DNA of 61,607 nt from SAR86 cluster bacterium (GTDB lineage: Bacteria > Pseudomonadota > Gammaproteobacteria > Magnimaribacterales > AG-339-G14): contig JAOIOC010000001.1 of NCBI GenBank assembly GCA_028140145.1, forward strand, positions 1-61,607, given 5' to 3'. This document shows positions 1-61,607 of the stretch, piece by piece (positions within the stretch are counted from its first letter, which is position 1; the number at the start of each line of letters is the position of its first letter). Made by a program: the position numbers and the translations under genes. The notes under the pieces were generated by a model. The model had not been told where the DNA came from, did no database searches, and saw nothing but the letters and a program-made list of their open reading frames with translations.

Positions 1-240
1 CCATTTAGGACCTCCCACTGCACCAAATAAGATTGAGTCTGCTTGAGATGCTTGATTCAAAGTTTCATCTGATATCGGAAGTCCATGAGCATCAATTGAA
101 GCTCCACCGATAAGACCTTCGATCAAATTGAAGTTAATCTTGAAACTTGATTGGATTTTTTCAAGCAAAGAAATCGCACTTTCCATGATTTCTGGACCCA
201 CGCCATCACCGCTTAAAAGAAGTAAATCAATGTCTTTCAT
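1..240 (-). CDS. leuB: 3-isopropylmalate dehydrogenase, N-terminal part (cut by window edge)
   Basis: Only the first 80 residues are in the window; the gene runs off the left edge. LeuB oxidises and decarboxylates 3-isopropylmalate to 2-oxoisocaproate with NAD in leucine synthesis in the cytoplasm. The translation opens with a short hydrophobic strand followed by SGDGVGPEIM, the family's GDGIGPE nucleotide-binding start, and later shows ILFGAVGGPKW, the LeuB GAVGxPKW motif. The ATG at 240-238 overlaps the leuD stop as ATGA, so the two are probably translationally coupled. Gene order leuC-leuD-leuB is the usual proteobacterial one. Identification is firm even from this fragment. Confidence 0.93.
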   Translation of the reverse strand, partial: MKDIDLLLLSGDGVGPEIMESAISLLEKIQSSFKINFNLIEGLIGGASIDAHGLPISDETLNQASQADSILFGAVGGPKW

Positions 241-878
241 TTAAACAACCAAGGTACAGTTTTTTTATAATTTTTCTCAAAATCCTCTATTTTATTCTGA
301 TGTTGGAGTGTAAAACCTACTTCATCAATTCCATCTAAAAGAAACTTTTTCTTAAAATCATCCAATTCAAACGGGAATTGCTTTTCCTCTAGATAAATAA
401 ATTGATTATGAACATCTACTTCAATGTTAATTGTTTTTTTCTCTGTTATTTGTTTAAAAATTTCATCAATTTTTTCTTTATCTATTTCAATGAGTAAGAG
501 ACCATTTTTATAGGAATTATTTTTGAAAATATCAGCAAAAGATGGAGCAATGATAGTTGTAAAGCCGTAATCAGTTAAAGCCCAAACAGCATGCTCCCGA
601 CTTGATCCGCAACCAAAATTTTCTCTGGTTATTAAAATATTGCAAGATTTATAAAGATCATGATTAAGAATAAAATCAGGATTTAATTTTCTTTTTGAGT
701 TATCTGAATTCAAATCACCTTTATCAAGATATCTCCAGGCATCGAATAAATTTGGACCAAAGCCAGTTCGCTTTATAGATTTTAAAAATTGCTTAGGGAT
801 TATTTGATCTGTATCCACATTAGCTTTATCCAAGAACACTGCCTCTCCAGAAAAAATATTTGAAATAGATTTATTCAT
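237..878 (-). CDS. leuD: 3-isopropylmalate dehydratase small subunit
   Basis: LeuD pairs with LeuC to form isopropylmalate isomerase, which converts 2-isopropylmalate to 3-isopropylmalate in leucine synthesis. The 213-residue protein has the usual length and the swivel-domain features: [15 protein letters not shown] near residue 21, and the [16 protein letters not shown] motif near residue 87 that helps shape the active site. Its ATG overlaps the leuC stop by 4 bases and its own stop overlaps leuB by 4 bases, so leuC-leuD-leuB is one tightly coupled unit. No anomalies seen. Confidence 0.97.
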
Positions 879-2293
879 GACGAGATATCAATAAAATTTC
901 CAGCTAAAGCTGCAGCTGCTGCCATAGCTGGGCTTACAAGATGAGTTCTACCTAAGTGGCCCTGCCTGCCCTCAAAATTTCTATTAGAAGTAGAAGCGCA
1001 TCTTTCTTTTTCTCCTAATTGATCTGGATTCATTCCTAAACACATAGAACATCCAGGCTCCCTCCACTCAAATCCACTAGAAATAAAAGTTTCATGCAGA
1101 CCTTCTTCTTCTGCCTGTTTTTTAACTAATCCTGAGCCTGGAACAATCATAGCTCTTTTTATCTTCTTAGAAATCACATTGCCATCTAAAATTTCTGCTG
1201 CTTCCCTTAAATCCTCAATTCTTGAATTAGTACAAGAGCCTATGAAAATTTGATCAAGAGAGTAATTCTCTAGAGAGTCTCCAGCACTTAAGCCCATGTA
1301 CTCCAAAGCTGCCTCAAAGTTATTTCTTTCAGTTTGTGAGGTGTAATCCTCCTTAGATGGTATTCGATCTTTTACTCCTATCACCATTTCAGGTGAAGTT
1401 CCCCAAGTAACTTGCGGTTCAATTTCTTCAGCAAAGAAGTTATGAACAGTATCAAAATTGGAGTTTTCATCAGAATGAAATGTTTTCCAGTATTCAAGAG
1501 CTATTTCATATTCATTACCTTTTGGGGAATGAGGCTTACTTTTGAGGTAATCAAATGTTTTCTGATCTGGAGCGATCATCCCAGCTCTTGCACCTGCTTC
1601 TATAGCCATATTACAAACAGTCATGCGTCCTTCCATAGAGAGGCTCTCTATTGTAGATCCATCATATTCAATAACGTGACCTGTACCTCCTGCTGTACCA
1701 ATCTTTCCAATTAAAAACATTGTTAAATCTTTAGCAAAAACATTTTTTTTCAAAGGCCCATTGATAGAGATTCTCATGTTTTTTTGTTTGTTCATGACTA
1801 AGCATTGTGTTGCAAGAACGTGCTCAACTTCGCTTGTTCCGATTCCCATTGCAAGACATCCAAATGCACCATGAGTTGAAGTATGTGAATCACCACAAAC
1901 TATTGTCATGCCTGGTTGCGTAAAACCTTGCTCTGGGCCGACAACATGAACAATTCCTTGGTTCAAATCATTTAGGTCGATTAAATCTATACCAAAATCA
2001 TGGCAATTGATCTGCAGTGCCTGAATTTGATCTCTACTAATGGTATCTTTTATTCCTCTTAATCCTTCAGATCTATCTGTTGTGGGTACATTGTGATCAA
2101 CTGTCGCAACAATAGAATCTACTCTTCTTGGACCAATACCTTTGATCTTCAGCCCTTCAAACGCTTGCGGCGAAGTAACTTCATGAACCATGTGAAGATC
2201 GATGTAGAGCAAATCACCGTTATCAGATCTACTGCCAACAAAATGAGTATCCCATAACTTATCGTACAGGGTTTTAGGGTTAGGGTTATTCAC
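875..2293 (-). CDS. leuC: 3-isopropylmalate dehydratase large subunit
   Basis: The catalytic subunit of isopropylmalate isomerase, an aconitase-family enzyme with a [4Fe-4S] cluster. The 472-residue length is typical. Visible motifs are [14 protein letters not shown] near residue 130, IGSCTNSR near residue 350 with the first cluster cysteine, and [11 protein letters not shown] with the other two cysteines at 415 and 418. [13 protein letters not shown] follows, as in LeuC/aconitase proteins. It sits between aroC (8-base overlap) and leuD (4-base overlap), so aroC and the leucine genes may share a transcript. leuA is not in the window. Confidence 0.97.
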
Positions 2294-3383
2294 TTGTAGG
2301 AATCGTATAAGATGAGTTTTCTACGTCATTATTTTGAGCACGATTTCTCAGATAATGATCTAATAAAATTATTGCTACCATGGACTCAGCTATTGGGACA
2401 GCTCTAAGGCCAACACATGGATCGTGGCGACCAATTGATTGAACAGTTGTTTCTTTTCCAGATTTATCGACAGTTTTACCTTCAGTGCTGATACTCGATG
2501 TAGGTTTTAAAGCAATTGCAATATCTATTGGCTGGCCTGAAGAAATACCACCCAAAATTCCGCCTGCGTTGTTGGAAGCAAATCCATCTCGATCTATCTC
2601 ATCTCTATGTTCGCTTCCTTTTTTTGAAACGACATCAAATCCCAGCCCTAATTCAACTCCTTTAACTGCATTAATACTCATTAACCCGTGAGCCAAATCA
2701 GCATCCAACTTATCAAATACTGGTTCTCCCAAACCTGCTGGAACGTTATTCACATTAATTTTTATTTTTGCACCGACAGAATCTCCTGCTTCTCTCAAAG
2801 AGGCAATAAGATCTTCTAAAGATTTCAATTTTGTTTTGTCAGGAAAAAAGAAAGCATTATTGTTGATCTCTTTAAGATCAATTTGATCTGCAATTATTTC
2901 CCCTACTTGTTCAACATAACCAGTTATTACAACTGCTAGATGATCTTTCAAATATTTTTTGGCAATGGCTCCAGCAGCAACTCTCATCACGGTTTCTCTG
3001 GCAGAAGCTCTACCGCTGCCTCGATGATCCCTCAATCCATATTTCTTTAAGTAAGTGTAGTCAGCATGAGACGGGCGAAAAACATCTTTCAGATTATCGT
3101 AGTCTTCACTTTTTTGATCCTCATTAAAGATAATCATTCCAATAGGTGTACCTGTAGTTTTCCCTTCAAAAATACCTGAGAGTATTTGAACCTTATCCTT
3201 TTCACTTCTTTGCGTTGTAAATGCATTTGAGCCTGGCCTTCTTTTATCAAGTTCAACTTGAATGTCTTGTTCAGAAATAGCAATGCCTGGAGGGCATCCA
3301 TCTATAATGCACCCCAGTGCTTTTCCATGACTTTCACCAAAAGTAGTCACGGTGAAAGATTTACCTATACTATTTCCACTCAT
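2286..3383 (-). CDS. aroC: chorismate synthase
   Basis: Makes chorismate from 5-enolpyruvylshikimate-3-phosphate using reduced FMN, the last step of the shikimate pathway. The 365-residue protein begins with the family's [11 protein letters not shown] (histidine near residue 19), and carries [18 protein letters not shown] near residue 130 and [17 protein letters not shown] near residue 320, all diagnostic. Its stop lies inside the start of leuC (8-base overlap). The ATG at 3383-3381 is divergent from the HAD gene, and the roughly 50 bases between must hold promoters for both. No oddities. Confidence 0.97.
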
Positions 3384-3433
3384 TGCTTAAAATAAACTGC
3401 ACGATTATACGCTTATACCCTTTAAAAACTGAA

Positions 3434-4093
3434 ATGATAGACAAAAAATTTAAGGCTGTATTTTGGGATTTTGGTGGAGTAATAACTTCAAGTCCCTTCC
3501 AAGCTTTTTCTAGCTTTGAGAAAGAAAATAATTTGCCAAAAGATTTTATAAGGAGGGTCAATTCAACAAATCCTTACGAAAATGCATGGGCAAAACTAGA
3601 GTCCTCAAAAATATCTTTGGAAGAGTTTGATAAATTATTTGCCTTAGAAAGCGAAAATCTAGGCTATAAAATTGAGGGATCCAAAATTCTTGAGCTTTTA
3701 CAAGGTAGTGTTGTTCCTGAGATGGTGAAGATGCTAGAAGTACTTAAGGAGGAGTCATTTTTGTTGGCTTGTTTAACAAATAATTTTAATGCAAACGAAG
3801 ATAAGTCAGCCCTAGATAATAACAATCAAGAGAGGCAAAGAATCCTTGGACTATTTGACTACATTATTGAATCAAGAGAAGTTGGAGTCAGAAAACCAGA
3901 GGATAAATTTTATGAAATTGCTCTTACTACAACAGGATGTAACCCTTCAGAGGTGATTTTTCTTGACGATCTGGGAATTAATCTCAAACCAGCAAAAGCT
4001 TTGGGGATGACAACCATAAAGGTTGTTGATCATATTGAATCAATTAAAAAACTTTGCGAATATTTAGAGATTAGTAGCGAAAGAATTATTTAG
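3434..4093 (+). CDS. HAD-superfamily hydrolase, ACAD10/epoxide-hydrolase N-domain type
   Basis: A subclass IA HAD phosphatase of about 219 residues. Motif I is FWDFGGVI (nucleophile Asp at residue 12), followed by SSPFQAF. This DFGGV form is that of the phosphatase domain at the N-terminus of soluble epoxide hydrolase and of ACAD10, rather than the classical DxDGTL. Motif II is CLTNN, the lysine lies in GVRKPED, and the acidic motif is IFLDDLG. An upstream in-frame start at 3383 would overlap the aroC start, so the ATG at 3434 is preferred because DFGGV then falls at the usual distance from the N-terminus. The 3' end overlaps prpD by 8 bases, convergently. Substrate unknown. Confidence 0.75.
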   Translation: MIDKKFKAVFWDFGGVITSSPFQAFSSFEKENNLPKDFIRRVNSTNPYENAWAKLESSKISLEEFDKLFALESENLGYKIEGSKILELLQGSVVPEMVKMLEVLKEESFLLACLTNNFNANEDKSALDNNNQERQRILGLFDYIIESREVGVRKPEDKFYEIALTTTGCNPSEVIFLDDLGINLKPAKALGMTTIKVVDHIESIKKLCEYLEISSERII

Positions 4094-5531
4094 CCAGCAG
4101 CTTCATGAATTCATCTACAGGAGTATCCAGAAGCTTGTCTTTATCCTGACATAATTCAAATATCTGGTTTGATTTTTCTTCATCAAACTGAGTTAGTAGA
4201 TTTCTTTTGAATTTTTCTAGGAGAATTGGAATACCCTCTTCTCGCCTGAATTTATGACCAATTGGATATTCAACCTCAATCTTATCTGTTGAACTTCCGT
4301 CTTTGAAAATGATTTGCAATGCATTAGAAATAGATCTTTTATCGGGTTCATGATACTCAGCTGAATACCTTTCATCCTCTTCAATAAGCATTTTCTGTCT
4401 TAACTCATCAATTCTAGGATCGCTGGCAACATCATCTTCATAATCCTCGGCAACTAGATCTCCTTTCAACAATCCAATAGCAGTCATATATTGGAGACAA
4501 TGATCTCTATCAGCTGGATTATTCAATTCACCTTCTTTACTGATAATTCGAATTGCTGACTCATGAGTCGTGATTTTGATTTGTTCAATTTCATCCAATT
4601 TATCAATGATTTCTGGGTGAAGTTTTACTGCTGCTTCAACTGCAGTCTGAGCATGAAATTCAGCTGGAAATGAAATTTTAAATAAAACGTTTTCCATCAC
4701 GTAAGAATTAAAGTCTTGTTCAACAATCAAATCTTTACCTTCAAATAAGACATCTTGGAAACCCCATGTCTTTGCGGTAATGGCACTTGGATAACCAATT
4801 TGACCTCTCATAGTAAATAAAACTAATTGCATTGCTCTGCTAGTAGCATCTCCGGCTGCCCAAGATTTCCTTGGACCAGCATTAGGTGCATGACGATAAG
4901 TTCTTAAACTTTGACCATCAACAAAAACCTGTGAAATTGCATCTAAAGATTGTTCTTTAGTGAGTCCAAATAATTTTGCTATCACAGATGTGGAGGCTAG
5001 TTTGACTAGAAGAACGTGATCAAGACCTACTCGATTAAAGCTATTTTTTATTGCTAACACTCCTTGAATCTCATGAGCCTTAATCATGCTTTCTAAAACA
5101 GCCTTCATCTTAAGAGGTTCCTTATTATTTTCTCTGTTTTGCTGAGAGATATAGTCAGCTGCTGCCAAAATTCCACCTAAATTATCTGATGGATGGCCCC
5201 ATTCAGCAGCAAGCCATGTATCGTTGAAATCTAACCATCTTATAATCGCCCCGATATCCCAAGCACCTTTAACGGGATCAAGAATAAAACTTGTTCCAGG
5301 GACTCTCACACCATTTTTAACTTTTACATCATTTGCAAAAGGACCAAGCATTTTTTTACAGTCATCAAAAGTAAGCGCAAGAAGACCACAACCCAATGTA
5401 TCCATCAAGCAATGTCTTGCTGTTTCCATGGCAAGGTCATTAAAATCAGTATCGCTTTGTGAGTAGTCAGAAATCTTTTGAATTAATTCATCAAAATCCG
5501 GACGTACATTTTGATCTACGTTTGAAGACAT
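4086..5531 (-). CDS. prpD: 2-methylcitrate dehydratase (MmgE/PrpD family)
   Basis: Dehydrates 2-methylcitrate to 2-methylaconitate in propionate breakdown. The 481-residue length matches E. coli PrpD closely, and the family signatures HCLMDTLGCGLLAL, WLDFNDTWLAAEWGHPSDNLGGILAAAD and RAMQLVLFTMRGQIGYPSAITA are visible. It is last in cysB-thrH-prpB-prpC-prpD, 7 bases after prpC. No AcnD or PrpF is nearby, which agrees with the PrpD version of the cycle in which an ordinary aconitase completes hydration (known biology; the aconitase is outside this window). Its 3' end overlaps the HAD gene convergently. Confidence 0.93.
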   Translation of the reverse strand: MSSNVDQNVRPDFDELIQKISDYSQSDTDFNDLAMETARHCLMDTLGCGLLALTFDDCKKMLGPFANDVKVKNGVRVPGTSFILDPVKGAWDIGAIIRWLDFNDTWLAAEWGHPSDNLGGILAAADYISQQNRENNKEPLKMKAVLESMIKAHEIQGVLAIKNSFNRVGLDHVLLVKLASTSVIAKLFGLTKEQSLDAISQVFVDGQSLRTYRHAPNAGPRKSWAAGDATSRAMQLVLFTMRGQIGYPSAITAKTWGFQDVLFEGKDLIVEQDFNSYVMENVLFKISFPAEFHAQTAVEAAVKLHPEIIDKLDEIEQIKITTHESAIRIISKEGELNNPADRDHCLQYMTAIGLLKGDLVAEDYEDDVASDPRIDELRQKMLIEEDERYSAEYHEPDKRSISNALQIIFKDGSSTDKIEVEYPIGHKFRREEGIPILLEKFKRNLLTQFDEEKSNQIFELCQDKDKLLDTPVDEFMKLLAK

Positions 5532-5538
5532 AAGAAGT

Positions 5539-6663
5539 TTATCTATTTTCTATATCGACCCAATCGGATTTTTCAGGGCCGATGTATTCTTCGCTTGGTC
5601 GGATAATCCTATTATCAGCTCTTTGCTCTATGACGTTTGCAGACCAACCAGAAGTTCTGCCTATGACAAATAAGGGGGTAAAAATTTTTGTTGGAATGCC
5701 TAAATACGAATATGCAGAAGCCATGTAAAAATCAGTATTAGGAAAAAGATTTTTTTCTTCATCCATGACCTTATCAATCTCTTCGGAAACTTGGTAAAGC
5801 GTATCATCGCCATTCTGTTCGCTTAATTTTTTTGCCCATGACTTGATAATATCGCTTCTTGGATCTTCAGTTGAATATACGGCATGACCGAATCCCATTA
5901 TTTTCTCTTTAGCCTCTAGCATCTTTTTTACGCCAGCATTAGCATCTTCTCTAGAAGAAAATTTCTCGATCATTTCCATTGCAGCCTCGTTAGCTCCTCC
6001 ATGTAAAGGTCCTCTTAGAGTACCAATAGCGCCAGTAATGCATGAATGAAGATCAGATAAAGTCGAGGCACAAGTTCTTGCAGTAAAAGTCGAAGCATTG
6101 AAACCATGTTCAGCATAGAGAATTAAAGAAACATCTAAGCATCTTGCATCATCTTTACTTGGTTCTTTTCCCGTAAGCATTGAGAGAAAATGGCCTCCTA
6201 TAGAGTCGTGATCTGTGGCGGTTTCTATAGAAACTCCATCGTGCGAATACCGATACCAGTAACAAACAACTGATGGAAATATAGATATCAATCTATCAGC
6301 AATATCTGCTTGATTAGAGAAATCTCCTTCTGGTTCTATGTTTCCCAAAAAAGAACAGCCTGTTCTTAGGACATCCATCGGATGGGCAGAAGCAGGAATC
6401 AGTTCAAGTACTTTTTTTAATTCTGACGGAAGCTCTCTGTATTTTTTTAATTTTTCTTTATACTCGCTCAGTTTTGATTGGTTAGGTAAATTCCCATACA
6501 AAAGCATGTAGGCAACCTCTTCAAATGAAGCTTTCTCAGAAAGTACCTCAATTGCGTACCCTCTATAAGTGAGTCCTTTTCCTTCTTTTCCTACGGTTGA
6601 GAGAGCTGTTTGTCCAGCTACCTGTCCGCGAAGGCCAGCACCCTCAAGTTTCTTTTCAGCCAT
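5539..6663 (-). CDS. prpC: 2-methylcitrate synthase
   Basis: A citrate-synthase family enzyme condensing propionyl-CoA with oxaloacetate. The 374-residue length and the start GLRGQVAGQTALSTVG, GLTYRGYAIEVL fit methylcitrate synthase rather than the longer type I citrate synthase. Catalytic regions seen: LHGGANEAAMEMI, MGFGHAVYSTEDPR and the C-terminal GWSANVIEQRADNRIIRPSEEYIG. It lies 6 bases after prpB and 7 before prpD, so assignment as PrpC rather than GltA rests on both sequence and context. Confidence 0.95.
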   Translation of the reverse strand: MAEKKLEGAGLRGQVAGQTALSTVGKEGKGLTYRGYAIEVLSEKASFEEVAYMLLYGNLPNQSKLSEYKEKLKKYRELPSELKKVLELIPASAHPMDVLRTGCSFLGNIEPEGDFSNQADIADRLISIFPSVVCYWYRYSHDGVSIETATDHDSIGGHFLSMLTGKEPSKDDARCLDVSLILYAEHGFNASTFTARTCASTLSDLHSCITGAIGTLRGPLHGGANEAAMEMIEKFSSREDANAGVKKMLEAKEKIMGFGHAVYSTEDPRSDIIKSWAKKLSEQNGDDTLYQVSEEIDKVMDEEKNLFPNTDFYMASAYSYLGIPTKIFTPLFVIGRTSGWSANVIEQRADNRIIRPSEEYIGPEKSDWVDIENR

Positions 6664-6669
6664 TGTTAT

Positions 6670-7527
6670 TTAGTTTTTTTCGAAAAGTTTATCAATTTTC
6701 TCTTCGTACATATGATAGTCCAGGACTTCATACAATTCATCTCTTGTTTGCATTTTATCAAGCAAACCTTCGTGGTCCCCACCAGAAGCTAGAGTAGCAT
6801 ATACTTTTTCTGCAGCTTTGGACATAGCTCTGAAAGCAGATAAAGGATGCAGAACAATCTTTACACCCGCGCCAGCAAGATCCTTATGTGAAAATAGAGG
6901 AGTCATGCCAAATTCAGTTATATTGGCAAGAATGGGCTTGGAAACATTTTTTGAAATTTCTTCATAGTCTTTTAAAGTTGAAATTGCCTCTGGAAATATA
7001 GCTCCTGCTCCTGCCTCTATAAAGGCGTTTGACCTATCTATAACTTCCTGAAGTCCGCCCTTTGCAAATGCATCTGTTCTTGCCATGAGCAAGAAATTGT
7101 CATCAGTCTTTGCGTCCTTTGCTGCTTTGATTCTATCGACCATTTCTTCACAACTGACTATTTCTTTATTGGGTCTATGACCGCACCTTTTTTCGCTTAC
7201 TTGATCTTCAATGTGAACACCCGATGCGCCTGCAGATATCATTTCTTTTATAGTCCTTGAAATACTCAATGCGGAGCCCCAACCCGTATCAATGTCTACT
7301 AGTAAGGGGAGCTCTGAGGCTGACCTTATTCTCCTCACATCTTCTAAGACATCTTCTCTTGAAGTCATAGCTAAGTCAGGAAGTCCATAGCTGGCATTGG
7401 CAACTCCACCTCCAGAAAGATAAATAGCTTTAATGCCTGCCCTTTCAGCTAAAAGAGCAGAATAAGCATTTATTGTGCCTGTTATGACCAGAGGTTTATT
7501 CTCTATTATTAATTTTTCCCAGCTCAT
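6670..7527 (-). CDS. prpB: 2-methylisocitrate lyase
   Basis: Cleaves 2-methylisocitrate to pyruvate and succinate, the last methylcitrate-cycle step. The 285-residue protein belongs to the isocitrate lyase/PEP mutase superfamily: the start has GTINAYSALLAERAG and YLSGGGVANASYGLPD, the active-site loop is KRCGHRPNKE with the catalytic cysteine, and LLMARTDAFAKGG follows. The ATG overlaps the thrH stop as ATGA, so the cycle genes are translationally coupled to thrH. Regular length, no damage. Confidence 0.95.
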   Translation of the reverse strand: MSWEKLIIENKPLVITGTINAYSALLAERAGIKAIYLSGGGVANASYGLPDLAMTSREDVLEDVRRIRSASELPLLVDIDTGWGSALSISRTIKEMISAGASGVHIEDQVSEKRCGHRPNKEIVSCEEMVDRIKAAKDAKTDDNFLLMARTDAFAKGGLQEVIDRSNAFIEAGAGAIFPEAISTLKDYEEISKNVSKPILANITEFGMTPLFSHKDLAGAGVKIVLHPLSAFRAMSKAAEKVYATLASGGDHEGLLDKMQTRDELYEVLDYHMYEEKIDKLFEKN

Positions 7528-8123
7528 AAGTAATTCTCTAACTTACGTTTAAGTTCATTATGATCTTTTATGGTTTCTAAATGTGGATATTTTTCTTTAA
7601 TATGCGAGGGAGCTTGAAAAAAGAAACCTTGATCTGCAGTATTCAACATATTGATGTCGTTATAAGAATCTCCAGCAGCAAAAACTTTAAATTTCATAGT
7701 TTCCTTAATGGCCTCAATTACTTTTTGTTTATTGTTATCTTGCTTGAGTTTGTAGCCGGTTATTTCAGAACCATTGAGCTCTAAATGATGACAAATCAAA
7801 TTCGGATAATTTAATTTTCTTACCAAGGGCCAACATAGCTCATAGAAAGTATCTGAAACAATGGAAACCTGAAAATTATCTCTTGCCCAAGATAAAAAAT
7901 CAGCAGCGCCATCCATGGGTTCCATCTTTTCTACAATCTCCATGATGTCATGAATTGTAATGTTGTTATCGGAAACTAATTTAAGGCGAATATCCATTAG
8001 TTCTTCATAGCTTTCAAGATCTTGTGTTGTTAGCATCAGATCTTCAATCCCAGTTGCCTTAGAAACTTCTTGCCATATTTCGGGTATTAAAACTCCTTCA
8101 AAATCTAGGCACAAATAATCCAA
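7524..8123 (-). CDS. thrH: ThrH-type phosphoserine phosphatase / homoserine phosphotransferase
   Basis: A 199-residue HAD protein closely resembling Pseudomonas ThrH: LCLDFEGVLIPEIW at the N-terminus (where most HADs have DxDGT), IVSDTFYELCWPLVRKL in the middle, and AAGDSYNDINML near residue 152. ThrH of P. aeruginosa dephosphorylates phosphoserine and can transfer the phosphate to homoserine. The start is a TTG at 8123; AAGGAGG precedes it by 4 bases inside the end of cysB. It overlaps prpB by 4 bases. Why a serine/threonine enzyme sits between cysB and the prp genes is not evident. Confidence 0.88.
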   Translation of the reverse strand: MDYLCLDFEGVLIPEIWQEVSKATGIEDLMLTTQDLESYEELMDIRLKLVSDNNITIHDIMEIVEKMEPMDGAADFLSWARDNFQVSIVSDTFYELCWPLVRKLNYPNLICHHLELNGSEITGYKLKQDNNKQKVIEAIKETMKFKVFAAGDSYNDINMLNTADQGFFFQAPSHIKEKYPHLETIKDHNELKRKLENYL

Positions 8124-8124
8124 A

Positions 8125-9099
8125 CTACCTCCTTATGAGTTTGATGGATTCAAATATTTTATCTAATTCTTTCTTAGATTTGGTTGCGCAAGCCTTTGCA
8201 ATTAATTCTGTTTTTAAATGTGGAGCAAACATCTGAATAAACTCATATAAATGGCTTCTCAGATAAGTCCCTCTTCTGAAACCAATATATGTGGTCCCTG
8301 AATCAAAAAGGTGATTAGCGTTAATAGCCACTAAGTCTTTGTCTTCTTGCTCATTGAAAGCCATGGAAGCAATGATTCCAACTCCAATTCCTTGTTTGAC
8401 ATACGTCTTAATTACATCTGCATCGGTTGCTGTAAAAACTACATTTGCTTTCAAGCCTCTCTCAAAAAAAGCCCTATCTAGGTCATTACTACCAGTAAAT
8501 CCGAAAACATATGTAACTATAGGAAATTCAGCTAGATGTTTAAGTTTTGGTTTTGTTACATCTGCTAGAGGGTGACCTTTAGGAACTATTAAACTCCGCG
8601 ACCATTTGTAAGCAGGTAGTTTAATTAATGTTTCACCTTTTTCAGATGTTTCTGTCCAAATCGCTAAATCTACTTCGCCCTTGGCTGCCATCTCCACAGA
8701 TTCATCTGGAGTGCATTGGTTCATTTGAAATGAGACGTTAGGATATTTTTTAACAAATTTATCCACCACAGGTGGCAGGGTAAATTTTGCTTGAGTATGC
8801 GTTGTTGCAATAGCTAATGAACCGTAATCCTCATTAGAAAACTCAGTGGCAGCATGTTTTATGCCATCAACAAGAGCAAGGATTTCTTCAATCTGTTCCA
8901 GTATTCTTTTGCCAATGGGGGTTATGGCAACAAGATGCTTTCCAGATCTTTCAAAAAGCTCAATCCCTAATTCTTCCTCAAGCAGTTTTATTTGCTTGCT
9001 TATTCCAGGTTGCGAGGTATAAAGATTTTTTGAAGCCTGAGAAACATTTAAATTACTTCTAGCTACCTCACGCACATATAGTAATTGTTGAAATTTCAT
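8125..9099 (-). CDS. cysB: CysB-type LysR-family transcriptional regulator
   Basis: A 324-residue LysR regulator, exactly the length of E. coli CysB, and nearly the same N-terminus: MKFQQLLYVREVARSNLNVS, then LYTSQPGISKQIKLLEEELG and FERSGKHLVAITPIGKRI. CysB activates sulfur-assimilation genes in response to N-acetylserine. The C-terminal effector-binding domain starts near residue 95 (SLAIATTHTQAKFTLP). It is first in an apparent operon with thrH and prpBCD and divergent from lexA across about 100 AT-rich bases. No cys genes are nearby, so local control of thrH/prp is only a possibility. Confidence 0.88.
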   Translation of the reverse strand: MKFQQLLYVREVARSNLNVSQASKNLYTSQPGISKQIKLLEEELGIELFERSGKHLVAITPIGKRILEQIEEILALVDGIKHAATEFSNEDYGSLAIATTHTQAKFTLPPVVDKFVKKYPNVSFQMNQCTPDESVEMAAKGEVDLAIWTETSEKGETLIKLPAYKWSRSLIVPKGHPLADVTKPKLKHLAEFPIVTYVFGFTGSNDLDRAFFERGLKANVVFTATDADVIKTYVKQGIGVGIIASMAFNEQEDKDLVAINANHLFDSGTTYIGFRRGTYLRSHLYEFIQMFAPHLKTELIAKACATKSKKELDKIFESIKLIRR

Positions 9100-9165
9100 G
9101 GATTTATTATATAACCTAAAATTATAAAAAAAAGTATAATTTGATAAAAAATTATATATAGTTTT

Positions 9166-9202
9166 TTGATTTTTCCAATTAATACTGTATAAATAAACAG
9201 TA
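9166..9202 (+). promoter_or_regulatory. lexA promoter with an SOS box overlapping the start codon
   Basis: A near-ideal LexA operator, CTGT-N8-ACAG with flanking TA on each side, occupies 9183-9202 and includes the A of the lexA ATG. A TTGATT (9166-9171) and TATAAA (9188-9193) separated by 16 bases give a plausible sigma70 promoter whose -10 lies inside the operator. Transcription would start within a base or two of the ATG, and no ribosome-binding site exists between. LexA autorepression is well established; the leaderless transcript is inference. Confidence 0.85.
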
Positions 9203-9804
9203 TGAAAAACCTAACAACGCGACAATCTGAAATTTTGACCTTTATTTCAGATGTAATTTCAAATGAAGGCATGCCTCCTACACGAAAGGAAATAGCTTTA
9301 AAATTTGGCTTCAAATCAGCTAATTCTGCGGAAGAGCATCTGAAAGCTCTTGATAAAAAGGGATATATTGATCTTCATGGTGGCACTTCCCGCGGGATAT
9401 CAATTAATAAATCTTTCCTAGGAATTCCTATAGTTGGATCTGTTGCAGCAGGCTCTCCTTTGCTAGCAGTTGAAAACGTTGAAGAAAGAATTGAATTTAA
9501 CGGTAATATCTTTTCTGATTCTGTTGACTATTTTTTGAGAGTTAAGGGCGATAGCATGAATGAAGTAGGCATTGTTGAAGGCGATCTTATTGCAATAAAT
9601 AAAAGGAAAGATGTTAAACCTGGCGATATTGTTGTTGCAAGGATAAATGATGATGTAACAGTTAAGACTCTCTTTCACTTAGATAAAAGAAAAGTAATTT
9701 TGAGGCCTGAAAATAAAAACTACAAAAATATTGAAATTAATCCATCAGTCGAAAACTTTGATATTGAAGGAAAATGTCTTGGAGTTCTAAGAAATTATAA
9801 TTAG
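9202..9804 (+). CDS. lexA: LexA repressor
   Basis: The SOS repressor, 200 residues. It has the winged-helix start LTTRQSEIL, MPPTRKEIA, GFKSANSAEEHLKAL, the Ala83-Gly84 self-cleavage site in SVAAGSPLL, the serine nucleophile at 118 (VKGDSMNEVGI) and the general-base lysine at 155 (DVTVKTLF). RecA-stimulated cleavage at this site is known for the family. The ATG at 9202 aligns with that of E. coli LexA, so the start is secure even though the operator runs into it. It converges on topA with only 2 bases between stops. No sulA-like gene follows it. Confidence 0.97.
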   Translation: MKNLTTRQSEILTFISDVISNEGMPPTRKEIALKFGFKSANSAEEHLKALDKKGYIDLHGGTSRGISINKSFLGIPIVGSVAAGSPLLAVENVEERIEFNGNIFSDSVDYFLRVKGDSMNEVGIVEGDLIAINKRKDVKPGDIVVARINDDVTVKTLFHLDKRKVILRPENKNYKNIEINPSVENFDIEGKCLGVLRNYN

Positions 9805-9806
9805 CT

Positions 9807-12293
9807 TTATTCTAGAAAAAATATTTTCTTTGGCTTAATAGCTTCTTTTACCAACTCTCTTTGTTCATCCTCATCAAGCTTATAAAAGTTATCTGGACAT
9901 TCAAATTCATCTTCCCCAAATTTGAAGACTTTTTTAAATTTAAATGCTTTTCCCAATTTTTTTATTTTTACTCCAATTGGTATCTTAGATTCCTCTTCAA
10001 AGCCCAATATTCTTAGAGATTTCAAAACCTTGATTCGATCTCCTTCATCCTGATAATTAAAAGCATCAGGGTCATAAGTTATTCTTCCCTTTAGTTTGGT
10101 AGCCTTATTAAACCCATTAAATTCAGTGTACTCCCCAAATCTCCCATTTTTTAAAGTGACAGGAATACCGCTATTTGATTCAATAAATAAAATATTTTCT
10201 TTATTTGATCTATCAATCAGCTCTAGTGCTCTATTAAGCCCGATATCCAGAATATCTTCATCTTCGTCAGGGGTACCGAAAATCTTCTTCTCCTCTTTTA
10301 ATGTCCATATGCAAGGCCCATTAATGCTTATATCTGCATAAACAGTCTCGCCAGTATCGGGATTAGCACCAAGATCTTTTGGAAGCTGAGCATATGTCTC
10401 AAATTTTATTGATTTCTCAAATACTGGCTTTGTCCATTGACATTCACCACATCCAACGAAAAAACCCCATCTGCCATGCTTAATACTTATTTCATTGGAA
10501 CATTTAGGACAATTATCTATAACCTCACCTTTAACATTTTTTGGAAAAGCCCTATGACCAATTTGTTCATTTAGCATATCTAAAACTTCTCTAGTCCTAA
10601 ATTCTTCAATTCTAGATATGTGTTCCAATAGTTTTGCAAAAAAATCATCTAAAACATCCGTCCAAGGCATTAAACCTGAGGATACTTGATCCAGGCTTTT
10701 TTCCAATTCCGCTGTAAAATCTATCTCTATAAAAAATGACTCGTATGCTTTTGATAGATAAGACACCAAAATCCTACCTAAATCAGAGGGATTAATGCTT
10801 TTCGCTCCGAAAGTATATTTTCGGTCTCTAAGATTTTTTACAGTATTTGCATAAGTTGAGGGTCTTCCAATACCTTCATCTTCCATATTTTTAATTAAGG
10901 ATGCTTCTGAAAATCTTCTAGGAGGAGAAGTAAATTTTTGCTCAGTTGTTACATCACTTATATAAAGTTGTGAATCATCATAGATTCCTTTTAATTTTTG
11001 AGATTCCTCAGAATCGATATCATCTTTCAAAATCCTTTCAAAACCGTCAAAAATGAGTTCTCTTCCACTTGTTCTCAAAAGAAACTGCTCATCAATATCT
11101 TTGATAAAGATTGTTTTTCTCAGATATCTAGAGTTTTGTAATTGACTTGCAACTGTTCTCTGCCAAATCAATGAATAAAGATTGATTTGATCTTGATTTA
11201 ATCCATTGATATCTTCTGGTTTATTTCCTATATCAGTCGGTCTTATTGGTTCGTGTGCTTCTTGCGCATTCGCAGCCTTTGATTTGTATATTTTTGGGCT
11301 ATCTGGAAGATAATCTTCCCCAAACTCAGAAGAAATAAAGCTTCTTATTTCATTTATAATTTCAGTACTAATCCCTATCCCATCAGTTCTCATGTAAGTA
11401 ATCAAACCAGACTCATATAAGGATTGAGCTATCTGCATTGTTCTCTCTGGATTAAAGAATAATTTACTAGAAGCTGCCTGCTGGAGCGTGGAAGTTCTGA
11501 ATGGCGCCTTTGGAGAATAAGAAACTTCTTTTTCTTTTATTTCTGATATAGAAAAATTTAAACTTTCGATATCATTTTTTATTTTTTTTGCTTCATCCTC
11601 AGTGCTGATAGGTGCTTTTTTTAAATCCTCTCCATTTTTTTTTATTAAGTCAGAGCTAAAAGTACAATCTTCAGTCTTGAAATTAACCTTTAGTGGCCAA
11701 AACTCTTCGGGACAAAAAGCATCAATTTCATCTTCTCGAGAACAAATCATTCTTAAAGTAGGAGATTGAACTCTTCCAGCTGATTTTGCTCTAGGTACAT
11801 GCCTCCATAAGAGAGGACTAACTTTAAATCCAATTAAATGATCTAAGACTCTTCTAGCCAAATATGCTTCAACAAGAAACTGATCGATATCTCTTGGATT
11901 TTCAATTGCATTTTTTATAGCAGACGAAGTTATTTCATTAAACGAAATTCTATGAATTTGTATCCCTTCAACCAATTTTTTATCTTGCAAGTGATCTAAA
12001 ATATGCCAAGCAATGGCTTCTCCTTCTCTATCTGGATCGGAGGCAAGATATATTCTGGAAGAATCTTTTGTAAGCTCTCTAATTTCCTTAAGAGTTTTCT
12101 TTCCTTTTGAAGTAGATTCCCATTTAAGATTATTCCAATCGCTTGGATCAACAGCAGATTCATCATCCTTAAGATCTCTGACGTGACCCAAACAGGCATG
12201 AACTTTCCAAGAATCAGATGGAAATGCTTTCTCCAAAAAACCTTGAATTTTTTCTGCCTTTGCTTGAGATTCGACTATTACTAAATTCTTCAT
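9807..12293 (-). CDS. topA: DNA topoisomerase I
   Basis: A type IA topoisomerase that relaxes negative supercoils. The 828-residue protein starts with the Toprim domain (NLVIVESQAKAEKIQ; acidic motif YLASDPDREGEAIAWHIL near residue 105). The catalytic tyrosine is in GLITYMRTDGIGIS near residue 300, and GRPSTYANTVKNL is also present. Past residue 600 there is one C4 zinc element (CPKC...CGEC), followed by Toprim-C-like repeats such as NGRFGEYTEFNG; E. coli TopA has more zinc fingers. The ATG is preceded directly by a hairpin ending in AAGG (12294-12318), too close to be a normal ribosome-binding site. It follows pyrD on the same strand after 39 bases. Confidence 0.96.
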   Translation of the reverse strand: MKNLVIVESQAKAEKIQGFLEKAFPSDSWKVHACLGHVRDLKDDESAVDPSDWNNLKWESTSKGKKTLKEIRELTKDSSRIYLASDPDREGEAIAWHILDHLQDKKLVEGIQIHRISFNEITSSAIKNAIENPRDIDQFLVEAYLARRVLDHLIGFKVSPLLWRHVPRAKSAGRVQSPTLRMICSREDEIDAFCPEEFWPLKVNFKTEDCTFSSDLIKKNGEDLKKAPISTEDEAKKIKNDIESLNFSISEIKEKEVSYSPKAPFRTSTLQQAASSKLFFNPERTMQIAQSLYESGLITYMRTDGIGISTEIINEIRSFISSEFGEDYLPDSPKIYKSKAANAQEAHEPIRPTDIGNKPEDINGLNQDQINLYSLIWQRTVASQLQNSRYLRKTIFIKDIDEQFLLRTSGRELIFDGFERILKDDIDSEESQKLKGIYDDSQLYISDVTTEQKFTSPPRRFSEASLIKNMEDEGIGRPSTYANTVKNLRDRKYTFGAKSINPSDLGRILVSYLSKAYESFFIEIDFTAELEKSLDQVSSGLMPWTDVLDDFFAKLLEHISRIEEFRTREVLDMLNEQIGHRAFPKNVKGEVIDNCPKCSNEISIKHGRWGFFVGCGECQWTKPVFEKSIKFETYAQLPKDLGANPDTGETVYADISINGPCIWTLKEEKKIFGTPDEDEDILDIGLNRALELIDRSNKENILFIESNSGIPVTLKNGRFGEYTEFNGFNKATKLKGRITYDPDAFNYQDEGDRIKVLKSLRILGFEEESKIPIGVKIKKLGKAFKFKKVFKFGEDEFECPDNFYKLDEDEQRELVKEAIKPKKIFFLE

Positions 12294-12318
12294 CCTTTTT
12301 TAGTATTGTTTAAAAAGG
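12294..12318. other. hairpin between pyrD and topA
   Basis: CCTTTTT at 12294-12300 and AAAAAGG at 12312-12318 form a 7-bp stem with an 11-base loop. On the plus strand it is followed by AATTTTTTG and so looks like an intrinsic terminator, but no plus-strand gene ends here. On the minus strand it separates pyrD from topA and its last bases touch the topA ATG. It could block antisense transcription or affect topA translation. Only the inverted repeat itself is certain. Confidence 0.4.
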
Positions 12319-12332
12319 AATTTTTTGTCAAT

Positions 12333-13349
12333 CTAATTTAATAATTCTTCTACTACAAAAGGCCCCTTGTAAACAAAACTTGTATAAATCTGTATAAGAG
12401 ATGCGCCGTTATTTAATCTTTCTTCAACATCTCTTTTTGAAGAGATACCTCCAGAAGAGATCAAAGTTGCATCATCTCCAACAAGATTGCTAACCTTACG
12501 CAGCATTTCACTAGATTTTTGTTTTAACAGCTCGCCACTTATTCCTCCGCAAATACCCTCGAATTCACCCTGTGTTGTATTCGCTACAATATATCCATCA
12601 AAACCATTCGATAATGTAGCATCAACTATATCTTGAATATTTTCATCTTTTTCGTCTGGTGATAATTTTAAAAAAATTGGAACTACCTTATTAAATTTTC
12701 TATTTAATTCTTTTCTTGTTGAGGATATCTCCTTCGAAAGATCCTTAATATATTCCGGCGAAGTTAGTTTTCTTAGATCCTTTGTATTCGGAGATGAGAT
12801 ATTAATCGCAATGTAATCAGCTTGATTGAAGCATTCATGCATACAAAAGTTATAGTCAAGATATGCGTTTTCTAATGATGTATCTTTATTTTTTCCTATG
12901 CTGATTCCAAGAATTCCTGAAAAATTATTTTTGTTTGAAACAATATTTTCCATGCCTCTCAAAATTCCAGGATTATTGAAACCTAACCTATTTATGAGAG
13001 ATTTATTTTTTTGTAATCTTTTAATCCTTGGATAATCATTTCCTAATTGAGCCTTAGGCGTGAAGGTACCAACTTCTACAAAACTAAAACCAAGAGCGCT
13101 AAGAGAATGAAAATATTTCCCCTCTTTATCAATACCTGCAGATAAACCTAAATAGTGATCAAATTTTAAGCCTTCTACTTCAATTTTCATGGATTCAGAA
13201 GGAGATAAAATCTTTGATTCATTTAATTTTATTCCCAAAGAAATTAATATTTTTATTGAGTTTAAGCTTATGTAGCTAGAAAATTCTGGCGGCAAGAATC
13301 TCAGAGCAAATAATGCTAATTGAAAAAAGATTTTTTTAGCAAATATCAT
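12333..13349 (-). CDS. pyrD: dihydroorotate dehydrogenase (quinone), class 2
   Basis: Oxidises dihydroorotate to orotate in pyrimidine synthesis and passes electrons to quinone. At 338 residues it has the class 2 N-terminal membrane-associating helices (KKIFFQLALFALRFLPPEF), then LSAGIDKEGK, FVEVGTFTPKAQLGN, the substrate-binding NRLGFNNPG, and AINISSPNTKDLR with the catalytic serine region. FLKLSPD and ISSGGISS form the FMN site near the C-terminus. It is a separate gene from topA, 39 bases upstream on the same strand. No irregularities. Confidence 0.95.
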   Translation of the reverse strand: MIFAKKIFFQLALFALRFLPPEFSSYISLNSIKILISLGIKLNESKILSPSESMKIEVEGLKFDHYLGLSAGIDKEGKYFHSLSALGFSFVEVGTFTPKAQLGNDYPRIKRLQKNKSLINRLGFNNPGILRGMENIVSNKNNFSGILGISIGKNKDTSLENAYLDYNFCMHECFNQADYIAINISSPNTKDLRKLTSPEYIKDLSKEISSTRKELNRKFNKVVPIFLKLSPDEKDENIQDIVDATLSNGFDGYIVANTTQGEFEGICGGISGELLKQKSSEMLRKVSNLVGDDATLISSGGISSKRDVEERLNNGASLIQIYTSFVYKGPFVVEELLN

Positions 13350-13445
13350 CTTGATTAGACTATTCTAGATAAAAGATGATAAACCACCAGAAAAATAAAA
13401 AAATAATTTTGCATATACTTGAATAGATATATATCATGTCATCTA

Positions 13446-13461
13446 TATTCAATATTGAATA
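13446..13461. promoter_or_regulatory. perfect 16-bp palindrome upstream of the YjbE-like gene
   Basis: TATTCAATATTGAATA is an exact 8+8 inverted repeat, 16 bases before the start codon and just ahead of the AGAGG ribosome-binding site. Its position suggests an operator controlling the YjbE-like gene. The binding protein is unknown, and short AT-rich palindromes can arise by chance. Confidence 0.4.
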
Positions 13462-13477
13462 AATACAGAGGTTAACT

Positions 13478-13852
13478 ATGAAAACAATAAAGATTTCAAT
13501 TTTGACTCTAGCTCTTGCTTTAAGTCCTCTATCCTTTGCACAAAGCGCTGGGGGTTCTAATGCTGCTGGCTCAGCTGGTTCCTTATCAAGTGGCGTTATT
13601 GCTGCTATTGCTGCTGCAGTCCTTGCGGTGGCAGCGATTGTAGATGCGCAAGATGGAGAAAAAGTTGCCGCTCCTGCACCTATTGAACCTGTTCAAGAAG
13701 AAGCCGCTGCTGAAGAAGAGGCTCCTGCAACGGAAGAAGAAAGCACAAGTACACCTGCTACGAGCACAAGTACAAGCACTTCCACAAGCACCAGCACAAG
13801 TACTAGTACTAACACAGATACAAGCACTAGCTCTGCATCAGCAAGTTCATAA
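13478..13852 (+). CDS. YjbE/GfcA-like small secreted Ser/Thr-rich protein
   Basis: A 124-residue protein with a clear signal peptide (MKTIKISILTLALALSPLSFA, cleavage near AQS), a Gly/Ala-rich stretch, a hydrophobic segment GVIAAIAAAVLAVAAIV (residues 38-54), a Pro/Ala/Glu linker and a Ser-Thr repeat tail. Small exported proteins of this build, a hydrophobic segment then a Thr/Ser tail, are the first genes (yjbE, gfcA) of the E. coli yjbEFGH and group 4 capsule operons, and yjbF- and yjbH-like genes lie directly beyond it here. Here it is on the opposite strand from them, with its own ribosome-binding site (AGAGG) and palindrome. Molecular role unknown; family assignment is by architecture and context. 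Confidence 0.72.
   Translation: MKTIKISILTLALALSPLSFAQSAGGSNAAGSAGSLSSGVIAAIAAAVLAVAAIVDAQDGEKVAAPAPIEPVQEEAAAEEEAPATEEESTSTPATSTSTSTSTSTSTSTSTNTDTSTSSASASS
13763..13828 (+). repeat. degenerate 6-base tandem repeat coding for Ser-Thr
   Basis: Eleven imperfect six-base units of AGYACN type encode the Ser-Thr tail of the YjbE-like protein. Unit changes are mostly at third codon positions, and every unit keeps the frame, so the repeat looks selected at protein level rather than freshly expanded. Confidence 0.7.
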
Positions 13853-13870
13853 GTATTAATTAATTATTTC

Positions 13871-13902
13871 AAAAAGCCTGTTTAATTTTAATCAGGCTTT
13901 TT
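13871..13902 (+). terminator. bidirectional intrinsic terminator between the yjbE-like and yjbF-like genes
   Basis: AAAAAGCCTG (13871-13880) pairs perfectly with CAGGCTTTTT (13893-13902) around a 12-base loop; T-runs lie on both sides, so it can end transcription from both directions. Its right arm lies within the last codons and stop of the yjbF-like gene (stop at 13888-13890). Confidence 0.85.
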
Positions 13903-14541
13903 GTATTTTTTAGCGATTGTCATCTGAATTTCTGGGTTTTTGGGAGTGAAACTCTGTATTGATTTTAAAACACTTCCATAATCATCAATCCAATATAAAT
14001 TTCTGAATTTCCAATTTATCAAATTTTCTAGCGCGATTTCTTCATAAAGTTTTACCTTATAAAGATTTCCAAAAATTAAGATCTCTTCTTCTTTAATTAA
14101 ATTTATTTTAGTTTTGACTGGTAATCTGAAAAGCTTAGGGTTATTGAAAGTATAAAAAGAGGTAAAAATAGTCTTTCCTGTATCAAAATTTTTATTATTG
14201 AAAGGGTGATCTTTGTCTAACTCAATGTTATCAAGTTCATTTTCTAATCCTTTTGCTTTAACAATAAAGCCATTTTTAGTATAAATTTTTACCAGGTTTG
14301 AGGATGTCCATTTTAATATGCCATATCTATCTTCTTCTAGAACAAGTAATGTATTATTGCCTCTACCGAGTCTAACTTGCATTGAAGCGTAAGGTATAGA
14401 GTTTATGATATTTAAGGAAATATTTTCTGGTCCAGATATCAAAGTTTTTAAATTATTAAGTAGCTCAGAATATATACTTCCACTCGCACATGAAATAAAT
14501 AAAAAAGGGAATGCAATAATGAAAATCCTGATTTTATTCAT
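13888..14541 (-). CDS. yjbF: YjbF/GfcB-like lipoprotein
   Basis: A probable outer-membrane lipoprotein of about 217 residues. The start MNKIRIFIIAFPFLFISC gives a lipoprotein signal ending in ISC. The mature part has ASMQVRLGRGNNTLLVLEE, ILKWTSSNLVKIYTKNGFIVKAKGLEN and a C-terminal NWKFRNLYWIDDYGSVLKSIQSFTP, as in the YjbF/GfcB capsule-operon lipoproteins. An ATG at 14550 is possible, but AAGGG is directly against it; that same AAGGG lies 9 bases from the ATG at 14541, which is preferred. It overlaps yjbH by 8 bases and ends within a terminator. A yjbG/gfcC gene is missing. Confidence 0.72.
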   Translation of the reverse strand: MNKIRIFIIAFPFLFISCASGSIYSELLNNLKTLISGPENISLNIINSIPYASMQVRLGRGNNTLLVLEEDRYGILKWTSSNLVKIYTKNGFIVKAKGLENELDNIELDKDHPFNNKNFDTGKTIFTSFYTFNNPKLFRLPVKTKINLIKEEEILIFGNLYKVKLYEEIALENLINWKFRNLYWIDDYGSVLKSIQSFTPKNPEIQMTIAKKYKKPD

Positions 14542-16654
14542 TAAATCCATCCCTTAAATAATCTAAATAGTAAGCTGATGAATTATTTGTATATCCTTCT
14601 ATGCCTAATGTTCCAGACAGCATTGCGCCTCCATCTCTTGTTAAATTTCGCCAAACGAACCTAGCGTTATTTTTTCTATATTTACTTGAAACGATATCTA
14701 GTGGAATAGAAAAATATATACCTTTATCAAAACTTCCTTCTCCAAACTCAAAAGCAGAAATGTCAGTTTTTGTTGCAAAAAAACCCAGAGTAAACCCAGT
14801 TTTAAATGATTTTGAGAGGTTAAGGGTTATGCCAGAATCTTTTGCTAAATATCTGCCGCCTGATAGTATCATTTTGACTCCTTCTATAGGAGTCTCCCAT
14901 ATAAAATTCAAGTGCCCTGTGAATGTCTCATAGTCTCTGAAACTAAATCTTTGGTTGAATTGCCTCTGTTTTACCCAATAGTAATTTCCTGAAATATACC
15001 AAGGTTTTTGAATGTCTCTATATAAAAATTCTGCTCCTATTCCGCCATACATCTCTTCAAAAATACCTAGCTTCAAGCCTCCAAGAAATAAGTAATCTCT
15101 TGAATATTTAGGATTAAAAATTCGGCTATAGGTTAGTTCTTTGAGAGTATATTTTTCTTTTAAATATTCTCTTATATCAGATCTTACTTTGGGAAGCCTG
15201 GAGAAAGACCTTAATGTTAATTGATCAAGATTTTGAAAAATACCTAGGCCTATACTTGAGTCCAAAAAAGAATGTTGGTCAATTATAATTCCTGCCGAGG
15301 CTAATAATCCTATCTGACCAGAATAGAATGCTTCTGGTGCTCCGATATGATTTTTTAGATCTGGTTTAAGTCCCCAAGAGTACAAAGGATAATTTATTTG
15401 ACCTAAAAATATTCTACTTGAGGAATCTAATTCAAAGAAATTTTCATAATTAATGTATCTTTTCATCTCAAGAAGAGAAAGATTATTTTGTAAGAATTGC
15501 CTAAATTTCTCCAAAGGAAAAGATATTGAAGCCGTTTTAACATTGCCTGTCTGGAATATAATTGAAATATTTTTTATATCTCTTGTTTGAAGAATAGGGT
15601 CTGTAATTTGTATTACTCTTTTTGCCGCTAGATTAAGATTTCTATACTTTCCTTGATTAAGAGAAATATATAGATCATTTGATATTAAATAGATTTCCTG
15701 AGTATAAATTTCATATCCAGATAGCATAGCGTTTATTGTTCCTGTAAAAACTTCATCTTTTAAAGATAAAAGTTTTTTATCATCTTTTGAGAAAATAATA
15801 GATTTTACTGACTCATTTTTAGGTACTATAGGTTTTGCATAATTAGCTTTGTAAGAGAGCCCAAAACCTAAATCAATTCCTCTATGTTTGAATAAATTTA
15901 TGTCGACATATTTTGAAGCTGGTATAGAAAGCCCAAAACTATAATTTGATTTTTTTTCTAATGAAAAAGGATTAGATTTATCATAATCAATTTTTAATCT
16001 TAACCCTGAATATTTGTTCAAATATGAAAATCCGTAAAATGCTGATGCTTTTTCGCCTTTAAACCATCTATCAAGTTCAAAATCACCGCCTCTCCCATAA
16101 TTTGTAGGTCTGCTGGAGAATGATTTATCTAAATCAATTAATGGATTCTTTATACCATCAGAGTTAGATAATGAACCCCACCCCAATCCTACCGTAAAGT
16201 CAAAATCTCCAACTTTCTTCGAGGACACGATATACTCTCCTGAAAATTTTCCCGTTCCAATAAAATCTCTAAATCCAATACTTAGTTCAGGGAAACGTTC
16301 GGTTTCCTCTACTAATTTAATTTTTAAGTTAAAACTTTTATCTTTATAGGTTTGATCTCCAGAAAAAGATTTATATGGGCTATATTTACGAGTGTTAATA
16401 TCAGCATATCTCAAAGATACTTCCATCCAGTCAAAAGGATTAGCAGAAATGAATAAAGAATTTATTGGTTCAGAATTTACTAAGTGAAGCTTTAAGTTTC
16501 CTTGCTCAAGTATTCTTGAAGACGGAATATTTATTAGTCCGATTTCACCGCTTAGATTAGAAGTTAGTCCAACATCTGAGTAAATGTAATCATCTATTGA
16601 ACTACTCAAAGACAGTGAAAAAAATAATAGATATAAAAATAAATTATTTTTAAT
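14534..16654 (-). CDS. yjbH: YjbH/GfcD-family outer-membrane protein, apparent ATT start
   Basis: A large beta-rich protein of about 706 residues. The mature N-terminus (GEIGLINIPSSRILEQGNLKLHL, FISANPFDWMEVSLRYADI) and LSIGFRDFIGTGKFSGEYIV match the YjbH family, made with exopolysaccharide systems and thought to sit in the outer membrane. No ATG, GTG or TTG gives a complete N-terminus. A TTG at 16609 would remove the signal peptide, whereas reading from ATT at 16654 gives MKNNLFLYLLFFSLSLSSS, a good signal sequence. AGGA lies 7 bases before this ATT, which overlaps the preceding stop by one base. Product certain to family level; start codon inferred. Confidence 0.78.
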   Translation of the reverse strand: MKNNLFLYLLFFSLSLSSSIDDYIYSDVGLTSNLSGEIGLINIPSSRILEQGNLKLHLVNSEPINSLFISANPFDWMEVSLRYADINTRKYSPYKSFSGDQTYKDKSFNLKIKLVEETERFPELSIGFRDFIGTGKFSGEYIVSSKKVGDFDFTVGLGWGSLSNSDGIKNPLIDLDKSFSSRPTNYGRGGDFELDRWFKGEKASAFYGFSYLNKYSGLRLKIDYDKSNPFSLEKKSNYSFGLSIPASKYVDINLFKHRGIDLGFGLSYKANYAKPIVPKNESVKSIIFSKDDKKLLSLKDEVFTGTINAMLSGYEIYTQEIYLISNDLYISLNQGKYRNLNLAAKRVIQITDPILQTRDIKNISIIFQTGNVKTASISFPLEKFRQFLQNNLSLLEMKRYINYENFFELDSSSRIFLGQINYPLYSWGLKPDLKNHIGAPEAFYSGQIGLLASAGIIIDQHSFLDSSIGLGIFQNLDQLTLRSFSRLPKVRSDIREYLKEKYTLKELTYSRIFNPKYSRDYLFLGGLKLGIFEEMYGGIGAEFLYRDIQKPWYISGNYYWVKQRQFNQRFSFRDYETFTGHLNFIWETPIEGVKMILSGGRYLAKDSGITLNLSKSFKTGFTLGFFATKTDISAFEFGEGSFDKGIYFSIPLDIVSSKYRKNNARFVWRNLTRDGGAMLSGTLGIEGYTNNSSAYYLDYLRDGFNE

Positions 16655-19241
16655 TGTTATTTCCTAAAGCAGCAATGGCTGCAGCGCTGGTTGCAAAATT
16701 TGAAATAATAGGAAATAAAACTTGAGAAAATACTAGCCAGTCAAATGGATTAGGATCTCTAGGTATTATTAATGTAGTTCCGGGTGAAAGATCAGGAGAG
16801 TTGGGCCAAGTTCTTACCCTGGATGCCATTCCATTGGGGTATACAACTAAAGTTCTATTTTTATCTGCTTCTTCAGAATATCCTCCAGCTTGATTAATGT
16901 AATCCCTCACATTATTAGAAGGATTAAAAGTAAAACTAGTCGGTGATAAGACCTGTCCTGATACAGTTATTGTAGAAGGTCTATCAGGGACAAAAATTCT
17001 ATCGCCAGGTTCTAATAGAAGATCTTTTTCAGGTGACCTCTCCAGCAAGTCCAAATCAAATTCAGTTACGACTCTTCCTATAGGTTCAATGTTCTCAAGA
17101 TCTGTTATGAGGTTGGATATGGAAGTAAGAGCTAGAGTTGGGTCTCCTCCAACTGATGATATTCTTCCGCTTGAAATAGCTGTAGCAATTGATTGTTCCA
17201 GTTGATCAGCAGACCTCATAAATGCGATCTTTTCTTTTTCGGCAACTGATTTTCTTGCAAGAACTCCACCATAAGGAAATGCATTTGGTTTATATCCTCC
17301 CGCTCTTTTGATAATCTCAGATATTCTCTCACCCTGCTTAGCACCATAAATGCCAGGATTTTGGAAGGCTCCCTCAAGAGATACAGAGAAAATCTCTTGT
17401 TTAACTTTTGAGGCTAAGTTCGCATAAAAACTAGAATTTACTCCTAATTCAAATAAATTTTTGTTTTCGAATACATCTAGCTTTAAAGAGATTCCATCAT
17501 CTGTATAGATATCAATCATTCCAGAAAACTTCTCAGAAGGACCGCCTGCATAAGATAGTAAATCTAGTGTTGATGAAATATTAAAAGAAGGATAAATTCC
17601 TGGATTTCTTACCTCTCCAGAAATTACAGAAGCATTTTCTAAAGCAAAGATAATCAAGTATGGTTTCTTTTCAAAAATAAATGGGCATTCTTCTATAAAT
17701 TCTAATTGATCTATAGCTTCCACATCTGGGTTTGGTAAATATTTTGATTTTACAAATCTTATTGACGAACTTGATGTTTGTCTCGCTAACATTTGAAGCG
17801 ATTTGCATTGGTATCTATCTAAGTTTTTTGATTTAAAGTAATTAGCAAGACTCTCAGAATCATTATTACTCAGAATATTCAAAGCATCTGCAACAAGTAT
17901 TGAATTTAAAAACTTAACATCCTCTTGAGACAAGACGTAAATTACATCATTGGACTTTAAACTTGTTTCGCTCCCATCATCATTATATAAATTTGCTTTG
18001 AGAAGGCTCTTTGAGCCAAAGTTGTTTTCCCTTTCGATAATTGCAAAAGGTGCGTATGTAGATTCAAAAAAATCTTCTGGCTTAATTATTTCTTCCAGCA
18101 AAAGACCTTCTTCAAAAGCAACTGATCCTGAAGATGAAATTGCACCAACTATTTTGATAATATTTCTAGGCGTATTAGATAAGTTATGAACATATATTTC
18201 GTCACCATCCTTAAGAATGACGTTATTTATTTCATTCAAAGAAAGATTTTTGTATATTCTTTCACCATTATCAGCATATGAACTCAAGGTTATCTTATTT
18301 TTGTTTGCTTTGTTTGTTAGGCCTGATGAAAAGAATAATAAATCCTCGAATGTCTCATCTTCATTTAATTCAAATCTAGCGGGATTCTTTACTTCTCCAG
18401 ATATTGTGACAGTCTTTCCTGTTGGGTTTATTAACAGTGCATCATTAGATTGAAGCCTAATATCATTCTTAATATTTCCTCTAGTGAGAAGCTCATAAAA
18501 ATCTAAATTCGCAATTGTGTTTCCATCTCTTTTGACCGATATCTTTCTTAAAGAACCGTTTTCTGTTGGTCCACCTGAAAAGAATAAAACGTTTGAAACA
18601 TTAGACAAAGAGCTTACTGTATATGCTCCTGGACTAAAGGCATTACCCAATACAAAAATTTGTATAGATCTTATTTTTGCCAGAGAAATTTCTGCACTCA
18701 CTCCAATTAAAGATGCATTAATGACGGACTTTATTTTATCAATGGCCTCCCGAAAAACTAATCCAGAAATCTCGATAGAGCCAACTTGAGGAATTACAAT
18801 GTTACCTTCTCTGTTAACTGGAACAATTCTATTCGAATCAACTGAACCAAAAAGCTGTACTTTAAGTTCATCGCCGGGACCTAAAACATAATCAAGAGGG
18901 GCAGGAGCTAAGTCAATAGGTGCAAAAGTTGATGGAGAGTCCTTGAATAAATTAAGACCGAAGATTTCTAAGCTTGTTGTATTAAAAATACTATTTTCAG
19001 ATGATGAAATTTCATTTGTTTCTTTGGGTACAGAGCTATCAAAAGAAGCTATGTCGAAATCTTCCATTATGATCTCATCATTTATTGGTTTACCGGTTTG
19101 TATTCCTAACTTTTCGCTAATTGATGAGGCCTGACTTTCCGGAAGAAGATCTAAGTAATCTAGATCAGAATCAGATTGCGAAATGATAAAGCTTGAAAAA
19201 AAAATATAAATAAAAAAAGAAATTTTAATTGAGGATGACAT
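16650..19241 (-). CDS. Wza-like polysaccharide export protein with several SLBB domains
   Basis: A secreted protein of about 863 residues in the outer-membrane polysaccharide export family. After a signal peptide (SSSIKISFFIYIFFSSFIIS) and an acidic linker comes the Poly_export domain (PLDYVLGPGDELKVQLFGSVDSN), then about five SLBB domains, recognisable as VLGNAFSPGAYTV, ISGEVKNPARFEL, ISGEVRNPGIYPS, LEGAFQNPGIYG and VSGQVLSPTSFTF, each ending in a GG(P/Y/L) turn. Classical Wza has about 380 residues, so this is a long form. The ATG at 19241 is 2 bases past nadK; a longer start would overlap nadK. No lipobox is seen. No polymerase, flippase or tyrosine kinase is adjacent. Confidence 0.85.
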   Translation of the reverse strand: MSSSIKISFFIYIFFSSFIISQSDSDLDYLDLLPESQASSISEKLGIQTGKPINDEIIMEDFDIASFDSSVPKETNEISSSENSIFNTTSLEIFGLNLFKDSPSTFAPIDLAPAPLDYVLGPGDELKVQLFGSVDSNRIVPVNREGNIVIPQVGSIEISGLVFREAIDKIKSVINASLIGVSAEISLAKIRSIQIFVLGNAFSPGAYTVSSLSNVSNVLFFSGGPTENGSLRKISVKRDGNTIANLDFYELLTRGNIKNDIRLQSNDALLINPTGKTVTISGEVKNPARFELNEDETFEDLLFFSSGLTNKANKNKITLSSYADNGERIYKNLSLNEINNVILKDGDEIYVHNLSNTPRNIIKIVGAISSSGSVAFEEGLLLEEIIKPEDFFESTYAPFAIIERENNFGSKSLLKANLYNDDGSETSLKSNDVIYVLSQEDVKFLNSILVADALNILSNNDSESLANYFKSKNLDRYQCKSLQMLARQTSSSSIRFVKSKYLPNPDVEAIDQLEFIEECPFIFEKKPYLIIFALENASVISGEVRNPGIYPSFNISSTLDLLSYAGGPSEKFSGMIDIYTDDGISLKLDVFENKNLFELGVNSSFYANLASKVKQEIFSVSLEGAFQNPGIYGAKQGERISEIIKRAGGYKPNAFPYGGVLARKSVAEKEKIAFMRSADQLEQSIATAISSGRISSVGGDPTLALTSISNLITDLENIEPIGRVVTEFDLDLLERSPEKDLLLEPGDRIFVPDRPSTITVSGQVLSPTSFTFNPSNNVRDYINQAGGYSEEADKNRTLVVYPNGMASRVRTWPNSPDLSPGTTLIIPRDPNPFDWLVFSQVLFPIISNFATSAAAIAALGNNN
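16652..16665 (-). promoter_or_regulatory. ribosome-binding site and ATT start of yjbH
   Basis: On the minus strand AGGA (16665-16662) is followed after 7 bases by ATT (16654-16652), whose last T is the first base of the TAA stop of the Wza-like gene. The spacing is that of a normal ribosome-binding site, and the one-base stop/start overlap is typical of coupled genes. ATT is a rare but real bacterial start codon (infC is the known example). Confidence 0.6.
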
Positions 19242-19243
19242 TA

Positions 19244-20095
19244 TCAATCTTGCTTTAAATGTTCTATGGATACAGCCCAACCCAGCTTGGTCCTGCATGC
19301 TTCGAAGTAATTATAATCTTTAGGATGATAAAGTTTAAAAGTTTTTTTTGTATTAGATACTTTTAAACCCTTATTTGTGTATTTTAAGTTCTTTTTTCCA
19401 TCTACAAAAATTTGAATAGAGTTTAAATTTTTATTTTTAATTTTGACACTAACCTCTTCTTTGTTAGATAAAAGTAAGCTATGCGAAGAAGAGCTATGGG
19501 AAAACATTGGTAATAAAGAAATGGCATCTAACTTTGGTGAAATTATTGGACCTCCGCCTGAATAAGAGTATGCGGTTGAACCAGTACTTGATGAAATAAT
19601 TAAACCATCTGCTTTTAAATTATAGATTACTTGATCTTTTAAGCTTATCTCAAGATCAAGCATTTTTGTAACAGATCCAGAGTGAATTACGACCTCATTA
19701 AGGAATATTTCCTTTTTTTTGATGCTTGAATAAGCCTCAAAAACTGGCCTGTTCTCTTTCAAGTAAGACCCTTGCAAAATATCTTTTAGTTTATCAATTT
19801 TACTAAGTGATAAGTCAGTTAGGAATCCTACAGTCCCTGAATTAATTCCTAAAAAGGGTACATTTAAAGAATGAAGATTTCTAATGGAACCGATCATTGT
19901 TCCATCTCCACCAAGCACAAGGATAAGCTCTGCTTTTGAAGCTTTTTTAATTATTTCAGAATTTAGTTTCTTTACGTTTGTTGAAAGGATGACCTCAGAA
20001 TCAGAGGCTTCTACTATTTCATTAACTCTAAGAAGGGCTTTATCAGTTTTTCTGGTTGCAGAGAAAATAACCGCTATTTTATTAATCTTTTTCAT
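19244..20095 (-). CDS. nadK: NAD kinase
   Basis: Phosphorylates NAD to NADP. At 283 residues it has the hallmark LVLGGDGTMIGSIR near residue 58, GINSGTVGFLTDL, NEVVIHSG and the triad-containing SSSTGSTAYSYSGGGPIISP near residue 170, all standard for NadK. Its first 14 bases overlap the end of yhhQ and its stop is 2 bases before the Wza-like gene, so it is part of a yhhQ-nadK-wza-like-yjbH-yjbF transcript. Co-transcription with envelope genes is unusual but has no obvious functional logic. Confidence 0.96.
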   Translation of the reverse strand: MKKINKIAVIFSATRKTDKALLRVNEIVEASDSEVILSTNVKKLNSEIIKKASKAELILVLGGDGTMIGSIRNLHSLNVPFLGINSGTVGFLTDLSLSKIDKLKDILQGSYLKENRPVFEAYSSIKKKEIFLNEVVIHSGSVTKMLDLEISLKDQVIYNLKADGLIISSSTGSTAYSYSGGGPIISPKLDAISLLPMFSHSSSSHSLLLSNKEEVSVKIKNKNLNSIQIFVDGKKNLKYTNKGLKVSNTKKTFKLYHPKDYNYFEACRTKLGWAVSIEHLKQD

Positions 20096-20816
20096 ATGTA
20101 GGTGTCCAACTTCTTACAACATATATAAACAAAGTATCTATTATCGCAATAATGACCTTAAAAATATATTTAGTTAATGCAATTGAAAGAGCAACAAAAA
20201 AGCTTAATTCTCCAGCTATTACCCAAACAAAAGTATAAATAAAGGTATCTAATGCCTGAGAAGAGAGAGTTGAAAGATTATTCCTTAGCCAGAGATATTT
20301 TCCTTTTGTAATATCTTTAATTTTATTAAAAAGCCATACATCAAAAGTTTGACTTATTAAATAAGCAGTAATTGATCCAATTACAAATATTGGTGAATAA
20401 AATGCGAGAGTTTCTATTGCGCTATGAACAGATTGAGATGATGCAGCTATTTGAGAGGGAAGATAATAAGTGCTGAGAACCAATGTAAACATGATGACTA
20501 TATTAGAGATAGCTCCTAAAATTACCGCAAAATTTGCTTCTCTTCTTCCATACTTTTCACTTATTAAATCAGTTGCAAAGTATATTCCTGAGTACATTAT
20601 GGCTCCCATGCTGACTGTAAAAGTTTGTCCAAAAAAATTTAGGTCGCTTACTTTTCCTCCCTGAAGATTCGCCAACATTATTCCTAATGTAACAGCAATG
20701 TATAAGCCCCTGAGTCCGAACAATTTAAATAAAATAACAGTAATAGTTAAATCATAGAAAACTGTAAAAACCCATAAAAATTCTGGGTTTTCTGATAGAA
20801 ATGAAAAAAAATTCAT
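20082..20816 (-). CDS. yhhQ: queuosine-precursor transporter (YhhQ/VUT family)
   Basis: A 244-residue membrane protein of the DUF165 (VUT) family with about six hydrophobic helices. Family signatures are visible: LGIMLANLQGGKVSDLNFFGQTFTVSMGAIMYSGIYFATDLISEKYGRREAN, and VIGSITAYLISQTFDVWLFNKIK. E. coli YhhQ imports the queuosine precursors preQ0/preQ1. It starts an apparent minus-strand operon and overlaps nadK by 14 bases. Specific substrate here is inferred from the family. Confidence 0.88.
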   Translation of the reverse strand: MNFFSFLSENPEFLWVFTVFYDLTITVILFKLFGLRGLYIAVTLGIMLANLQGGKVSDLNFFGQTFTVSMGAIMYSGIYFATDLISEKYGRREANFAVILGAISNIVIMFTLVLSTYYLPSQIAASSQSVHSAIETLAFYSPIFVIGSITAYLISQTFDVWLFNKIKDITKGKYLWLRNNLSTLSSQALDTFIYTFVWVIAGELSFFVALSIALTKYIFKVIIAIIDTLFIYVVRSWTPTYEKD

Positions 20817-20885
20817 AAACTTATTATTGTTAGCTTGCGTAGCATAGATTATTCTTAGTATTTGTACATAAAAAACGAGGTACTT

Positions 20886-22106
20886 ATGTCAGATTTGAAC
20901 GCTTTTAGAAATGAAACAAGGGATTGGTTAGAAGCAAATTGTCCAGAATCAATGAGAACTCCAATGTCTCAAGGAGACGTTGTTTGGGGTGGAAGAAAAG
21001 TTGAATTTAAGGATCCTGACCAAAAAGTTTGGATGGATAGAATGGGCGAAAAAGGATGGACTTGCCCTACTTGGCCTAAAGAATATGGCGGCGGCGGACT
21101 CAATTTTGAAGAAAATAAAGTTCTTCAAGAAGAATTAATGAGAATTAAAGCTAGACCTGCTCTCAATAGCTTTGGTATTTGGATGTTAGGCCCAGCACTT
21201 CTTGAATATGGAACAGAAGAACAAAAAATGGAACATATTCCGAAAATAGTGAGAGGAGAGATAAGATGGTGCCAGGGGTATAGCGAGCCAGGCAGTGGTT
21301 CTGATTTAGCTAGTCTAAAAACAAAGGCTGAAGATCAAGGAGAAGAATACTTGATTAATGGTCAAAAAGTCTGGACCTCATATGCAGATGAGTGCGATAT
21401 GATTTTTACCCTCGTCAGAACAGGTCCTTTAGAGCCTAAACATGAAGGAATAAGTTTTCTTCTAATTGATATGGATCAGGAAGGCGTAACCACAAAACCA
21501 ATTAAACTTATATCTGGAAAATCTCCTTTTTGCGAAACTTTCTTTGATAATGCTACAGCTCCAAAAGAAAACCTTGTTGGAGGTTTAAACAAGGGATGGT
21601 CTGTGGCTAAAAGACTGCTTCAATTTGAAAGAAATATGATTGCTGGCATGGGTTTTGGTTCAGCAGCATCGGGGTCTTCGAAGAAATCAGATACAAAACC
21701 AACTTCCGGCTTAGCAACAATGGCTAAAAGATATGTTGGTGAAAAGGAAGATAAACTTAATGATTCTGGCTTAAGAAATAAAATCATTGATCACGATATG
21801 AATTCTCAAGCATTTGCGCTGACTCTGAGAAGAGCTGCAGAAGAATCAAAAAAATCTAACCAAGGTCCCAGTGCTGCCTCTTCTATCTTCAAATATTATG
21901 GTACAGAGCACAATAAGCTTAGATATGAAATTATGCTCGAAGCTATGGGAACTAAGGCTTTAGGTTGGGATGGTGCTGAATTTGGTCCTGAAGAGCTTGC
22001 AATCACTAGAGAATGGCTAAGAACTAAGGCTAACTCTATAGAAGGTGGAACCTCAGAAGTACAATTAAATGTTATTTCTAAGAGAGTTCTAGAACTTCCA
22101 CAATAA
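20886..22106 (+). CDS. acyl-CoA dehydrogenase
   Basis: A 406-residue FAD-dependent acyl-CoA dehydrogenase. Visible: WPKEYGGGGLNFEE, the FAD/substrate loop CQGYSEPGSGSDLASLKTKAED, GQKVWTSYADECDM, QFERNMIAG and a C-terminal EGGTSEVQLNVISKRVLELP. A 45-residue region (GSAASGSSKKSDTKPTSG and beyond) interrupts the C-terminal helical domain, as in some long proteobacterial ACADs. The ATG at 20886 is chosen because GAGG lies 5 bases before it; an upstream ATG at 20862 has none. It begins a plus-strand run with a second ACAD 20 bases on. Substrate chain length cannot be read from the sequence. Confidence 0.9.
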   Translation: MSDLNAFRNETRDWLEANCPESMRTPMSQGDVVWGGRKVEFKDPDQKVWMDRMGEKGWTCPTWPKEYGGGGLNFEENKVLQEELMRIKARPALNSFGIWMLGPALLEYGTEEQKMEHIPKIVRGEIRWCQGYSEPGSGSDLASLKTKAEDQGEEYLINGQKVWTSYADECDMIFTLVRTGPLEPKHEGISFLLIDMDQEGVTTKPIKLISGKSPFCETFFDNATAPKENLVGGLNKGWSVAKRLLQFERNMIAGMGFGSAASGSSKKSDTKPTSGLATMAKRYVGEKEDKLNDSGLRNKIIDHDMNSQAFALTLRRAAEESKKSNQGPSAASSIFKYYGTEHNKLRYEIMLEAMGTKALGWDGAEFGPEELAITREWLRTKANSIEGGTSEVQLNVISKRVLELPQ

Positions 22107-22126
22107 GACACTGTTAAGGGGGAAAA

Positions 22127-23248
22127 ATGTCACTTGTATTAAATGAGGAACAATCTTATTTGAAGGATACTGCAAGAGATTTTGCAAAAAACAAAACTCC
22201 GGTTAGTCACTTCAGAAGTGTTAGAGACTCAGAAAATCCTGAGTGCTTTGATCGTGAAATTTGGAAGGAAATGGCCAGCCTAGGTTGGTCGGGAATCTTA
22301 ATTCCAGAAGAATATGGCGGTTCAGATTTTGGAGTTGCAGGGATAGGTGTTATTTTTGAAGAGCTCGGTAGAACTCTAACTCCCTCTCCAATGTTTTCTA
22401 CTGCTGTTGTTTGTGCAAGCTTGATCAAAGAAGCTGGCAATGAAGATCAAAAAAAAGATTATCTAACTAAAATAGCATCTGGAGATATAACGCTTGCTTT
22501 TGCCTTAGAAGAGTCAAGTAGACATTCTCCTGCTAATCTTGAAACAACTGCAAAAAAGGATGGAGATTCATACCTTATAAATGGACAAAAGACATTTGTT
22601 CTTGATGGCGGTTTTGCTGACTTTTTAATAATTGCTGCTGCTACTGGCAAAGGTACTTCTCTTTTTATTGCCAATAAAGATGCCAGAGGAATTGATATTA
22701 AAGTAACTCCCATGGTGGACTCTAGAAATGCTGCCAATATCACTTTCAAAGATTTGAAACTCTCTACATCTGATCTGATTGGCGATGAAAATGGCTCAGA
22801 TCAAATTATCGAAGAAGTGTTAGACATCTCAAGATCGGTGATTTCTGCTGAGATGTTTGGAGGAATCCAAGAAGCTTTTGACGTAACTTTGAATTACTTG
22901 AAAGAAAGAGATCAATTCGGGGCAAAGATAGGCTCCTTTCAAGCTTTACAGCACAGAGCAGCGATCATGTTCAGTGAAATTGAGCTATGTAAATCATGCG
23001 TATTGGAATCCTTAACGTCTTTTGATGAAAGTTCAAACGATATTCCTAGATTAGCTAGTTTAGCTAAAGCTAAAATTGGAGAAGTATTTCATTTAGTATC
23101 TAATGAAGCCGTTCAAATGCATGGTGGTATAGGTGTTACGGATGAATATGATATCGGTTTTTATCTCAAAAGAGCTAGAGTGGCTGAGCAGATATTTGGT
23201 AACGTTCAATTTCATAAAGATAGATACGCTGAATTGACAGGTTATTGA
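22127..23248 (+). CDS. acyl-CoA dehydrogenase (second of a pair)
   Basis: A 373-residue ACAD. It has IPEEYGGSDFGVAGIGVIFEELGRTL at the N-terminus, TLAFALEESSRHSP in the flavin region, SYLINGQKTFVLDGGFADFLI, RDQFGAKIGSFQALQHRAA, and the C-terminal VQMHGGIGVTDEYDIGFYLKRA. The usual flavin-loop sequence is less conserved than in its neighbour, as in many actinobacterial-type paired ACADs that act as heteromers. A GGGGG ribosome-binding site lies 4 bases before the ATG. Its TGA overlaps the mazG ATG by one base. Pairing of two unlike ACADs suggests a heteromeric enzyme for an unusual acyl-CoA; this is inference. Confidence 0.9.
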   Translation: MSLVLNEEQSYLKDTARDFAKNKTPVSHFRSVRDSENPECFDREIWKEMASLGWSGILIPEEYGGSDFGVAGIGVIFEELGRTLTPSPMFSTAVVCASLIKEAGNEDQKKDYLTKIASGDITLAFALEESSRHSPANLETTAKKDGDSYLINGQKTFVLDGGFADFLIIAAATGKGTSLFIANKDARGIDIKVTPMVDSRNAANITFKDLKLSTSDLIGDENGSDQIIEEVLDISRSVISAEMFGGIQEAFDVTLNYLKERDQFGAKIGSFQALQHRAAIMFSEIELCKSCVLESLTSFDESSNDIPRLASLAKAKIGEVFHLVSNEAVQMHGGIGVTDEYDIGFYLKRARVAEQIFGNVQFHKDRYAELTGY

Positions 23249-23634
23249 TGGCAAACATAGAAGATGTAAGTCATCTATTGAAAGTCATGAAACAACTTAG
23301 AGATCCTGTTGAGGGATGCGCTTGGGATCTTGAACAAGATCATTCATCTCTTATTCCATACCTTGAAGAAGAATCACAGGAATTAATAAAAGCTATTGAG
23401 TCTAATGATTCAGATAATATTAAGGAAGAACTTGGGGATGTCCTTCTTCAAGTAATTTTTCACTCTCAAATAGCGAATGAGAATAAGGAATTTGACTTCT
23501 TTGATGTGGTTGAGGGTCTTAAACAAAAGTTAATCAGGAGGCATCCTTTTGTTTTTGATAAAAGTAAGAAACATACCAAAGAGGAACAGACGGCTATGTG
23601 GGAAAAAATTAAGAGGGCAGAAAAAGGAGGATAA
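23248..23634 (+). CDS. mazG: short MazG nucleotide pyrophosphohydrolase
   Basis: A 128-residue protein with one MazG domain: MKQLRDPVEGCAWDLEQDHSSLIPYLEEESQEL, EELGDVLLQVIFHSQIA (the EExxE/ExxD metal-binding helices) and KLIRRHPFVFDKSK. MazG hydrolyses NTPs to NMP and pyrophosphate. E. coli MazG has two such domains in about 263 residues; this gene ends soon after the first, with an intact stop and a ribosome-binding site for the next gene in its last codons, so it is a genuinely short form rather than a frameshift. It starts in a TGATG overlap with the upstream ACAD. Confidence 0.9.
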   Translation: MANIEDVSHLLKVMKQLRDPVEGCAWDLEQDHSSLIPYLEEESQELIKAIESNDSDNIKEELGDVLLQVIFHSQIANENKEFDFFDVVEGLKQKLIRRHPFVFDKSKKHTKEEQTAMWEKIKRAEKGG

Positions 23635-23638
23635 GATT
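23624..23638 (+). promoter_or_regulatory. Shine-Dalgarno followed by an ATT start codon
   Basis: AAGGAGG at 23624-23630, within the last codons of mazG, is followed after 5 bases by ATT (23636-23638), in frame with the acyltransferase. This is the strongest ribosome-binding site in the region and no ATG, GTG or TTG is placed to use it. Confidence 0.65.
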
Positions 23639-24508
23639 TCACATATTAAAGCCGCATTTTGTTTTCTTCTTTTATGCATCAACACAGCTACTCTCTCGAT
23701 TTTCTTAATCTTTGCTGGCATCATTAAAATTGTTCTCCCAATTCAGTCTTTAAAACTTCTTCTAACTCGCTTCATAATCAAAGTTGGTGAATTATGGATT
23801 GACATAAATAACCTTTGGATTCAGTTTATTCTAAAGCCTAAATGGACCGTTGAAGGCTTTGAGGAAATGGATAAAAAATCCTGGTATCTATCGTTATCTA
23901 ATCATCAATCTTGGGCTGATATATTTATTGTCCAAATGATTACAAATAGAAAAGTTCCTATGCTTAAATTTTTTATGAAATTTGTCCTTATTTACGTTCC
24001 TGTTATCGGAATATGTTGGTGGGCATTGGATATGCCATTTCTTAAGAGATATACAAAAGATCAGCTAGAAAGAAATCCCTCTCTCAGAGGCAAAGACTTT
24101 GCATCCATGAAGAAATCTTTTAAAAAGTATAGTCTTTATCCAATCTCTGTTTTTAGTTTTACCGAAGGTACGAGATTCACAGAACAAAAGCATAAAGATC
24201 AGAATAGTCCCTTCAATAATCTACTTAAACCCAAAGAAGGAGGATTGGCTGCTGCAATATCAACAATGCCAAGACTTGATAAGATTATTGAATTCACAAT
24301 TATTTATGAATCAAAAAAAAGGAGCTTCTGGGATTTCTTGAGGGGAAATATGAACAATGCACGAATATTTGTGCAGTCGTTAGATATTCCTGATAAATTC
24401 AAAAATGATCAACTTCATGAAAATGATGGATTAAGAAAAGAATTTAAAGATTGGCTCAATGAAATATGGCACAAAAAAGATAAACTAATAAATGAAAATA
24501 AATTTTAA
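23636..24508 (+). CDS. YihG-like 1-acyl-glycerol-3-phosphate acyltransferase, apparent ATT start
   Basis: A membrane acyltransferase of about 290 residues resembling E. coli YihG. It has two N-terminal hydrophobic helices (FCFLLLCINTATLSIFLIFAGIIKIVLP), the catalytic NHQSWAD (His-x4-Asp), YVPVIGICWWALDMPFLKRYTK, and SFTEGTRFTEQKHKDQ (motif III, usually FPEGTR), then LLKPKEGGLAAA. It would acylate lysophosphatidate-type lipids at the inner membrane. The long open frame upstream from 23549 lies inside mazG and is not protein-like. The first internal ATG would remove the membrane helices. The ATT at 23636 has an ideal Shine-Dalgarno 5 bases upstream and gives the right N-terminus. Confidence 0.85.
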   Translation: MSHIKAAFCFLLLCINTATLSIFLIFAGIIKIVLPIQSLKLLLTRFIIKVGELWIDINNLWIQFILKPKWTVEGFEEMDKKSWYLSLSNHQSWADIFIVQMITNRKVPMLKFFMKFVLIYVPVIGICWWALDMPFLKRYTKDQLERNPSLRGKDFASMKKSFKKYSLYPISVFSFTEGTRFTEQKHKDQNSPFNNLLKPKEGGLAAAISTMPRLDKIIEFTIIYESKKRSFWDFLRGNMNNARIFVQSLDIPDKFKNDQLHENDGLRKEFKDWLNEIWHKKDKLINENKF

Positions 24509-24510
24509 AT

Positions 24511-26559
24511 ATGGTTTTTGAGCGATTATTAGTTTTTACTGCTTTTTTTATCACTGCAATACTACCTGCATCTGCGCAGGAAAAATCTTCCCTTTACATA
24601 AATACTTTGAATGAAGTTGATAAGATCCTTGGTGAACATCACTTTTTTAAAAATACCACTTTTGAAAACGTTGACGTCATAGAGGAATTAATTTCAAATA
24701 TAGATCAGCAAAATTTGATTTTTACCAATGAGGAGGTTGGTAACTACATTTCCTTATCTAAAACAAATTTTGATCTTGGGGATGAAGAATTATTAGAGAT
24801 TGGTTTTGATATTCTTAATGATTACAAAATACGCTATAGAGCTCTTCTATCCCATCAAATTCAATATATAAAAGAGCTTAATGAGATTGATTTATTCAGC
24901 TCTGAAAGAATTCACAGAAATAGAGAGGATCAAGAAAGATTTAATGCTCTTTCGATGATAGAAAATTATTATGAATCTTTGGCTAAGAGTGAATTAATCT
25001 CAATAATGATTAAGGAAGAGGAATTTGAAAAATCAGTCAATAAACTTCAGAAAAGATTAAATAGAAGATTAAAAAATCTAGAGCAGCTGACTGAAGATGA
25101 TTTATTTTCTTGGATAATGAATTCAAAAACTTCCTTATATGATCCTCATTCAAATTATATGTCTCCAAGGGTGACAGAAGATTTTGAGATCAACATGAGT
25201 TTATCTCTAGAAGGCATTGGTGCGATGCTTACCTCAGATGATGGAATTACCAAAATCACAAAACTTATAGAAGGAGGTCCTGCAATCAAGTCAGGATTAA
25301 TAAAGAATAATGATCAAATTGTGGGAGTTGGCACAAGAGAAGACAGTCAAATAGTTGATGTAAGAGATTGGAGAGTAGATGAAGTAGTAAAACTTATAAG
25401 AGGGCCTAAAGGAACAATAGTAAAATTAGAAATTCTTCCGTCATCTTCTCCTGCTGAAGCGGATGGGAAAGTTATTGAAATCAGAAGAGATCTTGTGAAA
25501 TTAGAAGATCAAGCTGCTAAAAAACAAATTATTGAGGTCAATGATATTGAAAAATCTTATAAGTTTGGAGTTATCGACTTACCTGCTTTTTATATGGACT
25601 TTGAGGGATATCAGAAAAATAGGTTTAATTATCGTAGCGCAACAAGAGATGTTAAAAAGCTTATCAAGGAAATTGATAATGAAAATTCTGATGGTGTGAT
25701 TCTAGACTTAAGAGGTAATGGAGGAGGATCTTTATATGAGGCCTACAGCCTTGCAAAAATTTTTCTAGGAAGAGGTAATGTACTTCAAGTGATGACTTCA
25801 AATGGCTCCATATACCCTCTAGGTCACTCTATTGGTATCCAAAACTACTCTGGGCCAGTGTTAATATTGGTTGATAAAATGTCTGCTTCAGCATCAGAGA
25901 TATTAGCTGGCGCAATTCAAGATTACGGAAGAGGTTTGGTTGTTGGAAGTCAGACATTTGGCAAAGGTACTGTGCAAAGATTGAGAGAACTGCCTTATGG
26001 ACAACTTAAGTATACTGAGCAAAAATTCTATCGAGTTACTGGGGAAAGTACTCAGAATAAAGGAGTCACTCCTGATATTGAATTGCCTTTTGTTTTTAAT
26101 AGCCAAGAAGTTGGGGAAAGTTCTTATGATAATTCTCTTGAAGAAGATTTCATAAAACCTCTTAGGGTGACAGACTTCAGGCAAGTTAAAAATATAAAAA
26201 GAACAGATACAAATTCAAAAAATAGGAATAACGCTAATTTTTTGACTTCTTACATTGAAAAGAAAAATAGTCTTTCTGAGGATAGAGGTTCTAGAGAATA
26301 TATTGATCTTGATCTGGCTAAGAGAATTGATGAGCAAAATGAATACGAAAGTAATTTATTATCTCTAGAAAATGAGTTAAGAAGAAATTTGGACTTACAG
26401 CCATTTAAAAATTTTGATGAATATTTAGATGCAGATGATGAAGAGAGAAATAAGAAGTTTAATGATCTAGTTCTCAAGGAAGCAGCAAAGATTTTAATAG
26501 ACCAAATAGAGTTTAATGCTGATCAAGGCACTAATTTATTAACAGTAAATTCTAACTAA
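24511..26559 (+). CDS. prc: tail-specific periplasmic protease
   Basis: An S41-family protease of 682 residues, the same length as E. coli Prc. It has a signal peptide (ERLLVFTAFFITAILPASAQ), DPHSNYMSPR, a PDZ domain (MSLSLEGIGAMLTSDDG ... GGPAIKSGLIKNNDQIVGVG), DLRGNGGGSLYEA and the Ser-Lys catalytic pair in DKMSASASEILAGA and GSQTFGKGTVQRL. Prc cleaves proteins from non-polar C-termini and processes FtsI, NlpI-linked hydrolases and others in E. coli. It is 2 bases after the acyltransferase and 1 base before xthA. A conserved C-terminal DUF3340-type region follows residue 540. Confidence 0.95.
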   Translation: MVFERLLVFTAFFITAILPASAQEKSSLYINTLNEVDKILGEHHFFKNTTFENVDVIEELISNIDQQNLIFTNEEVGNYISLSKTNFDLGDEELLEIGFDILNDYKIRYRALLSHQIQYIKELNEIDLFSSERIHRNREDQERFNALSMIENYYESLAKSELISIMIKEEEFEKSVNKLQKRLNRRLKNLEQLTEDDLFSWIMNSKTSLYDPHSNYMSPRVTEDFEINMSLSLEGIGAMLTSDDGITKITKLIEGGPAIKSGLIKNNDQIVGVGTREDSQIVDVRDWRVDEVVKLIRGPKGTIVKLEILPSSSPAEADGKVIEIRRDLVKLEDQAAKKQIIEVNDIEKSYKFGVIDLPAFYMDFEGYQKNRFNYRSATRDVKKLIKEIDNENSDGVILDLRGNGGGSLYEAYSLAKIFLGRGNVLQVMTSNGSIYPLGHSIGIQNYSGPVLILVDKMSASASEILAGAIQDYGRGLVVGSQTFGKGTVQRLRELPYGQLKYTEQKFYRVTGESTQNKGVTPDIELPFVFNSQEVGESSYDNSLEEDFIKPLRVTDFRQVKNIKRTDTNSKNRNNANFLTSYIEKKNSLSEDRGSREYIDLDLAKRIDEQNEYESNLLSLENELRRNLDLQPFKNFDEYLDADDEERNKKFNDLVLKEAAKILIDQIEFNADQGTNLLTVNSN

Positions 26560-26560
26560 A

Positions 26561-27373
26561 TTGAAAATAGTATCTTTTAACGTCAATGGAATTAGAGCCA
26601 GAATACATCAACTGGAAAAATTAATAGATAAGCACTCTCCAGATATTATTGGTCTCCAAGAAACCAAAGTTGATAATGAAAATTTTCCTCTTGAGACTAT
26701 TAAAAATTTAGGCTACGAAGTGATCATTAATGGTCAAAAAGGTCATTACGGAGTTTGCTTGATGTCCAAAAATAAACCTGCAAATTGTGGCATTGGAATG
26801 CCAACAGATCCTGAGGATGCTCAATGCAGACTTGTATGGCTGGAATATAAGACAAAAAAAGGTCCCCTGTTTGTATTTAATGGATATTTTCCTCAAGGAG
26901 AAAGCAGAGATCATCCGATTAAATTCCCCTACAAAGAAAAATTTTATAAAGATCTTTTGACTTATCTTAAAAAAGATTTTGATCCTCAAAGTCATTTGAT
27001 TGTTATGGGAGATCTTAATATTTCACCTGAAGATATTGATATTGGAATTGGAGAAAATAATAGAAAAAGATGGCTGCAGACTGGAAAGTGCAGTTTTCTT
27101 CCTGAAGAAAGACAATGGCTTGAAAATCTGAAAGATTTTGGCTTATATGACTCCTACAGATGCCTGCATCCTGAGGAAGATAACACTTTTAGTTGGTTTG
27201 ATTACAGAAGTAGGGGTTTCGATGATAACCCAAAAAGAGGGCTAAGAATTGATCACTTATGGGTTACTGAAAGCTTGAAAGATTTAATTAGTTCTTCTGA
27301 AATCGATTATGAAATTAGGGGAATGGAAAAACCTTCTGATCACGCACCAGTTTGGACAAAGTTTAATATTTAG
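26561..27373 (+). CDS. xthA: exodeoxyribonuclease III
   Basis: AP endonuclease and 3'-exonuclease of base-excision repair, 270 residues. It aligns along its length with E. coli XthA: SFNVNGIRAR, GLQETKVD (metal-binding Glu), NGYFPQGESRDHPIKFPYK, MGDLNISPEDIDIG (Asp/Asn pair), RTGKCSFLPEE-like QTGKCSFLPEE, FSWFDYRSRGFDDN and KPSDHAPVW with the catalytic Asp-His. The start is TTG at 26561, one base after the prc stop; the alignment begins exactly there. Its last 11 bases overlap the convergent tadA. Confidence 0.96.
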   Translation: MKIVSFNVNGIRARIHQLEKLIDKHSPDIIGLQETKVDNENFPLETIKNLGYEVIINGQKGHYGVCLMSKNKPANCGIGMPTDPEDAQCRLVWLEYKTKKGPLFVFNGYFPQGESRDHPIKFPYKEKFYKDLLTYLKKDFDPQSHLIVMGDLNISPEDIDIGIGENNRKRWLQTGKCSFLPEERQWLENLKDFGLYDSYRCLHPEEDNTFSWFDYRSRGFDDNPKRGLRIDHLWVTESLKDLISSSEIDYEIRGMEKPSDHAPVWTKFNI

Positions 27374-27827
27374 ATCTTTTATCTTTAAAAAAGCTTTTAA
27401 TTAGCTTTGAGCACTCTCTATCAAGTATCCCGGAGCTGACATCTAACTTATGGTTCAACCATTCATTTTCGTCTAAATTATTCCTTGAATTTATGAATCC
27501 TGTTTTTTCATCTGAGGTTGCATAAACTAACCTACTAATTCTTGCATGGATAATTGCGCCGGCACACATCATGCAAGGCTCAAGAGTCACATACAATGTT
27601 GTTCCTATAAGTCGGTAATTATTAAGAACCTTTCCTGCCTCTTTCAAACATAAAATTTCTGCGTGAGCAGAAGGATCGTTTTTTGTGATTGATAAATTAT
27701 GCGCTGCAGATAAAACTTCATTACTCTTAACTAATATAGCCCCAACTGGCACTTCATCTTTTTCATAAGCTAAGTTTGCTTGTTCAAGGGCTTTTTGCAT
27801 AAAAAATGCATCCGAAAAGCCTGCCAT
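27363..27827 (-). CDS. tadA: tRNA-specific adenosine deaminase
   Basis: Converts A34 to inosine in the anticodon of tRNA-Arg(ACG), an essential modification. About 154 residues; the zinc site is HAEIL (His plus catalytic Glu) and PCMMCAGAI, with DEVPVGAILV near the start and the RLVYATSDEKTG segment typical of TadA. The ATG at 27827 shares one base with the upstream TGA. Its end overlaps xthA by 11 bases on the opposite strand. Confidence 0.94.
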   Translation of the reverse strand: MAGFSDAFFMQKALEQANLAYEKDEVPVGAILVKSNEVLSAAHNLSITKNDPSAHAEILCLKEAGKVLNNYRLIGTTLYVTLEPCMMCAGAIIHARISRLVYATSDEKTGFINSRNNLDENEWLNHKLDVSSGILDRECSKLIKSFFKDKRSKY

Positions 27828-28213
27828 CAAGGAAATATTTTTTTAAGCTCTTTGAGAGAAATAAGCATCCCTTGATGAATTCCTTCGGCGAAGATATCAG
27901 GTTCAATTTCTGTTATCCAAGAGAATTCACAATTATCGTTATCTAAAGGACATATCTGTATGGTTGCTAAATGATGCTCGATTGGAGCAGGAGTTTGAAT
28001 AGCAGAGTACTGAAAAATTTTTTTATCGTGATCAATTTTTAAAATTTTTTCTTTTAGCTCTCCCATGCCCTCCATAGAGAAGGATCTGACGTCCCCATCT
28101 AGAGAAATCTCTTCAACGGTAGGCACCCAACTTGAATTTGTTGGATCAGAAATAATATCCCATATCGCTTGTACATTGACTGGAAAAATCTCTTTTTCTT
28201 TAATTGTTTTCAT
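27827..28213 (-). CDS. SRPBCC (START-like) small ligand-binding protein
   Basis: A 128-residue protein with the helix-grip pattern of polyketide cyclase/START-like proteins: MKTIKEKEIFPVNVQAIWDIISDPTNSSWVP at the N-terminus, alternating strands (FSWITEIEPDIF) and a long C-terminal helix (GMLISLKELKKIF). Such proteins bind hydrophobic ligands or catalyse cyclisation or dehydration. It overlaps the APH-like gene by 14 bases and tadA by one base. Its ligand cannot be read; sharing a transcript with the APH-like and uncharacterised proteins suggests a joint pathway. Confidence 0.7.
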   Translation of the reverse strand: MKTIKEKEIFPVNVQAIWDIISDPTNSSWVPTVEEISLDGDVRSFSMEGMGELKEKILKIDHDKKIFQYSAIQTPAPIEHHLATIQICPLDNDNCEFSWITEIEPDIFAEGIHQGMLISLKELKKIFP

Positions 28214-29252
28214 TTAATTCCTTGTCTAAAAAAGCCACAACATGATTATTTACATGAAAATCAGAATCTAATGGCATTATCTCATTAAATATTAGTCGTT
28301 TTGCAACTCTTACCATAATTACTGAAAACTTAAACAAAGCTAATATCCGATAGTAAGTAAAAAATTCGGATGATAATCCTGTTTTATTTTCCCAAATTAT
28401 CCTACCCTCTTCTTCATCCATAGTTCCTTCTAATTTTGGAACATTCAACGCAAGACTATTTGCATCATCTATTGCAAATCCCCATGCTAAATCCATTAAA
28501 GGATCACCAAAATTAGCCATTTCCCAATCAAGTAAGGCTTTTGCTGAAAAATTTTCATAAAGTACATTTCCAGGCCTAGCATCACCCCAGCACAAAGTTA
28601 GTTTTTGAAGAGGTGGCTTATTTTTAACAAGCCAATCTAGAGCATTTGAACAAATTTCATGAGGTTCGCCTTCCATGCCCCAATTCAAAAAACTTTGGTA
28701 ATAATCTAAATGCATTCCTAAAGGATCTTCATCTGTATTAATTTTGCAATTCCTCAATTCATCACTCGAAAATTCTAAATTATGTAAATGCGATAAATGA
28801 TCAAGCCATTCCACCCACACCTTATGTCTTTCAGTTGGAGTAGCCTTTCCCATCATTCCTTCCATATCCATATGATAAGGAGGATTATCACTAGGAGCAG
28901 AACCATTAATGCTTCTCATAATATAAAAACCAGAACCTAAAATATTATCGTCATAATTTTCATAAATAACTTCAGGGGTAAGCATATTCTTTCCTCTCAA
29001 AATCTTCATTATTGATGCTTGCATGGGCAAATCGTAATTTGGAAAAACTTGATATTCCGTTGGTTCGAGTCTTAAAACCAAGGTCTCCACCGAATTATCC
29101 TTCTCTAGATCAAATACAAAGGTTTCATTGGAAAAACCTGAAGCCAAAGAGGATTCATGAGGAGTTAATTTGAGGGGGCCTTCTTTAGAGGCAAGCCAAT
29201 TTTCGAGTTTTTCAATCTTAGATTGAAAATCCTTCTCAGTTGAGACTGGCAT
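28200..29252 (-). CDS. aminoglycoside-phosphotransferase-like kinase (APH family, ACAD10-like)
   Basis: A 350-residue protein with the APH/choline kinase fold. LTPHESSLASGFSNETFVFDL is the glycine-rich start, LVLRLEPTEYQVFP carries the ATP-binding region, LCWGDARPGNVLYE is the catalytic loop (HxDxxxxN with Trp-Gly-Asp replacing the histidine) and ALLDWEMANFGDPLMDLAW is the metal-binding DxD. This type is common in acyl-CoA-degrading bacteria and resembles the kinase domain of ACAD10/11, which phosphorylates 4-hydroxyacyl-CoAs, rather than an antibiotic-resistance enzyme. It overlaps the SRPBCC gene by 14 bases and abuts the gene upstream (one shared base). Confidence 0.78.
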   Translation of the reverse strand: MPVSTEKDFQSKIEKLENWLASKEGPLKLTPHESSLASGFSNETFVFDLEKDNSVETLVLRLEPTEYQVFPNYDLPMQASIMKILRGKNMLTPEVIYENYDDNILGSGFYIMRSINGSAPSDNPPYHMDMEGMMGKATPTERHKVWVEWLDHLSHLHNLEFSSDELRNCKINTDEDPLGMHLDYYQSFLNWGMEGEPHEICSNALDWLVKNKPPLQKLTLCWGDARPGNVLYENFSAKALLDWEMANFGDPLMDLAWGFAIDDANSLALNVPKLEGTMDEEEGRIIWENKTGLSSEFFTYYRILALFKFSVIMVRVAKRLIFNEIMPLDSDFHVNNHVVAFLDKELNENN

Positions 29253-30349
29253 TAGGGTTTATCAAAGAGATCTTTAAAGCCACTCGGTTCGTGGGGCCCC
29301 AATATGAGTTGTTCTAGAACACCCCGACCTATCTTACTTTTATCTCCTATCTTCATCGTCACATTTGAAACAGATTGCACATGCAGAAAGGGAGGATCTC
29401 CAGGGTCATCATTTAAATCATAATCATCAAAATAAGAGGCCAATTCTCCTTTATCATGTCCGTGACCCCAATCAGGGTGCATATAACCTAAGCCACACAT
29501 AAAAACCTGCATACCGCAATCAATTGAAATTGTTATGGGTTTAGCTTGATCGTCTGTCCCAAATATCTCCATTTTTTTTACTCTTCTGGTACCAGGATGA
29601 TAAGAAACAGATTTTTTAATGTCTTGGATAATGAATTCATCTTCGTAATCAGGTCCTTGTGCAATAGAAATCGTTGAGCTGGCATTACCCTTCTCGTCTT
29701 CGACAAAATAAATATGTGCTGCTGAATCATCAAAGTGAATTGGAGCCCATAACCAATAAAACTGTGGCATTGAAAAAGGAACCATTGGTTGACTATCGTA
29801 AGCTCCAACGGGCCTGACGCCCCAAGATCTATCTCTTGTTCCTATGAAAGAATCATTATCAAGACTAATTTCTTTTTTATTATGAACAATTTTTCCAGAC
29901 CATGATCCTTGCTGCGTCATTCTGCATGTATCCATAATCATTCTTGGTCCATTGAAAAGTTGCATTTGGGGTTCTCTCATAGGAGCAAATCTACTTGTAA
30001 ATTCTATGGAAACATCTAGGTCGTTTTCTACGTCAGCGAGTGTGACTTTGAGTTTATTAAGTGGCTCTATTACCTCAACGCTTAGAGGACCTACCTTGGT
30101 GTCAAGACGTTCTAAGTTCAGATACCTGGATACCCTCGAATTATATTGTTTACCTTCATATGCAAGAGTAAATGAGCCATCCATAATATTAAGATTTGGA
30201 TATACACATAAAACAGCACCGAAGTAAATGTCCTCATTTTTTGAATATCCATTAAAAAAATATCTATCATAAAAATTTCTTTCAGTTCCTGTTTCAGCAA
30301 CAGGTTTTGAAATCTGATGGATTGGATAATCGTCGGCTTTTGTAATCAT
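29252..30349 (-). CDS. uncharacterised protein found beside an APH-like kinase
   Basis: A 365-residue soluble protein I cannot assign with confidence. It is rich in beta-strand patterns and has clear blocks: FNGPRMIMDTCRMTQQGSWSGKIVH, GTRDRSWGVRPVG, FYWLWAPIHFDDSAAHIYFVED and MQVFMCGLGYMHPDWGHGHDKG. The RDRSWGVR and WAPIHF blocks recall the DUF7064/7065 or AttH/CrtC-like families (lipocalin-like two-domain proteins), often encoded next to APH-like kinases; this is recollection, not a search result. No signal peptide. Shares one base with the kinase gene, so co-expression is likely. Confidence 0.5.
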   Translation of the reverse strand: MITKADDYPIHQISKPVAETGTERNFYDRYFFNGYSKNEDIYFGAVLCVYPNLNIMDGSFTLAYEGKQYNSRVSRYLNLERLDTKVGPLSVEVIEPLNKLKVTLADVENDLDVSIEFTSRFAPMREPQMQLFNGPRMIMDTCRMTQQGSWSGKIVHNKKEISLDNDSFIGTRDRSWGVRPVGAYDSQPMVPFSMPQFYWLWAPIHFDDSAAHIYFVEDEKGNASSTISIAQGPDYEDEFIIQDIKKSVSYHPGTRRVKKMEIFGTDDQAKPITISIDCGMQVFMCGLGYMHPDWGHGHDKGELASYFDDYDLNDDPGDPPFLHVQSVSNVTMKIGDKSKIGRGVLEQLILGPHEPSGFKDLFDKP

Positions 30350-30351
30350 AA

Positions 30352-30876
30352 TTAGAAAATTTTAATTTTTGCTATATCTAACTCTACTTCGTGATCTCTT
30401 CCATAAGCTTCAATCCCAAGAAGTTTTATTTTTTTTGGATTTATGGATTTATTGAAAGTCCTACTATTACTGTACCCAACAAAGTCTTCAATATTTAAAA
30501 CGTATTCTTTCCATTCTTTTCCAACTTTAAATTCTTTAAGATGTCTGACCCATGGTAAAACTTGCCCCCTCGACTTTATATGAAAATAGTATTTTTCATC
30601 ATTTCCTCTAGCCAAAAAACTTATCTTTGAAAATTCTTTTAAATCCTTTTTATCTATTTTAGATCTGAACATAAGAAATCCGCCGCCATCTGTATTGACA
30701 TTTCCTCTGAAAGAAATGTAGTCAAAACCTTCCGTATTTAGAAATTGTATTGAACCTTTGGATTTACCTCCCATCACACCATCAGGTGTAAATTCCCAGA
30801 TATTTTTAGAAATTTTAATATCCATGGAATAAAGTGAGATGCTAATTAAGGGTAGAAAAAAGAGAATAAAGCGCAT
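30352..30876 (-). CDS. secreted CIA30-like protein
   Basis: A 174-residue protein with a short signal peptide (MRFILFFLPLISISLYS), then the CIA30 domain: IWEFTPDGVMGGKSKGSIQF, FRGNVNTDGGGFLMFRSKI, FLARGNDEKYYFHIKSRG and KLLGIEAYGRDHEVELDIAKIKIF at the end. CIA30 is named for a complex I assembly factor but bacterial members are a carbohydrate-binding-like beta-sandwich of unknown role. It is 2 bases before the uncharacterised gene downstream and 20 bases after the CoA-transferase. Export argues against a role in complex I assembly in the cytoplasm. Confidence 0.75.
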   Translation of the reverse strand: MRFILFFLPLISISLYSMDIKISKNIWEFTPDGVMGGKSKGSIQFLNTEGFDYISFRGNVNTDGGGFLMFRSKIDKKDLKEFSKISFLARGNDEKYYFHIKSRGQVLPWVRHLKEFKVGKEWKEYVLNIEDFVGYSNSRTFNKSINPKKIKLLGIEAYGRDHEVELDIAKIKIF

Positions 30877-30896
30877 TTTTTTTTAAAATCAAAGAA

Positions 30897-32123
30897 TTAA
30901 AAATCAATGATACCATCTTGTTTAAGCTGAGCTATCTCTTCTTCATCTTGGCCTAAAGAAGAAAGTATTTCTTTCGTGTGTTCTCCTAACTTCGGAGCTT
31001 TCGTTGGAATTTTTTTTGATTCATTTTCTAAAAAAATAGGACTATTTACTGTGAAGAAATCCTCATCAAAACTACCTTCATCAAATTTTACTAATACTTC
31101 ACTTTCGATGAATTGTTGATCTTTAGAGTGATCATTTGAATGACTTAGGATACCAAAAGTAACTTCTGAGAATCTTAATTTTTCAGTAATTTCTTTTAAT
31201 GAATATTGTATAAATATCTTTTCGAGTTCCTCATATAAGATCATAAAGTTCTCATTCATTTTTTTGAAAGATGAAAATCTAGGATCCTCGTTAAAATATT
31301 CAATATCAAGAGCTTTTAATAATTTCGGCCATTCCTTATTTGCATCGATAATTGCAAGAATCAGATATCTATTATCTTTAGTTTTGTATCTGCCTCCAAA
31401 TGGATGGAGTGGAGATGGTTCTTTTCTGTCAGGAAACTGTGCTCCAAATAATCCAGCCTGGATAAATGATCCGTTGGACCACGCTCCATTTGCCATCAAA
31501 GAAGTATGTACTTCTCCTCCCTTGCCAGTCTTTTCTCTACGGTAGAGTGCCGTCATTATGCTAGCGAATAGCGCTACGCCTGTGGGTTGATCGCCCATTC
31601 CAATGGGAGGATTTGCAGGGGGAGAATTCTCGGAAGGTCTAACTATATCCATTAAACCGCTTCTTGCCCACCAAGCCATTGTATCAAAAGCAGTTCTGTG
31701 TGAATCAGGGCCTTTTTCGCCGTAACCAGTAAGAGATCCATATATTAATCTTTCGTTTAATGGCAATAAATCAGAGGAGTTGATTTTTAATTTTTCTCTG
31801 ATCCTTTGAGGCATATTAGTCACAAATACATCTGCTTCTTTGATGAGTTTGTGAAGTATTTCTTGGCCTTTTTCTGTGCCTAAATCTAGGGCTAAACTTT
31901 TCTTATTTCTAGAAGTGAGTTGCCAACAATAATCTTCTTCGGCGCTCGGATTGACTCTTTTTGTTCTCTCTATGAGATGTCTAAGACTATCTCCTATTTT
32001 GGGTGGCTCGATTTTAATTACTTCAGCTCCAAAATCTGAAAGAATGGTTGTTGAAACTGGTCCAGCAATAAAGCTTCCTGCATCAATGACTTTTAAGCCT
32101 TTCAATAATAATTTATCCGACAT
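30897..32123 (-). CDS. family III CoA-transferase (CaiB/BaiF type)
   Basis: A 408-residue CoA-transferase. Typical features are LKGLKVIDAGSFIAGPVSTTILSDFGAEVIKIEPPKIGDSLR, LDLGTEKGQEILHKLIKEADVFVTNMPQRIREKL, LIYGSLTGYGEKGPDSHRTAFDTM (with the catalytic aspartate), and PPIGMGDQPTGVALFASIMTAL. It would move CoA between carboxylic acids. Its ATG is about 50 bases from the divergent cupin gene. A second copy of the family lies at 43195-44376; they are diverged paralogues. Substrate not determinable. Confidence 0.9.
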   Translation of the reverse strand: MSDKLLLKGLKVIDAGSFIAGPVSTTILSDFGAEVIKIEPPKIGDSLRHLIERTKRVNPSAEEDYCWQLTSRNKKSLALDLGTEKGQEILHKLIKEADVFVTNMPQRIREKLKINSSDLLPLNERLIYGSLTGYGEKGPDSHRTAFDTMAWWARSGLMDIVRPSENSPPANPPIGMGDQPTGVALFASIMTALYRREKTGKGGEVHTSLMANGAWSNGSFIQAGLFGAQFPDRKEPSPLHPFGGRYKTKDNRYLILAIIDANKEWPKLLKALDIEYFNEDPRFSSFKKMNENFMILYEELEKIFIQYSLKEITEKLRFSEVTFGILSHSNDHSKDQQFIESEVLVKFDEGSFDEDFFTVNSPIFLENESKKIPTKAPKLGEHTKEILSSLGQDEEEIAQLKQDGIIDF

Positions 32124-32159
32124 TCAATTTTAGTTTTCTATTATGTTCAATAAATTTAG

Positions 32160-32165
32160 TATAAT
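32160..32165 (+). promoter_or_regulatory. -10 box of a probable leaderless cupin promoter
   Basis: TATAAT ends six bases before the cupin ATG, so transcription would begin at about the A of the start codon. The -35 region (around TTCTAT, 32136-32141) is weak. Confidence 0.45.
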
Positions 32166-32171
32166 GAGTTT

Positions 32172-32504
32172 ATGAATAAAAGTAATTGGTATGTAGTAAA
32201 AGAAGACGACAGATACGTCGTTTTGGATAACAAGGAATTAAACAAACTTGTTCCAAGCATTACCAAATTAAATCCGCATAAAGCCACTAGTGGTCATAGT
32301 CATGATGGTCAAGAAGAAGTGTATGTCTTTACTTCTGGGACTGGGATCATGCAAATAAATGACCATAAATTTGAAGTTAACAAAGGGGATGTAATTCCTG
32401 TTCCGGATGGAGCATTCCACAGAGTTTTCAATGAGTCTGATGAACTTCTAGAATTTGCGGCTGTGTTCAACGGTGAAAGGCATACCGAAGATAAGGTTAA
32501 ATAA
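32172..32504 (+). CDS. small cupin-domain protein
   Basis: A 110-residue single cupin. The metal-binding residues are in motif 1, GHSHDGQEEVYVFTSGTGIMQI, and motif 2, PDGAFHRVFN. Such proteins bind a metal and act as small enzymes or sensors. A perfect TATAAT (32160-32165) ends 6 bases before the ATG and there is no ribosome-binding site, so the message is probably leaderless. Its last 8 bases overlap the convergent carboxyltransferase gene. Confidence 0.8.
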   Translation: MNKSNWYVVKEDDRYVVLDNKELNKLVPSITKLNPHKATSGHSHDGQEEVYVFTSGTGIMQINDHKFEVNKGDVIPVPDGAFHRVFNESDELLEFAAVFNGERHTEDKVK

Positions 32505-34017
32505 ATTTATTCTTTAAGGCCTTCAATATCACCTTCCTAGTATCAGCAGGATCTATTACGGCATCAATTTCTAAATGTGCAGCAGCTTCTATAGCCTTAC
32601 CTTTCTCGTAAGATCTCTCAACTAATTTATTATAGAGATCTTCTTTTTTCTTTGGATCTGTTTCTGCTTCGAGTTCTTTCCTGAATCCTAGCTTTACAGC
32701 TCCTTCTAGCCCCATTCCTCCGAATTCTCCTGTAGGCCAAGAAGCAGTGTAAATAGGATCATGAAAACTACCTCCTACCATTGCCTGTGCTCCTAACCCG
32801 TAACCTTTTCTTAAGAAAATTGCTATATGTGGAGAAGTTATTTTTGCCCCAGATACTAGGAGAGTTGCCATTCTCCTGACGGAACCTTCAAGCTCACTGT
32901 CAGGGCCTACCATAAATCCTGGGGTATCAACCAAAGATAAAATTGGTAAATTATGTGCGTTACATATTTCAATAAATGCAGCTGCTTTCTCAGCTGCCTC
33001 GGAATCTACTGCTCCTCCAAGTTGCTGGCAATCGCTGGCTACAAGGCCAAATGGTTTGCCTTCAATTCTTATGAACCCAGTGATAACACTTCGTCCATAA
33101 ACTTTTCTAAGCTCCAAAAAAGAGTCTCTATCTGAAAGAATTTCTATTACATCTCTTACAGGATATGCCCATCGTCGATCTTCAGGAATTATGTCTCTTA
33201 GTTTGGTTTGGTCATCAATAGACCAATCAGATAAATTACCTTGAAAATAAGAAAGAAGTTTTTTTGCAATAAAAGTTGCATCTTTTTCATCTTCAGCTAG
33301 ATAATCAAGAACTCCATTTTTGTATTGTTCTTCAGCAGGACCTATTTCTTTGGGATCATAGACTCCTAGTCCTCCTCCTTCAATCATTGCTGGTCCAGCC
33401 ATACCAATCCAGGATTGTTTGGTTGCAATCATAAAGTCTGAACATCCAAAAAGGACTGCATTTCCTGCAAAGCAATAACCATTATTGACTGCAATTTTTA
33501 AACATTTTCCAGTTAGTCTTGCCCAAGTAGAAAATGAAGGAATATGAAGCCCAGCTATCTGAGTAGTGACATCTGTATCTCCAGGTCTACCTCCTCCACC
33601 TTCTGTAAAAATTACGACAGGCAAAGAGAATTCTTCAGCTTTTTCACAAATCCTATCTAGTTTTTGATGATTAAAAAAACCTTGGGAGCCTGCTAAGACA
33701 GAATAATCATAAATTATTGCTGCTGCATGAGAGTTATCTTCTCCCACCTCGTCCTCATTGATATTACAAAATCCTGTCAGTATGCCATCAGCAGACGTCT
33801 CAAGTTGTAACTCTTCATAATCTCTTCTATTTCTTTGCGCGGCAACCGCAAAAGCTCCAAATTCTAGAAAGCTCCCGGGATCTACTAGATCATCAAGATT
33901 CTCTCTGGCAGTTCGAAGACCTAAACTTTTTCTCTTCTTTGTAGATTTTTCTCTTACAGAGTCTTTAGTCTTCGATAGCCTATCTACAAATGTTCTGTAA
34001 GCAGAATGATTGGACAT
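32497..34017 (-). CDS. acyl-CoA carboxylase, carboxyltransferase (beta) subunit
   Basis: A 506-residue carboxyltransferase of the propionyl/methylcrotonyl-CoA carboxylase beta type. It has the two crotonase-like halves: ARENLDDLVDPGSFLEFG, VVIFTEGGGGRPGDTD, WIGMAGPAMIEGGGLG in the first, and SVITGFIRIEGKPFGLVASDCQQLGGAVDSEAAEKAAAFIEIC, LPILSLVDTPGFMVGPDSE and LRKGYGLGAQAM in the second. It needs a biotin carboxylase/carrier subunit, which is absent from the window. It sits 3 bases after an amidase gene on the same strand, an unusual partner. Substrate unknown. Confidence 0.85.
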   Translation of the reverse strand: MSNHSAYRTFVDRLSKTKDSVREKSTKKRKSLGLRTARENLDDLVDPGSFLEFGAFAVAAQRNRRDYEELQLETSADGILTGFCNINEDEVGEDNSHAAAIIYDYSVLAGSQGFFNHQKLDRICEKAEEFSLPVVIFTEGGGGRPGDTDVTTQIAGLHIPSFSTWARLTGKCLKIAVNNGYCFAGNAVLFGCSDFMIATKQSWIGMAGPAMIEGGGLGVYDPKEIGPAEEQYKNGVLDYLAEDEKDATFIAKKLLSYFQGNLSDWSIDDQTKLRDIIPEDRRWAYPVRDVIEILSDRDSFLELRKVYGRSVITGFIRIEGKPFGLVASDCQQLGGAVDSEAAEKAAAFIEICNAHNLPILSLVDTPGFMVGPDSELEGSVRRMATLLVSGAKITSPHIAIFLRKGYGLGAQAMVGGSFHDPIYTASWPTGEFGGMGLEGAVKLGFRKELEAETDPKKKEDLYNKLVERSYEKGKAIEAAAHLEIDAVIDPADTRKVILKALKNKFI

Positions 34018-34020
34018 TAT

Positions 34021-35418
34021 TTATGAAGCCTTAATATTGAAGTTCATTATATTTTCAAAATTCTTTATGCCCTGAAGAACTCCCAAATCATCTTGCTGAG
34101 AACCTATGACTTGTATACCAATAGGTAAACCTTGAGTACTTAAACCGATTGGAAAGGTCCCAGCTGGATTTCTCGTCATGTTTATTCCGTAAGTAAAGGC
34201 AACCCAGGCAGGTGTTTCCTCGCCATTAACAATTCCTTGTTGGTATATTTTTGGTGTTAGACCGCAAGTCGCTGGTGAAAGAATTAGGGGAGCTTTTTGA
34301 AATCTTTCCTCCAGTTTAAGACTCAGATAATGACATTGATCAAAAGCAGCTGCATAGTCTGCAGCACTAAAATTATCCATGCCCCATTCAATTTGTGGTC
34401 TTAGATCTGCATCAATTCTTTCCCAGTCTGGAGTTCCTCTAAGATGGCCTTGAGCCCTTCCTCTTGCCCCAGTCCAGAAAACTAACCAAGAACTAACGGG
34501 ATCTTCCTTCCATATTTCTTCATCCCGAATGACTTCACAACCCGCTGATTCTATTTTGGAAATTGCATCTTCACATTTTTCTTTAATTTCTTTATCAACA
34601 TCTGCGAAACCAAAAGTAGAAGTCCAAATAATCCTTTCTGGAAGATCAGCATTTAAATTTTCATACCAACTTTCTTTAGGTTTAGGTAATGAAAAAATAT
34701 CAGAAGACTCAGGACCTATACAGTTATCCAATGAGTAGGCTGCTTCATCTATTTTATTAGTCATCGGACCTTTAACAGTTAAAATGCCAGAACCAGGAGG
34801 TGTTGGACCACCATTAGGAACTCTACCTTGCGAAGTTTTTATTGCGCTCAACCCGCATAACGCTGCTGGGATTCTAATTGACCCCCCTCCGTCTGATCCA
34901 GTAGTAATTGGCACCATGCCTGCAGCTAGAGCGGCTGATGATCCACCAGACGACCCTCCAGGGGAAAATTCTTTATTCCAAGGATTTTTCGAAGCTCCAA
35001 AGGGAACATTATCGGTAACTCCTTTGTAACCGAATTCAGGAGTATTAGTTTTTCCTACAACAATTGCTCCTGCAGCACGAAGCCTTTGCACAAGAATTGA
35101 ATCTGTTTTTGCTGGTTGATCATTTGTATGGAAGTCAGAACCATAAGCAGTAACGTAACCTTCTGCATCTTCTAAATCTTTTACCCCTAAGGCCAAACCT
35201 CCAAGAGGCAAGTTCTCACCTTTAGAAATCCTTTCGTCTACTTTTTTTGCTTCCTTAATGGATAGTTCAGGATTTATAGAACAAAAAGCATTAATCTCTT
35301 TATCCACATCTTCAATATTTTTAAGGGAAGCTTTTATAAGTTCTTCTGCACTCAATTCTCTTGAATTAACTTTTTTTGCAAGTTCAACCAATGAATGGTC
35401 TCTGTAATCTAATTCCAT
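34021..35418 (-). CDS. amidase (amidase-signature family)
   Basis: A 465-residue amidase-signature hydrolase. The catalytic triad is visible: the lysine in LGGLALGVKDLEDAEG near residue 80, the cis-serine in GGSSGGSSAALAAGMVP and the serine nucleophile in TTGSDGGGSIRIPAALCG. These enzymes hydrolyse amides, including aryl and fatty amides. C-terminal NPAGTFPIGLSTQGLPIGIQVIG is the standard ending. It is 6 bases before the VOC protein upstream and 3 before the carboxyltransferase. No GatCB partners, so not a GatA. Confidence 0.9.
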   Translation of the reverse strand: MELDYRDHSLVELAKKVNSRELSAEELIKASLKNIEDVDKEINAFCSINPELSIKEAKKVDERISKGENLPLGGLALGVKDLEDAEGYVTAYGSDFHTNDQPAKTDSILVQRLRAAGAIVVGKTNTPEFGYKGVTDNVPFGASKNPWNKEFSPGGSSGGSSAALAAGMVPITTGSDGGGSIRIPAALCGLSAIKTSQGRVPNGGPTPPGSGILTVKGPMTNKIDEAAYSLDNCIGPESSDIFSLPKPKESWYENLNADLPERIIWTSTFGFADVDKEIKEKCEDAISKIESAGCEVIRDEEIWKEDPVSSWLVFWTGARGRAQGHLRGTPDWERIDADLRPQIEWGMDNFSAADYAAAFDQCHYLSLKLEERFQKAPLILSPATCGLTPKIYQQGIVNGEETPAWVAFTYGINMTRNPAGTFPIGLSTQGLPIGIQVIGSQQDDLGVLQGIKNFENIMNFNIKAS

Positions 35419-35424
35419 TTTTCC

Positions 35425-36174
35425 TCAATCCTCTAGAATCATTTTTACTCCACCTAACATAATTTCATCTTCAGTAAGAAGATTCATTTCATCAGCTCTC
35501 TTTAATACTTCATCTTTATTAGAAGTTTTGATAACAAAAGCGTTTACTCCTTCGCCTCTACCATCGGTACTTTTTAAAAAAGATATTTTAGAACTATTAA
35601 GTTCGATGGCTACTTCATTTGAAGATTTTGTTTTGCCCAGTGCTTTTTCCCATTTAGAACATAGATTATCAGGATCATCTGACTGAAGGATAACGCCGGT
35701 GAGGCAGTCGACTAGGGATTTGCTAATATCTTTCCTCCAATTTGTTCCTGCCCATAACCATGCATCTTCTGGGATCATTTTATCTAAGGATAAAATAGCG
35801 CCACCAGTCTCTTTGGGATGAAGATGAATTGCTCTAGCATGTATATCTTCTTCTTTTCTGTCGGCATTCCACACAATAGATATATTTTCATCCTCAACTC
35901 TTTTCTTCTCGGCCTCAAAATCATCTACATCCAAAATAACCATATAGCCTCCATCCCCTCCTCTTTTATCAAGAAATCTTTCTGCGGTAGTATTTTCTTG
36001 AACTGGAGTAACGATTTCTATAAAAGTGTCATTTAAAGGAATGAGAACATTTTCTAACCCAAAATGAATAATTCCAGGATCATTGAACGTTTCTTTTAAT
36101 TCAAATAGATTGCAAATTTGTTGGGCTAATTCATCTCTTTCCTTTGCTACAAAAACTAACTGTCTTATCCTCAT
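35425..36174 (-). CDS. VOC-superfamily (glyoxalase-like) protein
   Basis: A protein of about 249 residues with two halves of glyoxalase-like beta-alpha-beta pattern: MRIRQLVFVAKERDELAQQICNLFEL at the start, and WAGTNWRKDISKSLVDCLTGVILQSDDPDNLCSKWEKALG in the middle. Recurrent acidic residues (FIEIVTP, GGAILSLDK) would provide metal ligands. The longer frame from 36312 begins with a low-complexity stretch overlapping the divergent enoyl-CoA hydratase gene, so the ATG at 36174 is chosen. Function unknown; position before the amidase suggests one operon. Confidence 0.7.
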   Translation of the reverse strand: MRIRQLVFVAKERDELAQQICNLFELKETFNDPGIIHFGLENVLIPLNDTFIEIVTPVQENTTAERFLDKRGGDGGYMVILDVDDFEAEKKRVEDENISIVWNADRKEEDIHARAIHLHPKETGGAILSLDKMIPEDAWLWAGTNWRKDISKSLVDCLTGVILQSDDPDNLCSKWEKALGKTKSSNEVAIELNSSKISFLKSTDGRGEGVNAFVIKTSNKDEVLKRADEMNLLTEDEIMLGGVKMILED

Positions 36175-36215
36175 AATATTTGTAGAATAACAAATAAAAA
36201 TGGAGTGAGGAATAA

Positions 36216-37037
36216 ATGACAACAATTGATACTGGAACAGAAGATTTATTAGCAAGAAAAGAAAATGGAGTTGGATATCTTGTGATGAATCGTCCCGAGG
36301 CAAGAAATGCAATGTCTCAAGAAATGAACAAAGCCATGCAAGATACTATTGCCGCTTTTGAACTGGATAACGAAGTCAGATGCATTGTTTTGACAGGTGC
36401 AGGTAAAGGCTTTTGCGCAGGAGGAGATGTTAAAGGAATGGCTTCAAGAGGTGATGGAACTGTCGGTGATAACACCATAGATGCAGCAATCCATAAACAA
36501 CGAGATCACCAAAGAGGTACCTCAGGAAAGCTTTTTAAGATGCCTAAGCCTACTATCGCTTCTTTATCAGGAGCTGCAGCGGGAGCAGGACTATCCTATG
36601 CTTTGTCTTGTGACCTAAGAATAATGTCCTCTGAAGCTTTCATGACAACAGCTTTTGCGAAAGTTGGTTTTTCAGGCGATTACGGAGGAAGCTATTTCAT
36701 GACCCAACTTATTGGATCTGCAAAAGCAAGGGAATTATATTTTCTATCAGATAGGATTTCTGCTGATCAAGCTCTTGAGCTTGGCTTAACTAATTGGGTA
36801 GTTGAGCCAGATGATCTTGAACTCAAAACAAAAGAAATTGCGGAAAAACTTGCCTCTGGACCTGCTGTTGCATTCAGATACATGAAAGAAAACCTTAATA
36901 GAGCTATGCATGGTGATGTAGATGATTGTCTAGATTTAGAGGCAACTCATCATATTCATTGCGGTCAAACTCATGATCACAAAAATGCTGTCAAAGCATT
37001 CGTGGAAAAGAAAGAACCTGTTTTTGAAGGAAAGTAA
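36216..37037 (+). CDS. enoyl-CoA hydratase/isomerase
   Basis: A 273-residue crotonase-superfamily enzyme. It has LVMNRPEARNAMSQEM, the oxyanion hole GKGFCAGGDVKGMASRG, GAAAGAGLSYALSCDLRIMS and KVGFSGDYGGSYFMTQLIGSAKARELYFLSDRI. At the site of the usual second glutamate there is Gly/Asp, as in isomerase-like members (PaaG type). GGAGTGAGG precedes the ATG by 5 bases. Its stop abuts the DUF5665 stop on the other strand. Confidence 0.88.
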   Translation: MTTIDTGTEDLLARKENGVGYLVMNRPEARNAMSQEMNKAMQDTIAAFELDNEVRCIVLTGAGKGFCAGGDVKGMASRGDGTVGDNTIDAAIHKQRDHQRGTSGKLFKMPKPTIASLSGAAAGAGLSYALSCDLRIMSSEAFMTTAFAKVGFSGDYGGSYFMTQLIGSAKARELYFLSDRISADQALELGLTNWVVEPDDLELKTKEIAEKLASGPAVAFRYMKENLNRAMHGDVDDCLDLEATHHIHCGQTHDHKNAVKAFVEKKEPVFEGK

Positions 37038-37310
37038 TTAACCTTTCTTATCTAGCCTCTCGATTATTTCAATAATCTGGTGAGCATAGTTGCCTAAAAT
37101 AGGAATAAATTCTATTTGGGCAAGGATTTGTATGAAAATAGTCACTAATAAAGTTGCTCCTACAACAGATCCTAGCCCAATAGCCAAACCCCTCAGCAAG
37201 TTGTAATACAAAAATTTCCAAGCGGACTCATGTATTTTCATAAAATTATGTTCTTTTAACTCTTCAAGAGCATCCGCCAGTCTTTTTTGATCATCGTTTA
37301 GTTCACTCAT
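37038..37310 (-). CDS. small membrane protein, DUF5665-like
   Basis: A 90-residue protein: a charged helix, then HESAWKFLYYNLLRGLAIGLGSVVGATLLVTIFIQILAQI with one long or two short membrane helices, and IPILGNYAHQIIEII. NLLRGLAxGLGxxxGAT is the pattern I associate with DUF5665. It abuts an SDR gene upstream (no gap) and the enoyl-CoA hydratase stop convergently. Role unknown. Confidence 0.65.
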   Translation of the reverse strand: MSELNDDQKRLADALEELKEHNFMKIHESAWKFLYYNLLRGLAIGLGSVVGATLLVTIFIQILAQIEFIPILGNYAHQIIEIIERLDKKG

Positions 37311-38099
37311 TTAAATATGCCCCGCTTGTCCACCATCCACTTCGATTGCTGATCCGTTTATATATGAAGCTGCATTTGAGCACAAAAAAACTACCAAGGC
37401 AGCCACTTCCTCAGATGTTCCATACCTGCCTATCGGCACAGAAAATCCATTTTTCTTGATGACTTCTTCAGCACTGCTTCCAGTTGACTCAGCAATCTCA
37501 CCAGCTGCTCTCTCCCACATTGCTGTATGAATAAGACCAGGTAAGACTGAATTGACTAAAACTCCATCTCTTCCATATTTTTTTGCTAAAGATTTGCTAA
37601 TAGAAATCATTGCTGATTTAGTTGCTCCGTAATCTATTAATGCAGCACTTGGATATTTTCCTGCCGAGCTTGATATCATTATCACCCTTCCCCATTTCTG
37701 CTCCCTCATGTGGGGGAGAAATGACCTTGTGCACCTTACAGCAGATAGCAAGTTAAGCTCATGTAAATCCCGCCAATCTTCATCCGACATATATAAAAAA
37801 TTTCTGGATGGAGATGCACCTACATTGTTTACAAGGATATCAATAGGCCCTTCCTTAAGAGTTTCCTGTATAAAATTCTCGGTAGATTCCCCATTCGACA
37901 TATCGGCTATATGACCTTTAATTGAGGAAGTTGCATTTTCAGACTTGTATTTTGATAAAGAATCAATAGCATCTTTGTTCCTAGCACAAAAAGTAACTGA
38001 AGCTCCGTGATCGCTGAGCATCTTCACAACAGCTTCTCCGATACCTAGACTAGCTCCTGTTACAACAGCTCTTTTTCCTTCTAAATTTAAATCCAACAA
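37311..38099 (-). CDS. short-chain dehydrogenase/reductase
   Basis: A 262-residue SDR with the Rossmann motif VTGASLGIGEAVV, NNVGASPSRN, the catalytic ISSSAGKYPSAALIDYGATKSAM (Ser...Tyr-x3-Lys) and C-terminal INGSAIEVDGGQAGHI. These NAD(P)-dependent enzymes act on alcohols, ketones or 3-hydroxyacyl groups; the substrate is not readable. It is 17 bases downstream of the amine oxidase gene and probably co-transcribed with it. Confidence 0.88.
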   Translation of the reverse strand: MLDLNLEGKRAVVTGASLGIGEAVVKMLSDHGASVTFCARNKDAIDSLSKYKSENATSSIKGHIADMSNGESTENFIQETLKEGPIDILVNNVGASPSRNFLYMSDEDWRDLHELNLLSAVRCTRSFLPHMREQKWGRVIMISSSAGKYPSAALIDYGATKSAMISISKSLAKKYGRDGVLVNSVLPGLIHTAMWERAAGEIAESTGSSAEEVIKKNGFSVPIGRYGTSEEVAALVVFLCSNAASYINGSAIEVDGGQAGHI

Positions 38100-38116
38100 G
38101 GTTCCTCCATTCTTTA

Positions 38117-40015
38117 TTATTTATTTTTATCCTTTAAGCATTTAGGAGGCAAATTTATAGTTGGATTTTCATCAAAAAAACCAACAGGAATCAAATGAAA
38201 ACCGCAGTACTCAACAGGCATGACAGGCCAATCCTCCGGTCTTGGTACATGCGTTACTCCAAATGTATACCAAGTCACTAAATCACAGTTACTTATGTCT
38301 CTGTCCCCAGAAGTAATATCCTCCAAGCCCCCTTCTCCAGAGTGCATCACTGAGTTTGCTCCTCCCGCAGCATACTCACCATCCTTAAATGGCGTCCCCC
38401 AAAGATTATGTTTTCCAAAGGAGGCTCTTTTAGCTGGGGGAGAATCATCCCGTGCAAGCATTTTAGGTGTATTTCCTGGCAGTAATTTATATGCTACCGG
38501 CAGACCCATGCCGTTTTTTTTCTGCGGGTTAACTACTTTCCATACTCTGCTTGTTGCAGGGGAAATATCTCTTTGAGCTTCATGCTCTGTTTTTAAATGT
38601 GTAGAAACGGATTGAAATTGCATTCCATGAGAGTTGTTACCATCATCAGGCATCAACTCAATTTCGCTCTCAAATAATTGGTTATTACCTCCGTCTAAAT
38701 TCCAATCTAATCGCATACAGAAAAGATGTTGATGAACTGGAGAAACCAATTCCTTTGAAATTCTTAAATCTTGATTGGGATTATGTTTCTCTTCGTTGTA
38801 AGCGCTGATACCAACAATACCAGTCAGTTTAACTTCGGCTTCAATGGTGCCATCTAAATATAAGTACCAAAATAAACCGTAATCATAGTTACCTATTGTT
38901 GAAATCGAACTGATTACGAGCCTTCTGGACCTTCTTACCTCATTAGGTGCTCCCATTCCATCATTGTGCTTCCATTGAATCCCATAATCCTCTTCATGCA
39001 GGCAAATCGCGTTTTCTATGACTTCTACTGATCCATCAAAAGATATACCGCTAGCATTGAAATAATGAATCTCTCCAAGACAATCACAACCTAATGAAAG
39101 AGAATTTGAAAGCCTGCCGAAACCGTATTCAGTTCCATCATGAACTGCTTTCCATGAGTGCATGGGATCAGCTGACCCATAAGGTACAACCATATCTGAC
39201 ATCGCAGCTCTGAATAAGATAGGCCTACCATCGAGAGAAAGCTCGTGAAGCACTACTCCTTCATCAGGAGTTAGAGAAACTCTGACATCCCAACCTTCCC
39301 AAGATATTTTATTTCTTTCAACACTGAAACCAACTCCATCGGGTTGAGTGATCTTTATTTCTTTTGGTTCATCTCTCAAAATTTTTTGTGATGCTGCATC
39401 ATAATTTGATTTAGCTTCTGGAATAGGATCTACTCCGTGATCTTCAACGCAGACAACTTCTCCAAGCGTTAAGTCAACGTGCCCGATTACGCCGTTAATG
39501 GGTTTTGCATATGGATTATCTCCAGCTTCTTCCTTAAAAAAGGATATGCCTTTAAGAGCTCTATGCCCTTGTTTGATTTTTTCATGAACAATACCTCCAG
39601 CTGGCCAGGGATCAATTTGCACCTTTTCCATATCAGTAATGCCTCTTTTTTTCATAGCTGCTTGATAATCTGGATGTTCTTTTAAAAGAGTCATAGCAGT
39701 AAAAATATCTTGTACGGTATATTGAACTTGCGCTGAATCTGAGACTCTTTCGACATTGAGAGTTTTATTTGACAAATTAATCGTTGCTACAAAACCCCCA
39801 TCAAAAGCTGAGTCTCTTCCAATAAGTTTTGCTTCCCTTTCAAAAGGATCGCCTGGTTTAAAATCTTTTAAAAACTCTTTTGAAGGTTCCACTAAAGAGA
39901 TCTGACTAAAATGAGTTGCTTCATCATATCCCTCTGATGTTTTATATATTTCATATGCCAGGGAAATTTCCTCTGTTGATAGCATTTCTAAAGGATGTTC
40001 TAATTTTGAAATCAT
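38117..40015 (-). CDS. copper amine oxidase
   Basis: A 632-residue primary-amine oxidase. The tyrosine that becomes topaquinone is in TIGNYDYGLFWYLYLDG near residue 376. The copper ligands are His-Gln-His in VHQHLFCMRLDWNLDG near residue 427 and a distal histidine in VEYCGFHLIPVGFFDENP near residue 612. The catalytic-base aspartate lies in AVHDGTEYGFGRL near residue 290. Such enzymes turn primary amines into aldehydes with H2O2 and ammonia. No signal peptide is visible, so this one appears cytoplasmic, unlike periplasmic TynA. It overlaps the ICMT-like gene by 4 bases. Confidence 0.92.
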   Translation of the reverse strand: MISKLEHPLEMLSTEEISLAYEIYKTSEGYDEATHFSQISLVEPSKEFLKDFKPGDPFEREAKLIGRDSAFDGGFVATINLSNKTLNVERVSDSAQVQYTVQDIFTAMTLLKEHPDYQAAMKKRGITDMEKVQIDPWPAGGIVHEKIKQGHRALKGISFFKEEAGDNPYAKPINGVIGHVDLTLGEVVCVEDHGVDPIPEAKSNYDAASQKILRDEPKEIKITQPDGVGFSVERNKISWEGWDVRVSLTPDEGVVLHELSLDGRPILFRAAMSDMVVPYGSADPMHSWKAVHDGTEYGFGRLSNSLSLGCDCLGEIHYFNASGISFDGSVEVIENAICLHEEDYGIQWKHNDGMGAPNEVRRSRRLVISSISTIGNYDYGLFWYLYLDGTIEAEVKLTGIVGISAYNEEKHNPNQDLRISKELVSPVHQHLFCMRLDWNLDGGNNQLFESEIELMPDDGNNSHGMQFQSVSTHLKTEHEAQRDISPATSRVWKVVNPQKKNGMGLPVAYKLLPGNTPKMLARDDSPPAKRASFGKHNLWGTPFKDGEYAAGGANSVMHSGEGGLEDITSGDRDISNCDLVTWYTFGVTHVPRPEDWPVMPVEYCGFHLIPVGFFDENPTINLPPKCLKDKNK

Positions 40016-40695
40016 ATGATGTATGGGATTACTTTGAATTTTACCTTTTTTAAATAATCTTGATAGCCGTCCAATTCATTTATCAGTGTTTTTTCCTCTA
40101 TCCGAATTCTGAAATAAAGACCTATAGCCAGAGCTATTACTGAGATACCAAATGAAAGGTAAGTTCCTAACCAAAGATTTGTACCTAGAATAAAAAAAAT
40201 AAACCCTGTGTACATAGGATGGCGCACATAAGCATAAACTCCCGTATCAATGACTTTTTGTCCTCTGTCATCTTGGATATTTACTGTCATTTCTGCAAAT
40301 TCGTTAGCAAGCATCGAAGCTAGTATGAAGAGATAACCTATTACATAAATTCCTAACCCTGATATTTTCAAAATGCCCTCGAAGGATGGTGTAACTTGAA
40401 AATGAAACGCATCTAAAGGAGAAAAAATTAGTCCTATCGCGATAGCAGTAATCATTAAAGAAGTCGCAATTTTATCTTCTCTTGGCTGACTGCTGGGTTG
40501 CACATTTAATCTTGCCTCTAAGCTTTCAGGCTTATAAATCAGCAAATAAATACATGAAAAAAATGTCATGAAATAAAAAATGCTAAACCAAGTTATCGCA
40601 TCTTCCCAATACCAAGTCCATGCAGGCAAATAAATAATAGCTCCTAAAAAAAAAGCCTGAACGGTGATTCCTATTAAAGTTTTCAACCAAAGCAT
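40012..40695 (-). CDS. ICMT/PEMT-like membrane methyltransferase
   Basis: A 227-residue integral membrane protein with about five helices and the S-adenosylmethionine region of the isoprenylcysteine methyltransferase family: QKVIDTGVYAYVRHPMYTGFIFFILG followed by LYFRIRIEEKTLINELDGYQDYLKKVKFKVIPYII. Bacterial members have mixed or unknown substrates. It overlaps the amine oxidase gene by 4 bases, which suggests a common pathway, perhaps N-methylation and deamination of an amine, though that is a guess. Confidence 0.78.
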   Translation of the reverse strand: MLWLKTLIGITVQAFFLGAIIYLPAWTWYWEDAITWFSIFYFMTFFSCIYLLIYKPESLEARLNVQPSSQPREDKIATSLMITAIAIGLIFSPLDAFHFQVTPSFEGILKISGLGIYVIGYLFILASMLANEFAEMTVNIQDDRGQKVIDTGVYAYVRHPMYTGFIFFILGTNLWLGTYLSFGISVIALAIGLYFRIRIEEKTLINELDGYQDYLKKVKFKVIPYII

Positions 40696-40711
40696 AAAAG
40701 ATCCCCCATCT

Positions 40712-40740
40712 TTATGAATTGTAATTTAATATAGTATAAA
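40712..40740 (+). promoter_or_regulatory. candidate promoter for the SDR gene
   Basis: TTATGA (40712-40717) and TATAAA (40735-40740) are separated by 17 bases, with an AAGGAG ribosome-binding site following at 40748-40753. It is the only strong match in the gap between the divergent ICMT-like gene and the SDR gene. Confidence 0.4.
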
Positions 40741-40759
40741 GAAAAAAAAGGAGTAAATG

Positions 40760-41536
40760 ATGGAGAATACGGTACCAAATTTTTCAATTGATCTAACAGG
40801 CCAGGTAGCTTTCGTGACAGGAGCTTCTTCAGGCTTGGGATATAGATTTGCAAAAGTTTTAGCAAAATGTGGAGCCAAAGTAGCAATTTCTGCTAGAAGG
40901 ATTGAAAAATTAGAAGCTTTAGCTGAGGAAATAAGAAATGATGGAGGGGAATGTACAGTTGTTCCCATTGATATGGTTGATAGAGAGAGTATCAGAGCTG
41001 CAGTTCAATCGGTTGAAAATGAGTTGGGAACCATCGATACCTTGATTAACAATGCAGGGATTCCTGACGCTCAATGGGCCATTAAACAATCAGACGAACT
41101 AATCGATAATGTCATAGGCACCAATTTAACAGGGCCTTATCTGCTCTCAATAGAAGTAGCAAAAAGATTGATTGAAAAAAACATGCCTGGAAGGATGGTG
41201 AATATTGCATCAATAGCTGCATACAACACAACACCTCAATCTGCAGCATCATTATATTCCATAACTAAAAGAGCTATTGTTAGGATGTCAGAAGCTTTGG
41301 CAGTTGAATGGTCTGCAAAAAATATCAATGTCAATGCAATTGCACCCGGAGCTTTTTCATCCGAAATGATGGATGGCATGATCGAAAGGGTTGGTGATAT
41401 TAGTCAGGCGTTTCCTCGGAAGAGGATTGGACTTCCTGAGCAAATGGATTCGACCCTACTTTTTTTGGTATCTCCATCATCAGAATGTGTAACGGGTACA
41501 TGTATCAAAATAGATGATGGTCAAGGTTCCAGGTAA
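40760..41536 (+). CDS. short-chain dehydrogenase/reductase
   Basis: A 258-residue SDR: FVTGASSGLGYRFAK, LINNAGIPDAQWA, VNIASIAAYNTTPQSAASLYSITKRAIVRMSEALAVEW (Ser, Tyr-x3-Lys) and a C-terminal CVTGTCIKIDDGQGSR. Two ATGs stand in tandem at 40757 and 40760; the AAGGAG site is 3 bases from the first and 6 from the second, so the second is preferred. It abuts the FAD monooxygenase stop convergently. Substrate unknown. Confidence 0.88.
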   Translation: MENTVPNFSIDLTGQVAFVTGASSGLGYRFAKVLAKCGAKVAISARRIEKLEALAEEIRNDGGECTVVPIDMVDRESIRAAVQSVENELGTIDTLINNAGIPDAQWAIKQSDELIDNVIGTNLTGPYLLSIEVAKRLIEKNMPGRMVNIASIAAYNTTPQSAASLYSITKRAIVRMSEALAVEWSAKNINVNAIAPGAFSSEMMDGMIERVGDISQAFPRKRIGLPEQMDSTLLFLVSPSSECVTGTCIKIDDGQGSR

Positions 41537-42685
41537 CTAGATAATTTTTTTTAGCTCCGCATCAAGATCATAGCTATGAATATCTCGAATCATAAAATCT
41601 GCTAACGGCAGGAAACTCAAAAGTTTATTTCTCAAAAGAGTTAATAGCGGATTGGAAATATGATTGAGCTTGGCTTGTCTGAGAGATCTTCTGTAGATGT
41701 TTTTGCATCTCGATAACCTCAAATCATCAAATATTTTTTTAGCTTCATTCATGAGTTCCTTTTTTTCTAAAATTTCAGCAACACAATAACTATCTTCTAT
41801 TGCCAAGCAGGAGCCTTGACCTAAAAAAGGAACCATTGCGTGAGCACTGTCTCCTAAAAGGAATAAATTATTAGTAGAAAAGCTTTCCAATGGAGGCCTC
41901 TGAAAAATTCCCCATTTGTAAAGTTCAGAATCTGAAAGATAAGTTAACAAATCGTCATTCCAATCTTTAAAGTTAGACTCGAACTCATCTTTAGAACCCC
42001 TTAAAATCCAAGATTCTTCAGTCCAATCACTAGATTTTATGATGCATGTTGCGCTGTAGGTTTGTTCTCCAATTGGATATGTAACAATGTGTGAATTTGG
42101 CCCTAAATAGAAATTTATGTCTTCTCCGTTAATTTGTTCAAATGGACATGATGATTCCTTGATGCTTCTCCATGCTACAAAACCAGAAAATAAAGGGGAA
42201 GCAGATTTAAATTTTTTTGTTCGTAATGAAGAATTAATTCCATCGCAACCAAAAATCAACTCTCCGTCCAAAGATTTATCTTTAGATGTAATATCATTAT
42301 TTTTAAAACCCTCTATCTTATTATCGAAAACAACTTCACCGCCATGCTCTAGATATTTGTTATAAAGAACGCCAACAAGTCTTTTTCGGTTTAGAGTCAG
42401 ATACTTTTCATCGCCTTTATTCACCGTATAAGAGCTGATCTTTTTACCTTTGTGATCTCTAAAAACCACTTTAGATGGCTGATGACTTAAGGAAATTAAA
42501 TCTTCAAGAACTCCAATTTTTTGCAATAGATTTGTAGCGTTTGGAGACAAATTTATCCCAGCTGAGACCTCTGATATCGCTGAGTTTCTCTCATAAATGA
42601 CTGAGGGAATATTTTTTTTTGAAAGGCAAATCCCCGCAGTTAGGCCAGATATACCCGCTCCGACAATTGAAACTTTTTGTGACAA
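41537..42685 (-). CDS. FAD-dependent monooxygenase
   Basis: A 382-residue class A flavoprotein monooxygenase. It has the N-terminal dinucleotide fold VSIVGAGISGLTAGICLSKK, GINLSPNATNLLQKIG, FGCDGINSSLRTKKF (DG motif) and the FAD-ribityl GDSAHAMVPFLGQGSCLAIEDSYCVAEIL. This is closest in style to salicylate hydroxylase/UbiH-type ring hydroxylases. It is 5 bases after the NTF2-like gene. The substrate is probably aromatic or a polyketide-like ring; not determinable. Confidence 0.9.
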   Translation of the reverse strand: MSQKVSIVGAGISGLTAGICLSKKNIPSVIYERNSAISEVSAGINLSPNATNLLQKIGVLEDLISLSHQPSKVVFRDHKGKKISSYTVNKGDEKYLTLNRKRLVGVLYNKYLEHGGEVVFDNKIEGFKNNDITSKDKSLDGELIFGCDGINSSLRTKKFKSASPLFSGFVAWRSIKESSCPFEQINGEDINFYLGPNSHIVTYPIGEQTYSATCIIKSSDWTEESWILRGSKDEFESNFKDWNDDLLTYLSDSELYKWGIFQRPPLESFSTNNLFLLGDSAHAMVPFLGQGSCLAIEDSYCVAEILEKKELMNEAKKIFDDLRLSRCKNIYRRSLRQAKLNHISNPLLTLLRNKLLSFLPLADFMIRDIHSYDLDAELKKII

Positions 42686-42690
42686 GCTTG

Positions 42691-43110
42691 TTATGCAGTT
42701 TTCATTTGTTCAAGCATGTTTTGCATTTGCTCATGAAGCTTATTAACTGCTTGAAGAGGTCTAACGATCACTTTGAATTCAGTAATTTTTCCCTCATCAT
42801 TCCAAGAAACTAAGTCAATTCCATTTATGTAAATTCCATCAATTGTTGACTCGAATTCTAAAACTGCTGAATTTTTATCAATAACTTCTTTAATGTATTT
42901 AAAAGGCTTAGACTTACTTTCTTCTCCTTTGGTGGGCCCTTCTCCAAAAACACCACCAGCAGCCATTAAATACATTTTTGTCATCTCTCTGCCTTTAATT
43001 GGAGTGAAAACAACGGGAGAGTAAAAAGTACAATTTTCGTCCAATAATTCGTCAAATTTATTAGGATCATTTGATTTAATCAGTTTGTGCCATTTTTCTA
43101 TCGGGTGCAT
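42691..43110 (-). CDS. SnoaL/NTF2-like protein
   Basis: A 139-residue cone-fold protein: MHPIEKWHKLIKSNDPNKFDELLDENCTFYSPVVFTPIKGREMTKMYL, then strand-rich AVLEFESTIDGIYINGIDLVSWNDEGKITEFKVIVRP. Typical of SnoaL-like or NTF2-like enzymes and binding proteins. A ribosome-binding GAGG lies before the ATG. It shares a transcript with the FAD monooxygenase, a pairing often seen in aromatic or polyketide metabolism. Confidence 0.75.
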   Translation of the reverse strand: MHPIEKWHKLIKSNDPNKFDELLDENCTFYSPVVFTPIKGREMTKMYLMAAGGVFGEGPTKGEESKSKPFKYIKEVIDKNSAVLEFESTIDGIYINGIDLVSWNDEGKITEFKVIVRPLQAVNKLHEQMQNMLEQMKTA

Positions 43111-43194
43111 ATATCCTCTTGTTTGATTGATTAGTTTATAGGGTTAATTAGATAAATGAATCTTTTTTCCGTGGCGATGAAAAGAATATATTGA

Positions 43195-44376
43195 TTATGT
43201 TTTAACAATTTTTTCTTTCAAAAAAGTTTGGATTTCATTACTTTTGAAACCTGCTTCAAATAAGATATCCTCTGTATGCTCACCAAGTCTTGGTGCAGGT
43301 CTAACTATTTCGCTAGGCGTTTTTGCAAATCTAGCAGCAGGTCTCGCTTGTCTTACCTCTCCTAAAGATTCATATTCTGTTCTCAAAATTGAATCGTTAG
43401 CTAGTATTTGTTCATTATCAAGAAGTTCCATTCTATCCAGCAAAGGAGCACAAGGCACACCCTCTTTTTGAAATAAGGTTAGGATTTCTTCGCTATCCCA
43501 TTTAGCAATTTCTTCTCCAGTAATTTCTTTTCTAATTTGTGAATTAATGACTCTTCCTGAAGGGGTCGAAAATCTTTCATCTTCAATTAGATCTTCCCTG
43601 TTTAAGGCTTTGCACATTCCCTTCCATTCAGCATCAGAGACAGCTCCTGCTGTTATGTATCTGTCTTTTGCTTTATAGATTAAATCTTGAGAACCCTGTA
43701 ATTTCCTTACATCGGTTTCTTTCTCAGCAAAAACAATTCCAGCCATTCCCTCTGGCCAGAAAAAGGAAAGCATGCAATCCAACATGGAGAGTTCAATGTG
43801 TTGAGCAATTCCTTTTTTTTCTCTTACATATAAAGCTGATGATACTGCCTGCGCTGTAGTCAATGAGGTTACTTTGTCAGCAATGATAATTCTGAACATC
43901 TTGGGTCTTCCGGTTTCTCTATCAGCTTGGATGTCTGTAGCACCAGAAAGAGCTTGAATAACAGGATCATAAACTCTTGATGCCGAGTAAGGGCCGTTTT
44001 TACCAAAACCACTTATGGAAACATAAATAATATCTTCATTAATTTTTCTCAGGTCTTTCTCGCCAAAACCCATCCTTTCAATAGCGCCTGGACGAAAATT
44101 TTGCATGAAAACATCTGCTTCAGAAGCAAGCTTAAATAGTATCTCTTTGCCCTGTTTTGTTTTCAGATCAATGGCAATCGACTTTTTACCTCTATTGCAT
44201 GAATAAAAAACTGGATTGAGTCCATTATGATCTGCAGCCATATGTCGAACCAATTCTCCATTTAATGGCTCAACCTTGATTACCTCTGCACCTTGATCAG
44301 CTAGAATCATTGCTCCCATAGGCCCTGAAACCATACTGGTGAGATCGAGAACTTTTACTCCTTGCAGTGGTCCCAT
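43195..44376 (-). CDS. family III CoA-transferase (second copy)
   Basis: A 393-residue CaiB/BaiF-type CoA-transferase: LQGVKVLDLTSMVSGPMGAMILADQGAEVIKVEPLNGELVR, LDLKTKQGKEILFKLASEADVFMQNFRPGAIERMG, IYVSISGFGKNGPYSASRVYDPVIQALSG (catalytic Asp) and PRLGEHTEDIL. It would exchange CoA between acids. It is 5 bases downstream of a GST-like gene, so they form one unit. It differs clearly from the paralogue at 30897-32123. Confidence 0.9.
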   Translation of the reverse strand: MGPLQGVKVLDLTSMVSGPMGAMILADQGAEVIKVEPLNGELVRHMAADHNGLNPVFYSCNRGKKSIAIDLKTKQGKEILFKLASEADVFMQNFRPGAIERMGFGEKDLRKINEDIIYVSISGFGKNGPYSASRVYDPVIQALSGATDIQADRETGRPKMFRIIIADKVTSLTTAQAVSSALYVREKKGIAQHIELSMLDCMLSFFWPEGMAGIVFAEKETDVRKLQGSQDLIYKAKDRYITAGAVSDAEWKGMCKALNREDLIEDERFSTPSGRVINSQIRKEITGEEIAKWDSEEILTLFQKEGVPCAPLLDRMELLDNEQILANDSILRTEYESLGEVRQARPAARFAKTPSEIVRPAPRLGEHTEDILFEAGFKSNEIQTFLKEKIVKT

Positions 44377-44381
44377 TACTT

Positions 44382-45017
44382 TTATGTAGAATAGTTTATA
44401 TCCATGGCTTTTGAATATGCTGGCCTATTAATAATATCATCTCTGTATTGAGTGATATTTTTAGTCAATTCAAACTCATAAAATATAGCCCAATCTAAAC
44501 ATGAAATTAAGAAAATATCACAAATTCCAAACCCCTCTTTCATAATGTAATCTTTATCTTCTAAATATTCCTCAATAACCTCAAATTGTCTTTTCAAGTA
44601 ATCTCTACATGCATTTGTAACCGTCTTTGATTCACCATAAATTTCTTTTAGATCATAATGTCTTCTCATGACATAAAGCGATGTCTCATCAATCTCTCCT
44701 AAAATAAAACAACACCATTCATCTTCTTTAGCTAGTTGTGCATCTGTATTAGGAATAAATAATCTATTTGATGGGAATGCTCTTTGCAAATATTTACAAA
44801 TTGCCAAACTCTCGGATAAATGAAACTCTCCTATTTGCATTAATGGAATTTTTTGTTTCCTGTTTAAACTAGTAAATTCCTTTGTCTGAGTTTCACCAGT
44901 CCTTGGACCAATAGGCTTTAGCACATAGCTTAAACCTAATTCTTCTGCCATCCATATAGGGCGAAAGGTTCTAGCTGTTCCAGATCCCCATAAAATTATT
45001 TCTTGATTAGTATTCAC
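44382..45017 (-). CDS. glutathione S-transferase-like protein
   Basis: A 211-residue GST. The thioredoxin-like N-domain begins IILWGSGTARTFRPIWMAEELGLSYVLKPI, with NRKQKIPLMQIGEFHLSESLAICKYLQRAFP (cis-Pro and Glu-Ser glutathione-binding pair). The helical C-domain ends ICDIFLISCLDWAIFYEF. The usual N-terminal catalytic Ser/Tyr appears as Ser/Thr near SGTARTFR. It lies 6 bases after a hypothetical gene and 5 before the CoA-transferase, so it may serve detoxification or a glutathione-linked step of that pathway. Confidence 0.85.
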   Translation of the reverse strand: MNTNQEIILWGSGTARTFRPIWMAEELGLSYVLKPIGPRTGETQTKEFTSLNRKQKIPLMQIGEFHLSESLAICKYLQRAFPSNRLFIPNTDAQLAKEDEWCCFILGEIDETSLYVMRRHYDLKEIYGESKTVTNACRDYLKRQFEVIEEYLEDKDYIMKEGFGICDIFLISCLDWAIFYEFELTKNITQYRDDIINRPAYSKAMDINYST

Positions 45018-45023
45018 CCAAAT

Positions 45024-45653
45024 TTATCTTATTCTTTTGCCAGCATGTTGAGTTGAATGAATATCAAAAATGTTGCTTAAGCCTTCATCTATAATTTTTG
45101 AAGATTCATCTAAGGCATCCAAGTCTTCGTAACAACTGTGCCAAATTAAATCAAAATTGTTTAGCTTATGATCGGATAAAGGTTTCAAAAAAGCTGTCAA
45201 TGTTGAACCTTTAATTTTATTTGTTGAGATTAAATTTTGGTAATTATTCTCAAAATCTAATACTTCAGAAAGATTATGGTCTTTTTTTAAGGAACAATAT
45301 TTGAACTCTTGATGGTAATTGGATTCATCCAATGGTTTTAGCTCTCCTCTCAAATAAGCCTTGAAATCAAATATTTCATCGGTCAGAAAAGTTGCAATCG
45401 ATCCAAAATCTTCATTCCAACTATTTTCATGATTATTTTTCCATTCGGTCCAGAAAATATCCCTATCTTTTGTCCAAAGCTCTTGTTGCCAAAGAAAATC
45501 ATATTCTTCAGATTTTTCTTCAGGCTGGAGAATAACTGCCATTAATATTTCATTTGCTTCCTCATCGATTTTTTTATTCCAGCAACTTATCAGGTCCAAA
45601 AGGTTATTTTGCGAAAAATTTGGACCTTTTTTGCATGGGATAAATTCAACCAT
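45024..45653 (-). CDS. hypothetical protein beside a GST gene
   Basis: A 209-residue acidic cytoplasmic protein that I do not recognise. It is rich in Trp, Asp, Asn and Glu (FLWQQELWTKDRDIFWTEWKNNHENSWNEDFG) and ends IFDIHSTQHAGKRIR. The second half has a FDLIWHSCYEDLDALDESSKII segment resembling the first half's pattern, perhaps two ferredoxin-like or ABM-like repeats. No membrane segments. It is 6 bases from the GST-like gene and probably co-transcribed with it and the CoA-transferase. Confidence 0.55.
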   Translation of the reverse strand: MVEFIPCKKGPNFSQNNLLDLISCWNKKIDEEANEILMAVILQPEEKSEEYDFLWQQELWTKDRDIFWTEWKNNHENSWNEDFGSIATFLTDEIFDFKAYLRGELKPLDESNYHQEFKYCSLKKDHNLSEVLDFENNYQNLISTNKIKGSTLTAFLKPLSDHKLNNFDLIWHSCYEDLDALDESSKIIDEGLSNIFDIHSTQHAGKRIR

Positions 45654-45708
45654 CCAATCTCCATAATCGGAGTTATCTACTCAGACCTCTGAATTGCTCA
45701 TGAAAGCT

Positions 45709-46167
45709 TTAGAGATTCATAATTTCTTTAGATAACTTTTTCGCAGGCTTATGAAATCCTCCTTTTAAATACCTAAAATCAGTGGTGTACCCCTCTAGAG
45801 ACTTTTTCAAGTCTTCGGATGCTTCGCCCAGAACAGCAAAATTTTCGATAGAGAATAACTCTCCAAATTTACTTTCCCACTTACTACCACGAAAATTTTT
45901 GACGTGCTCAATGGCAGCTTCATTACTTTTATAAACTTCGTATAAAAAGACTTTTTCTTCTGAGTCAAAATAGTATTGGTAAATGACTGTATCTGGCTCC
46001 ATTTTCATGACATTTTTAGTAATATCGTATGTAAATTTTTCTGCATTTTTTATTTTTCCATCGTTAACTGACAAATCCAGCATAAATATAATTGGATTAA
46101 GCTTTTTATGATCATCTGAAAAAATATGGATTGAAAAAACCAATAGTATTGATAAAAAGATTTTCAT
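45709..46167 (-). CDS. exported ABM-domain-like protein
   Basis: A 152-residue protein with a signal peptide (MKIFLSILLVFSIHIFS) and then a putative antibiotic biosynthesis monooxygenase (ABM) fold: NPIIFMLDLSVNDGKIKNAEKFTYDITKNVMKMEPDTVIYQYYFDSEEKVFLYEVYKSNEAAIEHVKNF. The strand-helix-strand pattern with EPDTxxYxxY is typical of this family. AGGAG lies 6 bases before the ATG, and a promoter copy (46190-46221) stands upstream. Role unknown; secretion makes a small-molecule-binding role plausible. Confidence 0.7.
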   Translation of the reverse strand: MKIFLSILLVFSIHIFSDDHKKLNPIIFMLDLSVNDGKIKNAEKFTYDITKNVMKMEPDTVIYQYYFDSEEKVFLYEVYKSNEAAIEHVKNFRGSKWESKFGELFSIENFAVLGEASEDLKKSLEGYTTDFRYLKGGFHKPAKKLSKEIMNL

Positions 46168-46189
46168 TTCTCACTCCTGTTTGAATAAA

Positions 46190-46221
46190 TAAAGATTAGC
46201 AGGTATTTTTTCTAACCCCAA
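46190..46221 (-). promoter_or_regulatory. 32-bp duplicated promoter, copy 1
   Basis: Reading on the minus strand, TTGGGG (46221-46216), a 17-base spacer ending TGC and TAATCT (46198-46193) make an extended -10 promoter upstream of the ABM-like gene. The 32 bases match the copy at 47648-47679 at 30 positions. Confidence 0.65.
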
Positions 46222-46282
46222 ATTACTGAATTTTTCCACCATTCATTATGAGATTGATGATTTAAATCCATAAGGTTTTCTT

Positions 46283-47641
46283 TTAAATTAATTTACCAGG
46301 ATTAAGAACATTGAGCGGATCATAGAATTTTTTTGTAACCTTTAAAAATCTTAATTCCTCTTTTTTGGCCTGATCAAGAAAAATTTTCTTTTTTAGATAC
46401 CCAATTCCATGCTCAGCACTAATCGAACCTTTTAAGTCTAAAATAATTTTATATATTTCAGTTGTGAGAATGTCCTTTTGATTGCTATCAATTTCTAAGT
46501 CATCTTTTCCTATAAGGTTTATATGCAGGTTTCCATCTCCTACATGACCAAATAATATTGGTTCAACTTTAGGGAATTTTTTTACTAATCTTTCTATTTT
46601 TTGAACCAGATCTTCGAATTTTGACAAAGGAACTGAAACATCAAACTTAAGAGGTTTGAAATCATTGATACTTTCTGAAATTAAAAGTCTATTATTCCAA
46701 ATATTTTTTTTCTGATTTGAAGTTTCGACAATAAGAACATCATCAACTATTTTTTTTAAAATTAGCTTATTTAAATCTCTCTCGATAGAGTTACCTGTAA
46801 ATTCTAAAATAATAAAATAGTGCCCTTTAACTTCAGGCTGACTAAAATGCTTAAATGCATCGTTTACTTTTTGCATGCAAGTTTTTGTTAAAAATTCTAC
46901 GGCCTCAATATCTTCACTTTCAAATAGAAGATTTCTTACTTCTTTAAGTTTTTCAAGTTTAGAGAAACTTATGAAAGCTAATTTTGTTAATGGAGGTTTT
47001 TTAATTAATTTCATTCTACAAGTTTTGATTAAACCAAAAATGCCTTCAGAACCTATAAATAAATCTCCTAATTTTGGTCCCGTAGCATCCTTAACAAGTC
47101 TATTATCAAAATCTAAATCTTTACCGTCTCCGGTAATGACTGATAAACCTTTTACATAATTTTTTGTCAATCCATACTTAATAACTTTAATTCCTCCAGC
47201 ATTAGTAGAAATATTTCCTCCTATTTGACTTGATCCAACAGAGGAAAAATTAACTGGATAAAATAGTTCATTTTCATCAGCAAAATTTTGCAGATTTTCA
47301 GTAACCAATCCTGGTTCGCACAAAATAGTGTTATCAGAATGATCGAAATCAATTATTTTATTCATTTTTTCAAATGAGATGACTAGTTCATTGTTTAAGC
47401 ATGTAGCGCCTCCAGAAAGTCCTGTCCGACCTCCCGATCCGATGAAGGGCTGATTTTGCTCGTTGCAAAGTTTCACTACTTCTTTTAATTGCTTATTTTC
47501 TCTGGGAAAAACTACTGCAACTGGCTCACTTGGTTTTAAATTAGACCAATCTTTTGAATAAAAATATTTATTGCCCTTTTCAATTTCTATATCTTTTTTG
47601 TCGAAGATACTTTCAAGAAAACTATAAAAGTTTTTTTTCAT
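46283..47641 (-). CDS. FAD-linked oxidase (GlcD / D-2-hydroxyacid dehydrogenase type)
   Basis: A 452-residue flavoprotein with a PCMH-type FAD-binding domain: AVVFPRENKQLKEVVKLCNEQNQPFIGSGGRTGLSGGATC, LCEPGLVTENLQNFADENELFYPVNFSSVGSSQIGGNISTNAGGIKVIKYGLTKNYV, and the substrate-domain motifs LFGHVGDGNLHINLIG and SAEHGIGYLKKK. These enzymes oxidise D-lactate, D-2-hydroxyglutarate or glycolate. The upstream promoter copy ends so close (-10 nine bases from ATG) that the message has almost no leader; no ribosome-binding site is visible. Confidence 0.9.
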   Translation of the reverse strand: MKKNFYSFLESIFDKKDIEIEKGNKYFYSKDWSNLKPSEPVAVVFPRENKQLKEVVKLCNEQNQPFIGSGGRTGLSGGATCLNNELVISFEKMNKIIDFDHSDNTILCEPGLVTENLQNFADENELFYPVNFSSVGSSQIGGNISTNAGGIKVIKYGLTKNYVKGLSVITGDGKDLDFDNRLVKDATGPKLGDLFIGSEGIFGLIKTCRMKLIKKPPLTKLAFISFSKLEKLKEVRNLLFESEDIEAVEFLTKTCMQKVNDAFKHFSQPEVKGHYFIILEFTGNSIERDLNKLILKKIVDDVLIVETSNQKKNIWNNRLLISESINDFKPLKFDVSVPLSKFEDLVQKIERLVKKFPKVEPILFGHVGDGNLHINLIGKDDLEIDSNQKDILTTEIYKIILDLKGSISAEHGIGYLKKKIFLDQAKKEELRFLKVTKKFYDPLNVLNPGKLI

Positions 47642-47647
47642 TGTTAT

Positions 47648-47679
47648 TAAAGATTAGCAGGTATTTTTTCTTATCCCAA
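47648..47679 (-). promoter_or_regulatory. 32-bp duplicated promoter, copy 2
   Basis: On the minus strand TTGGGA (47679-47674), a 17-base spacer ending TGC and TAATCT (47656-47651) form an extended -10 promoter that starts right after the apt stop codon (47680). It drives the FAD-linked oxidase with a leader of only a few bases. Confidence 0.65.
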
Positions 47680-48222
47680 CTAGTAGGAAACAAGAGTCTG
47701 AATATTGTATCCCTCTTTAACAATTAGATCGCTACCGCCTAATTTGGGTAAATCTATAACACCTAAAATAAGAATATTTGATTTCTTAATTTTAAAGTTT
47801 TCAGTTAAAAGTTCTGCGCAAGCAATTGCTGTTCCGCCAGTTGCAACCAAGTCATCAACAATGACGACCCTATCTGAGCTATTAAAAGTTGTATTTTTTT
47901 GTATCTCAATAGAAGTACTCCCGTATTCTAGATCAAAGTCTTTTTTAAATGTTTCGTTAGGAAGTTTTCCTGGTTTTCTTGCTAGAACAAAAGGAAGTCC
48001 GAGCTCAAAAGAAATTGAGCCTGCAAAAATAAAACCTCTACTCTCAATGCTTGCTATGACCGAAGCTTTAAAATTTTTAGAAGCTTCTATCAATTCATTG
48101 CAGGCAGTTTGAAAGGCTTCAGGATTTTCTATGAGGCTTGTTATGTCTCTAAAATTAATCCCTTCAATTGGAAAATCTTTAACCTCTCTAATGTGTTTTT
48201 TCAAATTTAATGGATCGCTCAT
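47680..48222 (-). CDS. apt: adenine phosphoribosyltransferase
   Basis: Salvages adenine to AMP with PRPP. The 180-residue protein has the N-terminal LKKHIREVKDFPIEGINFRDITSLIENP, SIESRGFIFAGSISFELGLPFVLARKPGKLP, and the PRPP loop RVVIVDDLVATGGTAIA near residue 120, as in bacterial Apt. The ATG is preceded by AAGGAG 5 bases away. It is divergent from an enoyl-CoA hydratase gene, and a promoter for the next gene begins directly after its stop. Confidence 0.95.
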   Translation of the reverse strand: MSDPLNLKKHIREVKDFPIEGINFRDITSLIENPEAFQTACNELIEASKNFKASVIASIESRGFIFAGSISFELGLPFVLARKPGKLPNETFKKDFDLEYGSTSIEIQKNTTFNSSDRVVIVDDLVATGGTAIACAELLTENFKIKKSNILILGVIDLPKLGGSDLIVKEGYNIQTLVSY

Positions 48223-48288
48223 TTCCTTCTCCTATATTTCCTTAGGCGAGATATTAAAGCATCTAAAGAAAGTTTGTATCTAATTCGT

Positions 48289-49059
48289 ATGGTTTTTATG
48301 TATGATGTTTTAACAGAAAATCTATTAAAAAATATTGTGATAAAACTAGAGAAAAAAGAATCAATCTATTTTTTAAACCTAGCTGCCAATGAAAATCGTT
48401 GGAATACTACTTTTGTAAGAGAAATAGCCAAAGCCCTTGATGAAATTGAAAAAGATGAAGGTCCTGGAGCTTTAATCACCTCTTCTGAGAATCCAAAGTT
48501 CTTTTCAAATGGTTTAGATCTTGATTGGATGCAAGATCCTAAAAGTAATCCTGATGGAGGCGATATAGATATTTTTGGAAAAGAATTTATGCATCTGATG
48601 GGCCGTTTTATAACGTTGCCAATACCCACAGTTTGTGCGATTAATGGTCATGCTTTTGGAGCCGGATTTATGCTTGCTCTAACTCATGATGTAAGGATTA
48701 TGAGAGAAGATAGAGGATTTTTATGCGCTAATGAAATGCAACTTGGTTTGTCTATTCCAAGACCTGAGCTATCTTTGTTCAAGCATAAAATTCCAGCAAA
48801 TGCCTTCTATGAAACAGTTCAATTATCAAAAAGATGGACTGGAACTGATGCGCTTGATGCTGGGATTGTCCAAGCAACAAGTTCGTTTGAAGAATTACCT
48901 GAATTGGCCGCAAAGAAAGCTGAAGAGTTGGCACCGCTAGCAACCGATAGAAAAAACTTTGGTTATCAGAAAGAAATGTTATTCGGTGAAAATGCAGCCA
49001 TTAATCTCAATCATGGTCCAGCTCACATGCTCAAAAATTCAGAAGATTTTAAAAGTTAA
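48289..49059 (+). CDS. enoyl-CoA hydratase/isomerase
   Basis: A crotonase-superfamily protein of about 256 residues: YFLNLAANENRWNTTFV, PKFFSNGLDLDWMQDPK (oxyanion hole), CAINGHAFGAGFMLALTHDVRIMREDRGFLCANEMQLGLSIPRPELSL. The MQLGLSIP stretch resembles delta3-delta2-enoyl-CoA isomerases. Start choice is uncertain: ATGs at 48289 and 48298 have no ribosome-binding site, and the in-frame TTG at 48274 is inside a heptamer repeat. It ends 10 bases before the convergent OYE-family gene. Confidence 0.82.
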   Translation: MVFMYDVLTENLLKNIVIKLEKKESIYFLNLAANENRWNTTFVREIAKALDEIEKDEGPGALITSSENPKFFSNGLDLDWMQDPKSNPDGGDIDIFGKEFMHLMGRFITLPIPTVCAINGHAFGAGFMLALTHDVRIMREDRGFLCANEMQLGLSIPRPELSLFKHKIPANAFYETVQLSKRWTGTDALDAGIVQATSSFEELPELAAKKAEELAPLATDRKNFGYQKEMLFGENAAINLNHGPAHMLKNSEDFKS

Positions 49060-49069
49060 TTCAACTTCT

Positions 49070-50146
49070 TTATTCGCCTACAAAACCAGGCCAAGCTCCC
49101 ATATAGTCTATAAATTTATCGCTCAGCCCTTCTTTAATTAAGTGAGATCTTGGAGCTGGAAGCTCTATGGGTTCAAAACCTGAGTTTTCTATAACTTTGA
49201 GAGGAAAATCATGATGGAGAATAGCCGCTCTCCCTACAGTTACAAAATCTACTTCATTATTGAGGATTTCATGAACGTTTTCACCTGTTCTAATGTTACC
49301 CGCTACCGTCAACTGAACATCTTTGAAATCAAGTTCTGTAAAATGCTCCAACAGGTTTTTACCTTTGTGCTCTTCTTCTACCGGCTCCTTAAAAGAGTCC
49401 CAAAGTGACATATCTAAAAAATCTATTTTGTTGGTGTCGATAAGTTTCTTACATACTTCTTTTGTTTCTCCTAATTTAATCCCAAATCTTTCTGCAGATA
49501 ATCTAACTCCCAATAGAAACTCAGAGCCACATTCATTTCTAATGCCGTCAACTATCTCAAAAATGATTCTGGATCTGTTTTCTAAAGTTCCTCCATACTC
49601 GTCGTCCCTCTTATTAATATCAGAACTCAAAAATTGACACAAAATATATCCATGAGCCCCATGAATTTCTGCCCCTTCATACCCTGCCTTTTTTGCTCTT
49701 ACTCCAGCCGCAATAAAGTTATCTCTCAATCTTTTAACCTCATCAAGTGTTAAAGCTCTCGAGTTTGTCTCCTCATCATCTGAAGGGCAAACAGGTTGCT
49801 TTCCAATAATATCCTCGGGCGATCTCATTCCAGCATGGTGTAATTGGGCAACTGCTAAACTTTCATGAGACTTAATTTCATCGGTTAGTCTTTTTAATCC
49901 TTCTATGTGTTCATCACCAAAAATTCCCAATTGGCCAGGAAAACCTTTACCAACTGCTTGAACGTGTGAAGCGCAAGACATGGTGAGTCCAAAACCTCCT
50001 TTAGCTCTCATAGTTAACCAACTAAACTCATCGTCAGAAAGAACTCCATCTTCGTGACTCTGAGTATTAGTTAATGGAGCAAGCATAAATCTATTTTTCA
50101 TAGATAAGCCACAAGGAAACTTAATTTCATCTTTTAAACTTTTCAT
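49070..50146 (-). CDS. old-yellow-enzyme family NADH:flavin oxidoreductase
   Basis: About 358 residues forming a flavin TIM barrel: LSMKNRFMLAPLTNTQSHEDGVLSDDEFSWLTMRAKGGFGLTMSCASHV, VAQLHHAGMRSP, the active-site AEIHGAHGYILCQFLSSDINKRDDEYGGTLENRSRI and VTVGRAAILHHDFPLK. It reduces activated alkenes or related substrates; the exact one cannot be read. An in-frame TTG at 50164 would add six residues; the ATG at 50146 is chosen, although neither has a clear ribosome-binding site. A terminator precedes the gene upstream (50178-50210). Confidence 0.88.
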   Translation of the reverse strand: MKSLKDEIKFPCGLSMKNRFMLAPLTNTQSHEDGVLSDDEFSWLTMRAKGGFGLTMSCASHVQAVGKGFPGQLGIFGDEHIEGLKRLTDEIKSHESLAVAQLHHAGMRSPEDIIGKQPVCPSDDEETNSRALTLDEVKRLRDNFIAAGVRAKKAGYEGAEIHGAHGYILCQFLSSDINKRDDEYGGTLENRSRIIFEIVDGIRNECGSEFLLGVRLSAERFGIKLGETKEVCKKLIDTNKIDFLDMSLWDSFKEPVEEEHKGKNLLEHFTELDFKDVQLTVAGNIRTGENVHEILNNEVDFVTVGRAAILHHDFPLKVIENSGFEPIELPAPRSHLIKEGLSDKFIDYMGAWPGFVGE

Positions 50147-50177
50147 AATTTCATACCAATCCAATATTTACATTATC

Positions 50178-50210
50178 TAAAAACCTTCTTAAATCAACAC
50201 TAAAAAGGTT
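50178..50210 (-). terminator. intrinsic terminator after the DUF305/LVIVD lipoprotein gene
   Basis: On the minus strand AACCTTTTTA (50210-50201) pairs with TAAGAAGGTT (50191-50182) with one G-U pair around a 9-base loop, followed by TTTAG, giving TTTTT at the end of the stem. It lies 46 bases past the lipoprotein stop. Confidence 0.55.
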
Positions 50211-50255
50211 ATGTAATGATGAGCCCATATAAACCTCCTTAAAACTATTGTGAAC

Positions 50256-52517
50256 CTAATTCTCGATGAACCATCCAAGAGGTACCTGTTGCTGAGGATT
50301 GAATACTTTTGGTCCATACAATGGTTGAGCTATAGAAGCCTCAAATATCTCTTGCTCAGATAGATGCTGACTCGGAGATAACCTAAATACATCCAGACCT
50401 CTGGATATTTCTGTTCCGTAAATATAACCATCATAGTAATAAGCCGACCAATAACCACCCATTACGAGTAGCTCATCATCTACAGGACCTCTATCAAAAA
50501 AAGCTATTTCTTTTGGATCCGCTGAATCAGTAAAATCCATTATTGATATTCCTCCCTGGTACCATGCTTGAACAAAAATATCTTTTTCAGGAATTGGAAT
50601 TAAAGACCCATTATGTGCAACACAGTTTTCTGTTTCTAGCTGTGGTGCTGGCATTTTGTAATGACTCCTAAATTCCAATTTATTATCTACAATGTCATAA
50701 ATTGCATTAGCGCCCCAATCAAGTGGATCCCAAGCCCTGCAGCGGGCCCTTCCGCCACCGCCCCATTCATCAGTAAAAATTACCTTAGTTCCATCGTTAT
50801 TAAAGGTAGCAGAATGCCAGTAGGCAAAACCTACATCAGTAACGACATCAATTCTTTGTGGGTTATAGGGATCTGAAATATCAAAGAGAATCCCATTTCC
50901 TGAGCAAGCACCGGCAGCTAAATTTTTCGATGGAAATACAGTTATGTCATGGCATTGATCGGTTCGACTTGTTTCTTGGGTATCATCTCCATGATCCCCA
51001 CCAGTCCAGAGACCGCCTAAAGCTCCAGTTTCAGGGTCGGCAAATACAGTTGGACTACTTACTATTTTTGACTCAGAAGGATCTGCTACAGGAATTTCAA
51101 TAACATCTATTCTGAAAAGTGCTGTCCTATTATCGCCTGGTATATTCCCTATGCATTCCTCCATTTCCTCTTCATCTCTTACTCCTTGAGTACCAGAGTT
51201 GTAGACAATAATCTTTCCATTTAGATCTGGACCTGAAACTACTGAGTGAGTGTGAGAGCCTCTGCAAGTTTGAACAGCTCCAACTTGTTTAGGTTCATAT
51301 AAATTTGAAATATCAAATATTCTTATTCCTCTAAATCGATCAGGGCTTGCTTCTTTAGAAACACCTTGTAATCCACAGTCTATCCGACTTCTAGTCTGTT
51401 CGACTGACATAATTAATAAATTATCCACAATCGATACATCGCCTTGTCCGCCTGGACAAACTATAGATGAAAGAAGCTTTGGAACTCCTAATTGATCAAT
51501 CTCATAAATATTAAAACCATGATAGTTGCCAGCTACAAGAACATTATCTCTGAAAGCCATATCAGTATTTGCAAAACTCAAAATAGGTGACCGAAGTGAT
51601 CTTGATTTGTCCTCAATTGTTTTATCCGTGTTGTTATTTTTATCCTCTTCCTCTGGATTTTTTATACCTTTTGATTTGGGATTATTTGGGTTGTAGAATC
51701 CAATAGGCTTTTTAAGGGATGCAACTTTCTCCAAATTTAATATAGCTTCTTCTGCGTCATGGTGACCAGCACTTAATTTGGATCTTGGATCGTCGGATAA
51801 GTTCACAGCAATAATATTCATTCTCTCAATTTCAATGCTTTGATCATTCACGAGATCGGAGACAAATTCATTCAAGATAGGATCGTAAGCTGCGCCTGGG
51901 TATTCTTTTAAATCCTTGACCATCTTTAAAGCGCCATCATGATGGGAGATCATCAGTTGTAAGAACAACTTATCAAAATCTGTACTTTCAGAATTTTCAA
52001 GTTTCTTTAATTCAGCTTCGCTAGCCATTCCAGCCATACCAATCTGCATATGATGACCATCATGGTTAACTGATATATCTTCATCTCTAGAATTAAGCCA
52101 GTTTTCCATGAAACTGATTTCATCTTCTTGAGAAGCATCGATTCTATTTGCCAGATCAACTATCGTTTTATTGTTAGTTCTTTTATCTGCCATATTGGAC
52201 ATAACTATGGCTTGTTGATGATGTATTATCATTCCCTGAAGGAAATCTACATCCGCATCCACATAGGTGGAAATTGCAATATTAGTAGCTGCTGCTGGAT
52301 CAATTAATTTTGAATCTTCTCCTGGGGCGCCAGGAAGGATGATAGGATGCTTTAAAGACTTTTCTTCAACGCTAAGCTCATAAGATAATAGGATGTCTTC
52401 AGTTTCAGATATTTCTGATGACTCAGGTTTATTATCACTAGAGCATCCAAGGAAAAAAAGGACAATTGAAACTAATGATAAAAATTTTATATTTTTTATT
52501 TTAGTATTTTTTTTCAC
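50256..52517 (-). CDS. lipoprotein with DUF305 and LVIVD-repeat (choice-of-anchor-like) domains
   Basis: A secreted lipoprotein of about 754 residues. The GTG at 52517 gives VKKNTKIKNIKFLSLVSIVLFFLGC, a lipoprotein signal; the frame upstream is a translation of the repeat and is rejected. Next is a duplicated DUF305 region (DFLQGMIIHHQQAIVMSNMA near residue 90 and LFLQLMISHHDGALKMVKDL near 190), His-pair helices typical of metal- or copper-linked DUF305 proteins. After a charged linker comes a beta-propeller of LVIVD type (NYHGFNIYEIDQLG, GIRIFDISNLYEPKQVG, GISIMDFTDSADPKEIAF, ISRGLDVFRLSPSQ). GGGAG, 7 bases before GTG, is inside the guaA-derived core. Function unknown. Confidence 0.75.
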   Translation of the reverse strand: MKKNTKIKNIKFLSLVSIVLFFLGCSSDNKPESSEISETEDILLSYELSVEEKSLKHPIILPGAPGEDSKLIDPAAATNIAISTYVDADVDFLQGMIIHHQQAIVMSNMADKRTNNKTIVDLANRIDASQEDEISFMENWLNSRDEDISVNHDGHHMQIGMAGMASEAELKKLENSESTDFDKLFLQLMISHHDGALKMVKDLKEYPGAAYDPILNEFVSDLVNDQSIEIERMNIIAVNLSDDPRSKLSAGHHDAEEAILNLEKVASLKKPIGFYNPNNPKSKGIKNPEEEDKNNNTDKTIEDKSRSLRSPILSFANTDMAFRDNVLVAGNYHGFNIYEIDQLGVPKLLSSIVCPGGQGDVSIVDNLLIMSVEQTRSRIDCGLQGVSKEASPDRFRGIRIFDISNLYEPKQVGAVQTCRGSHTHSVVSGPDLNGKIIVYNSGTQGVRDEEEMEECIGNIPGDNRTALFRIDVIEIPVADPSESKIVSSPTVFADPETGALGGLWTGGDHGDDTQETSRTDQCHDITVFPSKNLAAGACSGNGILFDISDPYNPQRIDVVTDVGFAYWHSATFNNDGTKVIFTDEWGGGGRARCRAWDPLDWGANAIYDIVDNKLEFRSHYKMPAPQLETENCVAHNGSLIPIPEKDIFVQAWYQGGISIMDFTDSADPKEIAFFDRGPVDDELLVMGGYWSAYYYDGYIYGTEISRGLDVFRLSPSQHLSEQEIFEASIAQPLYGPKVFNPQQQVPLGWFIEN

Positions 52518-52521
52518 AAAA

Positions 52522-52536
52522 TTACTCCCACTCAAT
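52522..52536. repeat. guaA-derived core, distal copy (att-like)
   Basis: TTACTCCCACTCAAT here is identical over all 15 bases to the end of guaA at 54800-54814, stop codon included. Beyond it lies the lipoprotein gene. Interpreted as the outer junction of inserted DNA; also supplies the ribosome-binding site of the lipoprotein. Confidence 0.75.
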
Positions 52537-52615
52537 GAGTAATACCCTCTGAAATCCTTAAATAAAGGGGGTTTCAAAAAAGTTTGTATCTACTTTGTAT
52601 AAGAGATGTTTCATT
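52526..52615. repeat. 90-bp repeat, copy A
   Basis: Matches 53803-53892 at about 78 of 90 positions by my hand alignment. In order it holds the core TCCCACTCAAT, GAGTAATACCCTCTGAAA, a hairpin region (52551-52575, GAAAT...GTTTC, with G-U pairs), CAAAAAAG and two TTTGTAT heptamers at 52583-52589 and 52594-52600, exactly 11 bases apart. It lies between the lipoprotein and DUF2817 genes, in the same orientation as copy B. Confidence 0.85.
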
Positions 52616-52626
52616 TTGCATTATAC

Positions 52627-53724
52627 CTAATCGCACCTTTGACGAATGCAATATAGCAATGCCTCGCGCTCTGCATTAATTGTTTGTTCTAAAACCTTTT
52701 CACGCCAAATATCGCTGTCGCAGTTAAATGCATGCTGCATTTGCTCTCTAATTTTAATTACTTTACCTGCATGCACCTCCTCATGCTTGTAAATACTGTG
52801 ATCCGCTCTCAATATTTTAAAAACTTTTTTTTCATCGATCGTTCCGAACTCGTAGGCACCAAAAACGACCTGCGCATTGGGGAGCTCAGCTTTGTAGGCA
52901 TTTGGTAAAATGCCAAAGATTTCATAAGCAACTGTATCAGAAGAATAAACGGATACGTAACTATCGCCCCAGCAACTTCTAGCAATCTGATACTCATCTG
53001 CTTCTGGATGTTCAAAACCAATGAGCTCACCGATACCATACTCACCAATCCCAGTGTGGTAATCAATGGCCATGACCATCCTCGCATTAGAAAGGTATTC
53101 GCGAATAATTTGTCGTAATATCTTATTTGACCATGTTGGTTCAAAACCTCCGAAAAAGGGGCCATATGCATAACGATATTGGCCTCTAGGAATTTCTTTT
53201 CTTATCTTTTCTTTACCAAATCTTAGCAAGCTATATGCTAATCCCAATTCAGCAGTTAGTTTATCTTTGAGTGAATCACTTTTTGGAACAATATATTTGA
53301 CCAGAGCATCGTAGATTTCATTTTCTGGCACGGGCATATCAAAATCAATAAAATTTCTAAATAGATCTACTCCATCTTCATTACACCTTCGCGTCCAAGA
53401 AAATCCCCAAGGATTAATTGCATGAATAACAAGCACAGCCATGTTTGAGTGCAGATTAGCGTATAAACCCTCGCTTAATGCAGCTATCTGAGCAGCTGAA
53501 CCCAAGTGACCTTCTGGCCCATGAGTGCCACTGGTTGTTACTAATATATTTTCAGCGTTTCTGGAACCTATCCACAAAACATCAGTATGGAGAGACTCAC
53601 CATCATAACCAGTTTTAGGGTTGGTGTAAGTTTCAATCTTCAAGTTGTTTTGCTCAGCAGTTTTTAAAAACTTCTTGCGTGCCTCCCGGTAGTTCGGCGA
53701 AAAGAACTTAGCTCTGTTTTTCAT
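52627..53724 (-). CDS. DUF2817 (M14-like) zinc peptidase-like protein
   Basis: A 365-residue protein of the DUF2817 family, distant from zinc carboxypeptidases. It has TSGTHGPEGHLGSAAQIAAL (His-x2-Glu zinc ligands near residue 69), HAINPWGFSWTRRCNEDGVDLFRNF, a third histidine in AIDYHTGIGEYGIGELIGFE, and ELPNAQVVFGAYEFGTI near the site of the general-base glutamate. No signal peptide is seen. It is the only gene between copies A and B of the repeat and is oriented like guaA. Its base composition appears less AT-rich than the genes around. Substrate unknown. Confidence 0.8.
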   Translation of the reverse strand: MKNRAKFFSPNYREARKKFLKTAEQNNLKIETYTNPKTGYDGESLHTDVLWIGSRNAENILVTTSGTHGPEGHLGSAAQIAALSEGLYANLHSNMAVLVIHAINPWGFSWTRRCNEDGVDLFRNFIDFDMPVPENEIYDALVKYIVPKSDSLKDKLTAELGLAYSLLRFGKEKIRKEIPRGQYRYAYGPFFGGFEPTWSNKILRQIIREYLSNARMVMAIDYHTGIGEYGIGELIGFEHPEADEYQIARSCWGDSYVSVYSSDTVAYEIFGILPNAYKAELPNAQVVFGAYEFGTIDEKKVFKILRADHSIYKHEEVHAGKVIKIREQMQHAFNCDSDIWREKVLEQTINAEREALLYCIRQRCD

Positions 53725-53802
53725 ATTTTTTTGTTTATTGACATGACTGTTAATCTAGCTCACCTGTCTCAAAAAAATGCTCCAGTTTCGTGGTGTAGTC
53801 CT

Positions 53803-53892
53803 TCCCACTCAATGAGTAATACCCTCTGAAACCCTTTATTTAAAAGGGTTTCAAAAAAGTTTGTATTAACTTTGTATATGATATTTGTCATT
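53803..53892. repeat. 90-bp repeat, copy B
   Basis: The core TCCCACTCAAT at 53803-53813, GAGTAATACCCTCTGAAA, then a perfect 10-bp hairpin (GAAACCCTTT 53828-53837, AAAGGGTTTC 53843-53852), CAAAAAAG and heptamers TTTGTAT at 53860-53866 and 53871-53877. Past the core (towards lower positions) the sequence differs from copy A, so the shared part ends at the core. Confidence 0.85.
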
Positions 53893-53901
53893 ATAGTGGC
53901 G

Positions 53902-54759
53902 TCAACCGATTAACTCGGTCAACATCGTTTCGCCATGGTTAATCAGTATAGAAAAATGTCCTTCTCCATCTATAAAATTGGAAGATACGTTAGGAATGGA
54001 CTCTGCCAGGATCTTGCCGTTGGACAGCGGGACATTGACGTCCAGCGAGCCTTGCCAGACGGTAACGGGTATGTCGATTTGATTGAGCTCGAACCCCCAT
54101 GGTAGGGCATAGATGCGACCGTCTTGCGTCGCTCCTGCGGTCCCTTGTCGGAGACATTCCTGCGCCGACTCGGCTAACTCATCGATTGTATCTCCTGTCA
54201 TCACCTGCTTGTCTACCTCTGGAAGATCACTTAACGCTCTCTTTAACTTTTCAGTGTCGTTGGCCACATTTTGCATGTATTTCATAAACCAATTGAGCAA
54301 CCAGGGCGCCGGTTTCCCCACACTCAGTAAAATGCGGTTCATCATCCTCATTCCGTGTTTTGTGCGAGGGTTAGTCATAGGAGTAACACCAGCAATTATC
54401 GCTGCGCCTAACAAACGCTCTGGAATCTTGTAAGCGCAGACTGATACGTAAGGACCCCCACCTGATACACCCAAGATATGAAATTTGTCGAGGCACAGGT
54501 GATCAGCGAGTTGAGAAATATCATTCGGCCAATCCAGAAGGGCACGATTCGGCTGGAAATCTGACCCGCCCATCCCTGGCCGGTCAACTGAGATCAATTT
54601 AACACCAGTTTTTTCAGCAATTGGTACTAAATGGCGACATTCTAAACGGGATGAAGGCCAACCGTGGTTGTAGATAACCGGCACACCATTCTCTGCACCA
54701 AATTGCTCATAGGCCAGTTTTCGTCCGTCACTCAGAACCACGTGTTCTACATTTGTCAT
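53902..54759 (-). CDS. alpha/beta hydrolase with foreign-looking composition
   Basis: A 285-residue alpha/beta hydrolase: IYNHGWPSSRLECRHL (oxyanion region), SVDRPGMGGSD, the nucleophile elbow LGVSGGGPYVS near residue 100, the acid in WQGSLDVNVPL and the histidine in EGHFSILINHG. An AGGAAGAG ribosome-binding site lies 4 bases before the ATG. The gene is visibly richer in G and C than its neighbours, with codons such as CTG, GCG and CCG, which suggests recent transfer. It is the only gene between guaA and copy B of the repeat. Substrate unknown. Confidence 0.9.
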   Translation of the reverse strand: MTNVEHVVLSDGRKLAYEQFGAENGVPVIYNHGWPSSRLECRHLVPIAEKTGVKLISVDRPGMGGSDFQPNRALLDWPNDISQLADHLCLDKFHILGVSGGGPYVSVCAYKIPERLLGAAIIAGVTPMTNPRTKHGMRMMNRILLSVGKPAPWLLNWFMKYMQNVANDTEKLKRALSDLPEVDKQVMTGDTIDELAESAQECLRQGTAGATQDGRIYALPWGFELNQIDIPVTVWQGSLDVNVPLSNGKILAESIPNVSSNFIDGEGHFSILINHGETMLTELIG

Positions 54760-54799
54760 TTCTCTTCCTATTCAAAAATTCTGGTTAAGTTCGATTTCT

Positions 54800-54814
54800 T
54801 TACTCCCACTCAAT
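54800..54814. repeat. guaA 3'-end core (attB-like)
   Basis: TTACTCCCACTCAAT encodes the last residues Ile-Glu-Trp-Glu and stop of guaA on the minus strand and recurs at 52522-52536, with its inner 11 bases also at 53803-53813. The 3' end of guaA is a known integration site of islands and ICEs in other bacteria. Confidence 0.75.
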
Positions 54815-56356
54815 AGTTGCAGGAGGTTTGCTTGAAATATCATAAACAACTCGAGAAACTTTATCTATTTCATTCATTATTCTTGTTGAAACATGATTAA
54901 GAAATTCTTGTTTGAAAGGAAATACATTAGCTGTCATGAAATCTAGAGTTACAACCGCTCTAAGAGCAATTACGTATTCATATCTTCTTGCATCTCCAAC
55001 AACACCAACTGATTTTACCGGCAGAAAAGCTGCGTAAGCTTGACTGATTTTGTTGTAAAGCTTTTGCTTGATTAATTCTTCCATGAAAATTGCATCAGCT
55101 TCTCTTAAAATCTCTAACTTACTTTTGTCTATCGCACCCAATAATCGAACGCCTAATCCTGGACCTGGAAAAGGATGCCTTTCGATTAGATAAGGTGGCA
55201 ATCCTAATTTTCTTCCTATCTTTCTAACCTCATCTTTAAAAAGAAATTTTAGCGGTTCAACAAGGGGAAACTTTAATTTTTCAGGTAATCCTCCAACGTT
55301 ATGATGCGATTTAATTACATGCGCTTTACCACCCTTTTTTCCTGCTGATTCAATATAATCTGGATAGATAGTTCCTTGAGCTAAAAAATCTATATTTTTT
55401 ATTTTTTTTGCCTCTTTTGAAAATACATCTATGAAGGTACTGCCTATTATTTTTCTTTTTTCCTCAGGATCTGTCATTCCTTTGAGTTTTTTCAGGAATA
55501 TATCTTCGGCATTTACCGTCGCAATCTTCAAGCCAAGACCTTTTTTTAAATCGCGATTAACTTGGATGGATTCGTCTTTCCTTAAAAGTCCGTTATCGAC
55601 AAAAATACAATGCAACCTTTTACCGATAGCTTTTGAAATGAGAGCAGCTACGACACTGGAATCCACACCGCCCGAAATTCCTAAGAGAACATGTTTATTT
55701 CCAACTTGATCTTTTATGTTTTGAACCAAATCATCAATAATATTTTTTGAAGTCCAATTTTTCTTACAATCACAAATATCCAAAGCAAAGTTACTTAATA
55801 TTTTTTGCCCTTGATCGGTGTGGGACACCTCGGGATGAAATTGCACACCGAAGCGTTGTTTGTCATTCGAGGCAAACGCTGCAATTTTAGAATTTGTCGA
55901 CGAGGCAATCCTTTTAAATTGTTTCGGAAGCTTTACAACTTTATCGCCATGGCTCATCCAAACATCAATTTTTGTTTTTTTCCCATTTATTCCTTTAAAA
56001 AGAATATTTTTGTTAAATGCTAATTCTGAGTGACCAAACTCTCTTTTCGCCGACAAATCTACTTTTCCTTTATATTGGTTCGCTAATAGTTGCATTCCAT
56101 AGCAAATCCCTAAAATAGGTTTGTTTATTTCAAGAATCTTAGAATTAAATTTAGGTTTAAACTTGGAATTAACCGATTCTGGACCGCCAGAAAAAATAAT
56201 GCCTCTTGGATTTAATTTTGAAAGTTCTTTTGGGGTTATTTCGCATGAGACAATTTCAGATAAAACTCCTATTTCTCTTATCCTTCTGGCAATTAGCTGA
56301 GTATATTGCGAACCAAAATCAAGGATAACTATCTTATCTTGATCAATTTTCTGCAT
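54800..56356 (-). CDS. guaA: GMP synthase (glutamine-hydrolysing)
   Basis: Converts XMP to GMP. The 518-residue protein has the class I glutamine amidotransferase domain (GICYGMQLLA with the Cys nucleophile, VQFHPEVSHT with the His-x-Glu), the PP-loop GISGGVDSSVVAALI near residue 225, and the dimerisation domain ending PPATIEWE. The final codons are the core repeated downstream. It follows guaB after 5 bases, the standard guaBA operon. The coding end is intact despite the inferred insertion, as expected if the insert restores the 3' end. Confidence 0.97.
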   Translation of the reverse strand: MQKIDQDKIVILDFGSQYTQLIARRIREIGVLSEIVSCEITPKELSKLNPRGIIFSGGPESVNSKFKPKFNSKILEINKPILGICYGMQLLANQYKGKVDLSAKREFGHSELAFNKNILFKGINGKKTKIDVWMSHGDKVVKLPKQFKRIASSTNSKIAAFASNDKQRFGVQFHPEVSHTDQGQKILSNFALDICDCKKNWTSKNIIDDLVQNIKDQVGNKHVLLGISGGVDSSVVAALISKAIGKRLHCIFVDNGLLRKDESIQVNRDLKKGLGLKIATVNAEDIFLKKLKGMTDPEEKRKIIGSTFIDVFSKEAKKIKNIDFLAQGTIYPDYIESAGKKGGKAHVIKSHHNVGGLPEKLKFPLVEPLKFLFKDEVRKIGRKLGLPPYLIERHPFPGPGLGVRLLGAIDKSKLEILREADAIFMEELIKQKLYNKISQAYAAFLPVKSVGVVGDARRYEYVIALRAVVTLDFMTANVFPFKQEFLNHVSTRIMNEIDKVSRVVYDISSKPPATIEWE

Positions 56357-56361
56357 TTAAA

Positions 56362-57828
56362 TTAAGTAATTCGGTAATTTGGCGCTTCTTTAGTGACGCT
56401 GACATCATGTACATGACTCTCGCTCATTCCAGAAGTAGTGATTTGAACAAACTTTGGTTTAGTTTTCATCGTATCAATATCTTTGCATCCGGTGTAACCC
56501 ATGCTCTGCCTTAAGCCGCCCAACATTTGATGAATGGTAGTTTCTACCCAACCTTTATAAGGAACTCTTCCTTCTATACCTTCGGGTACCAGTTTGTCGG
56601 TTTGTTGATTGTCCTGAAAATATCTATCCCCTGAGGAGGATTCACCTGACATTGCTCCAACAGATCCCATGCCTCTATATGCTTTATAACTTCTGCCTTG
56701 AAAGAGTTCGACTTGACCAGGAGCTTCTTCTGTTCCGGCCAAGATGCTACCGAGCATGACGCTATCTGCTCCTGCAGCAATTGCTTTGGCAAAATCACCA
56801 GAGAATCTAATTCCGCCATCTGCAATAACTGGAATTCCTTTTTTCTTCATGCTTGAAACCACATCTGCAATAGCTGTTATTTGGGGAACACCAACCCCTG
56901 TCACAATTCTCGTAGTACAGATGGAACCTGGTCCAATACCAACTTTCACTCCATCAGCCCCTGCCTTCACTAATGCTGTAGCTCCTTCCGCAGTAGCAAC
57001 ATTTCCACCAATGACCTCTATATCTGGATAATCTTTTTTTACTTTTTTTACTCTCTCTAAAATGCCTTGAGAGTGTCCGTGGGCGCTATCAACAACCAGA
57101 ACATCGACACCGGCTTGAACAAGTTTTTCGGTTCTTTCCTCTGTATCAGTAGCGTTACCGATTGCTGCACCAACTAGAAGTCTTCCCTCTGAGTCCTTGG
57201 TTGCAGATGGATAATCTTTTGATTTATTTATATCTTTCAGAGTAATTAGACCTTTCAGACCAAAAGTATCATCAACGAGCAATATTTTTTCTATTCTATT
57301 CCGATAGAGCAAGGTTTTAATATTATCAATGCTTTCGTTCTCTTTAGCCGTAATGAGTTTTTCTTTCGGCGTCATGATTGAACTTACGGTAGCAGTCAAG
57401 TTGGATTCATTACGAAAATCTCTTGAGGTTACAATTCCAACCAGATTGTCATCGTCTACCACGGGCATGCCAGAAATATTTAATTCCTTAGTTAGCTGAA
57501 CAAGATCGCCAACTGTGCTGCTTGATGAGATAGTTGTTGGATCTCTTACAATGCCGCTCTCAAATTTTTTCACTGCCCGAACTTCGTTAGCTTGATCTGC
57601 AATGCTTAAGTTCCTGTGAATGATTCCGATACCTCCAAGCTCTGCCAAAGCAATAGCCATTCTGGATTCAGTGACGGTATCCATAGCAGAAGAAATTATT
57701 GGAATGTTTATGCTTAGGTTTTTTGTCAGACGTGTGGTTAAATCAACGTTATTGGGCAAGACTTCTGAATAGTCTGGGAGCAATAAGACGTCGTCAAAGG
57801 TTAGAGCTGTTTCTTTAAGCCGCAACAT
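56362..57828 (-). CDS. guaB: IMP dehydrogenase
   Basis: Oxidises IMP to XMP with NAD, the committed step to guanine nucleotides. The 488-residue protein has a TIM barrel split by two CBS domains (about residues 95-205), with [22 protein letters not shown] holding the catalytic cysteine near residue 304, [23 protein letters not shown] and the flap with [10 protein letters not shown]. It is first of guaB-guaA and divergent from an MFS gene across about 56 bases. No anomalies. Confidence 0.97.
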
Positions 57829-57884
57829 TTATAGATTATACAGGATTGCAAGAATTTTAATAAATTTCTAAAAAATACAGAAAA

Positions 57885-59120
57885 ATGAAGTTTTTTGGTT
57901 GGAGAATGGTTTTTACAGGTCTTACAGTTGAATTCACTGTTATAGGATTCCTTTTTTATAGCTTCCCAGTGATTTGGCCATACCTTATATCAGAGCTTGG
58001 CATGACTGAAAGTCAGTTAGGAATGGTTTCCGCTTTTTACTTTATGCCTGTAGCAATTTTAGCAATAGTTATCGGTCGAGCTCTTGATAAGTATTCAGTT
58101 AAAAATTTTATGATGATTGGAGCTGTCATTTATGCCATAGGACTTTTCTCTCTGAGCTTCATAAATTCTTATTGGTCGCTTCTGACAATTTATCTTACTA
58201 TTCTTGCGTTGGGGTCAATCATGATGGGAAATTTAGCTGTAGCTAAATTAATTTCGAATTGGTTTGATAAAAATGCTGGCAGAGCTCTAGGAATTGCTGC
58301 AGTTGGTATTTCTTTCTCGGGCGTTGTGCTTCCTTTGGTTGTTGATCCACTTCTTGACTTGGTAGGCTGGAGAAATGTTTATGTAATCTTTGCCTCAGTA
58401 ATTCTATTCATTATTTTACCTCTTATCTTTTTTACCGTGATTGATGATCCAAAGAGTGTCAACCAAGCTAAAGATGGAATTAAGGGAGAAAATGAAGAAG
58501 AATCATTACCTCAAGAGATGACTGCAAAAGATCTATTGTCCAAGAAAGTTTTTTGGATAATTTCTTTAGCTTTTGCTTTTCAATTTCTCTCCATGATGGG
58601 TGTGCTTTCTTTTTTGCCTATACACGCAAGTAAGATGGGTTTAGACGAAACCTGGAATCTTTTAGGTCTGCCAGTTAAACAATATGTTTTTGCTTATGCT
58701 CTATCTGCTTTTGGAGGAGTGTTGGGGAAAATTCTATTTGGATATCTCATGGATATAATGAAGGCAGCTTATCCTTCAATGATGGCAATGTCTCTCCAAG
58801 CACTTGGAATCTTTGGAATTACTTATATCAATGAACCGAGCATATTTCTTTTAAGTGCCTTTATCTTCGGTTTGGGTTTTGGTGCTGCTATGCCTCTTAT
58901 GACTGCGTGCTACTTAAGAACTTTTGGAGCGCATAATCTTGGCAAGGCCAGAGGAATTTCTTCTCCAATAGTTTCTCCGCTTCAACCCATTGGAATTTTG
59001 ATTACTAGCATCTTGATAGGTTTTCAAGATACCTACTTTGTCGCCTTTAATATTATGGGTTGTGTTGCTCTAGTTGCAGTCGTTTTAGCAAGTCAAATTC
59101 AAGAACCTGAAAAAATCTGA
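57885..59120 (+). CDS. MFS transporter
   Basis: A 411-residue major-facilitator protein with about twelve hydrophobic helices in two halves separated by a charged loop (residues 190-220). It has the loop 2-3 region IGRALDKYSVKNFMMIGA, PLVVDPLLDLVGWRNVYVIFASVILFIILPL and GRARGISSPI-like GKARGISSPIVSPLQPIG. The look is that of monocarboxylate or organic anion transporters of the MCT/OFA type, but substrate and direction are unknown. Its last 22 bases overlap the convergent pterin dehydratase gene. Confidence 0.85.
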   Translation: MKFFGWRMVFTGLTVEFTVIGFLFYSFPVIWPYLISELGMTESQLGMVSAFYFMPVAILAIVIGRALDKYSVKNFMMIGAVIYAIGLFSLSFINSYWSLLTIYLTILALGSIMMGNLAVAKLISNWFDKNAGRALGIAAVGISFSGVVLPLVVDPLLDLVGWRNVYVIFASVILFIILPLIFFTVIDDPKSVNQAKDGIKGENEEESLPQEMTAKDLLSKKVFWIISLAFAFQFLSMMGVLSFLPIHASKMGLDETWNLLGLPVKQYVFAYALSAFGGVLGKILFGYLMDIMKAAYPSMMAMSLQALGIFGITYINEPSIFLLSAFIFGLGFGAAMPLMTACYLRTFGAHNLGKARGISSPIVSPLQPIGILITSILIGFQDTYFVAFNIMGCVALVAVVLASQIQEPEKI

Positions 59121-59449
59121 TCCGTCTTTGCGGCAGCAATAAAATCATTTTTGTGCAACCCTTTGATCTTATGTGACCACCAAGTCACGGTGACTTTTCC
59201 CCATTCAATTAGAATTTCTGGATGATGATCTTCTTTTTCAGCTAGATCAGCAATTTTATTTGCAAAATTAACGCATTCTTCATAGTTGGAGAAAGCAAAA
59301 GAGCAAATCAGTTTTTTCAATCGATTTACTTCAATAATTTCCCAAGAAGGTACTAAAGGCTTAAGTTCTTTTAATTCATCCTTGGTAACTTTAGGAGCAT
59401 CTGCCCTGCATGCTTCACAATTTGAATCTAAAAGAGAGTCAACTTTCAT
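59099..59449 (-). CDS. phhB: 4a-hydroxytetrahydrobiopterin dehydratase (pterin-4-alpha-carbinolamine dehydratase)
   Basis: A 116-residue PCD/DCoH-like enzyme: SWEIIEVNRLKKLICSFAFSNYEECVNFANKIADLAEKEDHHPEILIEWGKVTVTWWSHKIKGLHKNDFIAAAKTDQI, including the [E/D]DHHPEI and TWWSHK motifs that carry the catalytic histidines. It recycles pterin cofactors after aromatic amino-acid hydroxylation; homologues without such hydroxylases have other roles. The ATG overlaps the fumC stop by 4 bases. Its 3' end overlaps the MFS gene by 22 bases. No hydroxylase is adjacent. Confidence 0.9.
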   Translation of the reverse strand: MKVDSLLDSNCEACRADAPKVTKDELKELKPLVPSWEIIEVNRLKKLICSFAFSNYEECVNFANKIADLAEKEDHHPEILIEWGKVTVTWWSHKIKGLHKNDFIAAAKTDQIFSGS

Positions 59450-60849
59450 TGAATTCCGCCCTTTGCCAGCTTAGCAGGATCTAATAATTTCTTTAATCTT
59501 GCCACGGAAAGATTTGTCTCTTCAGCGGCAACATCAATGATTGGCCGATTCTCTTTGTAAGCTTTTTTAGCAATTGCAGCAGCTTTCTTGTAACCAATAA
59601 TTGGATTGAGAGCTGTTACAAGTATTGGATTTTTTGCCAAAGACGATTCCAAATTTTTTTTGTTCACCTTGAAGGTTTTAATTGCCTTATTTGCAAGAAC
59701 ATCGCAAGCGCCTGCGAGGAGATTAATACTTTTAAGTAAGTTATAGGCTATAACAGGAAGCATCACATTTAACTGATAGTTACCTGCCTGAGCTGCAACT
59801 GTAATGCTCACATCATTTCCTATAACATCTGCAGAGACCATGGTTACAGCTTCTGGAATTACTGGATTTACCTTGCCTGGCATTATGCTGCTTCCTGGTT
59901 GCAAAGCCTGGAGTTCTATTTCTGATAGTCCCGCTAAAGGTCCGCTATTCATCCATCGCAAATCATTTGAAATCTTCATCAAAGCAACAGCTAAGTTTTT
60001 TAGTTCACCAGATAATTGCACTGCTGTATCTTGAGAACTTAACTCATGAAAGAAATTATCACTTGCAACACTTTTATATTTATTCCCAGACAACTTGGAG
60101 ATTTCCTGAGCAAAAACTTTGGCAAATCTTTTGTGAGCATTAATTCCTGTTCCAACAGCTGTTCCGCCTTGAGGAAGTTCCAAAAGTCTAGCCTCAATAA
60201 ATTTTAGAGCTTTTAGAGAAGTCTTTAGTTGACTGGACCACGCAGATAATTCATTAGCTAAATCTACAGGCATTGCATCCATGAGATGAGTTCTTCCTGT
60301 TTTTATTATCCCTCTGACAGAAACTGCTTTTTTATCGATTGCATTAATAAGGTTTTCTAAGTTGGGATATAACTTTTTAGTTAAATCCACATGTGCACTG
60401 ATTTTTATCGCAGTTGGTATCACATCATTGCTGCTTTGAGACATGTTAACGTCATCGTTCGGGCTAACCTCTTCACCAGAAAATACTGATGCTAAATTAG
60501 CTATAACCTCGTTTGCATTCATGTTCGAACTGGTTCCGGATCCTGTTTGAAATACATCGATAGGAAATTCTTTATGATGTTTTTCTCGCCACACCTCTTT
60601 AGAAGCCTTAGATATTGCTCTGGCCTTCTTATTGGGCAGAAGCTTCAATCTATTATTAGCTCTAGCTGCAGCATCTTTAATTACTCCTAAAGAGCTAACA
60701 AAGGATTTGGTAAAAGGAAAATCCATTTTGATACCACTTATAGGAAAGTTGTCTATGGCTCTTTGCGTTTGTGCACCATATAGAGCTTTTCGGGGAACGT
60801 AAACTATTCCAATGCTATCTGATTCTTCTCTGTAACCTTTTTTTGCCAT
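59446..60849 (-). CDS. fumC: class II fumarate hydratase
   Basis: Interconverts fumarate and malate in the TCA cycle with no iron-sulfur cluster. The 467-residue protein has DVFQTGSGTSSNMNANEVIAN near residue 105, SQSSNDVIPTAIKI, GRTHLMDAMPVDLANE, the catalytic-serine loop PGSSIMPGKVNPVIPEAV near residue 318 and a C-terminal VTALNPIIGYKKAA. The extra N-terminal residues are typical of FumC. Its stop overlaps phhB by 4 bases. Confidence 0.96.
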   Translation of the reverse strand: MAKKGYREESDSIGIVYVPRKALYGAQTQRAIDNFPISGIKMDFPFTKSFVSSLGVIKDAAARANNRLKLLPNKKARAISKASKEVWREKHHKEFPIDVFQTGSGTSSNMNANEVIANLASVFSGEEVSPNDDVNMSQSSNDVIPTAIKISAHVDLTKKLYPNLENLINAIDKKAVSVRGIIKTGRTHLMDAMPVDLANELSAWSSQLKTSLKALKFIEARLLELPQGGTAVGTGINAHKRFAKVFAQEISKLSGNKYKSVASDNFFHELSSQDTAVQLSGELKNLAVALMKISNDLRWMNSGPLAGLSEIELQALQPGSSIMPGKVNPVIPEAVTMVSADVIGNDVSITVAAQAGNYQLNVMLPVIAYNLLKSINLLAGACDVLANKAIKTFKVNKKNLESSLAKNPILVTALNPIIGYKKAAAIAKKAYKENRPIIDVAAEETNLSVARLKKLLDPAKLAKGGIQ

Positions 60850-60868
60850 GGGACTTATGTATATTTTA

Positions 60869-60898
60869 TTGATTAGTTTAAACTAGTAAAATTGTAAT
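60869..60898 (+). promoter_or_regulatory. candidate promoter and 12-bp palindrome for the class II aldolase gene
   Basis: TTGATT (60869-60874) and TGTAAT (60893-60898) are 18 bases apart; between them TAGTTTAAACTA (60874-60885) is a perfect palindrome overlapping the end of the -35 box, a plausible repressor site. Weak support only. Confidence 0.35.
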
Positions 60899-60926
60899 AT
60901 GGAAATTAAGTAGGTAGGAGAAATAT

Positions 60927-61607
60927 ATGACAAATAATCTTAATATCGATGTCTCAAAAGGAAAATTGGATCAAAAAGAAAAAGGTTCCTTACTTCCAAT
61001 AGAATGTAAATCCATTGAGGAAACAAGGAGATATAACCTAGAAAGATTAGCCTCAGGTTTTAGAATGTTTGCTCATTTTGGTTTTGATGAAGGAATAGCT
61101 GGTCACATTACATACAGAGATCCTGAACACGAAGATCATTTTTGGGTAAATCCTTTTGGAATGCATTTCAATCAAATTTGTGTATCGGATTTAATACTAG
61201 TAAACAAGGACGGTGAAGTAGTACTTGGAGACAAGCCAGTAAATACGGCTGCCTTTGCAATTCATTCATCTCTTCATGATGCACGACCAGATGTAAATGC
61301 TGCAGCCCACTCCCATTCTATGTATGGCAAAACTTTTTCAACCTTTGGCAGACTTCTTGAGCCAATAACTCAAGATTCCTGTGCTTTTTTTGATAATCAT
61401 GTTCTCTTTGATGATTACACAGGCGTTGTCTTAGAAGGAGATGAGGGTAAAAGAATTGCTGCAGCCCTGGGAGATAAAAAGGCTGCTATTCTCAAAAATC
61501 ATGGTCTTTTGACTACAGGCGGAACTGTGGATGAAGCACTATGGGCTTTCCTTTCAATGGATAGATGCTGTCAATCACAAATTTTGGCGGAATCCGTTGG
61601 ACAGATG
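60927..61607 (+). CDS. class II aldolase/adducin-family protein (cut by window edge)
   Basis: An open frame of 227 codons with no stop before the window ends. GGAG lies 6 bases before the ATG. After a 30-residue N-terminal tail come RYNLERLASGFRMFAHFGFDEGIAGHIT, DPEHEDHFWVNPFGMHF, AAHSHSMYGKTFSTFGRLLEPITQDSCAFFDNH (His-x-His zinc site) and ILKNHGLLTTGGTVDEALWAFLSMDRCCQSQ. This resembles class II aldolase/adducin-like enzymes, which act on sugar phosphates or other aldols. Its start is about 77 bases from divergent fumC. Substrate unknown. Confidence 0.85.
   Translation, partial: MTNNLNIDVSKGKLDQKEKGSLLPIECKSIEETRRYNLERLASGFRMFAHFGFDEGIAGHITYRDPEHEDHFWVNPFGMHFNQICVSDLILVNKDGEVVLGDKPVNTAAFAIHSSLHDARPDVNAAAHSHSMYGKTFSTFGRLLEPITQDSCAFFDNHVLFDDYTGVVLEGDEGKRIAAALGDKKAAILKNHGLLTTGGTVDEALWAFLSMDRCCQSQILAESVGQM

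Follow-up and report, generated by a model that had tools for sequence, protein, structure and literature searches.

The yjbH gene in a genus of SAR86 cluster bacteria appears to start at an ATT codon that overlaps the stop codon of the upstream polysaccharide-export gene by one base. We consider it likely that yjbH starts at this fused AUU by coupled re-initiation, with an output that would be low and tied to that of the export protein; we infer the actual use of AUU, the re-initiation, the low output and the sensitivity to initiation factor IF3 from sequence comparison. A conserved AUU fused to an upstream stop suggests a built-in means of keeping YjbH output low.

The window analysed here is a stretch of 61,607 nt (contig JAOIOC010000001.1). 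On its minus strand the junction reads CTTT AGGA AATAACA ATT AAA AAT AAT TTA: the ATT start codon of yjbH (16652..16654) stands behind a Shine-Dalgarno-like AGGA (16662..16665) with a 7-nt spacer, and shares one base with the upstream TAA (16652-16650), making a 5-nt gene overlap, ATTAA, at 16650..16654. The export gene ends in TTA GGA AAT AAC AAT TAA, and yjbH reads GAA ATA ACA ATT AAA AAT AAT TTA TTT in a stop-to-stop frame that opens at 16663. The sequence confirms what an earlier sequence-only reading had described—an ATT start overlapping the upstream stop by one base, with AGGA seven bases before. The earliest ATG, GTG or TTG in the window's yjbH, and the sole canonical in-frame codon near its N-terminus, is a TTG at 16607..16609 on the minus strand (codon 15, counting ATT as 0), which lies past the hydrophobic core; a start there gives a signal-less YjbH. 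As judged from the translation, no ATG, GTG or TTG in yjbH of the window genome yields a signal-peptide-like N-terminus. A search of positions 13000-20500 for Rfam elements gave 0 matches at the gathering score.

Read from the ATT to its stop (14534..16654, minus strand), yjbH encodes a GfcD/YjbH outer-membrane protein of 706 aa that matches PF06082 over most of the profile's length (526.5 bits, E 1.7e-157, profile 4-647 of 658). It opens with the signal-peptide-like stretch (M)KNNLFLYLLFFSLSLSSS (16598..16654, minus strand), identified by hydropathy. The upstream gene (16650..19241, minus strand) is of the SLBB/polysaccharide-export (OPX/Wza) type, with matches to PF10531, PF22461 and PF02563; its start at ATG 19241 is our choice and the likely one, the earlier listed ATG 19298 overlapping the neighbouring gene. 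Downstream, a YjbF-type lipoprotein gene (13888..14550, minus strand; PF11102, 89.2 bits) overlaps the end of yjbH. Beside these three genes, on the plus strand at 13478-13852, lies a frame for a small Ala/Ser/Thr-rich, secreted-looking protein that has no Pfam match and that we take to be reminiscent of YjbE/GfcA.

Our genus set comprises nine mutually related genomes, the window's own included, and yjbH was found in all of them, the other eight proteins being 59-96% identical to the window's. The ATT is invariant (9/9). The stop/start junction is fused in all nine genomes (ATTAA in eight, ATTAG in one), whereas AGGA is present in 4/9; conservation is stronger for the fused junction than for the AGGA. 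No ATG, GTG or TTG near the N-terminus is common to the nine genomes, and ATT is the sole candidate among ATG, GTG, TTG and ATT that is. Relatives starting at TTG 16609, or carrying ATG in place of the ATT, had been named as outcomes that would speak against the ATT; the TTG is present in two of the nine genomes and the ATG in none. Started at ATT, YjbH shows in every genome a K or R (codon AAA, AAG or AGA) followed by a hydrophobic stretch, judged by hydropathy only, with a best 10-residue value of 2.1-2.8; the mature part then opens with a conserved motif (SSIDDY, GSIEDY, SSLEDY or SSIEDY). As a group, the nine genes thus combine a conserved near-cognate codon with the lack of a usable ATG, GTG or TTG. 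This is strictest in genome G003, which has no such codon from the upstream stop to codon 75; entry into the frame there would have to be non-canonical or by frameshift.

The conservation of the ATT is partly forced, because the codon sits within an upstream Asn codon and the stop. Seven of the final 54 columns of the export gene (stop included) are invariant in the nine genomes; two of the seven are TGG, and the set also takes in the last two Asn codons (AAC and AAT). Besides the last Asn column there are five all-Asn columns in this stretch, and two of the five are invariant. This comparison of codons offers mild support at best. RNA structure predicted around the ATT varies among the nine genomes, and we saw no common element.

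Outside the genus the picture differs. We found yjbH in 60 of 121 genomes of the order, 8 in the genus and 52 outside it; among the genomes listed, 20 others belong to the same family and none of them has the gene (41 further genomes lacking a match stand outside that list). Out-of-genus loci were read by eye for 22 of the 52 matching genomes, and 21 of the 22 have an ATG, GTG or TTG either before the signal-peptide stretch or at it. The ATT state is best read as acquired in the genus, although the nearest relatives that keep yjbH belong to other families. The exception, locus L032 of genome G103 from another SAR86 family, lacks a canonical start in frame near the signal peptide, and an out-of-frame ATG precedes a run of nine T, which may point to an indel or to another non-standard start.

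Under coupled re-initiation, a ribosome that completes the export protein would halt at UAA, the AUU then lying practically in the P site; a minority of such ribosomes would re-initiate there with the ordinary fMet-tRNA (anticodon CAU). The poor third-base pairing of AUU, together with the disfavouring of such pairs by IF3, would hold YjbH far below the export protein, and YjbH output would be tied to export protein output. Elements of this scheme have precedents: re-initiation in E. coli has been reported from non-AUG codons when the initiator tRNA was mutated to match; it requires features of that tRNA as well as IF2, and excess IF3 lowers it, the reduction by extra IF3 applying where no ribosome-binding site is present (PMC2268962). 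Rising IF3 disfavours weak third-base pairs, including that of AUU with CAU, and for the AUU/CAU pair in vitro the full-length share is given as falling to 31.1% as IF3 was raised (PMC10158994). More speculatively, the barrel protein may serve the export pore and be required in smaller numbers than it, which low output would suit. Wza is described as octameric (PMC11494523), OPX proteins as pairing genomically with YjbH-type barrels (PMC9603273), and gene pairs with overlapping stop and start as often encoding partners of one complex (PMC10666635); that a small share of YjbH would suit a barrel working with a multimeric export pore is our conjecture.

We weighed three other ways of entering the frame. 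The start might vary between species among neighbouring canonical or near-canonical codons (TTG, GTG or ATA), with the ATT a bystander kept in place by the Asn codon that it overlaps. Taken singly, eight of the nine genomes do have some TTG or GTG near the start, at six codon positions in all: TTG four codons upstream of the ATT in G004, G007 and G008, GTG/TTG 11 and 14 codons upstream in G005, and TTG within the gene at codon 4 in G002, codon 7 in G006 and codon 15 in G000 and G001. An in-frame ATA stands two codons upstream in 8/9 genomes, and the base pattern of the ATT is partly dictated by AAT plus TAA. These positions are not common to the genomes, however, and G003 has no ATG, GTG or TTG near the start at all; those of G000, G001, G006 and G002 cut or remove the charged start or the hydrophobic core, and the TTG at -4, which would also give a signal-peptide-like N-terminus, shows by eye no evident ribosome-binding motif. 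We regard this reading as unlikely. The single candidates fare no better as a shared start—the upstream ATA is replaced by ACA in G007 and lies 1 nt from the AGGA in the window, and TTG 16609 is dropped on its presence in two genomes only.

De novo initiation at the AUU on the AGGA, free of any coupling, would fit the 7-nt spacing of that motif in the window as well as the gene waaA (below), which appears to use GGAG-N6-ATT with no upstream gene seen to end there. Since the AGGA is missing in five of the nine genomes that retain the fused junction, we give this reading little credence. Least of all do we favour a +1 ribosomal frameshift near the stop that would yield an export-YjbH fusion: yjbH does lie in the +1 frame at the export-gene stop and lacks a good start, but AAC AAT TAA offers, as we reason it (not by computation), no good re-pairing after a +1 slip, a fusion would bury the signal-peptide-like stretch in mid-protein, and nearly all yjbH loci read outside the genus (21 of 22) have a canonical codon of their own near the N-terminus. 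On these three grounds the fusion was rejected, and we put its chance at very slight.

Coupled re-initiation at the fused AUU thus remains our preferred account of yjbH, and the gene is not alone in its start codon. A plsC-like acyltransferase gene (23636..24508, plus strand), probably the other ATT case of the sequence-only reading, begins GGAGG-ATAAG-ATT 1 nt after the stop of a mazG-like gene; both names are presumed from resemblance rather than from a family search. The ATT is kept in 8/8 genus loci (nine in all, with G001, which holds the far end of the gene only, left out). In sister genus g2 the start is ATG (three) or GTG (one), and across the 11 of 24 out-of-genus loci readable by eye it is ATG in ten and GTG in one. 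Conservation of this ATT says less because the gene evolves slowly, the other loci differing synonymously from the window in 15-49 of 291 codons. The gene we take to be waaA, for Kdo transferase, has an apparent ATT start (GGAG-N6-ATT) in 5/5 genus genomes read of the nine (G006:C1 about 240771, minus strand; G000:C47 about 45149, minus strand; loci L188-L191), and ATG in all 14 of 26 out-of-genus loci readable by eye. We saw no upstream gene ending at the waaA ATT; use of ATT and coupling would therefore be separable. The IF3 gene infC starts with ATA in 9/9 genus genomes; outside the genus, by eye, it has ATG in the seven loci read of genera g2-g4, ATA in the four read of family f2 and a mixed picture in family f3. 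Out-of-genus loci in which the motif filters missed the gene are uncounted here (plsC 13/24, infC 11/26, waaA 12/26).

The breadth of such usage was gauged by scanning for conserved frames that lack a canonical start. In the main scan (G006:C1:60001-560000, 500 kb, against stretches of six other genus genomes), 37 of 455 conserved frames were flagged, and inspection by eye, of the translations of all 37 and the codons of some, left as real cases yjbH, the plsC-like gene and waaA (ATT), infC (ATA) and a candidate CTG in a zapE-like gene. A scan from 400 kb of G001 flagged 13 of 264 frames, the zapE-like gene alone being kept as a candidate; in the first 138.5 kb scanned, on G000:C1, 14 of 102 frames were flagged and yjbH, infC and the plsC-like gene stood out; a further scan flagged 48 + 6 of 280 frames. 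The flagged sets contain spurious frames, rRNA among them, and all scans cover genus members only. All four accepted cases fall inside a span of about 150 kb in G006, and the remaining 319 kb of that scan (to 560 kb) held no case except the CTG one; with such clustering no single rate is to be quoted. The suggestion that several envelope genes use ATT has therefore held up, and been extended to three, but general tolerance of ATT has not, given so few real cases among the frames flagged. Of the good ribosome-binding sites likewise claimed for the ATT genes, the AGGA of yjbH is not constant.

The initiation machinery looks ordinary. IF3 aligns with the solved IF3 8jsg_A (residues 14-180 of 182), which we take to be that of E. 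coli, and the arginines that matter, those of FRPG, RFI, RFRGRE, R-I and EGRQ, are kept by eye. The proposed check on the IF3 gene and its residues thus lends no weight to a relaxed IF3. ARAGORN gave no initiator-type tRNA on the available genus stretches, and an exact pattern search was used in its place. Each of the nine genomes has one CGGGCTCATAACCCG, an initiator-type anticodon stem with CAU, which argues against an unusual initiator tRNA; the other pattern matches, in 8/9 genomes, are CGGGGTTCGAACCCG, read as T-arm. The exact CGGGCTCATAACCCG pattern would miss an altered stem. Both IF3 and the initiator tRNA look ordinary, with no sign of a changed code or a lax factor, and this would point to selective, local use of AUU rather than general laxity.

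That weak near-cognate starts attenuate output and can be regulated by IF3 is already known (PMC5472188, PMC13009471). Output-limiting starts other than ATG, GTG or TTG are described, likewise, for E. coli infC and pcnB (both AUU), Streptomyces sigR (GTC), and S. aureus cvfC1 (AUU) and ccpN (AUA), those of infC and sigR being repressed by IF3 (PMC5472188, PMC13009471). In S. aureus reporters AUU and AUA starts gave less than AUG (PMC13009471); the S. aureus sites, as described there, have extended ribosome-binding motifs, whereas in yjbH the motif is poorly conserved and the start is merged with the stop of the gene before it. Termination-reinitiation pairs of the -4 (ATGA) or -1 (TAATG) kind share bases between stop and start (PMC10666635), as yjbH does in all nine genomes, but the yjbH overlap is -5. 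The same source reports the -5 overlap as more than 1,000-fold rarer than -4; it seems ruled out for starts ending in G and can arise from ATT with any of the three stops. For ATT itself a figure of about 0.3% of ATG is cited there. The GfcABCDE and YjbEFGH operons with OPX present the same neighbourhood of YjbH, SLBB/Poly_export and YjbF lipoprotein, and differ from the window in start codon and junction (PMC9603273). Among the titles and abstract openings listed by our searches of an open-access library, we recognised no prior report of a conserved 5-nt overlap or of an envelope gene set sharing AUU; the new part is this overlap and the three envelope genes on AUU.

These starts bear on both annotation and mechanism. 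Gene finders rely on ATG, GTG and TTG and produce wrong N-termini otherwise, as reported for sigR and infC (PMC5472188); in the case of YjbH the signal peptide would be lost. The three AUU starts that this genus shows in 455 conserved frames may be set against a single AUG-to-AUU switch in 61,358 ancestral AUG starts across 36 genome groups (PMC5622118), a figure probably limited by annotation. The 5-nt overlap, thought to be excluded with ordinary starts, provides a natural test of the proof-reading of re-initiating ribosomes by IF3. A wider idea, which strikes us as improbable, is that AUU could serve envelope assembly (yjbH, plsC-like, waaA) as a dedicated start of low output, read out via the level of IF3, itself on AUA, such that the cell's translation-initiation state would set how fast the envelope is built, and that the -5 overlap would be a real, selected type of junction.

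Two further frames deserve mention. The one we take to be a zapE/AFG1-like ATPase (G006:C1 about 526947, minus strand; matching frame on G001:C1) has no ATG, GTG or TTG near its conserved N-terminus in the two genomes; a CTG common to both is a candidate start, with no evident ribosome-binding motif. All 16 loci examined (G000:C1 about 76973-77005, minus strand, in L001; L036-L043; L133, L134, L137-L141) have an open frame of 9-12 codons between thrS and infC, with a TTG start behind AAGGAGG. Its stop overlaps the infC ATA (as ATAG) in all nine genus genomes and, in seven loci of sister genera, falls 2-3 nt before the infC ATG; this short frame looks like a coupling leader for IF3.
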